A stretch of DNA of 32,095 bases, from the NCBI GenBank assembly GCA_036511855.1, contig DATCBN010000066.1, forward strand, positions 1 to 32,095, written 5' to 3'. The notes under the pieces were generated by a model. It searched no databases. It worked only from the letters and a program-made list of their open reading frames with translations, and was not told the origin of the DNA. The stretch comes from Candidatus Eremiobacteraceae bacterium (GTDB lineage: Bacteria > Vulcanimicrobiota > Vulcanimicrobiia > Eremiobacterales > Eremiobacteraceae). Below, piece by piece: positions 1 through 32,095 of this stretch. Made by a program: the position numbers and the translations under genes. How positions within the stretch are numbered: position 1 is the first letter of the stretch; the number at the start of each line of letters is the position of its first letter.

Positions 1-375
1 CTGCTTTGGTTCGACGAGATCGGCGACGTACGCGTTGGTGATGCTGATGTTGCCGCCGGAGACGCCTTCGACGATGCGCGCGACGAACACCCAGAACAGA
101 TTGCCTGCAAACGCCAACATCCCCCAGCCTATCGTCGCACCGATTTGACTGATGATCAGCACGCGTTTGCGGCCGATGCGATCGGAGACTCGACCCCAGA
201 CAGGACCGGCCACGAGTTGGCACGCGGCGAACGTGGAGAAGAGAATGCCCACAACGACATCAGTTGCGCCGAAGTGCGTGATGAAATACGGAAGAATGGG
301 AAGGATAATGCTGAAGCCGAGGATGTCGACGAACGTGACACCCAAAATGGGCAGGAGCCGCGAGAACAGCTTCAT
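1..375 (-). CDS. MFS transporter, N-terminal part (cut by window edge)
   Basis: Reading leftward from the ATG at 375, an open frame of 125 codons reaches the window edge without a stop, so only the N-terminal part is present. It begins MKLFSRLLPILGVTFVDILG and shows hydrophobic helices separated by the MFS loop 2-3 signature GRVSDRIGRKRVL around residues 60-72 (motif A). A second helix pair follows with a GxxxG-rich ARIVEGVSGGN segment. This matches the first four transmembrane helices of the TetA/drug:H+ antiporter type of major facilitator, a proton-driven exporter of the inner membrane. The substrate cannot be told. It lies 6 bases downstream of the small Cys/His protein gene on the same strand, so the two are probably co-transcribed. 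Confidence 0.85.
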   Translation of the reverse strand, partial: MKLFSRLLPILGVTFVDILGFSIILPILPYFITHFGATDVVVGILFSTFAACQLVAGPVWGRVSDRIGRKRVLIISQIGATIGWGMLAFAGNLFWVFVARIVEGVSGGNISITNAYVADLVEPKQ

Positions 376-381
376 GGCGCC

Positions 382-594
382 TTAACCTTCCCTGACTGTC
401 GCCAGATGCCAGCCGCCGCAGAACTCGCAGGCGTAACTCGTCTGGGCCGGTTCATCCGGATAGAGACTGTGGATGTACGCCGCTCGAGCGCGCGCTTCGC
501 CTTCGCTGCCGAAGCGTTTTTTGCGCGTGCATGCCTTGCCCTCGAAATCGAGGCCACGAAAAATCGGCTTGGACGAGCGTGGTGGTTTTGGCAT
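382..594 (-). CDS. small Cys/His protein of unknown function (70 aa)
   Basis: A 70-residue basic protein starting MPKPPRSSKP at the ATG at 594; the open frame extends further upstream, but the extension is low-complexity and Arg-rich. The C-terminal third carries SYACEFCGGWHLA, a C-x2-C-x3-H pattern that could form half of a zinc site. One further Cys lies in GKACTRKKRF. The middle is Ala/Arg-rich and probably helical. I do not recognise a characterised family; short proteins ending in CxxCGGWH are, from memory, common as conserved hypotheticals in soil bacteria. No strong Shine-Dalgarno sequence precedes the start. The gene sits directly upstream of the MFS transporter gene on the same strand. 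Confidence 0.6.
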   Translation of the reverse strand: MPKPPRSSKPIFRGLDFEGKACTRKKRFGSEGEARARAAYIHSLYPDEPAQTSYACEFCGGWHLATVREG

Positions 595-703
595 CGCACT
601 GCGATTCCGGTTCGCTCGGGCCGCGCTTAGTCCTCGGGCGCACAAAGGAGAGTACCGCGGCGACCGAGCAAGTCCGAACGACACCGGGTTGAATGGAGCA
701 GAT

Positions 704-1267
704 ATGCCGGATGAACCCCGAGTCCGTCGGGCGAGCCGCTCGCAGGGGCGCGACCACCTCGGCGGGCCCGATGTGGAATGGAAGTTCGAGCCCATCTACA
801 ACTCGCCTTCGGAATGGAATATCACGGCGCGCTGGATGGACTACGATCCCGAAAAGGCCGCACCGTACGACGTGCTCGACGCGATGCTCATCGCCGACGA
901 AGTCCGATGGCGCGCGAGCGAAATGATCGCATTGCTCTTTGCAAAAGCCCGCACGCTCGATCAGGTGCGCCGCGCTCTCACATTAAGCGATTGCATCAAC
1001 CTCATCGGCGGCGCGCTCTCGCCGCCACGCTACGGCGGCACGCCAAACATCCAAGCGCCATCTGTGGAGACGATAGCGGATTGCACTCGGCTCGCGTCCA
1101 CCGGCAATCGCATCAATCGCACGCTTCGGCAAGCGGTCGACGCGCAAGGAGTCCTGGACGAACACGCCGCTCAAAGCCTCATTCCGTTGCTGAGCGATGT
1201 CGGCGAGTTGGCTCGCACGCTGTACATGCGCTGGTACGGCGAAGCGGGCTACGGCCGGGGGTTATAA
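704..1267 (+). CDS. hypothetical protein (187 aa)
   Basis: The frame is open further upstream, but the ATG at 704 has a GGAG motif about six bases before it and gives a 187-residue protein beginning MPDEPRVRRAS. It has no signal peptide or transmembrane segment. The middle is acidic and rich in Trp/Arg (residues about 25-75), followed by a helical region containing GGALSPPRYGGTPN and a C-terminal helix ending in LYMRWYGEAGYGRGL. I do not recognise the family. Its last 71 bases overlap the longest reading of the GH125 gene that follows, which suggests either translational coupling or a later start for that gene. Confidence 0.65.
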   Translation: MPDEPRVRRASRSQGRDHLGGPDVEWKFEPIYNSPSEWNITARWMDYDPEKAAPYDVLDAMLIADEVRWRASEMIALLFAKARTLDQVRRALTLSDCINLIGGALSPPRYGGTPNIQAPSVETIADCTRLASTGNRINRTLRQAVDAQGVLDEHAAQSLIPLLSDVGELARTLYMRWYGEAGYGRGL

Positions 1268-2669
1268 GCCGGCCGTTTCACTATCCCGCTTCACGCCGAT
1301 AATTCCGAAGCCCGCTGCAGTTGCACTCGTGGCCCTCCTTGGCGCGTCTATGCTCGCGCCGTCAAGCGCCGGCGGCGTTGCATCGTCTGCGCCTTCGCTT
1401 GCTGTAAGCGCTTCCGGTGCGTCGTTGCCGAACGATGAAACGGTGCTTTTATTCCATACGTTGCAAGCGGATTTTTTCAACGAAGATGATCGGACGGTCT
1501 ATGTGCAGACCGGCGATATTCCGGCGATGTGGCTGCGCGATTCTGCCGCCCAAGCACGGCCCTATATCCGCTTCGCCCCAATCGCGCCGCAGCTTGCGGC
1601 TTCGATCCGCGGCGTGATCGCGCGCGACGGCAAGAACATTCTCGTCGATTCCCATGCAAACGCATTCACCGCCGGCTACAAAGTCTGGGAAGAGAAGTGG
1701 GAGGTGGATTCGCTGGGTTATCCCGTGCGCATGATGTGGCTCTATTGGACCACGACCGGCGACCGGAGCATCTTTACGCAACGCCTGCATTGGGCGCTCG
1801 CACACGTGTTGAACACATTTTCGTGCGAGCAGCAGCACGCCACGTGCTCGTCCTATCGCACGAGATTCCTGTCCAACGGCGGCGCAGGCGCGCCGTTTGG
1901 ATACACGGGGATGATCTGGAGCGCCTTCCGGCCTTCGGATGATCCCGTGCGCTACCCGTACAACATCCCGCAGCAGGTCCTCGCGGCGGATGCGCTCGAC
2001 GATCTCGCCGAAATGGAGAACGTAGGATACGGCGACGGCGCTGCGGCCGCACGTGCATCGACGATGGCGGCGCAGATTCGGACGGGCATCGCAAGATTCG
2101 GTGTGGTCCACGACATAAACAACGGCACGCTCATGGCGTACGAAGTCGACGGTCTCGGTAACTACGAACTCATGGACGACGCGAATACACCGAGCCTGCT
2201 GTCTCTGCCATATTTCCGCGCCGGTTACGCGGGGACGGTTTTGTACTTGCGGACTCGCGCGTTTGTGCTTTCGACAGCAAATCCGTACTATTACTCAGGC
2301 AAGTACGCGACGGGCGAAGGCAGCGCGCACACGCCGACGGGCTGGGTGTGGCCGATGGCGCTTGTCACCCAGGCGCTCACCGCGCGCGACCCAAGTGAGA
2401 CGCGGAGATTGATCTCGCGAGTGAGATCCACGCGCGGCGCCGACGGACTTCTTCGCGAAAGTTTCGACCCCAACAATCCGTTCCATTACACGCGCGCTTC
2501 GTTTGGTTGGGCAAACGCGCTTTTCGCAGAGCTTGAATTTCGCGTGTACGGCGACATTCCGCCCGAGCCGGGCAGCGCACCCACGCCGGTGCTCGCTTCG
2601 CCGGTCGAATCGTGGGAATTCGCCGCGCGCGCCATGCGCACGGCCCAGCTCTTGCCAATGGATCGGTGA
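1197..2669 (+). CDS. secreted GH125 exo-alpha-1,6-mannosidase
   Basis: This is a glycoside hydrolase family 125 enzyme, expected to trim terminal alpha-1,6-linked mannose. Family landmarks are clear: GDIPAMWLRDSAAQ (residues 106-119), VDSHANAFTAGYKVWEEKWE, FGYTGMIWSAFRPSDD, LMDDANTPSLLSLPYF, GWVWPMALVTQALT and LRESFDPNNP. Asp in DDAN and Glu in RESFD are the likely catalytic pair by analogy with characterised members (from memory). A hydrophobic stretch (AAVALVALLGASMLA, about residues 40-54) followed by a Ser/Ala linker looks like an export signal, so the enzyme probably acts outside the cytoplasm. The start is uncertain: the ATG at 1197 overlaps the previous gene, and the only later candidate before the signal is a GTG at 1329 that would truncate it. 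A hairpin plus T-run follows the stop. Confidence 0.9.
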   Translation: MSASWLARCTCAGTAKRATAGGYKPAVSLSRFTPIIPKPAAVALVALLGASMLAPSSAGGVASSAPSLAVSASGASLPNDETVLLFHTLQADFFNEDDRTVYVQTGDIPAMWLRDSAAQARPYIRFAPIAPQLAASIRGVIARDGKNILVDSHANAFTAGYKVWEEKWEVDSLGYPVRMMWLYWTTTGDRSIFTQRLHWALAHVLNTFSCEQQHATCSSYRTRFLSNGGAGAPFGYTGMIWSAFRPSDDPVRYPYNIPQQVLAADALDDLAEMENVGYGDGAAAARASTMAAQIRTGIARFGVVHDINNGTLMAYEVDGLGNYELMDDANTPSLLSLPYFRAGYAGTVLYLRTRAFVLSTANPYYYSGKYATGEGSAHTPTGWVWPMALVTQALTARDPSETRRLISRVRSTRGADGLLRESFDPNNPFHYTRASFGWANALFAELEFRVYGDIPPEPGSAPTPVLASPVESWEFAARAMRTAQLLPMDR

Positions 2670-2670
2670 C

Positions 2671-2772
2671 CTGTAGGAGGGCAAGCTTCGCTTGCCCCGT
2701 TTTTTTCTAAACTAGTATTAGGGCAAGCATCGCTTGCCCTAAAATGGGTGAGCGTTGCTCACCCTCTTACAG
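2671..2772. repeat. composite palindromic repeat element
   Basis: Three 19-bp palindromes lie in about 100 bp: 2679-2697 (GGGCAAGCTTCGCTTGCCC), 2721-2739 (GGGCAAGCATCGCTTGCCC) and 2746-2764 (GGGTGAGCGTTGCTCACCC). The outer ends CTGTAGGAGGG (2671-2681) and CCCTCTTACAG (2762-2772) are inverted copies matching at 10 of 11 positions, so the whole block looks like one unit. It fills the gap between the convergent GH125 and adenosyltransferase genes. Confidence 0.85.
2679..2706 (+). terminator. probable intrinsic terminator after the GH125 gene
   Basis: The first palindrome of the repeat block forms an 8-bp stem GGGCAAGC/GCTTGCCC with a three-base loop, followed two bases later by seven T residues (2700-2706). 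It begins ten bases after the GH125 stop codon, the geometry of a rho-independent terminator. Confidence 0.6.
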
Positions 2773-2784
2773 GAGTCTGCCAAT

Positions 2785-3378
2785 TCAATCCGGCGGCGTG
2801 GAGTTCGGATCCCATATATGCTCGGGTTCATCAAGTTCGGCGTTGATCCAACGCGCCCACACGAACAGCGCATCGGAAAGCCGGTTGATGAATTTGAGCG
2901 CGGCCGGCGAAACCGTTTCGGTCTGAGATAACGCAACGATCAGGCGCTCGGCGCGGCGGGAGACGGTGCGCGCCTGATGCAAAAACGCGCCGGCATACGA
3001 ACCGCCGGGGTGGATGAAATTCGTGAGCGGGTCCAGTTCGGTCTGCGCGAAATCTATCGATCGTTCAAGCGCCGCCGCATCTTTTTCGGTGACGACCGGC
3101 GCATTTGCGCGGCGATCGGCCGCCAGTGTGGCGAGGTCGCTGCCCAGGTTGAAGAGCGTGTCCTGCGTCCATGCAAGCCACGCATCGAGTGATCGGGCGC
3201 GCCCTCGCGACGAGTGCTCGGCGAGCGCTCGTCTGGCCAGACCAATGACCGTGGAGCATTCGTCCACAGTGCCGAAGCACTCGATGCGGCTGGAATTCTT
3301 AGGGACGCGCTGCCCTCCGACGAGACCGGTGGTGCCGTCGTCGCCGCCGCGAGTGTAGATGCGCGCGATCTTAGACAC
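2785..3378 (-). CDS. PduO-type ATP:cob(I)alamin adenosyltransferase
   Basis: This enzyme transfers the 5'-deoxyadenosyl group of ATP to Co(I) corrinoid, making adenosylcobalamin in the cytoplasm. The N-terminal ATP loop reads YTRGGDDGTTGLVGGQRVPK (residues 8-27), followed by RIECFGTVDECS (31-42). The C-terminal helices carry FIHPGGSYAGAFLHQARTVSRRAER (121-145) and NRLSDALFVWARWIN (165-179), the conserved Arg/Glu and Asn/Asp positions of the PduO/MMAB trimer fold. At 197 residues it has normal length. It is the last gene of a leftward run behind two DUF5069 genes, only 3 bases from the nearer stop. No other B12 genes are nearby, so it may serve salvage or a B12-dependent mutase elsewhere. Confidence 0.93.
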   Translation of the reverse strand: MSKIARIYTRGGDDGTTGLVGGQRVPKNSSRIECFGTVDECSTVIGLARRALAEHSSRGRARSLDAWLAWTQDTLFNLGSDLATLAADRRANAPVVTEKDAAALERSIDFAQTELDPLTNFIHPGGSYAGAFLHQARTVSRRAERLIVALSQTETVSPAALKFINRLSDALFVWARWINAELDEPEHIWDPNSTPPD

Positions 3379-3381
3379 AGA

Positions 3382-3804
3382 TCACGCGATGCGGCCTTCG
3401 GCGACATCGAGAAGATCGACCCACCCAGTGACGCGGCCCTGAACATTTGCGGGCAACTTCGCGACCCGTTCTTTAAAACGAGCGCGATCGGCATCGTCAT
3501 CGCCGTCGTTGAGAAAAATCGTCGCAAATTGTTTTGTTTCGGCGGGCGTCTTCGGCGCATGGGACTCAAGCCAGTGCGACATAGCCGCGTCGTCGGGCGA
3601 CTCGCGGACGCCCTCGAGAAACACGCCCGGCGTCAAGCCGAGAAACTCGAGCAGCGTCATGTCGAATCCGCTCTTATCGCCGTACAAATATTCGCCGAGC
3701 GTGTCGGAAAGCGCAGCGCGTGCTTTGTCGATGGTGCGCGGCAGCATAGGAATTCCCAGCAGCGTCTCTCTGGGGCTTCGCGGAAAATCTCGTGTGAGGT
3801 CCAT
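3382..3804 (-). CDS. DUF5069 domain protein, copy B
   Basis: A 140-residue soluble protein of the DUF5069 family, function unknown. The family hallmark is the N-terminal MDLTRDFPRSPRETLLGIPM followed by LPRTIDKARA (residues 21-30). Next come an aromatic/Gly segment GEYLYGDKSGFD and a helix pair ending in VTGWVDLLDVAEGRI. The ATG at 3804 directly abuts the stop codon of the upstream paralogue, with no bases between, so translation is probably coupled. The two proteins share the N-terminal block almost exactly and the C-terminal WVDLLD/WLDWID end, but diverge in the middle. DUF5069 proteins are, from memory, often near metabolic genes without a known role. Confidence 0.88.
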   Translation of the reverse strand: MDLTRDFPRSPRETLLGIPMLPRTIDKARAALSDTLGEYLYGDKSGFDMTLLEFLGLTPGVFLEGVRESPDDAAMSHWLESHAPKTPAETKQFATIFLNDGDDDADRARFKERVAKLPANVQGRVTGWVDLLDVAEGRIA

Positions 3805-4236
3805 TTATTTTATCCGTCCTTCGTCAAAATCGATCCAATCGAGCCAGGTTGTGATTTTGTTGCGCACCGCAGCAGGCGCTTTGGCGGCCACATGTTCTTT
3901 GAGTTCAACGCGGTCTTCATCGGACTCGAGTCCAAATGCTTCGAGCGACTCGATCAATTCTTTGTCATCGCGTGCGTCGACCGTGCGCGCATTGGCATGC
4001 AGCCATTTCATGACGGCAGCGTCGTCGGGCGATTGCCGGATACCGTCGAGAAACGACTCAGCGTCGATGCCGAGAGTGTCGAAAAGCGCGCGGTCGTATC
4101 CGCTGTCGTCGCCGAAGCGATATTCACCGAGCTTGCCGACGAGGAACGCGCGCGCCTTATCGATGGTGCGCGGCAGCATAGGAATGCCGTCGAGACGATC
4201 TCGCGGACTGCGGGGAAACGAGTTGGTGAGATCCAT
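3805..4236 (-). CDS. DUF5069 domain protein, copy A
   Basis: A 143-residue paralogue of the next gene downstream, starting MDLTNSFPRSPRDRLDGIPM then LPRTIDKARA. The central GEYRFGDDSGYDRALFDTLG segment corresponds to GEYLYGDKSGFDMTLLEFLG in the other copy, and QSPDDAAVMKWL to ESPDDAAMSHWL, so the pair arose by tandem duplication. There is no signal peptide or membrane segment. A GGAG-type ribosome site lies just before the ATG on the minus strand (GAGGAGCCGC). It heads a three-gene run with copy B and the cobalamin adenosyltransferase. Function is unknown. Confidence 0.88.
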   Translation of the reverse strand: MDLTNSFPRSPRDRLDGIPMLPRTIDKARAFLVGKLGEYRFGDDSGYDRALFDTLGIDAESFLDGIRQSPDDAAVMKWLHANARTVDARDDKELIESLEAFGLESDEDRVELKEHVAAKAPAAVRNKITTWLDWIDFDEGRIK

Positions 4237-4257
4237 GCGGCTCCTCTATAGTGTAGT

Positions 4258-4315
4258 GTAGGAGGGTGAGCAACGCTCACCCATTTTTTGGGCAAGCGAT
4301 GCTTGCCCTACTACG
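4258..4315. repeat. paired palindromic repeat unit (inverted orientation)
   Basis: Two 19-bp palindromes, GGGTGAGCAACGCTCACCC (4264-4282) and GGGCAAGCGATGCTTGCCC (4290-4308), are separated by ATTTTTT. The ends GTAGGAGGG and CCCTACTAC are imperfect inverted copies. It is the reverse orientation of the unit at 21809-21867. It lies between kbl and the DUF5069 genes; the T-run could help end transcription. Confidence 0.85.
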
Positions 4316-4324
4316 GGATCAACG

Positions 4325-5515
4325 TCAGATCAATCCCAAAGAGCGGCCGACGCGGTCGAACGCGGCCAACGCCCGGTCGAGGTGGCTCGTCTCAAGCGCC
4401 GCGCTCATCTGCACGCGGATTCGAGCGGCGCCTTCGGGCACGACCGGAAATCCAAATCCGGTGACGAAAATGCCTTCCTTCAATAACATGTCGCTCATCT
4501 TGATGGCAAACGACGTTTCGCCGACGATGATGGGGATGATGGCGCTGTCGCCTTCGAGCGGCCGGTAGCCGAGCTTTTTCAACCCGGCACGAAAATAGAC
4601 GATGTTCACGCGCTGTTTCGCAAGCAGCTCGGGATGCGCTTCCAGCTCTTCGATCGCCGCGAGTGCGCTGCACGCCACCGTGGCCGGCAGTGCGTTGGAG
4701 AATAGCTGTGGCCGGGATTTCTGGGTGAGTGTTTCCACAAGCGCCGATGAACCGGCGACAAACCCGCCCGCCGCGCCTCCAAGCGCTTTGCCGAGCGTGC
4801 CCGTGATGATGTCGATCTGCCCGGTGAGGCCGAAATGCTCGATCGTGCCGCGTCCGGTGGGTCCGGTGACGCCGGTGCCGTGACTGTCGTCGACGATGGT
4901 CACGCCGTTGTACCGTTTGGCAAGCGCCACGATCTCGGGCAACTTCGCCAGGTCGCCTTCCATTGAGAAGACGCCGTCGCTGATGACGAACTTTATGGTA
5001 TCGGGCGGCAGCGCAGCGAGCTTCGCCTCCAGATCCGCCATGTCGGAATGTTTGTAGCGCATGCGCTGCGCTTGCGTGGCCATGCGACAGCCGTCGATGA
5101 TGGATGCGTGATTGAGCTCGTCCGAGATGACCGCCGTGCCCTCGACGCCGATCGTCGGGATGAGGCCGGTATTGGCGGCCCAACACGAGACGTACGAGAG
5201 CGAAGCCTCCGTGCCGAGGAATTCTGCGATCTTTTCCTCGAGCCGTTGATGGATGTCGAGCGTTCCACAGATGAATCGCACGCTGGAGGTGCCTGCGCCG
5301 TAGCGCCGCAGACCCTCCACGCCGGCATCGACGACGCGCGGATTGTCGGCCAAGCCGAGGTAGTTGTTGCTCGACAGCACGATGGCGTCGCCTGCCTCGA
5401 CCATGTGGACTTGCGCGCCCATCGGCCCGGTGATGTGGCGAAGCGATTTGAACGTGCCGGCGGCGCGCAGGGTGTCGAGATCGGTTTTGAGATTGCGGTC
5501 GTAGGTTTGGTTCAT
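4325..5515 (-). CDS. kbl: glycine C-acetyltransferase (2-amino-3-ketobutyrate CoA ligase)
   Basis: This PLP enzyme splits 2-amino-3-ketobutyrate with CoA to give glycine and acetyl-CoA, the second step of threonine degradation. The protein is 396 residues, the usual size of the alpha-oxoamine synthase family. Visible motifs are SSNNYLGLADNP (48-59), GAGTSSVRFICGT (73-85), SDELNHASIIDG (131-142), VDDSHGTGVTGPTGRGT (208-224) and the PLP-binding lysine at 243 in TGTLGKALGGAAGG. FICGT after the SVR motif is typical of KBL rather than of the biotin or heme synthases of this superfamily. It follows tdh by 7 bases on the same strand, forming the classic tdh-kbl pair. Confidence 0.96.
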   Translation of the reverse strand: MNQTYDRNLKTDLDTLRAAGTFKSLRHITGPMGAQVHMVEAGDAIVLSSNNYLGLADNPRVVDAGVEGLRRYGAGTSSVRFICGTLDIHQRLEEKIAEFLGTEASLSYVSCWAANTGLIPTIGVEGTAVISDELNHASIIDGCRMATQAQRMRYKHSDMADLEAKLAALPPDTIKFVISDGVFSMEGDLAKLPEIVALAKRYNGVTIVDDSHGTGVTGPTGRGTIEHFGLTGQIDIITGTLGKALGGAAGGFVAGSSALVETLTQKSRPQLFSNALPATVACSALAAIEELEAHPELLAKQRVNIVYFRAGLKKLGYRPLEGDSAIIPIIVGETSFAIKMSDMLLKEGIFVTGFGFPVVPEGAARIRVQMSAALETSHLDRALAAFDRVGRSLGLI

Positions 5516-5522
5516 GGACTTC

Positions 5523-6575
5523 CTATTCGGAGATGTTCATCACGATCTTGGCAGCCTTGCCCTCTTTGAGCAGTTCGAAGCACTCGGCGAAGTCTTCGAA
5601 TGGCATGACGTGCGTGATGATCGAGGTGAGGTCGATTCGTCCGGCCACGACCATCGCCTGCGTCTGATACCACGTTTCGAACATGTTGCGGCCGTTGATG
5701 CCAAGCACGGTCAACCCTTTGAAGATGATGTGCTCGGCCAAATTCAGGCTGACGTTGTCTGCCGGCAGCCCGAGCATCGCGGCCCGCCCGCCGTTGCGTA
5801 CCGCACTCAATCCCAGGTTGATCGCCGCCCCGCTGCCGCTCATCTCTAGTAGCACGTCGGCGCCGTCGCCGTTTGTGAGGGCGATGATCTTTGCGCGTAC
5901 ATCCGGGTCGCGAGCGTCGAAAACGTTGTCGGCGCCCAACCGCGTGGCCAATTCGAGCTTCGTGGGGTTGACGTCCACCGCGATCACTTTGGCTGCGCCC
6001 GCGGCTCGGGCGACCGGAATGGCCATGAGGCCGATCGAGCCGACGCCCGTGATGACGACGCTTTTCGCGCTGACGCCGGCCGCCATGACTGTGTGCACGG
6101 CGTTCCCGAGCGGATCGAAAACGGCCGCCCACTCATCGGGCACGGCCGGATCAAGCTTCCAGACATTGTGTTCCGGCATCGCGATGTAGTCGGCGAAACA
6201 GCCGTCGCGGTCGACGCCGATGATCCGGACGCGCTCGCAGATGTATTCTTGTCCGGTGCGGCATAGCAGGCACGTGCCGCACGAGATGTGGCCTTCGGCC
6301 GAAACGCGATCGCCCGGCGCAACGCTCTTCACCTCAGGGCCGATCTCGGCAACCACACCCATGAACTCGTGACCGACAATGAGCGGCGGCTTGACGCGGT
6401 TTTGCGACCACTTATCCCACGCCCAGATATGACCGTCGGTTCCGCAGATGCCAGCTTTGCGCACCCGGATGAGCACGTCGGTGGGACCGACGCGCGGCAA
6501 CGGCGAGTCTACAAGGGTCATGCCGGGTCCGGGCGCAGATTTGACGAGCGCACGCATCGACTTCGGAAGCGTCAC
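5523..6575 (-). CDS. tdh: L-threonine 3-dehydrogenase
   Basis: A zinc-dependent medium-chain dehydrogenase that oxidises L-threonine to 2-amino-3-ketobutyrate with NAD+, handing it to Kbl. The catalytic zinc region is GICGTDGHIWAWDKWSQ (Cys44, His49) with GHEFMG (His69, Glu70). The structural zinc cysteines are 99, 102, 105 and 113 in HISCGTCLLCRTGQEYIC. GVGSIG (177-182) is the NAD-binding turn, and NGRNMFETWYQTQAM matches the TDH C-terminal signature GREMFETWY. Length (350) is normal. The start taken is the GTG at 6575; the internal ATG at 6557 (MRALVKSAPGPG) aligns better with family N-termini and may be the true one. No clear ribosome site favours either. It forms an operon with kbl and is divergent from the DUF5996 gene. 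Confidence 0.95.
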   Translation of the reverse strand: MTLPKSMRALVKSAPGPGMTLVDSPLPRVGPTDVLIRVRKAGICGTDGHIWAWDKWSQNRVKPPLIVGHEFMGVVAEIGPEVKSVAPGDRVSAEGHISCGTCLLCRTGQEYICERVRIIGVDRDGCFADYIAMPEHNVWKLDPAVPDEWAAVFDPLGNAVHTVMAAGVSAKSVVITGVGSIGLMAIPVARAAGAAKVIAVDVNPTKLELATRLGADNVFDARDPDVRAKIIALTNGDGADVLLEMSGSGAAINLGLSAVRNGGRAAMLGLPADNVSLNLAEHIIFKGLTVLGINGRNMFETWYQTQAMVVAGRIDLTSIITHVMPFEDFAECFELLKEGKAAKIVMNISE

Positions 6576-6623
6576 CGCGCAATCTACGACCAGTCGTCAG
6601 CCGTCGCCTCCGGCCATTCTATA

Positions 6624-6651
6624 GGCCGGGCCAAAACAGGCCGACCCGGCC
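6624..6651. other. GC-rich inverted repeat between divergent genes
   Basis: The arms GGCCGGG (6624-6630) and CCCGGCC (6645-6651) can pair around a 14-base loop that itself contains a short GCC/GGC pair. It lies between tdh and the DUF5996 gene, upstream of both. It could be an operator or a transcript hairpin in the DUF5996 leader; nothing in the sequence decides which. Confidence 0.4.
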
Positions 6652-6713
6652 GCCTCGGCCGAATGACGCGCACAACGAAACGCAATTCCTTGTCGCATCC
6701 TCTGGAGGTTGCC

Positions 6714-7658
6714 GTGAGCGCAAAGATCACCCCCGACGAATTATGGCCGTCCCTGCCCTATGACGAAATCGCGCCAACTGTCGAGTACCTTCACCGAGTG
6801 GCGCAAATCGGCGGCAAGTACACGCTCGACCAACCCTTTCAGCCCGGTTGGGGAAGCATCGGCCTGACCGTAACGCCGAAAGGCTTTGCGACGCCGCCCC
6901 TATGGACCGGCGACGTGATGTTCGTCGTGGACTACGACCTTTTGGACAACCGGGTCACGGTGACCGCGTCCGGCGGCACGGTCACGCTACCTCTGACAGC
7001 AGGATCGGTCGCCGACTTTTATGCGAAGTTCGTCGATGCGGTCGCACCGCTCGGAATTCCCCCGCCGCGATCCGCGATCGCGACCGAAATCCCCGGCGCC
7101 TCGCACCTCGACGTCGACCGCGAGGCGCGTCCGTACGATGCGGCGGCCGCGCGCCGCATATGGGCCGCCTTCGCGAGTTCCGCGCGTGCGCTGAGCGAAT
7201 ATCAGGCGTCGTATCGCGGGCCGCGCCTTCCGGTCGGCATCATGTGGGGCGGTTTCGATCTCTATGCACCGAGATATAACGGGCGCGGCGTCGATCCTCC
7301 GAGCACGGCTCCGGTCTTCCAACAAAACGGCATGTGCGCCGAAGTGGTCGCGGTCGGATTCTACTTCGGGGACAGCCGCTCTCCCATGCCATCATTTTTT
7401 GCATACATCTCTCCTCCGCCGCAAGGAATCGCAACGGCGACGTTCGGTGTCGACGGCGCCGCATTCAATGCACAAGCTGGGCTGATCGGTCTGCCTTGGG
7501 AGACCGTCCGCGCCACAAGCGATCCGCACGGCACCATTCTCACGTTCGCCGACGCAGTCTACGAAAATGCGGTCAAGCTCGGCGGATGGCCGGCGGATTT
7601 GGTCGGCCAGCGCTGTGACGGCTGGTACGCAAGCGCTCACCGGGTCCCGGCCAACTAG
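6714..7658 (+). CDS. DUF5996 family protein
   Basis: A 314-residue soluble protein of the DUF5996 family, function unknown. I start it at the GTG at 6714 (SAKITPDELWPSLPYDE) because GGAGG lies five bases upstream. An in-frame ATG at 6663 lacks such a site and adds only a basic low-complexity tail. The family pattern is visible: ELWPSLPYDEIAPTVEYLHRVAQIGGK at the N-terminus, then RVTVTASGG, PPPRSAIATEIPGASHLDVD, LPVGIMWGGFDLYAPRYNGR, and a C-terminal FFAYISPPP and ATSDPHGTILTFADAVYENA. The permease gene follows 21 bases later on the same strand, so the two may be co-transcribed, but no functional link is known to me. Confidence 0.85.
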   Translation: MSAKITPDELWPSLPYDEIAPTVEYLHRVAQIGGKYTLDQPFQPGWGSIGLTVTPKGFATPPLWTGDVMFVVDYDLLDNRVTVTASGGTVTLPLTAGSVADFYAKFVDAVAPLGIPPPRSAIATEIPGASHLDVDREARPYDAAAARRIWAAFASSARALSEYQASYRGPRLPVGIMWGGFDLYAPRYNGRGVDPPSTAPVFQQNGMCAEVVAVGFYFGDSRSPMPSFFAYISPPPQGIATATFGVDGAAFNAQAGLIGLPWETVRATSDPHGTILTFADAVYENAVKLGGWPADLVGQRCDGWYASAHRVPAN

Positions 7659-7679
7659 GCGGCGTCACTTGCGCGTCGC

Positions 7680-8948
7680 GTGAATCAAATCTTCGCGTCG
7701 ATCATTTTTCTTGCGACGATTGCCGCTATAATAGCGCGCCCATCTCGGTTTCCCGAATGGCTCGCCGCGACGGTCGGGGCATTCCTCATGATCGTGACCG
7801 GCGTGGAGCCGGCGCGCGATGCCGCCCTTGAGATCGCAAAGCAATGGAACGTGCTGTTGTTTTTCGCCGGCTTGACCGCGGTGGTCGCCGTGGCGGAATC
7901 TGCGGGGTTTTTCGCATGGGTCGCGTATTTGGCCGCGACCACCGCACACGGATCGGGCCGGCGCTTGTTCTTTGCTGTGATCGCGGCCGGAATTCTAATC
8001 ACGCTTTTCCTGACCAACGACGCCGCGGCGGTTGTGATGACGCCGCTAGTCTTCGTCCTCGTCCGGCGCTTGCGGCTCCCAGCGACCCCGTTCGCATTCG
8101 CGTGCACCTTCATCGCAAACGGCGCATCGGTCGCACTTCCGATCAGCAATCCCATCAACATCATCATCGGCACCGCCGCGCACTTCCGGCTCGGCGAGTA
8201 TGTCGCGTTGCTGTGGTTGCCGGCGCTCACCGGGATCGTGGCGACGGTCGCGATGCTGTGGACAGTGTTCCGCCGCGCTGTGCGCGTCAAGTTCAATGGC
8301 GCATCTGTGATCCGCCCAGACGATGACCCGCGGTATCGAATTGAAGTGAGCATTTTCCTTGCCTTGACGGCGCTGGCATTCATCACGACGTCCGCCGTGG
8401 GCGGTTCGGTGGGTCTCACCGCCGCGGTCGCCGGCGCCACGCTGCTGTGTCATGGTTTGTATCGCCGCGCCCTGCGCTGGCCGCGCGTCGTCTCGGAAAT
8501 GAATCCCGGCATCGTCATCATGGTCGCCGCCCTCTTCGTCGCAGTCGATGGCGTGCGGCATTCCGGATTGCTCAATTCGGCGGCGGCCACTGTGATCGCG
8601 GTGGCGACGGCCCATCCATCTCTGGCCGGTCCATTGGCCGCGCTCGCGTCGGCGGCGGCGTCGAATCTCTTCAATAATCTGCCGACCGCCCTCATCGTGG
8701 TCGGAACGCTGCACGTCGGGGCGCTTCCGGTAGACGTGGCCCGTCAATTTGCTGCGGGCGCGATCGTGGGGTGTGACCTCGGGCCGAACCTTACGACCGT
8801 GGGGTCCCTCTCCACACTTATCTGGCTCGTGCTCCTGCGACGGCGCGGCTTGAAGATCTCGGCGGCAGAGTACTTCAAAGTTGGGATTGTGCTCGCGCCG
8901 GCGGTGTTGGCTTGCTCAGTTGTCGCGCTCTGGCTTGCGAATCGGTAA
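7680..8948 (+). CDS. ArsB/NhaD-type (ion transporter superfamily) permease
   Basis: A 422-residue inner-membrane protein with about ten to eleven predicted hydrophobic helices, starting at a GTG (NQIFASIIFLATIAAI). Signatures of the arsenite/anion permease group are present in both halves: LTNDAAAVVMTPLVFVLVRR (about 120-140) with NGASVALPISNPINIIIG, and in the second half SNLFNNLPTALIVVG followed by GCDLGPNLTTVGSLSTLIWLVLLRRRG, which closely matches the ArsB C-terminal signature GANLGPNLTPIGSLATLLW. It may export arsenite/antimonite or carry another anion. No arsR, arsA or arsC sits beside it, so the substrate is not settled. The universal stress protein gene follows 22 bases later. Confidence 0.87.
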   Translation: MNQIFASIIFLATIAAIIARPSRFPEWLAATVGAFLMIVTGVEPARDAALEIAKQWNVLLFFAGLTAVVAVAESAGFFAWVAYLAATTAHGSGRRLFFAVIAAGILITLFLTNDAAAVVMTPLVFVLVRRLRLPATPFAFACTFIANGASVALPISNPINIIIGTAAHFRLGEYVALLWLPALTGIVATVAMLWTVFRRAVRVKFNGASVIRPDDDPRYRIEVSIFLALTALAFITTSAVGGSVGLTAAVAGATLLCHGLYRRALRWPRVVSEMNPGIVIMVAALFVAVDGVRHSGLLNSAAATVIAVATAHPSLAGPLAALASAAASNLFNNLPTALIVVGTLHVGALPVDVARQFAAGAIVGCDLGPNLTTVGSLSTLIWLVLLRRRGLKISAAEYFKVGIVLAPAVLACSVVALWLANR

Positions 8949-8970
8949 CTAGGCCAGGAAGGATAAATAA

Positions 8971-9435
8971 GTGCTGATCGTCATCTGTCTCGACTTGGAG
9001 GATGGCATTGATCCTATCAAAGGGCTCGCCGGCAGCTTCCCGCTCGACGGAGCGGACGTGACGCTGCTGCACGTCGTCGACACCGCCGAACGCGCCAAAT
9101 TGGAAGACGCCGTGAGGCCGGGAATCGTACGCCCTCCGCTGACGCGAGTCGAGGACGACCTGGATGCCGATGAGCAAAGGATGCTGCGCGAAACATACGA
9201 TGAGGCATCTTCGATCTTGCGTGGATGCCATGCGGGCGAGATAACCCTAAACGTGGGCTCCGGGCGGCCGGAGCGGGTCATTGTGAGCTACCTAGCCGAG
9301 ATGAAGGCCGGCCTCTGCGTGATGGCGCGCCGGCCAGATTGGAAGCAGAATCGCGACAGCGGTCCACACTCTGTCGGCCATGTAGCCCGGTTCGTCGTGG
9401 ACCACGCCCCGTGCCCGGTGCTTCTGCTGCGCTAG
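8971..9435 (+). CDS. universal stress protein (UspA family)
   Basis: A 154-residue cytoplasmic protein with the Usp fold: N-terminal strand LIVICLDLED, central DVTLLHVVDTAE, and C-terminal SVGHVARFVVDHAPCPVLLLR, the most diagnostic Usp ending. The GTG start at 8971 is supported by a strong AGGAAGGA ribosome site seven bases upstream. The ATP-loop of nucleotide-binding Usps (G-x2-G-x9-G-S/T) is not intact: where that loop should be the sequence reads MARRPDWKQNRDSGPHSVGH. This may be a member that does not bind ATP in the usual way. It follows the permease gene closely, and the spacing would allow a shared transcript. The role is presumably stress adaptation. Confidence 0.85.
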   Translation: MLIVICLDLEDGIDPIKGLAGSFPLDGADVTLLHVVDTAERAKLEDAVRPGIVRPPLTRVEDDLDADEQRMLRETYDEASSILRGCHAGEITLNVGSGRPERVIVSYLAEMKAGLCVMARRPDWKQNRDSGPHSVGHVARFVVDHAPCPVLLLR

Positions 9436-9454
9436 ACTTGGGTTTTGTGACGCG

Positions 9455-9655
9455 CTACGATGTCGAATCGCCTGCGTTCTTGTTCTCCGATGCGCGCGCG
9501 ACTGTGTAGCGTTTCTTAAGTTCGTCCAACACATCTTGCGGAAGCATCGAATCTCCCTCTTCAGGGCCCCCAGGATCCGGAATGCCCATGAACTTGCGCA
9601 TGCACGGTGCGTGATCGTGATCATATGGGACGTTGTGAATCGGACACGTCGGCAT
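9455..9655 (-). CDS. small His/Cys-rich protein (66 aa)
   Basis: The ATG at 9655 is preceded on the minus strand by AAAAGGATTGAAAGC, a reasonable ribosome site. The 66-residue product begins MPTCPIHNVPYDHDHAPC: two Cys and three His in the first 18 residues could bind a metal ion. It continues with an acidic linker and a helix LPQDVLDELKKRY. There is no signal or membrane segment. I do not recognise a family. It is convergent with the Usp gene and divergent from the small membrane protein gene. Confidence 0.6.
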   Translation of the reverse strand: MPTCPIHNVPYDHDHAPCMRKFMGIPDPGGPEEGDSMLPQDVLDELKKRYTVARASENKNAGDSTS

Positions 9656-9864
9656 GCTTTCAATCCTTTTCTCGGCTGTCGAATCTACTTCGATATATAC
9701 CCAACCGATGCTAATTCGACACCGATCGTGCAGACGGGCGCGCAGACTTTGGTATTACGTACTACGTTTAGATGTCTTTGCGAATCGCAGGCGGACGAAT
9801 CGATGTCGATGCGGAACTATTCATCAGCGCGAAAACCTCACACACGATTTCGAAAGGATGGCAT

Positions 9865-10020
9865 ATGGCCAACATCTTGTGGACAATCATCGTGATCTTG
9901 TTCGTGCTTTGGTTGATCGGTTTTATCGGGCACATCGGCGGCTCGCTCATCAACATCTTGATCGTCATCGTGATCATCGGCGTCATCTACAATCTAGTTA
10001 CGGGCCGCCGCTCCGTGTGA
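9865..10020 (+). CDS. Lmo0937-type small membrane protein (51 aa)
   Basis: A 51-residue, almost wholly hydrophobic protein: MANILWTIIVILFVLWLIGF, a Gly/His turn, then LINILIVIVIIGVIYNLVTG and a basic end RRSV. Two short membrane helices separated by GHIGGS are the pattern of the Lmo0937-type small membrane proteins, usually described as stress-linked but of unknown mechanism. I start at the ATG at 9865 because GAAAGGATGG lies just upstream. A longer in-frame reading from 9772 adds a non-hydrophobic stretch without a ribosome site. The roughly 200-base gap upstream, between it and the divergent small gene, must hold promoters for both; I see no clear consensus box there. Confidence 0.85.
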   Translation: MANILWTIIVILFVLWLIGFIGHIGGSLINILIVIVIIGVIYNLVTGRRSV

Positions 10021-10022
10021 CG

Positions 10023-10319
10023 CTAGGTCCGGCTTTGCGGATTCTTGCCGAATAGCGCCAACGATTGCGCGGTCTTGAGCACTGTAGCGCGCGCGGCGGC
10101 TTCGACGCCGACCGAGTACCGGTAACCGCGGTAATCGAATTCAAGAACGCTCTCATTGCAGTTGGCGCTGCACACGGCACGCGAAAAGAAGCCGGTGACG
10201 CCTGGCTCAAAGGCCAGCCTTGAACCCGTCAACGGTGGCGTCTGCGACGTGATCCGTTCTCCGTGTATCGTTCTAAAACAACAGTACATGCCAGTGTGAC
10301 AATCATTCCCCATCGACAT
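10023..10319 (-). CDS. possible small Cys-rich protein (98 aa)
   Basis: An open frame whose product reads like a real protein in its second half: AVCSANCNESVLEFDYRGYRYSVGVEAAARATVLKTAQSLALFGK suggests a strand pair followed by a helix. The first part holds CHTGMYCCF and CSANC, five Cys in all. There is no clear ribosome site before the ATGs at 10319 or 10313 and no family I can name. It ends two bases after the stop of the convergent small membrane protein gene. It could be a genuine orphan gene or a decayed remnant. Confidence 0.4.
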   Translation of the reverse strand: MSMGNDCHTGMYCCFRTIHGERITSQTPPLTGSRLAFEPGVTGFFSRAVCSANCNESVLEFDYRGYRYSVGVEAAARATVLKTAQSLALFGKNPQSRT

Positions 10320-10566
10320 CTGAACGGTGGGTAGCTGGATTGGAATCTACGTGTGCGCCTGCGGGGAACGTGAAATAGGTTGCACGCGCGCATGTTGGCG
10401 ATGTAACGATGTAACATCGCGTCCTGAAAATAGGCGAAGAGTGGGCAAGCATTGCTTGCCCTAGTACGGACCTTGCCCTCCAAGTCTAGAGCGCCAACCA
10501 TATGACTCGTGCTCTGTCACGGCAGAGGCCACTCGTGCGTCATAGAAAGAGCAAGGGAGACTGTCC
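10320..10566. other. gap with one palindromic repeat
   Basis: I see no convincing gene in this stretch. It contains one 19-bp palindrome, GGGCAAGCATTGCTTGCCC (10443-10461), followed by the TAGTACGG right end typical of the paired repeat units; the partner palindrome and the left end are missing. The promoter of the 46-aa membrane protein gene must also lie in the last 100 bases. Confidence 0.5.
10443..10469. repeat. partial palindromic repeat unit
   Basis: A single GGGCAAGC/GCTTGCCC palindrome with one terminal segment (CTAGTACGG), apparently half of the 59-bp element seen at 21809 and 26245. Confidence 0.75.
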
Positions 10567-10707
10567 GTGCCGCGATCAGCACCCGTCAATCGAAGAATCC
10601 GTCCCAGGCCGGTACTGGGCCGCCAAGCGGCCGCTGCGCGAATCTACAATGTCGCGCTGCTCGTGTCCCTGATCCTCTTCGCCGTCGCGCTCGCGTTCGT
10701 ACGCTAA
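10567..10707 (+). CDS. single-span small membrane protein (46 aa)
   Basis: A GTG at 10567 is preceded by AAGGGAGA (10553-10560), a strong ribosome site with 7-base spacing from GGGAG. The product has 46 residues: a basic N-terminus (PRSAPVNRRIRPRPVLGRQ) followed by one hydrophobic helix IYNVALLVSLILFAVALAFV and a terminal Arg. This fits a small inner-membrane protein with its N-terminus inside. No family is recognised. The sequence after the stop (CGCCTCAAAAAAAACTTCAA) shows no hairpin. The candidate ECF42 promoter of the next gene begins 40 bases later, so the two are probably separate transcripts. Confidence 0.55.
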   Translation: MPRSAPVNRRIRPRPVLGRQAAAARIYNVALLVSLILFAVALAFVR

Positions 10708-10746
10708 AGCCGCCTCAAAAAAAACTTCAAAATATTTTCCCGCCCT

Positions 10747-10773
10747 TGTCGATTTCGCTGTCCCTCGTTCGAC
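10747..10773 (+). promoter_or_regulatory. candidate ECF42-type promoter
   Basis: TGTCGA (10747-10752) and CGAC (10770-10773) are 17 bases apart, about 75 bases upstream of the YciI/DGPF gene. From memory, ECF42 sigma factors recognise TGTCGA at -35 and CGA(T/C) at -10, usually in front of DGPF genes, which is exactly this context. Confidence 0.6.
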
Positions 10774-10790
10774 GTGTCAGTAGGGCTAGG

Positions 10791-10812
10791 TTCCGGAGGC
10801 CACCCTCCGGAA
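10791..10812 (+). promoter_or_regulatory. leader hairpin upstream of yciI-like gene
   Basis: A perfect 9-bp stem, TTCCGGAGG (10791-10799) with CCTCCGGAA (10804-10812), closes a CCAC loop. Outer GGGC and GCCC can extend it past a four-base bulge. It lies between the ECF42-like promoter and the gene start, so it would be near the 5' end of the mRNA. No T-run follows, so it is not a simple terminator; it may stabilise the transcript or control translation. Confidence 0.55.
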
Positions 10813-10849
10813 GCCCAGGCGCCACACTGAACTGAAACGGAGAACGACG

Positions 10850-11284
10850 ATGCGATTCATGGTCATTGTCAAGGCGACCAAGGATTCCGAGGCCGGCATT
10901 TTACCGAGCGAGAAGCTCCTCACTGACATGGGAAAATTTAACGAAGAGCTGGCGAAAGCCGGCGTGATGCTCGCAGGCGAGGGACTTCAGGCGAGCTCGA
11001 AGGGTGTGCGCGTCAAATTCTCAGGAGAGAAGCGAACGGTCACCGATGGCCCCTTCGCCGAGACCAAGGAACTGATCGCGGGCTTCTGGCTGTGGCAAGT
11101 GAAGTCAAAAGAAGAGGCGATCGAGTGGGTCAAGCGTTGCCCCAATCCGCATGACGGCGAATCCGAGATTGAAATTCGCCAAGTGTTCGAGGCGGACGAC
11201 TTCGGCGCCGCGCTCACACCCGAAGCCAAGAAGACCGAAGAGCGAGTGAGTGCTCAGATAACCGCGAACGCGAAGAAGCAGTAG
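10850..11284 (+). CDS. YciI/DGPF domain protein
   Basis: A 144-residue cytoplasmic protein with a ferredoxin-like alpha+beta YciI fold. It starts MRFMVIVKATKDSEAG and carries the defining DGPFAETKELIAGFWLWQV segment (DGPF at residues 66-69), then EEAIEWVKRCPNP and a C-terminal charged tail. GGAG upstream of the ATG at 10850 supports the start. DGPF proteins are typical partners of ECF42 sigma factors; their biochemical function is unknown, although related YciI proteins have been proposed to be small enzymes or sensors. The sigma factor gene follows immediately, and both probably share the candidate ECF42 promoter upstream, giving positive autoregulation. Confidence 0.92.
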   Translation: MRFMVIVKATKDSEAGILPSEKLLTDMGKFNEELAKAGVMLAGEGLQASSKGVRVKFSGEKRTVTDGPFAETKELIAGFWLWQVKSKEEAIEWVKRCPNPHDGESEIEIRQVFEADDFGAALTPEAKKTEERVSAQITANAKKQ

Positions 11285-11327
11285 CCGCGCGATTCCGCCT
11301 ACACCCACCCATCGCGCCATCGACGCG

Positions 11328-12566
11328 GTGTGGAGAATCGAATCTGCGAAGCTCATCGCCGGTCTTGCGCGCATCGTTCGCGACGTTGGACTTGCCGAAG
11401 AGCTTGCGCAGGATGCGCTCGTCGCGGCGCTCGAGCAATGGCCGGAGTCAGGTGTGCCTCGCAATCCGGGCGCCTGGCTCATGGCCTCTGCGAAACATCG
11501 CGCGATCGACTTCATACGCAGAAGAACGCTGCTTAAGCGAAAGCAAGAGGAGATCGGCCGCGAACTCGAGCTCGAAAAAGCGCCGGCTCCCGAATTGGAT
11601 GAAGCGCTCGATGATGAGGACGTCGGCGACGATCTATTGCGTCTCGTGTTCATATCCTGTCATCCGGTTCTTTCGACCGAAGCGCGCGTCGCGCTCACGC
11701 TCCGGCTGCTCGGTGGTCTGAAAACGGAAGAGATCGCAAGGGCTTTTCTCGTGTCCGAACCGACGGTCGCGCAGCGCATCGTGCGCGCCAAGCGAACACT
11801 TGCCGAGGCCCGCGTCCCCTTCGAAGTGCCCCGCGGTCCTGAGCTTGAAGCCAGGCTGTCGTCGGTGCTCGAAGTCATCTACCTGATCTTCAACGAGGGC
11901 TACTCGGCCACCGCCGGTGACGATTGGATGCGGCCGGAACTCTGCGACGATGCGTTGCGACTGGGGCGCATCCTCGCCACACTCGTGCCGGACGAACCCG
12001 AAGTGCACGGCCTCGTCGCTCTCATGGAGATCCAGGCCTCGAGAGCGCACGCGCGCGTCGGCGCGTCCGGCGAGCCCATCCTGCTCCTCGAGCAGAACCG
12101 GGCGCGCTGGGATCACATCCTCATACGCCGAGGGCACGCGGCGCTCGAGCGCGCGGAGTCGCTTGGGGGCACGCTCGGTCCGTACGCTTTGCAAGCAGCA
12201 ATCGCCGCCTGCCATGCGAGGGCGCGAGTTGCGGAAGAAACCGATTGGCCGAGAATCGCGGCGCTGTACGATGCGCTTGCGCAGCTTTCGCCGTCTCCTG
12301 TCGTTGACTTGAACCGCGCGGTCGCGATCGCAATGGCATTCGGTCCGGCGGCGGGGCTCGAGCTCGTCGACGCGCTGATGCCGGAGCCGTCGCTCAAAGA
12401 TTACTATCTCTTGCCCGCCGTGCGCGGAGATTTTCTGGCGAAGCTCGGACGCATCGATGAGGCGCGCGCGGAGCTCGCCCGAGCGGCGTCCCTCACGCGC
12501 AACGCACGCGAGCGCGAAATGCTTCTCGAACGCGCCGCGGCACTTGCGGCGCCGCCGCCGGCATAG
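11328..12566 (+). CDS. ECF42-group RNA polymerase sigma factor
   Basis: A sigma-70 family factor of about 412 residues, far longer than a classic ECF factor because of a C-terminal extension. Region 2 reads RIVRDVGLAEELAQDALVAALEQWPESGVPRNPGAWLMASAKHRAIDFIRRR. Region 4 is LTLRLLGGLKTEEIARAFLVSEPTVAQRIVRAKRTLAEA. The extension has the conserved YLIFNEGYSATAGDDWMRPELC, HGLVALMEIQASR, LQAAIAACHARA and SPVVDLNRAVAIA segments, a TPR-like helical domain thought to control activity in place of an anti-sigma factor. The first usable standard codon is the GTG at 11328, but the codons just upstream read HRAIDA, which fits the family N-terminus. A non-standard ATT at 11292 may be the real start. It forms an operon with the DGPF gene. 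Confidence 0.94.
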   Translation: MWRIESAKLIAGLARIVRDVGLAEELAQDALVAALEQWPESGVPRNPGAWLMASAKHRAIDFIRRRTLLKRKQEEIGRELELEKAPAPELDEALDDEDVGDDLLRLVFISCHPVLSTEARVALTLRLLGGLKTEEIARAFLVSEPTVAQRIVRAKRTLAEARVPFEVPRGPELEARLSSVLEVIYLIFNEGYSATAGDDWMRPELCDDALRLGRILATLVPDEPEVHGLVALMEIQASRAHARVGASGEPILLLEQNRARWDHILIRRGHAALERAESLGGTLGPYALQAAIAACHARARVAEETDWPRIAALYDALAQLSPSPVVDLNRAVAIAMAFGPAAGLELVDALMPEPSLKDYYLLPAVRGDFLAKLGRIDEARAELARAASLTRNAREREMLLERAAALAAPPPA

Positions 12567-12619
12567 AGTCCGTGCAATTTCCAGGACTACCCTCGACCTC
12601 GCATTGAACCAACGTCTCT

Positions 12620-12814
12620 ATGCCCCGCAAGAAGAATCCCGCCGCGCCGGCACGGCTGCGCGAGATCAAAGAAAAGATCGTCATCCAGCAAAAGCGGGCG
12701 CAGAGGCCTGCGTTGCCGGTGAATAGTCACGCCCAAATCTCCAAGAACAAGCTCGAACGCGAGCGCCAACTCGCGCGCAAGCGCGCTCGCCGCGGAGAGT
12801 GGGACGAAGCCTGA
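12620..12814 (+). CDS. small basic protein (64 aa)
   Basis: A 64-residue, Lys/Arg-rich protein (PRKKNPAAPARLREIKEKIV ...) predicted to be mostly helical and to bind nucleic acid or nothing specific. Its last 16 bases overlap the start of the DinG-type helicase gene, which suggests translational coupling. There is no clear ribosome site before its ATG. The family is not recognised and it could be a chance frame, but the uninterrupted charged-helix composition favours a real gene. Confidence 0.5.
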   Translation: MPRKKNPAAPARLREIKEKIVIQQKRAQRPALPVNSHAQISKNKLERERQLARKRARRGEWDEA

Positions 12815-14742
12815 TTCCGACAATCGAAGACGCACTGGGCCCGGACGGGCTCATCGCGCGGTGTCTTCCCGGCTACGAACTTCGGCCCGCGCAAGTCAAC
12901 TACGCAAAACGCGTGCAGCGCGGGATGCTCGAAAACATCCACGTGATGGCCGAGGCCGGCACAGGCACCGGAAAGTCGTTCGGCTACCTCGTGCCGGCGC
13001 TGCTAAGCGGCGAACGCCTCGTTGTCTCCACGGCGACCATCGCCTTGCAAGAACAATTGCTCACCAAGGACATTCCGTTGGTGTTGCGCGCGCTTTCCTC
13101 GCCTGCTCGGGTCGTGCAGCTCAAAGGCCGCTCCAACTATCTGTGCAAAGATAAAATCGGCCAGCTTTATCGCCAAACATCGATGGCACGATCCGATGAC
13201 GAGCGCCGGCTGTTCGCGTGGGCGGAGCAGACCGAGACCGGGGATCGGGCCGAACTGGATTTTGTTCCGGCGGCGCGGCTGTGGAGCGAGGTCGACACCG
13301 ACGCCGACGACTGCATTATGGAAGCATGCGAGTTTTTCGGGCCGGAACGCTGTCACCACATGCGCGCCCGCGAGGCCGCGCGCCACGCCGACATCGTGGT
13401 CGTGAATCACGCACTGTTTTTCTTGAACCTCGCGATGGGCGGCGGCCTCATCCCGCCGTTCGAGTACGCGGTATTGGACGAGGCGCATCAGATCGATGAG
13501 TGGGCGACCGCCGCCTTTTCGTCGTCCATCTCCCGGGCATCGATCGGCCGCTTGCAGCGCAAACTCGCGCGGTACTTCCACATGGATGTCCTCTTGGACG
13601 GCGAGCTTTCCAACGCGGCAGAGGAATTCTCGGCGGCGCTTGGAGCCGGATCGCGTCCGCGCTATCCGCTGCACGAGAACGACCGCGCGATGGAACTGCT
13701 CGAACCGCTCCAACGCGCGCTGTATCGCGTGGAGAACTGGGTGGCGTCACGTTGGCGCGATGCGTCGCGCTTTCCGAATTTAGATGTTGAGGCCTTGGAG
13801 CGCAGGCGCGACTTGTTGGTGGATGCGGTGGTTGCCCACACGCAGGCGATCGAACGCATGCGCCTCATGGAAGGCGACTGGATCAGTTGGGCGGAGCGTC
13901 AAGGCGACGCCCGCTCGGCATATGCCGCGATTTCTGCACCCGCAGTGGTTGCGCCGATCTTACGAGCACGGCTCTTCGATGAGACGGCGTGCGTGGTGAT
14001 GACGTCAGCCACCATCGCGACTGGCCATGATTTCTCGTACTTGCGTCGCCAAGTGGGGCTGACCGACGCGCCGATCGACGAGATCGTCGTGGAATCGCCG
14101 TTCGACTATGCGCGTCAGGCGATGCTGTATCTGCCGCCGGCGCGTGTTAATCCGAAGAGCGCCACGTTCGCACACGACGCGGCCCGCATCGTGTGCGACG
14201 TGCTCGACGCCACCAACGGCCGCGCGTTCGTCTTGTTCACGTCACACGCGGTGATGCGTACGGTGGCGTCCATCGTCGCGCCGCAGCTTTCGTATCCTTC
14301 GATGGTGCAAGGCGACATGCCGAAGGGCCGGATCTTGGATTGGTTTCGCGCGCAGAAAAATCCGGTGTTGTTCGCGACCGCATCGTTTTGGGAGGGCGTC
14401 GACGTCGTGGGCGACGCGCTGTCATGCGTGATCATCGACCGCATTCCGTTCCCGCCGCCCGACGATCCGGTGCTCGTCGCTCGCGCGGCAGCCGTGCGCG
14501 AAGCGGGCGGCGATCCGTTCAATGAGTTGAGCGTGCCGGCAGCGATCATGCGTTTGAAACAGGGGTTGGGCCGGCTGATCCGCAGCGCTTCAGATATCGG
14601 TTTGATGTGCGTGCTCGACGGCAGGTTGGAGACGATGCCCTACGGCCGTCGCATCTTGGCCGCGCTCCCACCGGCGCGACGCGTGCACGAGTTAGATGAA
14701 GTTCGAGAGTTCTTACGATCCGCATCGACTTCGGGTGAGTGA
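12799..14742 (+). CDS. DinG/XPD-type ATP-dependent DNA helicase
   Basis: A 647-residue superfamily 2 helicase that unwinds DNA in the 5'-3' direction using ATP, usually in repair and removal of R-loops or G-quadruplexes. Motif I is AEAGTGTGKS (51-60) and motif II DEAH (227-230). The iron-sulfur cysteines are 116 (NYLC), 172, 177 and 185 (DCIMEACEFFGPERC), so the 4Fe-4S domain should be intact, with slightly wider spacing than in E. coli DinG. Later motifs are VMTSATIA, FWEGVDVVGDALSCVIIDRIPFPPPDDPV and the motif VI region LKQGLGRLIRS. The GTG at 12799 is the first start; SD placement is poor, and translation may depend on the overlapping small gene. No exonuclease domain precedes the helicase, unlike Firmicutes DinG. 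Confidence 0.95.
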   Translation: MGRSLIPTIEDALGPDGLIARCLPGYELRPAQVNYAKRVQRGMLENIHVMAEAGTGTGKSFGYLVPALLSGERLVVSTATIALQEQLLTKDIPLVLRALSSPARVVQLKGRSNYLCKDKIGQLYRQTSMARSDDERRLFAWAEQTETGDRAELDFVPAARLWSEVDTDADDCIMEACEFFGPERCHHMRAREAARHADIVVVNHALFFLNLAMGGGLIPPFEYAVLDEAHQIDEWATAAFSSSISRASIGRLQRKLARYFHMDVLLDGELSNAAEEFSAALGAGSRPRYPLHENDRAMELLEPLQRALYRVENWVASRWRDASRFPNLDVEALERRRDLLVDAVVAHTQAIERMRLMEGDWISWAERQGDARSAYAAISAPAVVAPILRARLFDETACVVMTSATIATGHDFSYLRRQVGLTDAPIDEIVVESPFDYARQAMLYLPPARVNPKSATFAHDAARIVCDVLDATNGRAFVLFTSHAVMRTVASIVAPQLSYPSMVQGDMPKGRILDWFRAQKNPVLFATASFWEGVDVVGDALSCVIIDRIPFPPPDDPVLVARAAAVREAGGDPFNELSVPAAIMRLKQGLGRLIRSASDIGLMCVLDGRLETMPYGRRILAALPPARRVHELDEVREFLRSASTSGE

Positions 14743-14851
14743 CGTTGCGGTGGACTCGATCGGGTCAGGCCGGCGACGGCGCCAATTGCCTCTCTCGGCG
14801 CGAAAGTAAGCCCTCGACCATGCCGATTTCAAACGCGTCGGAGACGAAGTG

Positions 14852-16180
14852 TTAGTCGTCGTCCGGCGGACCGTGGACGGCGCCCGGCCGCAGGAAATAT
14901 TTTGGACCGATCGGCGCCGAGATGACATGGAATACGTTCGGCGTCTGAAGGTAATCGAAACAGTCGGAGAGATCGTCGGCGCGGGCGTCGGTGAATCCGA
15001 GCGAACCGAGATTGTAGTCTTCTTCGACGTAGCGCAGAATGCTGCCGAATTCGTGATCGACGTGTGACACGTAGCCGGGTTTGGAATATGGCGAGACGAC
15101 GATAAACGGCACGCGCATGCCAAGCTCGTACGAGTTGAAGATATTCGGCGGCGGAACGTGATCGTAGAAGCCGCCCCAATCATCCCAGACGATGAAGATC
15201 GCGGTATCGTTCCAATACCCGCTCTGGCCGATCTCGTTGACGATCGAAGCGACCCATGACGGCCCGCTGCCGTCGGTGGACCCCGGGTGGTCCGATGCGG
15301 CCGCATCCGGGATGATCCATGAGATCACGGGGAGCTGGCCCGAAGTGATGTCTGTGAGGACCTTGGTTTCCGGAATGATGACTTTGTTCCAATCGGCGCC
15401 AAACCGCAGGTGCTTGATCGAATTGGGTCCGGTCCAAATCGAGCCCGCATTCGGCGCGTAGTATTTCCATGAGATATTGTTCGCGTCGAGCAGATCGATG
15501 AGCGTGGGATGCTCAAAGCACGGGAACATCGTCGACGATTCGTTGCCGTTCGGGTCGATCATGGCCACCGTAGTCCCGGCCGGCGCATCGCAGCCGGCCA
15601 CGGTTACGCCGTTTTGCGTATGCGGGTTCTCCGCCGCCAGCAGCGGACTCCCGACCGACGGCTCGGATGTGCCGGCTATCAAGTATTGGTGAGCGGGAAA
15701 ACTCGGACCCTGATTCGTCTGAAACATGCGGTCGCCGAACGTGTATTGTTCGGCGAGTTCGAAATACGGATGGACTTGCGAAGGCGGCACGTAGCTATAC
15801 GCGCACGGAGGACTCGGACAAGATTGATCCTCGAGGTCGAAGCCGTCCATCTTGCCGCGGTCGTAGCCCTTGACGAAACTGTCATGTGTATGAGAGAGAA
15901 AAATATTAGCGACTAGCGCTACGGGCTGGAGCGCTAGAGTGTGTCCCTGCGAATCCTTGCCGGTGTTGGCGACGTCCGCGCCGGGCAGCCCGTGGAACAA
16001 ATCGTCGGGCGAGCGATTCTCCTGAACGATGATGACGATGTGCTTGATGGGCGTGGTGGAGGGAGGGGTGGTCGGCGGCGTTGTGACTCTCGGCAGGGGA
16101 CCGAAGCCCGCTCCGCCAGCGCAATTGGTCTGCGTCAGTACGAGACAGATCAAACCGGCAAGTCCAAGCAATCGCTTCAC
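14852..16180 (-). CDS. exported phosphoesterase (phospholipase C / acid phosphatase family)
   Basis: A 442-residue member of the PF04185 phosphoesterase family (alkaline-phosphatase superfamily), which includes phospholipases C and the acid phosphatase AcpA. It hydrolyses phosphate mono- or diesters outside the cytoplasm. The N-terminus MKRLLGLAGLICLVLTQTNC is a signal peptide; Cys20 might be lipidated, but TQTNC is a poor lipobox. A Pro/Thr linker follows, then the metal motif ENRSPDDLFHG (54-64). The probable nucleophile Ser lies in TNQGPSFPAHQYLIAG. WDDWGGFYDHVPPP and VDHEFGSILRYVEE are the later metal and structural motifs; TDARADDLSDCFDY closes the domain. The actual substrate is unknown. 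It lies 66 bases after the SDR gene on the same strand. Confidence 0.92.
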   Translation of the reverse strand: MKRLLGLAGLICLVLTQTNCAGGAGFGPLPRVTTPPTTPPSTTPIKHIVIIVQENRSPDDLFHGLPGADVANTGKDSQGHTLALQPVALVANIFLSHTHDSFVKGYDRGKMDGFDLEDQSCPSPPCAYSYVPPSQVHPYFELAEQYTFGDRMFQTNQGPSFPAHQYLIAGTSEPSVGSPLLAAENPHTQNGVTVAGCDAPAGTTVAMIDPNGNESSTMFPCFEHPTLIDLLDANNISWKYYAPNAGSIWTGPNSIKHLRFGADWNKVIIPETKVLTDITSGQLPVISWIIPDAAASDHPGSTDGSGPSWVASIVNEIGQSGYWNDTAIFIVWDDWGGFYDHVPPPNIFNSYELGMRVPFIVVSPYSKPGYVSHVDHEFGSILRYVEEDYNLGSLGFTDARADDLSDCFDYLQTPNVFHVISAPIGPKYFLRPGAVHGPPDDD

Positions 16181-16246
16181 GCTTAGGTGATACGCACTCC
16201 ATAGCCTGACAATCCTAGCCGCGGGGATAAAATTTGAATGAAAAAA

Positions 16247-17059
16247 TCAGTGCCAGCGCGCGTAGTCGGCGAAAAAACCTTGCCAACCGCCGCCCACCGT
16301 GAGTACGGCGCCGTTCACAAACGATGCTTCATCGCCCGCGAGGTACGCAACGGCGTCCCCGATGTCTTCCCAGCTTCCCGGCCTCGTCGTGGGATTGCGA
16401 TATTCTTTCCGCGTTCGAGCCGTGGCGCGGTCCGCGCTCTTGTCGCGGATGTCTCCGATGCAGATCGCATTGCAAGTCACGCCGTTCGGCCCTTCCTCAA
16501 GCGCGATCGATTTGATGAACGCCACAACACCGGCTTTCGCGGCAGCGTAGGCGCTGAGATGACGAAAACCTTGCGTGGTTTCGCTGCCGGTCATTCCAAA
16601 GGCTATGATGCGGCCGAATTTCTGTGCCCTCATGAATGAGAGCGCCGAGCGCGAGCAGGCGTACACCGACGTGAGATTGCCGTCGATCATCGCGCGAAAA
16701 TCTTCCGCCGCCGTAGCGTGCAGGTCTCGAACGAGCATGGGTCCGGCGCCGCAGACGAGGACGTCGAGCCGGCCGAATCGCGCCGCGGCCTGCCCCACGA
16801 GCTGTTCAGCTTGCGCGGGGTCCGCCACGTCGGCGCGGAAGGCTTCGGCTTGCGCTCCTTCGGCGCGCACGGCCGCCAGCGTTTCGTCCGCATTGGTTCG
16901 GTCGGGTTTGAAATTGCACGCGATGTCGTGGCCGCGCCGCGCGAGGCTCACGCATACGCCACGCATCAGACCGGCTGCACTGCCGCTGACCAGCGCAACC
17001 CTTCGTGCAGGCTGCGTACTAGTAGAAGAACTCATCGCGGTCGGGTTCAGGCGGGACAT
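16247..17059 (-). CDS. SDR family oxidoreductase
   Basis: A classical short-chain dehydrogenase/reductase of 270 residues (or 262 if it starts at the second ATG, MSSSTSTQPARR, at 17035). The Rossmann fold starts RVALVSGSAAGLMRGVCVSLARRGHDIA. The usual GxxxGxG has become GSAAGLM, losing the third Gly. Downstream, FRADVAD, VLVCGAGPM (for NNAG), the Asn in DGNLTSVYACS, the Ser region AFGMTGSET and the catalytic YAAAK (Tyr-x3-Lys) are present. ASFVNGAVLTVGGGWQ is the normal C-terminal signature. It is FabG-like in overall look, but the substrate cannot be inferred. It is divergent from hrcA, with the CIRCE operator between them. Confidence 0.9.
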   Translation of the reverse strand: MSRLNPTAMSSSTSTQPARRVALVSGSAAGLMRGVCVSLARRGHDIACNFKPDRTNADETLAAVRAEGAQAEAFRADVADPAQAEQLVGQAAARFGRLDVLVCGAGPMLVRDLHATAAEDFRAMIDGNLTSVYACSRSALSFMRAQKFGRIIAFGMTGSETTQGFRHLSAYAAAKAGVVAFIKSIALEEGPNGVTCNAICIGDIRDKSADRATARTRKEYRNPTTRPGSWEDIGDAVAYLAGDEASFVNGAVLTVGGGWQGFFADYARWH

Positions 17060-17099
17060 AGAACGGGCCTGCGGGCTCCGCCACGCAGGGGCGCCGCTT

Positions 17100-17126
17100 T
17101 TGGCACTCGAAACACTAGACTGCTAA
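17100..17126 (+). promoter_or_regulatory. CIRCE operator (HrcA binding site)
   Basis: TTGGCACTC (17100-17108), nine bases, then GACTGCTAA (17118-17126) match the CIRCE consensus TTAGCACTC-N9-GAGTGCTAA at 8 of 9 positions in each arm. The right arm ends on the A of the hrcA ATG. HrcA is expected to bind here and repress its own operon until heat or misfolded protein titrates the GroEL needed for its folding. Confidence 0.9.
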
Positions 17127-18253
17127 TGTCAAAATCCAACGAAAGCCATTCCGGCAAGAAACTCAAGGGCGCGGCTCCCGTCGGGGACGGCGCTCATTTT
17201 TCGATTGCCGGCGATGCCCCGCTCGATCGTCGCAAAACGTCGATCCTCGGCACGGTGGTCTACGAATATATCGCGACGGGCGAACCGGTCGGATCGGCGA
17301 CGCTCACTTCCAAATATAATCTAGGCGTCAGCCCTGCCACCGTGCGCGCCGAAATGGCCAGCTTGGAAGAAGAAGGCTATCTCGATCAGCCGCACACGTC
17401 CGCGGGCCGAGTCCCATCCGACCAAGGCTACCGCTACTACGTCGACCGGCTGATGCTGCCGGAGTCGCTGACCAGCGAAGATGCGGCTCGCATCAACACC
17501 GAAGTGCGCCGCGCGAGCCGGCAACTGGACACCGTCGTCGAACACGCGTCGCACGTGCTCTCAAGCGTCACGCGCAACATCGCTTTCGCCATCGCGCCGC
17601 GGCTCAAGAGTCAGCAGTTCAAACACGTGCAATTGATCTGGGTCGGACCCCACACCGTGCACATCGTGCTCGTCACCGATCTCGGCCTTGCGGCGCAGAC
17701 CACCATCGAGACCGAGGTGGAAGTCAACGCCGATCATCTGACGCGTGCCTGCAACATCTTGAATGCAAAACTTGCGGGCCGCATGGTGTCCGACGTGCCG
17801 TACGCGGCGCTGCGCGAGCTCGATGCGGAGACCCAGTTGCCGGCCGAGGTCGTGACCGTGTTGTCGCAGTTGTTCGCGGCGCAAAGCGAGGCCGCTTTGG
17901 AAAAACGGTTGTTCGCCGGCGGTGCGCATAATCTACTCGACCAGCAAGAATTCCGCGACCTGCGCAAGCTCCGCGCGATCTTGGATCTGCTGGAAGAGCA
18001 ACGCACGCTCTACGACCTGCTGCAAAGGTCTTTGGTGAACGACGGGGCAACCGTCAGCATAGGCCATGAGCTCGGCAACGCCGACATGAACGAATGCAGC
18101 GTGGTCACCGTGCCGTATCGCGTCGGCGCGCACAACGTCGGAGCGGTCGGCGTGCTCGGCCCGCGACGCATGCAATACGCGCGGCTCATCGCCCTCATGA
18201 ACTGCATGGCCGGCAGTCTCCATACCCTTTTCGAAGGTGATGCGCTCGACTGA
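17126..18253 (+). CDS. hrcA: heat-inducible transcription repressor HrcA
   Basis: HrcA represses heat-shock genes by binding CIRCE operators. The winged-helix N-domain reads LDRRKTSILGTVVYEYIATGEPVGSATLTSKYNLGVSPATVRAEMASLEEEGYLDQPHTSAGRVPSDQGYRYYVD (about residues 35-110). The rest is the GAF-like and dimerisation region, with NIAFAIAPRL, LIWVGPHTVHIVLVTDLG and VVTVPYRVGAHNVGAVGVLGPRRMQYARLIALM. The only standard start before the HTH is the ATG at 17126, giving 375 residues with a 33-residue hydrophilic extension. No Shine-Dalgarno sequence precedes it because the CIRCE element occupies that space, so it may be translated from a leaderless mRNA. dnaJ follows 29 bases later. Confidence 0.96.
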   Translation: MSKSNESHSGKKLKGAAPVGDGAHFSIAGDAPLDRRKTSILGTVVYEYIATGEPVGSATLTSKYNLGVSPATVRAEMASLEEEGYLDQPHTSAGRVPSDQGYRYYVDRLMLPESLTSEDAARINTEVRRASRQLDTVVEHASHVLSSVTRNIAFAIAPRLKSQQFKHVQLIWVGPHTVHIVLVTDLGLAAQTTIETEVEVNADHLTRACNILNAKLAGRMVSDVPYAALRELDAETQLPAEVVTVLSQLFAAQSEAALEKRLFAGGAHNLLDQQEFRDLRKLRAILDLLEEQRTLYDLLQRSLVNDGATVSIGHELGNADMNECSVVTVPYRVGAHNVGAVGVLGPRRMQYARLIALMNCMAGSLHTLFEGDALD

Positions 18254-18282
18254 AGTCGGGCACGAAAGCGACGATCGATAAC

Positions 18283-19404
18283 GTGCCGGCACAAACCGAT
18301 CTTTACGATATACTCGGCGTCGCCCGCGGGGCATCCGACGACGAGATCAAACAAGCATACCGTGCGCTCGCCCGAAAATTCCATCCCGACGTCGTGCGCG
18401 ACGGGAACAAGACGGAAATCGAGACGAAGTTCAAACAGATCAATCAGGCGTACGAGATCTTATCCGATCCTTCAAAACGCGCGCAGTACGATCGCTTCGG
18501 CACCACCGGAGGCCCTGGAGGCGCCCAAGGCGGCTTCGGTTTCGGCGACGGCATAGGCGACATCTTCGACATGTTCTTCGGGGGCGCGGGCGCTCGCCGT
18601 GGATCCGGATCGCAGCCGGGCGCGGATCTGCGCTACGACCTGCAGATCACGCTGGAAGAAGTATTGCGAGGCGGCGAACGAGAGATCGCGTTTGATCAGC
18701 TCGGTCCCTGCGACGTCTGCGCGAGCACCGGATCCGCTTCGAAGGCAAAGCCCACCTTGTGCCGCGACTGCAGCGGGTCCGGCCAACTGCGCGCCGTCCG
18801 CGATACGCCGCTGGGCCGCTTCGTCACGTCGGCGCCGTGCGCGCGCTGCGGCGGGTCCGGACATGTGATCGCCGACCCATGCAAAACGTGCGGCGGCAAA
18901 GGACGGCGCGACTCCCGGCGCAAGGTGAACATCACGATTCCAAAAGGCGTGGAGACCGGCAACCATGTGCGATTCACCGGTCAAGGCGAAGCGGGCGAGC
19001 GTGGAGCCGCGGCCGGCGATCTTTTCGTCTATTTCAGCGTGAAGCCTCACGACATTTTCGAACGCGAAGGACCACATCTGCGCTGCGAGACGACCGTCTC
19101 GTTCACGCAAGCGGTGCTCGGCGCGAAACTTGAGATCGACACGCTTGACGGGCCGGCAGTCTTGCAGCTCAGCCCCGGCACGCAGCCCGGCACCACATTT
19201 CGAATTGCCGGCCGCGGCCTGCCTTCGCCACGCGGGCGTGGCACGGCGCGAGGCGACCTCTTAGTGGACGTTGGATTGCGCGTGCCGAGATCGTTGACGC
19301 GAAAGCAGCGCGACTTGCTCGAAGAGTTCGCGCGCGCCGGCGGCGACGAAGTCGACGGCAAAGGGTTCATCTCGAAGATCAAAGAGGCGTTCGGCGGCGA
19401 GTGA
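18283..19404 (+). CDS. dnaJ: chaperone DnaJ (type I Hsp40)
   Basis: A 373-residue DnaJ that delivers unfolded protein to DnaK and triggers its ATPase. The J domain has the HPD tripeptide at 34-36. The Gly/Phe-rich linker runs about 72-110. The zinc domain has four Cys pairs: 143/146, 160/163, 186/189 and 200/203. The first repeat reads CDVCASTG, with Ser in place of the first Gly of CxxCxGxG. The C-terminal substrate and dimer domain follows (VNITIPKGVETGNHVRFTGQGEAG; VLGAKLEIDTLDGP). The start is a GTG without a strong ribosome site. prmA overlaps the last four bases. The neighbouring hrcA argues for heat control through CIRCE; grpE and dnaK are not between them. Confidence 0.96.
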   Translation: MPAQTDLYDILGVARGASDDEIKQAYRALARKFHPDVVRDGNKTEIETKFKQINQAYEILSDPSKRAQYDRFGTTGGPGGAQGGFGFGDGIGDIFDMFFGGAGARRGSGSQPGADLRYDLQITLEEVLRGGEREIAFDQLGPCDVCASTGSASKAKPTLCRDCSGSGQLRAVRDTPLGRFVTSAPCARCGGSGHVIADPCKTCGGKGRRDSRRKVNITIPKGVETGNHVRFTGQGEAGERGAAAGDLFVYFSVKPHDIFEREGPHLRCETTVSFTQAVLGAKLEIDTLDGPAVLQLSPGTQPGTTFRIAGRGLPSPRGRGTARGDLLVDVGLRVPRSLTRKQRDLLEEFARAGGDEVDGKGFISKIKEAFGGE

Positions 19405-20294
19405 GCGCGCCGCAGACGTGGCGACGCTATTCGATGCTCGTCCGGCAGTCCGACGTCGAGCCTGCGTCCGCGCTGCTCAACGAAGCCACAGGTTCGGCCG
19501 TCGTCGTTGAAGAGCCCGGCGAAGATGCGTTCCACGACGGCGTTCTGCTGCGCGTGAGCGCGTTCGTCCACTCTACTGGCCCGAAATCGGTCGCGCAATC
19601 GTTGAAAGCCCGTTTCGCGCGCTCGCGCCGCGCCGGTCTTTTGCCCGGTGCCCGGCTTTGCGCCGCCGTGACCGTCCGCGACGAGGATTGGGCCGAGTCG
19701 TGGAAGCGCTTCTATCGGCCATTCGCAATCGCGCCGCGATTGTGGATCGCGCCGAGCTGGGAAAAGGATTTTCGCGCGCCGCGCGGCAGTCGAACGCTTT
19801 GGATGGATCCAGGCATGGCATTCGGCACCGGGCAACATCCCACCACGGCCCTGGCGCTGCGCATGATGTTGCCGCTTGTCAAAACCCGCCGCAAGGCGAT
19901 CGACATCGGGTGCGGTTCGGGCATACTCGGAATCGCCGCCGGTCTTGCCGGCGCTCAAGTGTATGCGTGTGACGTCGATCCGGTGGCCGTCGCCGCCGCG
20001 CGCGACAACTTCCGCGCAAACGGTTTGCGACCGGCCTCTCTGCGCCGCGCCGGCGGCGTGCCTTCCGCGTTCGGCCGCGCGCCGCTCGTGATGGCCAACA
20101 TCACGGCAAACGTGCTCGTGCGATTGGCGGCGTCATTGGCGAAGTGTCTTGCCAAAGGCGGCACGCTTGTGACGAGCGGCGTGACCAAACGCGGACGTGC
20201 TGAAGTGCTTGCGTCCTTCGCAGCTCAAGGGTTGCGTCTGCACGCACAGCGGCGTGCGGGCGAATGGTTAGCGTTCGCACATCGGAAATCGTAG
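19401..20294 (+). CDS. prmA: ribosomal protein L11 methyltransferase
   Basis: PrmA uses S-adenosylmethionine to methylate ribosomal protein L11. The N-terminal substrate-recognition domain contains VRDEDWAESWKRFYRPFAI (92-110). The catalytic domain has MDPGMAFGTGQHPTT (135-149), SAM motif I AIDIGCGSGILGIAAG (166-181), ACDVDPVAVAAARDN and the NITANVL motif IV. At 297 residues it has normal length. Its GTG start overlaps the dnaJ stop in GTGA, so translation is coupled. The dnaJ-prmA-rsmE order is the widespread arrangement of Firmicutes and relatives. Confidence 0.96.
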   Translation: MSAPQTWRRYSMLVRQSDVEPASALLNEATGSAVVVEEPGEDAFHDGVLLRVSAFVHSTGPKSVAQSLKARFARSRRAGLLPGARLCAAVTVRDEDWAESWKRFYRPFAIAPRLWIAPSWEKDFRAPRGSRTLWMDPGMAFGTGQHPTTALALRMMLPLVKTRRKAIDIGCGSGILGIAAGLAGAQVYACDVDPVAVAAARDNFRANGLRPASLRRAGGVPSAFGRAPLVMANITANVLVRLAASLAKCLAKGGTLVTSGVTKRGRAEVLASFAAQGLRLHAQRRAGEWLAFAHRKS

Positions 20295-20297
20295 CGC

Positions 20298-21029
20298 ATG
20301 GCGGTGCCGCGTTATTTCACGGACTTCGAGGTGGCGGCGGGCGCTTTGGTCGTTCTTGACTTGTCCGACGCGCATCATGCATCCACCGTACTTCGCTGCA
20401 ACATCGGCGAACCGTTGACACTAGTTTCGTCGGGCGTCGCATGGGATGCAGAATTCGACCACCTGAGGAAGCGAGGCGTCATAGTGCGCGCGCTTCGACA
20501 TGCATCCGACCAAGGCGGCGAGTTGCCGGCTCCGGTCGTCGTGCTGCAAGCGCTGACGAAGGGCGCGAAATTCGATGAAGTCGTGGAAAAAACGGTAGAA
20601 CTTGGCGCCGTACGCATCGTGCCGATGAAGTGCGAACGCTGCGAAGCGGAGGGCGGGTCGAACAAATTGGAACGCTGGCGGCGCATCGCGCGTGCCGCGG
20701 CCATGCAGTCCAGACGCCGTGTCGTGCCTGCGATTGACGCGACCATATCTTGGGGCAACGCCCTCGCGCGTTACGCGCCCGGCACATTGACGCTCGTCGC
20801 GTTCGAAGCAGCGCCGCCTGGAACATTTGAGACCGCGATGCGCTCGCACCGGCTGCAAGGTGCAGTGGTCATCGCGGTCGGACCAGAAGGCGGCCTGCAT
20901 CGTGACGAAGTCGACGCCGCGACCGCGCAAGGTGCGCACGTCGTCTCACTTGGTCCCACGATATTACGCACCGAAACCGCGGCCGCTGCGCTGCTCGCAG
21001 CCGTTGCGTCGCGCGCGGGTTGGTGGTGA
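20298..21029 (+). CDS. rsmE: 16S rRNA (uracil-1498-N3)-methyltransferase RsmE
   Basis: RsmE methylates U1498 of 16S rRNA in the assembled 30S subunit, near the decoding site. It belongs to the SPOUT class, whose SAM site is a C-terminal trefoil knot: VVIAVGPEGGLHRDEVDAA (190-208, GPEGG 195-199) and LGPTILRTETAAAALLAAV (218-236) are the diagnostic knot segments. The N-terminal PUA-like part begins RYFTDF and includes DAHHASTVLRCNIGEPLTL. KGAKFDEVVEKTVELGAVRIVPM is the family middle motif. It is 243 residues, normal, and starts 3 bases after the prmA stop, completing the hrcA-dnaJ-prmA-rsmE operon. Confidence 0.95.
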   Translation: MAVPRYFTDFEVAAGALVVLDLSDAHHASTVLRCNIGEPLTLVSSGVAWDAEFDHLRKRGVIVRALRHASDQGGELPAPVVVLQALTKGAKFDEVVEKTVELGAVRIVPMKCERCEAEGGSNKLERWRRIARAAAMQSRRRVVPAIDATISWGNALARYAPGTLTLVAFEAAPPGTFETAMRSHRLQGAVVIAVGPEGGLHRDEVDAATAQGAHVVSLGPTILRTETAAAALLAAVASRAGWW

Positions 21030-21061
21030 GCCGCCCACAGGCAGATAGGATGGATAGTTCA

Positions 21062-21799
21062 ATGCCGGACCACCGGCTCTACACCGACTTAGCCACCTGG
21101 TGGCCGTTGTTCTCGGCTCCGAATGAGTATGATGAAGAGGCAGCCTGGATCATCGCTGCGCTCGAAAACGAGATGGGGCGATTTCCGGCGAGCCTGCTCG
21201 AGCTCGGCTCCGGCGGCGGCAACATCGCGTCGCACCTGGCGCCGCACGGGCGTCTGACGCTCGTAGACTTGAACCAAGAGATGTTGGACGTGAGCAAGCG
21301 CCTCAACCCCGACGCCGAGCACGTTCGAGGAGACATGCGAAGCGTGCGCTTAGGAAAGACGTTCGATGCAGTGCTCATCCACGACGCGATCATGTACATG
21401 ACCACCATGCAAGATCTCGACGCGGCGCTCGCGACGGCGCGCGCACACCTCCCTGACGATGGTGTGATCGTCGTGGTGCCCGATAACGTCGCCGAAACAT
21501 TAGAGGCGGGGGAGGACACGGGAGGACACGATGCCGACGACGGCAGCGGCCGCGGCGTCCGGTATCTCCAATGGACGCACGCGGCGGTTCCAGGAGCTTC
21601 GACGTACGAAGTGGATTTCGCGATATTGACTCGCGACGCGGACGGTTTGGTAGAAGTCGCCCACGACAAACATATCGAGGGAATTTTCACAAGGCCGGCT
21701 TGGTACGAATCGTTCGCGCGCGCGAGATTCAAGCCACCGCACGTCTTCGTCGATCCTTGGCAGCGCGAGGTATTCGTCACGCGTGCAGCCGCACTGTAG
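21062..21799 (+). CDS. class I SAM-dependent methyltransferase
   Basis: A cytoplasmic Rossmann-fold methyltransferase of about 245 residues. SAM motif I is LLELGSGGGNIASHLA, followed by LTLVDLNQEMLDVSK (acidic ribose-binding Asp) and FDAVLIHDAIMYMTTMQDLDAALATARAHLPDDGVIVVVPD, a typical motif II-III region. I start at the ATG at 21062 (MPDHRLYTDLATWW) because AGGATGG lies eight bases upstream. A nearby in-frame ATG at 21050 and a longer GTG start overlapping rsmE are possible. The substrate is unknown; its small C-terminal domain (THAAVPGASTYEVDFAILTRD) could recognise a small molecule. It is the last gene before a palindromic repeat unit. Confidence 0.85.
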   Translation: MPDHRLYTDLATWWPLFSAPNEYDEEAAWIIAALENEMGRFPASLLELGSGGGNIASHLAPHGRLTLVDLNQEMLDVSKRLNPDAEHVRGDMRSVRLGKTFDAVLIHDAIMYMTTMQDLDAALATARAHLPDDGVIVVVPDNVAETLEAGEDTGGHDADDGSGRGVRYLQWTHAAVPGASTYEVDFAILTRDADGLVEVAHDKHIEGIFTRPAWYESFARARFKPPHVFVDPWQREVFVTRAAAL

Positions 21800-21808
21800 T
21801 AGCGCAAT

Positions 21809-21879
21809 CGTACTAGGGCAAGCATCGCTTGCCCAAAAAATGGGTGAGCGATGCTCACCCTAGTACGGGTTGCTCACCC
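21809..21879. repeat. paired palindromic repeat unit plus fragment
   Basis: The unit at 21809-21867 has perfect inverted ends CGTACTAGGG/CCCTAGTACG, and between them GGGCAAGCATCGCTTGCCC (21816-21834), AAAAAAT, and GGGTGAGCGATGCTCACCC (21842-21860). A truncated piece, GGGTTGCTCACCC (21867-21879), follows directly. It lies downstream of the methyltransferase gene. Confidence 0.88.
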
Positions 21880-21903
21880 TCCTACCGGAATGACGGGGCA
21901 AGC

Positions 21904-21928
21904 GGGGCCAACCATAAAAGTCGGCCCC
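21904..21928. repeat. second short inverted repeat (GGGGCC/GGCCCC)
   Basis: GGGGCC (21904-21909) and GGCCCC (21923-21928) flank an AT-richer 13-base loop holding CATAAAA. It sits right after the paired palindrome unit, upstream of the glycosyltransferase gene. Unrelated in sequence to the GGGCAAGC family; it may be another dispersed repeat or a transcript hairpin. Confidence 0.5.
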
Positions 21929-21976
21929 TACACGCAGCACAGGGGAATCAAAACGCGGGACAGAACATAGTAGTAC

Positions 21977-22720
21977 GTGATTCACGCATATGCCGTATCC
22001 GTTGTCATCCCCACGTATAACGAAGCCGGCGGCATCGAAAAGCTCATCGCAGCGTTGAGCGGTATATTCCAAAAAATGGGCGTCGATGGCGAGATCGTGA
22101 TCGTGGACGATAACTCGCCGGACGGCACCGGCGCCATCGTCGATGGCTTGGCGAGCCGTTATCCTTGTCGTTGCGTTCACCGGGCGGGCAAGCTTGGCTT
22201 AGCATCGGCGGTCATCGACGGATGGAAGACATGTGCGTCGCCGATTCTAGGCGTGATGGATGCCGACTTCAGTCACGATATCGAAATCGTGCCGCAGTTG
22301 GTGGGCGCACTGACGAGCGGCGAATACCAACTCGCGATCGGCAGCCGCTACGTTCGGGGAGGCGGCATCACGAATTGGCCGTGGCGCAGACGTGTGACGT
22401 CACGCGTGGCGATCATGCTCGCGCAACCGTTGACGCCCGTGCGAGACATCACGTCCGGTTACTTGTTTTTCAAACGAGAAGTGATCGACGGCGTTGAGCT
22501 CGACCCGATAGGCTTCAAGATCGGTCTCGAAGTTGTGATGAAAGGGAAGTACCAAAAAGTGAAGGAAGTGCCGTACGTCTTCACCGATAGAACCCACGGC
22601 GAGAGCAAACTCAACAGCGGCGAGATCTTCAACTACTTGAAGCAACTGTCGAAGATGTATTTCGGCAACGCTCGACCGCATAGCGCGAGCGCGGGCGCAC
22701 CCGAAACGGGGCGAGAGTAG
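21977..22720 (+). CDS. polyprenol-phosphate mannosyltransferase-like GT2 enzyme
   Basis: A 247-residue GT-A fold glycosyltransferase of family 2 that resembles dolichol/polyprenol-phosphate mannose synthases, which move a sugar from a nucleotide donor to a lipid phosphate on the inner face of the membrane. Motifs are SVVIPTYNEAGGIEKLI (8-24), VDDNSPDGTG (43-52), the metal-binding DAD at 95-97 (VMDADFSHD), GSRYVRGGGI and DITSGYLFFKREV. FGNARPHSASAGAPETGRE is a hydrophilic end without the C-terminal membrane helices of some relatives, so it is the soluble DPM1 type. The start is a GTG at 21977. accD begins 6 bases after its stop. Confidence 0.9.
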   Translation: MIHAYAVSVVIPTYNEAGGIEKLIAALSGIFQKMGVDGEIVIVDDNSPDGTGAIVDGLASRYPCRCVHRAGKLGLASAVIDGWKTCASPILGVMDADFSHDIEIVPQLVGALTSGEYQLAIGSRYVRGGGITNWPWRRRVTSRVAIMLAQPLTPVRDITSGYLFFKREVIDGVELDPIGFKIGLEVVMKGKYQKVKEVPYVFTDRTHGESKLNSGEIFNYLKQLSKMYFGNARPHSASAGAPETGRE

Positions 22721-22726
22721 ACGACC

Positions 22727-23575
22727 GTGGCACCTTCTCCGAATTGGCTGAAGCGGCGATCCGTCAAGCCCGAAAGTTCCACCGACCCGCTTTGGGAGCT
22801 TTGCCCAAGCTGCGGCGAACGGCTGTATAAGAAGGATCTCGTCGAGCGCCTGCGTGTGTGCCCGAAGTGCGGGCATCATCTGCGCATGGGCGCGCTCGAT
22901 CGTATCGCGTTGCTGGCGGACGGCGACTTCGAAGAGATCGCGAGCAATCTCGTCACGGGCGACCCGCTTCTCTGGATGGACCGCGTTCCATATTCGCAAA
23001 AGACCGCCGCCGACCGCGCGAAGTCCGGCCTGCTCGAAGGTGTCGTCACCGGTTTCTGCGCGATCGAAGGCTTCCCGACCGCGCTCGGCGTCATGGATTT
23101 CGCATTTCGCGGCGGCACCATGGGAAGTGTCGTCGGCGAGAAGATCACGCTTTTGCTCGAGGAGGCGGCGCGCCGCAAACTGCCGGTTGTGCTCGTGTGC
23201 GCGTCGGGCGGCGCGCGAATGGAAGAAGGCATGATCGCGCTCATGCAAATGGCCAAGACTTCGGCGGCCGTTGAGCGCTTCGGTCTGCTCGGATTGCCGC
23301 TCGTCACCGTCCTCACCGATCCAACCACTGGCGGCGTTTCCGCATCGTTCGGCTTCCAAGGCGACGTGATCATCGCCGAACACGGCGCGGCGATAGGTTT
23401 TGCCGGCCGGCGCGTCATCGATCAGACCATCCGGCAAAAGCTACCGGACGGATTTCAGTCGGCAGAATTCTTGCTCGAACACGGGCAGATCGATATGGTC
23501 GTCCGGCGCAATGAAATGAAGAGCTGCCTTGGCCGCGTGCTGCGCTTCCTCAGCGACAAGGCGGTCTCGGCATGA
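22727..23575 (+). CDS. accD: acetyl-CoA carboxylase carboxyltransferase subunit beta
   Basis: AccD is the beta half of the carboxyltransferase that makes malonyl-CoA from acetyl-CoA and carboxybiotin, the first committed step of fatty-acid synthesis. Its N-terminal zinc ribbon has Cys26, 29, 45 and 48 (ELCPSCGERLYKKDLVERLRVCPKCGH). The crotonase-like domain shows GVMDFAFRGGTMGSVVGEKI, VLVCASGGARMEEGMIALMQMAKTSAAV, VLTDPTTGGVSASFGFQGDVIIAEHGAAIGFAG and RVIDQTIRQKLPDGFQSAEFLLEHGQIDMVV. At 282 residues it is normal. It starts with GTG and overlaps accA by four bases (ATGA), giving coupled production of the two subunits. Confidence 0.97.
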   Translation: MAPSPNWLKRRSVKPESSTDPLWELCPSCGERLYKKDLVERLRVCPKCGHHLRMGALDRIALLADGDFEEIASNLVTGDPLLWMDRVPYSQKTAADRAKSGLLEGVVTGFCAIEGFPTALGVMDFAFRGGTMGSVVGEKITLLLEEAARRKLPVVLVCASGGARMEEGMIALMQMAKTSAAVERFGLLGLPLVTVLTDPTTGGVSASFGFQGDVIIAEHGAAIGFAGRRVIDQTIRQKLPDGFQSAEFLLEHGQIDMVVRRNEMKSCLGRVLRFLSDKAVSA

Positions 23576-24546
23576 ACGTCATCGTCGAACTCGAGCAGCC
23601 GCTGACGCAGCTCGAAGACAAGATCGCCGACCTCAAGAAACTCAACGAGTCTGGACGCGTCGACCTGTCGAGCCAGATCCGCGCCCTTGAGGAAAAAGCC
23701 CGGGAGCTCAAGGTCGAGATCTTCTCGAATCTCACACCCTGGCAGCGAGTGCACCTCGCGCGCCATCCGCGGCGGCCGCTGGCGCTCGACTACATCTCCG
23801 CGTTGGAGGGCTACACCGAATTGCACGGCGACCGGCACTATGCCGACGATGCCGCCATGGTTGCAGGGTTCGCGTATCTGTCGGGAACGCCGGTCTTCGT
23901 CCTCGGACAGCAGAAAGGCCGCGATACCAAAGAAAACCTGTTCCGCAATTTCGGCATGCCGCATCCGGAGGGCTATCGCAAGGCCCAACGCATCATGCAG
24001 CTCGCCGAGAAATTCGACCGGCCGTTGCTGACGTTCGTCGATACGCCTGGCGCGTATCCTGGAATAGGAGCGGAAGAGCGCGGTCAATCCGAGGCAATTG
24101 CCTCATCGATTAAGTTGATGACCGGCCTTCGCGTGCCGATAATAGTGAATGTGATAGGCGAAGGCGGAAGCGGCGGAGCGCTGGCGATCGGCGTGGGCGA
24201 CTATGTGGGCATGTTGCAGCACGCCGTCTATTCGGTCGCGTCGCCTGAGCCGGCCGCATCGATTTTGTGGCACGACGCGTCGAAGGCGGAAGAAGCGGCG
24301 ACACGCCTGCGATTGACGTCCGACGACTTGTTCGAATTCGGCATCGTCGACGAAGTCATCGTCGAGCCGCCTGGCGGCGCGCACAGCGATGCAGCCGACA
24401 CGGTCCGGCGCGTGCTCGAGGCCGACGTTCGCGCGCTGGGCGCACTGAACAAGTTGACGGCCGACGAACTTCTCGACCGCCGCTACGAAAAATATCGAAA
24501 GATCGGATCGCACGCGGAGCTGGCGGTTGACCGCGCGGCGCGGTAG
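23572..24546 (+). CDS. accA: acetyl-CoA carboxylase carboxyltransferase subunit alpha
   Basis: AccA is the alpha half of the alpha2-beta2 carboxyltransferase and binds carboxybiotin. A helical N-terminal part (VIVELEQPLTQLEDKIADLK) is followed by LTPWQRVHLARHPRRPLALDYISALEGYTELHGDRHYADDAAMVAGFA. The oxyanion and active-site segments are GQQKGRDTKENLFRNFGMPHPEGYRKAQRIMQLAEKF and FVDTPGAYPGIGAEERGQSEAIASSI. EGGSGGALAIGVGDYVGMLQHAVYSVASPEPAASILW completes the domain. Length 324 is usual. The ATG lies in the accD stop. Its own last codons contain the TTG start and GGAG ribosome site of the following septum-protein gene. Confidence 0.97.
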   Translation: MNVIVELEQPLTQLEDKIADLKKLNESGRVDLSSQIRALEEKARELKVEIFSNLTPWQRVHLARHPRRPLALDYISALEGYTELHGDRHYADDAAMVAGFAYLSGTPVFVLGQQKGRDTKENLFRNFGMPHPEGYRKAQRIMQLAEKFDRPLLTFVDTPGAYPGIGAEERGQSEAIASSIKLMTGLRVPIIVNVIGEGGSGGALAIGVGDYVGMLQHAVYSVASPEPAASILWHDASKAEEAATRLRLTSDDLFEFGIVDEVIVEPPGGAHSDAADTVRRVLEADVRALGALNKLTADELLDRRYEKYRKIGSHAELAVDRAAR

Positions 24547-24910
24547 CCTCGGCTACAAGGCCGTCCGCTTGGCGCGGGCGCCGGTCCATGCGCCGTGGCG
24601 CGCGGCAGTTTCGCGCGTGGGAATGATCGTCGTGCGTTGCGCGCTCGTCGCGGGCGCAGTCGTCGTGTTCGCCGCGTGTGGTCTGCAAGCGTGGCGCGTC
24701 GGAGCCGAATCCTATCGCTTGCATAGGCAGATAGTGGCACTCGAACAACGCAATGCCAATCTCGCCGCCTCGTCGATAGCGCTGAAGGCGAAGATCAAGG
24801 CCCTGCACGATCCGGAATATCTCGTGCCGCTCATCCACGAACAATTGGGTTTGACAAAACCGCACGAGGTCTTCATCGTCGTGCAGACGCCGGCACCGGC
24901 TTTCAGGTAG
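24527..24910 (+). CDS. FtsB/DivIC-like septum formation initiator
   Basis: A 127-residue single-span membrane protein of the septum formation initiator family. It has a basic cytoplasmic N-terminus, one helix (MIVVRCALVAGAVVVFAAC, about residues 33-51), a periplasmic coiled coil (YRLHRQIVALEQRNANLAASSIALKAKIKAL) and the family end DPEYLVPLIHEQLGLTKPHEVFIVV. In the divisome such proteins pair with FtsL/FtsQ-type partners and activate septal wall synthesis. I use the TTG at 24527 because GGAG sits seven bases before it inside accA. The ATG at 24623 at the membrane helix is an alternative that gives a 95-residue protein. It overlaps accA by 20 bases. Confidence 0.85.
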   Translation: MTARRGSLGYKAVRLARAPVHAPWRAAVSRVGMIVVRCALVAGAVVVFAACGLQAWRVGAESYRLHRQIVALEQRNANLAASSIALKAKIKALHDPEYLVPLIHEQLGLTKPHEVFIVVQTPAPAFR

Positions 24911-24915
24911 TTCTC

Positions 24916-25281
24916 GTGGAGGTCGTTCGCGGAACCGTCGTGCAAGCGGGCCGGTTTGGCGCCGTCGTACGATTGGACGACGGACGGCTCGCGACCGTTG
25001 CATCCGACGATTCGTGTTTTCCCGCCATCCGGCGCGCAGTGGCCGAACGGCGCAGGCCCGCGTTCGAATTTGAAATCGTCGACGAATCCAGCGGCAGACC
25101 GCGAGTTATCCTCGCAGCGGAACGCGGTTCCGACCGCGCGCCGGAACGCGCGCCGTCCACGTCGTTCGAACAGAAGATAGCCGACTATTTGCGCCAGACG
25201 GCGGAATGGGATCCGCGCGGCGCGGCGTCGGACCTGCGGCCGCCGAAGTTCGATCGCCACGCCGGCAAGCGGCGTTCGTAG
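24916..25281 (+). CDS. S1-like RNA-binding protein
   Basis: A 121-residue protein whose first 70 residues fit an S1/OB fold: RGTVVQAGRFGAVVRLDDGRLATVA is the S1 beta-1 to beta-3 pattern (G-x-V ... FGA-x-V ... DG), and FEFEIVDESSGRPRVILA the closing strands. A basic, disordered C-terminus follows (WDPRGAASDLRPPKFDRHAGKRRS). It starts with GTG 5 bases after the FtsB-like gene. An S1 protein next to divIC and close to a Ppx/GppA gene recalls the divIC-yabR arrangement in Firmicutes, which supports the assignment. The RNA target is unknown. Confidence 0.7.
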   Translation: MEVVRGTVVQAGRFGAVVRLDDGRLATVASDDSCFPAIRRAVAERRRPAFEFEIVDESSGRPRVILAAERGSDRAPERAPSTSFEQKIADYLRQTAEWDPRGAASDLRPPKFDRHAGKRRS

Positions 25282-25335
25282 GCGCGACACACAAGCGCAT
25301 AGGGGGATATCGGCGAGAGGGCCAACCTTTGCGCC

Positions 25336-26202
25336 ATGTCGCAGGTCGAGCCGGTCAATGTCCCGGGTTGTTTCATTCGCATCGATGGCGTCTATACCGC
25401 GCTCCGGACGGCTGAAAAACGCGTCGCCGACTTCATCAAGGCGCATCCCGAAGAGCTCATCCACTTCACGGTCACCGAGCTTGCCGACGCAACCGCAACG
25501 AGCGAATCCACCGTGGTGCGGCTGAGCCAAAAACTTGGCTACAAGGGATATCAAGAATTCAAGATCATGTTGGCGCGCGATCTTGTGGCGCCCGCCGACA
25601 CCATCTTCGAAGCGATCACGCCGCAGGATTCCATCCAGCAGTTGAAGTCCAAGGTCTTCCAAGCGAACATCCAGGCGCTCAAAGACACGATCGAGGTGCT
25701 CGACGACGCCAGCCTTCAACGCGCCGCGGACGCGATAGGGCGGGCACGCAGGATGGATATCTACGGCGTGGGCGGTTCGTCATCGATCGCCTACGACGCC
25801 TACCACAAGTTCCATCGCATCGGCATCACGTGCTTTGCGATGTCGGACGCGGATTTTCTCGCGACGTCTGCGGCACTGCTCGGGCCCGACGATGTGGCGC
25901 TTGGCATCTCGCACACCGGGAGCAGCCGCGATGTGGTCGAGGCGCTGCGCGCCGCGAAGGAAAACGGCGCTACCACGATATGCGTCACGCACAATGCGAC
26001 GTCGCCGATCACACGAGTCGCCGATATCACCCTTTTCACCGCCGCGCGTGAGACCGCATTTTCAAGCGATGCGATGACCAGCAGACTCGCGCAGCTCTCC
26101 ATCCTCGACACCGTCTACCTCGCAGTGGCCCTGGCGCGCTACGACAAGTCGCTTGGCTTCATCCAAAAGACGCGCCAGGCATCGGCAGCCAAACGCTATT
26201 GA
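25336..26202 (+). CDS. MurR/RpiR family transcriptional regulator
   Basis: A 288-residue regulator. The N-terminal RpiR helix-turn-helix covers about residues 20-90 (RVADFIKAHPEELIHFTVTELADATATSESTVVRLSQKLGYKGYQEFKIMLARDL). The C-terminal SIS domain, about 120-265, binds a phosphosugar (DIYGVGGSSSIAYDAYHKFHRIGI; GISHTGSSRDVVEALRAAKENGATTICVTHNATSPI). Members usually control sugar or amino-sugar catabolism, but no sugar genes lie next to it here, so its targets are not evident. The gap upstream is 54 bases; the frame runs with the accDA-ftsB-S1 cluster, and a palindromic repeat unit follows it. Confidence 0.93.
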   Translation: MSQVEPVNVPGCFIRIDGVYTALRTAEKRVADFIKAHPEELIHFTVTELADATATSESTVVRLSQKLGYKGYQEFKIMLARDLVAPADTIFEAITPQDSIQQLKSKVFQANIQALKDTIEVLDDASLQRAADAIGRARRMDIYGVGGSSSIAYDAYHKFHRIGITCFAMSDADFLATSAALLGPDDVALGISHTGSSRDVVEALRAAKENGATTICVTHNATSPITRVADITLFTAARETAFSSDAMTSRLAQLSILDTVYLAVALARYDKSLGFIQKTRQASAAKRY

Positions 26203-26229
26203 CGAAGTTCCGATGTACGAGGGCAATCC

Positions 26230-26303
26230 GTATTAGGGCAAGCCGTACTAGGGCAAGCATCGCTTGCCCCCAAAAAATGGGCAAGCGATGCTTGCCCTAG
26301 TAC
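26230..26303. repeat. paired palindromic repeat unit with nested partial copy
   Basis: The unit 26245-26303 has perfect inverted ends GTACTAGGG/CCCTAGTAC and contains GGGCAAGCATCGCTTGCCC (26251-26269) and GGGCAAGCGATGCTTGCCC (26279-26297), so both halves are of the GGGCAAGC type. Directly upstream a partial left end, GTATTAGGGCAAGC (26230-26243), abuts it, as if one copy had entered another. It lies between the rpiR-like and ppx genes. Confidence 0.87.
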
Positions 26304-26328
26304 AGTCACCCTCCCTCAGAACACGACA

Positions 26329-27237
26329 GTGAGAGCCGCCGTCATCTCCATCGGTACGAATTCGTGCCGCTTGTTGATCGCTTCGTTCGAACCCGACGGC
26401 CAGTTCAAGCCGGAATATCACGAATCGCGCGGCACGCGCGTGGGCGAGGGCATCGCGCCCGGCAAGTTGCTTGAGCCCGCCGCGGCAGAGCGCACGCTGG
26501 CGGCCGTCAAGGATTATGCGGAACTTGCGAAACATGCGGACCGAGTTTTCGCGATCGGCACGAGCGCACTGCGCGAAGCGGCCGACTCGAGCGCGTTCGC
26601 CGCGCGCGTGCATGAAATAACCGGCGCCGAACTGCACATACTCGAGGGCGACGAAGAAGCACTCGCCTCGTTTGCCGGCGCCCGACACGGATTGGCGGCG
26701 GCGGGCGTAAAAGTCGATGCCGGGCTGACCGTGGCGGACGTCGGCGGCGGCAGCACGGAGATCGCTCGCTGCGATGGAGACGATCAGCCGGTGCGCACAT
26801 CGTCATTGCCGCTTGGAGCGGTTCGTCTCACCGAACGTTTTCTGAAATCGGATCCACCGACCAGCGATGAAGTCGAGCGCTGCCGGGCCGCCATCGCGCT
26901 TAGTCTCGCGGGCATCGATGCAGCAATGCGGCCTAAAGGCATGTTGGCATTTGTCGGGGGCACGTCGGCGACAGCGGTTCGCATGCTGCAAGCCGACACG
27001 GCTGACGGTGTGGCGCGAATCGGCACAGCGGCCCTTTCAGATCTCGGCCGCGCGGTGACGGCGCTCCCGGTGGCGCAGCGCAAAAAACTGCACGGTCTGT
27101 CCTCCCAGCGCGCCGACATCATCGCCGCCGGGCTTCTCGTCGTCGAGTCGATCGCTGTCGCCGCTAACGCATATGAAGTAGCGGTCGTTCAAGCCGATCT
27201 GCTATCGGGCTATTTGCTGGAACACGCCGGATCGTAG
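26329..27237 (+). CDS. Ppx/GppA family exopolyphosphatase-like protein
   Basis: A 302-residue actin-like ATPase-fold phosphatase that acts on polyphosphate and/or (p)ppGpp. Family motifs are ISIGTNSCRLLIASF (6-20), FAIGTSALREAADS (74-87), ILEGDEEALASFAGA (104-118), VADVGGGSTEIARC (135-148), GAVRLTERFL and the C-terminal QRADIIAAGLLVVESIA. In the first motif Ser replaces the usual Asp of (I)DxGTNS. Only the two-domain form is present, without the helical C-terminal extension of E. coli Ppx. GTG is the start, after a weak ribosome site. Septum-protein, S1 and Ppx genes lie close together here, as in many Firmicutes. Confidence 0.92.
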   Translation: MRAAVISIGTNSCRLLIASFEPDGQFKPEYHESRGTRVGEGIAPGKLLEPAAAERTLAAVKDYAELAKHADRVFAIGTSALREAADSSAFAARVHEITGAELHILEGDEEALASFAGARHGLAAAGVKVDAGLTVADVGGGSTEIARCDGDDQPVRTSSLPLGAVRLTERFLKSDPPTSDEVERCRAAIALSLAGIDAAMRPKGMLAFVGGTSATAVRMLQADTADGVARIGTAALSDLGRAVTALPVAQRKKLHGLSSQRADIIAAGLLVVESIAVAANAYEVAVVQADLLSGYLLEHAGS

Positions 27238-27354
27238 TCACACTATAACCTAGCGGAGCTTTGGCCGGCGGGAAGAATGCTCGATAGGAGACGAATTTCA
27301 CGTCAAGCGCCCGCGAGCGCGCGTCGACGGCGCAGAAATAGAAGGAGAGCACAT

Positions 27355-28587
27355 ATGGTATTTAAGCTTTCCGGTATTGCATTATTGGCCGCGCTGTCTT
27401 GCGGGGTACTCACGCAAGGCGCAGATGCTGCGTCGTTAAACGCCCCATTGCGACTCGACGGCGCGAGTCCTAAGGGCCCGCTCATCGGCGACTCGTCGGG
27501 TGCGCTCTACGGCACGACACAAACCGGCGGCGGATCCGAATGGGGAACGGTATTCAAGCTTACGCCGAACGGCAGCGGCTACCGGGAGAGCGTGCTGTAT
27601 CAATTCAAAGGCAAACCGGACGGCGGCGATCCTATGGCCGGCCTCCTCGGCAATAACGCAGGTGCGCTATTCGGCACGACCTGGGTTGGCGGCACAGCCG
27701 ATAGGGGCTCGGTCTTCAAACTAACGCCGAATGGGACCGGCTATAGCGAGAAAGTGTTGTATAGTTTCCAAGGCGGTTCCGACGGCGGCTCGCCGCAATG
27801 CACACTCATCGAAGATGCTCATGGCGGACTTTACGGCACCGCGAGCGGCGGTGGAGATATCGGCCAAGGAGTCGTCTTCAAATTGACTCGGAACGGCAAC
27901 GCTTATCTAGAAAGCGTGCTGTACAGCTTTCAGGGCGGCGCCGACGGAGCCGGTCCGTCATCGCTCTTAGCAGACTCGAGCGGCGCACTTTATGCCACGA
28001 CTTCGGGCGGCGGCGCATTCGGAAAAGGTATAGTTTTCAAACTCACGCCGAATGGCAATCAATACAGTGAATCGATATTGTTCAATTTCGACGGCCGCTC
28101 AGGCGGAGGTGAGCCCAGCGCCTCACTCAGTGCCGATGCCGCAGGCGCGCTCTACGGCACGGCTGTGAATGGCGGAGACCCATTCTGCGCGCAAGCCGGC
28201 TGCGGCTCTGTGTTCAAGCTCAGCCCATCCGGCGGCGGCTACAACGCGAGCGTACTCCACACGTTTGGAGGCGGGTCCGACGGCAAGTGGCCATTCGCCG
28301 CGGTGATCGTCGACAGCTCAGGGTCGGTGTACGGCACAACGCGGGGAGGCGACGCAGTTCCGGGAACTGTTTTCAAGCTGACGCCGAACGGCAACGATTA
28401 TAGCTACCACGTCATCCATCGCTTCACAGGTCGAGATTTCCCCTATGCGGCGGTCATCGAAGACGGCCTAGGCGCGCTGTATGGAACCACGGTTTACGGC
28501 GGCACCTACGGGATTGGAAGCGTCTACAAGCTGACACCGCATGGAGTCAAGTACGGCGAGCGGATCCTCCACAGCTTCCATCCCTAA
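27355..28587 (+). CDS. exported GloVer-repeat protein (seven tandem repeats)
   Basis: A 410-residue exported protein. The ATG at 27355 has GAAGGAGAG (27341-27349) just upstream; longer readings lack it. The first 25 residues (MVFKLSGIALLAALSCGVLT then QGADA) are a signal peptide. The rest is seven repeats of about 50 residues, each with L-(Y/F)-GT(T/A)..GG ... G-(T/S)-VFKLTPNG ... Y-x-E-x-(V/I)-L-(Y/H)-(S/H)-F. The pattern is that of the GloVer tandem-repeat family, named for the conserved GxxxxVFKL-type strands. Seven 50-residue all-beta repeats would fit a seven-bladed propeller. Function is unknown; such proteins may bind carbohydrate or other surface ligands. No anchor domain is seen at the C-terminus. 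Its end overlaps the convergent doxX-like gene by four bases. Confidence 0.9.
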   Translation: MVFKLSGIALLAALSCGVLTQGADAASLNAPLRLDGASPKGPLIGDSSGALYGTTQTGGGSEWGTVFKLTPNGSGYRESVLYQFKGKPDGGDPMAGLLGNNAGALFGTTWVGGTADRGSVFKLTPNGTGYSEKVLYSFQGGSDGGSPQCTLIEDAHGGLYGTASGGGDIGQGVVFKLTRNGNAYLESVLYSFQGGADGAGPSSLLADSSGALYATTSGGGAFGKGIVFKLTPNGNQYSESILFNFDGRSGGGEPSASLSADAAGALYGTAVNGGDPFCAQAGCGSVFKLSPSGGGYNASVLHTFGGGSDGKWPFAAVIVDSSGSVYGTTRGGDAVPGTVFKLTPNGNDYSYHVIHRFTGRDFPYAAVIEDGLGALYGTTVYGGTYGIGSVYKLTPHGVKYGERILHSFHP

Positions 28588-28964
28588 ACGGCCTTCACTT
28601 TGCGAACGAAGAGCTGCGCGAAGTGCGAACGCAAAGGCCACGCGGTGACGAACCAGAGCAGTGTTGTGAACAACGGGAGCGGCAATCCGCTCGGCAGCAT
28701 GGTGATGTGGAAATTCAGTACGTTCGCGAGAACCGATGCGAGCAAGACCAATGCCAACGGAACATACTGATCGATCAAGAGCATGACGGCCGCGATGACT
28801 TGCACGGCGAAAACCATGATGTAGAAATGCGAGTCGATCATGGTGTTGAAGAAGGCTCCGGCCATGCCGCTGATCGGAGGCGTGGGCAGGAAGTGGAAAA
28901 ACCCATTGAGGCCCAGCACGAGAAATATGATCCCCAAGAGTATTCGCGCGATCACGCTCATCAC
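28584..28964 (-). CDS. DoxX-like membrane protein
   Basis: A 126-residue inner-membrane protein with four hydrophobic helices. It starts MMSVIARILLGIIFLVLGLNGFFHFLP, the typical DoxX first helix (ARILLGLIFL-x-GLNGF), and continues with FYIMVFAVQVIAAVMLLIDQYVPLALVLLASVLANVLNFH. DoxX-type proteins have been linked to redox or quinone-associated stress, but this branch is uncharacterised. It is the last gene of the ArsR-SRPBCC-DoxX run, overlapping the SRPBCC gene by four bases, so it should be expressed from the same ArsR-controlled promoter. Confidence 0.85.
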   Translation of the reverse strand: MMSVIARILLGIIFLVLGLNGFFHFLPTPPISGMAGAFFNTMIDSHFYIMVFAVQVIAAVMLLIDQYVPLALVLLASVLANVLNFHITMLPSGLPLPLFTTLLWFVTAWPLRSHFAQLFVRKVKAV

Positions 28965-29437
28965 GTTGGTAAAACCTCCGCAAGACGCTCGAGACTCTGG
29001 GTCCAGCCCTCTTCCATACCGTCGAGATATTGGGCGGCTTGGTCGGTTGCCGAGAGCACGCGCGCGTGCAAGGTGAGCCTCGTTTTTTCGCCCTGCTCTT
29101 CGAATACCACAGTGTTCAGTATCTCAAACAGCGGATCGCCGTTTTCATCAAGGGGAGTGCTCGTAAAGACAAGCCGTTCGGGCGCGACTACTTCATTAAA
29201 AACGCCCGTCATCGGATACACCGTGCCTTCCGGGCCCCGCATATGGATACGGATCGCACCGCCTTCACGAACGTCCACCTCGCACACGGGATTTGTGAAG
29301 TGGTGGGGGCCCCACCACTTCGCGAGCTGATTCGGGTCGGTCCAAGCCTGGAACACAAGATCTCGAGGCGCATCGAAAACGCGCGTGATCGTGAGATCCG
29401 GGAATTTCGATGAGCAAGCGTCAGCCTCAGCGGCCAT
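28961..29437 (-). CDS. SRPBCC (AHSA1-like) domain protein
   Basis: A 158-residue START-like protein of the activator-of-Hsp90-ATPase-1 homologue group. Diagnostic features are DLTITRVFDAPRDLVFQAWTDPNQLAKWWGPHHFT at the N-terminus, VDVREGGAIRIHMRGPEGTVYPMTGVFNEVVAPERLVFT in the middle, and a C-terminal helix MEEGWTQSLERLAEVL. The fold has a hydrophobic cavity for a small ligand; bacterial relatives are mostly uncharacterised. It overlaps the ArsR-type regulator gene by 11 bases on the same strand, a very common pairing in which regulator and SRPBCC protein are made together. Confidence 0.92.
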   Translation of the reverse strand: MAAEADACSSKFPDLTITRVFDAPRDLVFQAWTDPNQLAKWWGPHHFTNPVCEVDVREGGAIRIHMRGPEGTVYPMTGVFNEVVAPERLVFTSTPLDENGDPLFEILNTVVFEEQGEKTRLTLHARVLSATDQAAQYLDGMEEGWTQSLERLAEVLPT

Positions 29438-29777
29438 CGGTGCGCCCTTTCTGAATGTCTTTTAGATATATGTCGAGCCGCTCGAATCTCTCATCCCAGA
29501 ATCGACGATAGTCGTCGAGCCATCCCACGACATTTCGCAGCGGGCCGGCATCGAGGCGGCACGGTCGCCACTGTGCCGAACGACCGCGCACGATCAATCC
29601 GGCGCGCTCGAGTACCTTCAGATGCTTGGACACGGCCGGAAGCGTCATTTCAAATGGCGCCGCTAACTCCGTGACGGATGACTCGCTCGATGCCAAGCGC
29701 GCAAGAATCGCACGGCGCGTCGGATCGGCAAGTGCAGAGAACGTGCGGGTCAGAGCCGCTTCGTCGTATTTTACCAC
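29427..29777 (-). CDS. ArsR/SmtB family transcriptional regulator
   Basis: A 116-residue winged-helix repressor starting with GTG at 29777 (VKYDEAALTRTFSALADPTRRAILARLASSESSVTELAAPF). The recognition helix is TLPAVSKHLKVLERAGLIVRGRSAQ. No Cys pair for metal sensing is present (only one Cys), so it is of the SRPBCC-linked type rather than an arsenic sensor. It heads an operon with the SRPBCC and DoxX-like genes. A near-consensus promoter and a palindrome covering its start codon predict autorepression and a leaderless transcript. Confidence 0.93.
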   Translation of the reverse strand: MVKYDEAALTRTFSALADPTRRAILARLASSESSVTELAAPFEMTLPAVSKHLKVLERAGLIVRGRSAQWRPCRLDAGPLRNVVGWLDDYRRFWDERFERLDIYLKDIQKGRTDGR

Positions 29778-29789
29778 TAGGTTAAATAC
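29766..29789. promoter_or_regulatory. palindromic operator over the arsR-like start codon
   Basis: On the minus strand the arms GTATTTAACC and GGTAAAATAC flank TAGT and pair at 9 of 10 positions. The site spans from the promoter -10 box through the GTG start codon, the expected place for an autoregulating ArsR-family repressor to block polymerase. Confidence 0.75.
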
Positions 29790-29814
29790 TAGAACATCCG
29801 GCCGCGGTTGTCAA
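29786..29814 (-). promoter_or_regulatory. sigma-70-type promoter of the arsR-like operon
   Basis: On the minus strand, TTGACA (29809-29814) is followed after 17 bases by TAGTAT (29786-29791): a perfect -35 box, ideal spacing and a -10 with four of six matches. The expected transcription start falls zero to two bases from the GTG start codon at 29777. Confidence 0.8.
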
Positions 29815-29862
29815 CCCCATCGAGGGGGCGCACCGTCGGGCGAACAATCCGGCTGGCAAATC

Positions 29863-30450
29863 ATGGATACGACCACAGAATACGCGCTCGCATTTGCCTT
29901 GACGACGACCGCCGGATTGCGCGGCTTCCTCGCGCTTCTAGTCGCGTCGCTCGCGGCGCACGCCGGGTGGATCCATCTCAATGCGCCTTATGCGTGGCTC
30001 GGTTCGGACGCCGCAAGCATCGTCTTAGCAGTCTTCGCCGTGCTGGAGATTCTCGCCGATAAGTTCCCGGTCATCGACAACGCACTGCACGTTGTCTACT
30101 TCGTGGTCAGGCCCGCAGCAGCGGCGATTCTCGTCGGCGGCACGGTCCACGCGCCGAACCAAGGCGAGCTGATCGGACTTATGGTGCTTGGAGCGCTCAA
30201 TGCGTTTGTCGTTCACGGCGCGGCGGCGGCGACTCGCGCCGCGAGCACGGCCGCGACGCTCGGCGCAGCGAACCCGGTGTTGAGCGTCGGCGAAGACATC
30301 GTCGCGTTGGGAGGGAGCGCGCTCGCGATCACCATGCCGATCGTTGCGGCCGTTCTTGCTCTCGTGCTCGTGGTTCTATTACTCGTCGTGGCCGGGCGCA
30401 TTCGCGCGCGAGCGCGGCGACGCGTAGCGGAGGACGAACAGCAGACGTGA
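29863..30450 (+). CDS. DUF4126 family membrane protein
   Basis: A 195-residue integral membrane protein of the DUF4126 family, function unknown. It starts MDTTTEYALAFALTTTAGLRGFLALLVASLAAH. The family pattern is visible: GLRGFLA in the first helix, then SIVLAVFAVLEILADKFPVIDNALHVVYFVVRPAAAAILVG, HGAAAATRAASTAATLGAANPVLSVGEDIVALGGSALAI, and a final long helix VLALVLVVLLLVVAGRIRARARRR. The ATG at 29863 has only a weak ribosome site; the frame is open further upstream, but that part overlaps the divergent operator and regulator. It leads the rightward envelope group. Confidence 0.85.
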   Translation: MDTTTEYALAFALTTTAGLRGFLALLVASLAAHAGWIHLNAPYAWLGSDAASIVLAVFAVLEILADKFPVIDNALHVVYFVVRPAAAAILVGGTVHAPNQGELIGLMVLGALNAFVVHGAAAATRAASTAATLGAANPVLSVGEDIVALGGSALAITMPIVAAVLALVLVVLLLVVAGRIRARARRRVAEDEQQT

Positions 30451-30492
30451 CCGAAAGCCGCGCGAACGTCGAAGGAAAGGAACTTCAAAGCA

Positions 30493-30894
30493 ATGATTCT
30501 TAAGCGTTTTTCGTCTTCGTTCGCTGCGATTTGCGCCATCGCGATGCTTTCGGGATGCGGCAGCGGCAGCAGCGATACTTCGTCAACGGCCACCACCGCC
30601 GCCGCGTCGGGTGCGCCCGCCATGATGTCCGGAACTCATCACGGATACATGGCCAAGCCGCTCGCTAAGGCAGTTCCGGTGCCGGCCGATCTGCATTGCA
30701 CCGGCGATGTCGTGGTCTGGGTGAATCTGAAGACCAAATCGTTTCACGAGTCCACCGATCCGTATTTCGGGCGCACCGTGGACGGCAAGTATATGTGCAA
30801 GGCGGATGCCGTCACTGCGGGAGATCACGCCGCGGGCAGCATGCGCTCCCACAGACATTCGCCGGCACCCGACGCAAGCCCGGGCGGCGATTAA
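30493..30894 (+). CDS. lipoprotein of unknown function (133 aa)
   Basis: A predicted lipoprotein: MILKRFSSSFAAICAIAMLSGC is a signal peptide with the lipobox LSGC, so Cys22 should be lipidated. A Ser/Thr/Ala linker follows. The only structured part looks like CTGDVVVWVNLKTKSFHESTDPYFGRTVDGKYMCKADAVTAG (about 68-109): the VVWVN...K-x-FH...YFGRT..GKYM motif resembles short repeats in other exported hypotheticals. The end is His/Pro-rich. GGAAAGGAA before the ATG supports the start. Function is unknown. Confidence 0.75.
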   Translation: MILKRFSSSFAAICAIAMLSGCGSGSSDTSSTATTAAASGAPAMMSGTHHGYMAKPLAKAVPVPADLHCTGDVVVWVNLKTKSFHESTDPYFGRTVDGKYMCKADAVTAGDHAAGSMRSHRHSPAPDASPGGD

Positions 30895-30934
30895 CAGCTA
30901 ACCTCGACTCCGGTCGAGAAAGGGAAGGTTCGCC

Positions 30935-31111
30935 ATGGAATGGGTCGTCAATCTTGCCCACTCATTCGCGTGGGTTCTCTTTATCATCTTCATCTTCGCG
31001 GTCATCGGATTCATAGCCACGATTCGTTGGATCATCGGGTTAGTGACCGGCGCCGAGCAAGCCGTCGTCACCGGCGTCGAAGGCGTCGAACGCAGCATCG
31101 AGCGGAAGTGA
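30935..31111 (+). CDS. small single-span membrane protein (58 aa)
   Basis: A 58-residue protein from the ATG at 30935, with AGGGAAGG eight bases upstream. Residues 2-37 are strongly hydrophobic (EWVVNLAHSFAWVLFIIFIF, then AVIGFIATIRWIIGLV), enough for one long or two short membrane helices. The C-terminal part is an amphipathic helix (TGAEQAVVTGVEGVERSIERK). No family is recognised. It lies between two lipoprotein genes and 19 bases before the second of them, in a run that ends with mscL. Confidence 0.7.
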   Translation: MEWVVNLAHSFAWVLFIIFIFAVIGFIATIRWIIGLVTGAEQAVVTGVEGVERSIERK

Positions 31112-31130
31112 GCAGCGGGGAGCGTCGATC

Positions 31131-31817
31131 ATGAAGCGGACAACGGCCTTAACTCTCGCCATGGTTGGATTGCTGTGCACCGGATGCGCCGACAATGGCG
31201 GGAAAAATACCGCCGCTGCGCCGCGCGTGACGCCCGGGACCATCAGCAATCCCACCGATTTTCCGTTAGGCGCGGACGCCAAAATCCTTGACGCAAAGCC
31301 GTTCAACCAGGCCATCACCAACGCGCAAGGTGCGGGCGGCACGGCCATGTCGCAAGGCATCGGCACGTACCACGGTCACACGATGATCGCGCAAAGCACG
31401 GCGTCGCTTGCCAACGTCAAGTCCTGGCTCAAGAAGTTGGAGTCTGCGCCACCCGCCGGGTACGAGTTCGTCTCCACGGCGCAACGCCCCCAAGCCGTGG
31501 CGGCCGCCGGGAAATATGGCGTCACCTATGCCGTGTTCAAACGTGGCTCCAAAGGCGCCATCATCGCCGTCATCGATTCGACGCTCGCGCACGACAAAAT
31601 CGGATTCATGCTCGGCCTCGTCGACAAATACCGCATGCTTCCGGCGAGCATGCGCGGTTCCATCGATGAACAGGTGAAGAAAGAAACGGGCGTGTCGGTG
31701 ACCGAAGCGCTCGATCCCAGCGCGCCCATCGGCATGACCATCGAGGCGCTGCGAGACGTCAACGGCAGCGACGATCCCGCGATCGTCGTCGTGGACGCCA
31801 CCAAAGAAAAGTCGTAG
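31131..31817 (+). CDS. lipoprotein of unknown function (228 aa)
   Basis: MKRTTALTLAMVGLLCTGC is a lipoprotein signal with lipobox CTGC (Cys19). The mature part has 210 residues. Segments such as GIGTYHGHTMIAQSTASLANVKSWLKKL, YEFVSTAQRPQAVAAAGKYGVTYAVFKRGSKGAIIAVIDSTLAHDKIGFMLGLVDKYRMLPASMRGSIDEQVKKETG and SAPIGMTIEALRDVNGSDDPAIVVVDATKEKS suggest an alpha/beta fold with a long amphipathic helix. I do not recognise a family; the domain resembles other exported alpha/beta hypotheticals only in a general way. mscL starts 11 bases after its stop. Confidence 0.7.
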   Translation: MKRTTALTLAMVGLLCTGCADNGGKNTAAAPRVTPGTISNPTDFPLGADAKILDAKPFNQAITNAQGAGGTAMSQGIGTYHGHTMIAQSTASLANVKSWLKKLESAPPAGYEFVSTAQRPQAVAAAGKYGVTYAVFKRGSKGAIIAVIDSTLAHDKIGFMLGLVDKYRMLPASMRGSIDEQVKKETGVSVTEALDPSAPIGMTIEALRDVNGSDDPAIVVVDATKEKS

Positions 31818-31828
31818 GTAGCGCGTCG

Positions 31829-32095
31829 ATGAACGATTTCAAACAGTTCCTGTTCCGCGGCAACGTCGTCGACCTAGCGGTCGGCGTCGTCATCGGCGTG
31901 GCGTTCGGCACCGTCGTCACCGCGTTCGTGAAGGACCTCATCACCCCGCTGATCGCAGCCATCGTGGGCAAGCCGGATTTTTCGGCGATCCAGTTCACGG
32001 TCAACGGAAGCGTATTCGGCCTCGGCGACTTCATCAATGCGCTGCTTTCGTTCGTGCTGGTCGCTGGTGCCGTTTTCTTCTTCGTCGTCAAACCC
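31829..32095 (+). CDS. mscL: large-conductance mechanosensitive channel MscL (cut by window edge)
   Basis: The first 89 codons of MscL, the pentameric channel that releases solutes when membrane tension rises on hypo-osmotic shock. The N-terminal amphipathic helix NDFKQFLFRGNVVDLAVGVV and first membrane helix IGVAFGTVVTAFVKDLITPLIAAIVG (pore-lining Gly/Ala-rich) match the family closely. The periplasmic loop contains KPDFSAIQFTVNGSVFGLGDFINALLSF, and the second helix VLVAGAVFFFVVKP is present up to the edge. The C-terminal cytoplasmic bundle lies beyond the window. It follows three small envelope genes in the same direction. Confidence 0.96.
   Translation, partial: MNDFKQFLFRGNVVDLAVGVVIGVAFGTVVTAFVKDLITPLIAAIVGKPDFSAIQFTVNGSVFGLGDFINALLSFVLVAGAVFFFVVKP

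Follow-up and report, generated by a model that had tools for sequence, protein, structure and literature searches.

Inverted pairs of tagged palindromes in a Candidatus Eremiobacteraceae genome form a REPIN/BIME family very probably spread by a RAYT encoded elsewhere in the genome

What kind of element lies at positions 21809–21867 of contig C66, and how did it come to occupy this and other intergenic sites? The contig, analyzed as one stretch of 32,095 nucleotides (hereafter the window), belongs to a 3.07-Mb genome of Candidatus Eremiobacteraceae in 112 contigs. The initial annotation described a 59-bp element family with inverted ends, two internal palindromes and an A6/T6 spacer, present at 2671, 4258, 10443, 21809 and 26245. 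Every one of these copies was found. The window contains ten perfect GGGYRAGC-N3-GCTYRCCC palindromes at five places (starting at 2679, 2721, 2746, 4264, 4290, 10443, 21816, 21842, 26251, and 26279), and none occurred in 100 dinucleotide-preserving shuffles of the window. The paired, inverted layout was described correctly, but the repeating unit is a polar 25-nt REP, composed of a 6-nt tag, an 8-bp stem and a 3-nt loop. The tag consensus, GTA[C/G][T/G]A, is conserved on one side of the palindrome only.

The element at 21809–21867 resolves into two head-to-head REPs with outward tags and an A6/T6 spacer. The left half of this REPIN (21810–21834, plus strand; tag GTACTA) has the stem GGGCAAGC, the right half (21842–21866, minus strand; tag GTACTA) the stem GGGTGAGC. 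The same plan is seen in the pairs at 4258–4314 and 26245–26303, the latter a perfectly symmetrical REPIN of two GTACTA-tagged halves (26245–26269, plus strand; 26279–26303, minus strand). This last pair spans 59 bp, the pairs at 4258–4314 and 21810–21866 57 bp each. The cluster at 2671–2772 consists of three REPs, a single one (2673–2697, plus strand; tag GTAGGA, stem GGGCAAGC, loop TTC) and an outward-tag pair (left half 2715–2739, plus strand, tag GTATTA; right half 2746–2770, minus strand, tag GTAAGA, stem GGGTGAGC). A solitary REP with tag GTACTA and loop AAT lies at 10443–10467 on the minus strand. Two places carry a further component, a collapsed half-REP that precedes a REP as a leader: GTAGGAGGGTGAGCAACCC (21867–21885, minus strand) adjoins the REP at 21842 directly at its GTAC tag, and two such leaders in tandem, GTACGAGGGCAATCC and GTATTAGGGCAAGCC (26215–26244, plus strand), stand before the REP at 26245. 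Folded as single-stranded DNA, the 57 nt at 21810–21866 reach −23.4 kcal/mol (z −10.4), and the window pairs in general are far more stable than their shuffles (z −10 to −13). A single long hairpin is formed by each of the pairs at 21810 and 26245, and two hairpins by that at 4258. A search of the window against Rfam gave no match.

The initial annotation proposed a genome-wide count, and this gave 392 exact GGGCAAGC palindromes and 539 tagged REPs in the whole 3.07 Mb. In a 1.76-Mb sample, 437 REPs were found at ≤5 mismatches of 25, compared with no REP match in the reversed sequence of the same sample. Stem positions 4–5 are paired in 409 of the 437, where 230 would be expected if the arms were independent, and in nearly all copies these bases are CA/TG, TG/CA or CG/CG. 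The remark on conserved pairing is supported by these counts; selection on structure, to which it had been attributed, is a plausible but unproven cause, as the copying of a few subfamilies could yield much of it. Neighboring REPs in the sample form 100 outward-tag, 10 inward-tag and 124 direct tandem pairs. The A6/T6 spacer is common without being constant, stem gaps of 7 and 4 nt being the most frequent in the genome sample. One single-orientation tandem array with a 42-bp period was observed at 124410–124770 of contig C4 (G000:C4:124410-124770); the 45 nt upstream of it are identical to the start of contig C6, so that the array probably broke the assembly.

These units agree with the description of a REP as an extragenic, high-copy palindrome of 20–40 nt, and their doublets with that of a REPIN or BIME, in which two inverted REPs form a larger hairpin. 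Bertels' prediction that paired copies are better conserved than singlets did not hold at significance: mean mismatches were 0.85 for paired and 1.11 for single REPs, a difference in the expected direction (p = 0.22).

As the initial annotation stated, the window has no REP-associated (Y1) transposase. A Pfam Y1_Tnp search of the genome identified two such genes, on contigs C109 and C4, both outside the window. The C109 gene encodes a protein of 177 aa with an intact reading frame, which passes the cut-off of 80 bits of NF047646, the NCBIfam model for RAYTs, with a score of 95.5. It has both an HUH motif (HVH at residues 91–93) and a catalytic tyrosine (residue 149 or 150, in YYITQNP) that is aligned and conserved across the family. 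The C4 copy, 66–71% identical to C109, is frameshifted before the conserved tyrosine, which is out of frame; this may reflect decay or an assembly error. A comparison with solved structures gave weak matches only, to IS200/IS605 transposases (2xm3, E 0.016). The relatives recovered by scanning contigs with the RAYT were all distant, with identities no higher than 44%, and the closest RAYT outside this genome in a class-wide search of 117 genomes was 42% identical. Both genes are flanked on either side by REPs of the window family, inverted and with outward-facing tags. C4 has three such REPs upstream and two downstream; C109 has two degenerate REPs upstream and, downstream, two with the tag GTAGGA. 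A RAYT unit is defined by this bracketing of the gene with inverted REPs (Nunvar et al., 2010, PMC2817692), and, as in a RAYT-REP (REPtron) system, the RAYT gene shares its genome with the REP family that flanks it.

The resemblance to REP/BIME that was noted from the window was thus to the right kind of element. The element is very probably a REPIN/BIME, two inverted 25-nt REPs of a family of approximately 540 copies, spread by a cognate RAYT encoded elsewhere in the genome. Behind this reading stand the observed copy number, architecture, RAYT bracketing, lineage-specific gains and an abundance that tracks the resident RAYT; for single-strand cleavage, strand transfer and a copying step we infer the course of events from published RAYT biochemistry. 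The RAYT, a Y1 HUH single-strand transposase, would recognize the tag and hairpin when these are single-stranded, for instance on the lagging-strand template. Cleavage beside two inverted REPs would release or copy the pair, which would then be joined at a new site, mostly intergenic and downstream of stop codons.

Among 61 genomes searched, the window family occurs, beyond stray copies, only in the two congeners G001 (36 copies) and G002 (49 copies), where nearly all are solitary and GTAG-tagged. Each congener has one RAYT, 41% (G001) and 33% (G002) identical to that of C109, and each RAYT is bracketed by a hairpin of its own, GGCGGACC-TTTAT-GGTCCGCC in G001 and a GGGCCGA(G/C)-TTTAT type in G002. 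The G001-type hairpin is present in 139 copies in G001, 7 in G002 and none in the genome studied here. Other genera of the family again have a RAYT with its own bracketing hairpin. REP abundance in these genomes thus tracks the resident RAYT, the RAYTs of the congeners being non-cognate to the window family. In E. coli strains with and without the RAYT, REP abundance likewise follows the RAYT (PMC8049555).

A second tagged hairpin, GTAGGGGCCGAC...GTCGGCCCC with a loop near TTTAT, has 38 perfect copies of the searched pattern in this genome and at most one in each congener; the window copy, GTAGGGGCCGAC-TTTTATG-GTTGGCCCC, lies at 21904–21931 on the minus strand. No RAYT bracketed by this hairpin was found in the genome, which makes it an apparent orphan family. 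The stem is similar to that of the hairpin around the RAYT of G002.

Three window sites, 2671–2772, 4258–4314 and 26245–26303, were compared with their orthologous positions; around 10443 and 21809, no relative has sequence that is syntenic on either flank of the element together. The cluster at 2671–2772 is absent from G001 and G002, and that at 26245–26303 from G001 and from G004, a member of another genus, in all cases with the neighboring genes in place. At 4258–4314 the right-hand REP (4290–4314, minus strand; stem GGGCAAGC) has the tag GTAGTA, which is of the congener type; it is shared with G002 and persists as a degenerate relic in G001. The left-hand REP (4258–4282, plus strand; tag GTAGGA, stem GGGTGAGC) is absent from both congeners, exists only in this genome and was gained in this lineage. 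This site represents a step from an old solitary REP to a pair. According to the initial annotation, orthologous positions in all relatives with no gains or losses would argue against mobility; with two clusters empty in relatives and one REP gained at the third site, mobility survives that comparison. The relatives are only 70–80% identical, so insertion boundaries and target sites are imprecise, and no target-site duplication was evident at the compared sites. There are no tRNA sites within the window that might serve as REP targets.

The gaps orthologous to the C109 and C4 RAYT loci hold no RAYT in G001 and G002, and some of them hold REPs of these genomes' own families. At the G001 site orthologous to the C109 RAYT (G001:C58:203500-204400, about 230–750), an unrelated ORF of ~400 nt is bracketed by two inverted GGCGGACC REPs of G001 and may be cargo caught between REPs.

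The family shows a strong bias in gene context. Gene calls were approximate and made with a purpose-made model, which yielded 912 genes and 90% coding sequence in a 0.98-Mb sample. Despite this density, 201 of the 217 REPs in the sample fall outside called genes, and 7 of the 16 inside them fall within one weak ORF; the window copies are all intergenic, as had been claimed. The 97 convergent gaps contain 84 REPs, the 423 co-directional gaps 91 and the 114 divergent gaps 10. Two further features of the window genes were observed in passing. The ORF at 27277–28587 contains tandem protein repeats of 159–162 bp at 27481–28430, and the adjacent minus-strand ORFs 3382–3804 and 3805–4236 share ~71% DNA identity at an offset of 432 bp, a tandem gene duplication (3382–4236) that is found in the syntenic stretch of the congeners as well.

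A preference for gene ends and convergent gaps could also be expected of bidirectional terminators, or of stabilizers of mRNA 3' ends, that were amplified or kept by selection and not by transposition. In co-directional gaps 66 of 88 REPs are closer to the upstream stop codon, and some hairpins are followed by T-runs. The orientation of these T-runs in co-directional gaps is balanced, however (17 in the sense of transcription, 16 against it), and therefore gives no sign that termination causes the gene-end bias, of which promoter avoidance is a simpler reading. Nor does a terminator function explain the outward-tag pairing, the bracketing of RAYT genes, the restriction to one genus or the way in which one congener's family gives way to another's. 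We consider this origin very unlikely, although REPs may take on a side role once inserted.

Still less probable is that these are MITEs moved by a DDE transposase, as the label "tiny MITE" in the initial annotation would imply. The elements are short, non-coding and intergenic, have inverted ends and occur in both orientations, but the label is inapt, as their ends consist of REP tags instead of DDE-transposon terminal repeats. Each half is a complete tagged hairpin that is also found alone or in direct tandem, the same units bracket both Y1 transposase genes, and a target-site duplication is not evident, within the imprecision of the boundaries at 70–80% identity. Elsewhere among bacteria, REPs are binding sites for gyrase, IHF and Pol I, yet we give next to no credence to an origin as architectural protein-binding sites or a host regulatory motif that was never mobile, as two of the three compared window sites are lineage-specific gains and copy number varies more than tenfold within one genus.

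Taken as a RAYT-associated REP/REPIN family, the element can be placed among known systems. With the GTAG-tagged REP superfamily (Nunvar et al., 2010, PMC2817692; Di Nocera et al., 2013, PMC3733652) it shares a short perfect hairpin tagged at one end by unpaired bases, an intergenic distribution of hundreds of copies with few in divergent gaps, and a RAYT between two inverted REPs. It departs from the GT(A/G)G head of that literature in that ~60% of the tags are GTAC: GTA is conserved, and the unpaired GTAG is found in a minority class and in the congeners, but not in the GTAC majority. As in REPINs (Bertels and Rainey, 2011, PMC3116915; PMC8049555), inverted doublets fold into one hairpin and copies are fewer in genomes without the cognate RAYT; unlike in REPINs, tandems in direct orientation equal inverted pairs in frequency, and collapsed half-REPs stand in front of many of the REPs tagged GTAC. 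The 8-bp perfect stem and 3-nt loop are those of the Stenotrophomonas maltophilia REP, the 2 nt between tag and stem those of the Marinomonas REP, and the Y1 HUH protein is common to their TnpA-REP/REPtron group 3 (Corneloup et al., 2021, PMC8266576); in these two systems GTAC is a mutant, whereas here it is the natural majority tag. Enterobacterial BIMEs are likewise mosaics in which REPs alternate in orientation and spacers vary, but they differ in sequence and have a bulged stem and Y/Z1/Z2 units. The family is, then, a known kind of mobile DNA, in which the GTAC majority and the leaders are uncommon.

Of the 437 sampled REPs, 263 have a GTAC, 131 a GTAG and 20 a GTAT tag. Natural tags in PMC3733652, PMC2817692 and PMC8266576 are GTAG or GTGG, and GTAC is a laboratory mutant only; the string GTAC is absent from PMC3733652 and PMC2817692. 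The published mutants show that the fourth base of the tag helps to choose the cleavage site: the S. maltophilia RAYT bound the GTAC substrate without cleaving it, and with the Marinomonas RAYT cleavage shifted from CT/CA to GA/GT (PMC8266576). The tags beside the RAYT-bracketing hairpins of relatives (loci L048, L049, L050, L058 and L060) are of the GTAG, GTGG, GAAG and GGGA(G) types, so that tag drift extends beyond the genome studied here.

The two main tag classes also differ in what precedes them. A collapsed half-REP of the GTAGGAGGGCAACC or GTACTAGGGTGAGCAACCC type, sometimes repeated, stands directly before 106 of 261 GTAC REPs and 3 of 130 GTAG REPs (odds ratio 29, p 6e-19, a value that overstates independence, as the REP copies are related). 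The dinucleotide CT directly before the tag is found in 29% of the GTAG class and 17% of the GTAC class, and in the flank of the GTAC class neither GT nor GA is conspicuous at any one position (best 19% at −14). The strongest difference between the classes, GG at −8 (37% vs. 1%), is due to the half-REP leaders. The plainest idea for the origin of the leaders is that replication slippage deleted the apex of REPs lying in tandem; a bolder one is that cleavage was redirected to the GT with which a neighboring tag begins. The latter touches on a possibility that we regard as rather doubtful, namely that the change from GTAG, as in the congeners, to the GTAC majority was a natural guide switch that would have moved cleavage from CT to GT or GA. 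As every REP tag begins with GT, GTAC elements would then tend to cut and join beside REPs, and such joining would fit the frequency of half-REP leaders in front of the GTAC class (106/261, against 3/130 for GTAG).

This genus offers a natural experiment: three of its genomes differ in the RAYT they carry and in the REP family that goes with it, and the REP families studied are abundant only alongside their own RAYT. The unusual tag may alter where the element cuts. In vitro, the change to GTAC abolishes cleavage by one RAYT and redirects that of another, and the presence of GTAC as the majority tag, set beside the published fourth-base mutants, makes this family a test case in nature for the model in which the tag acts as guide.
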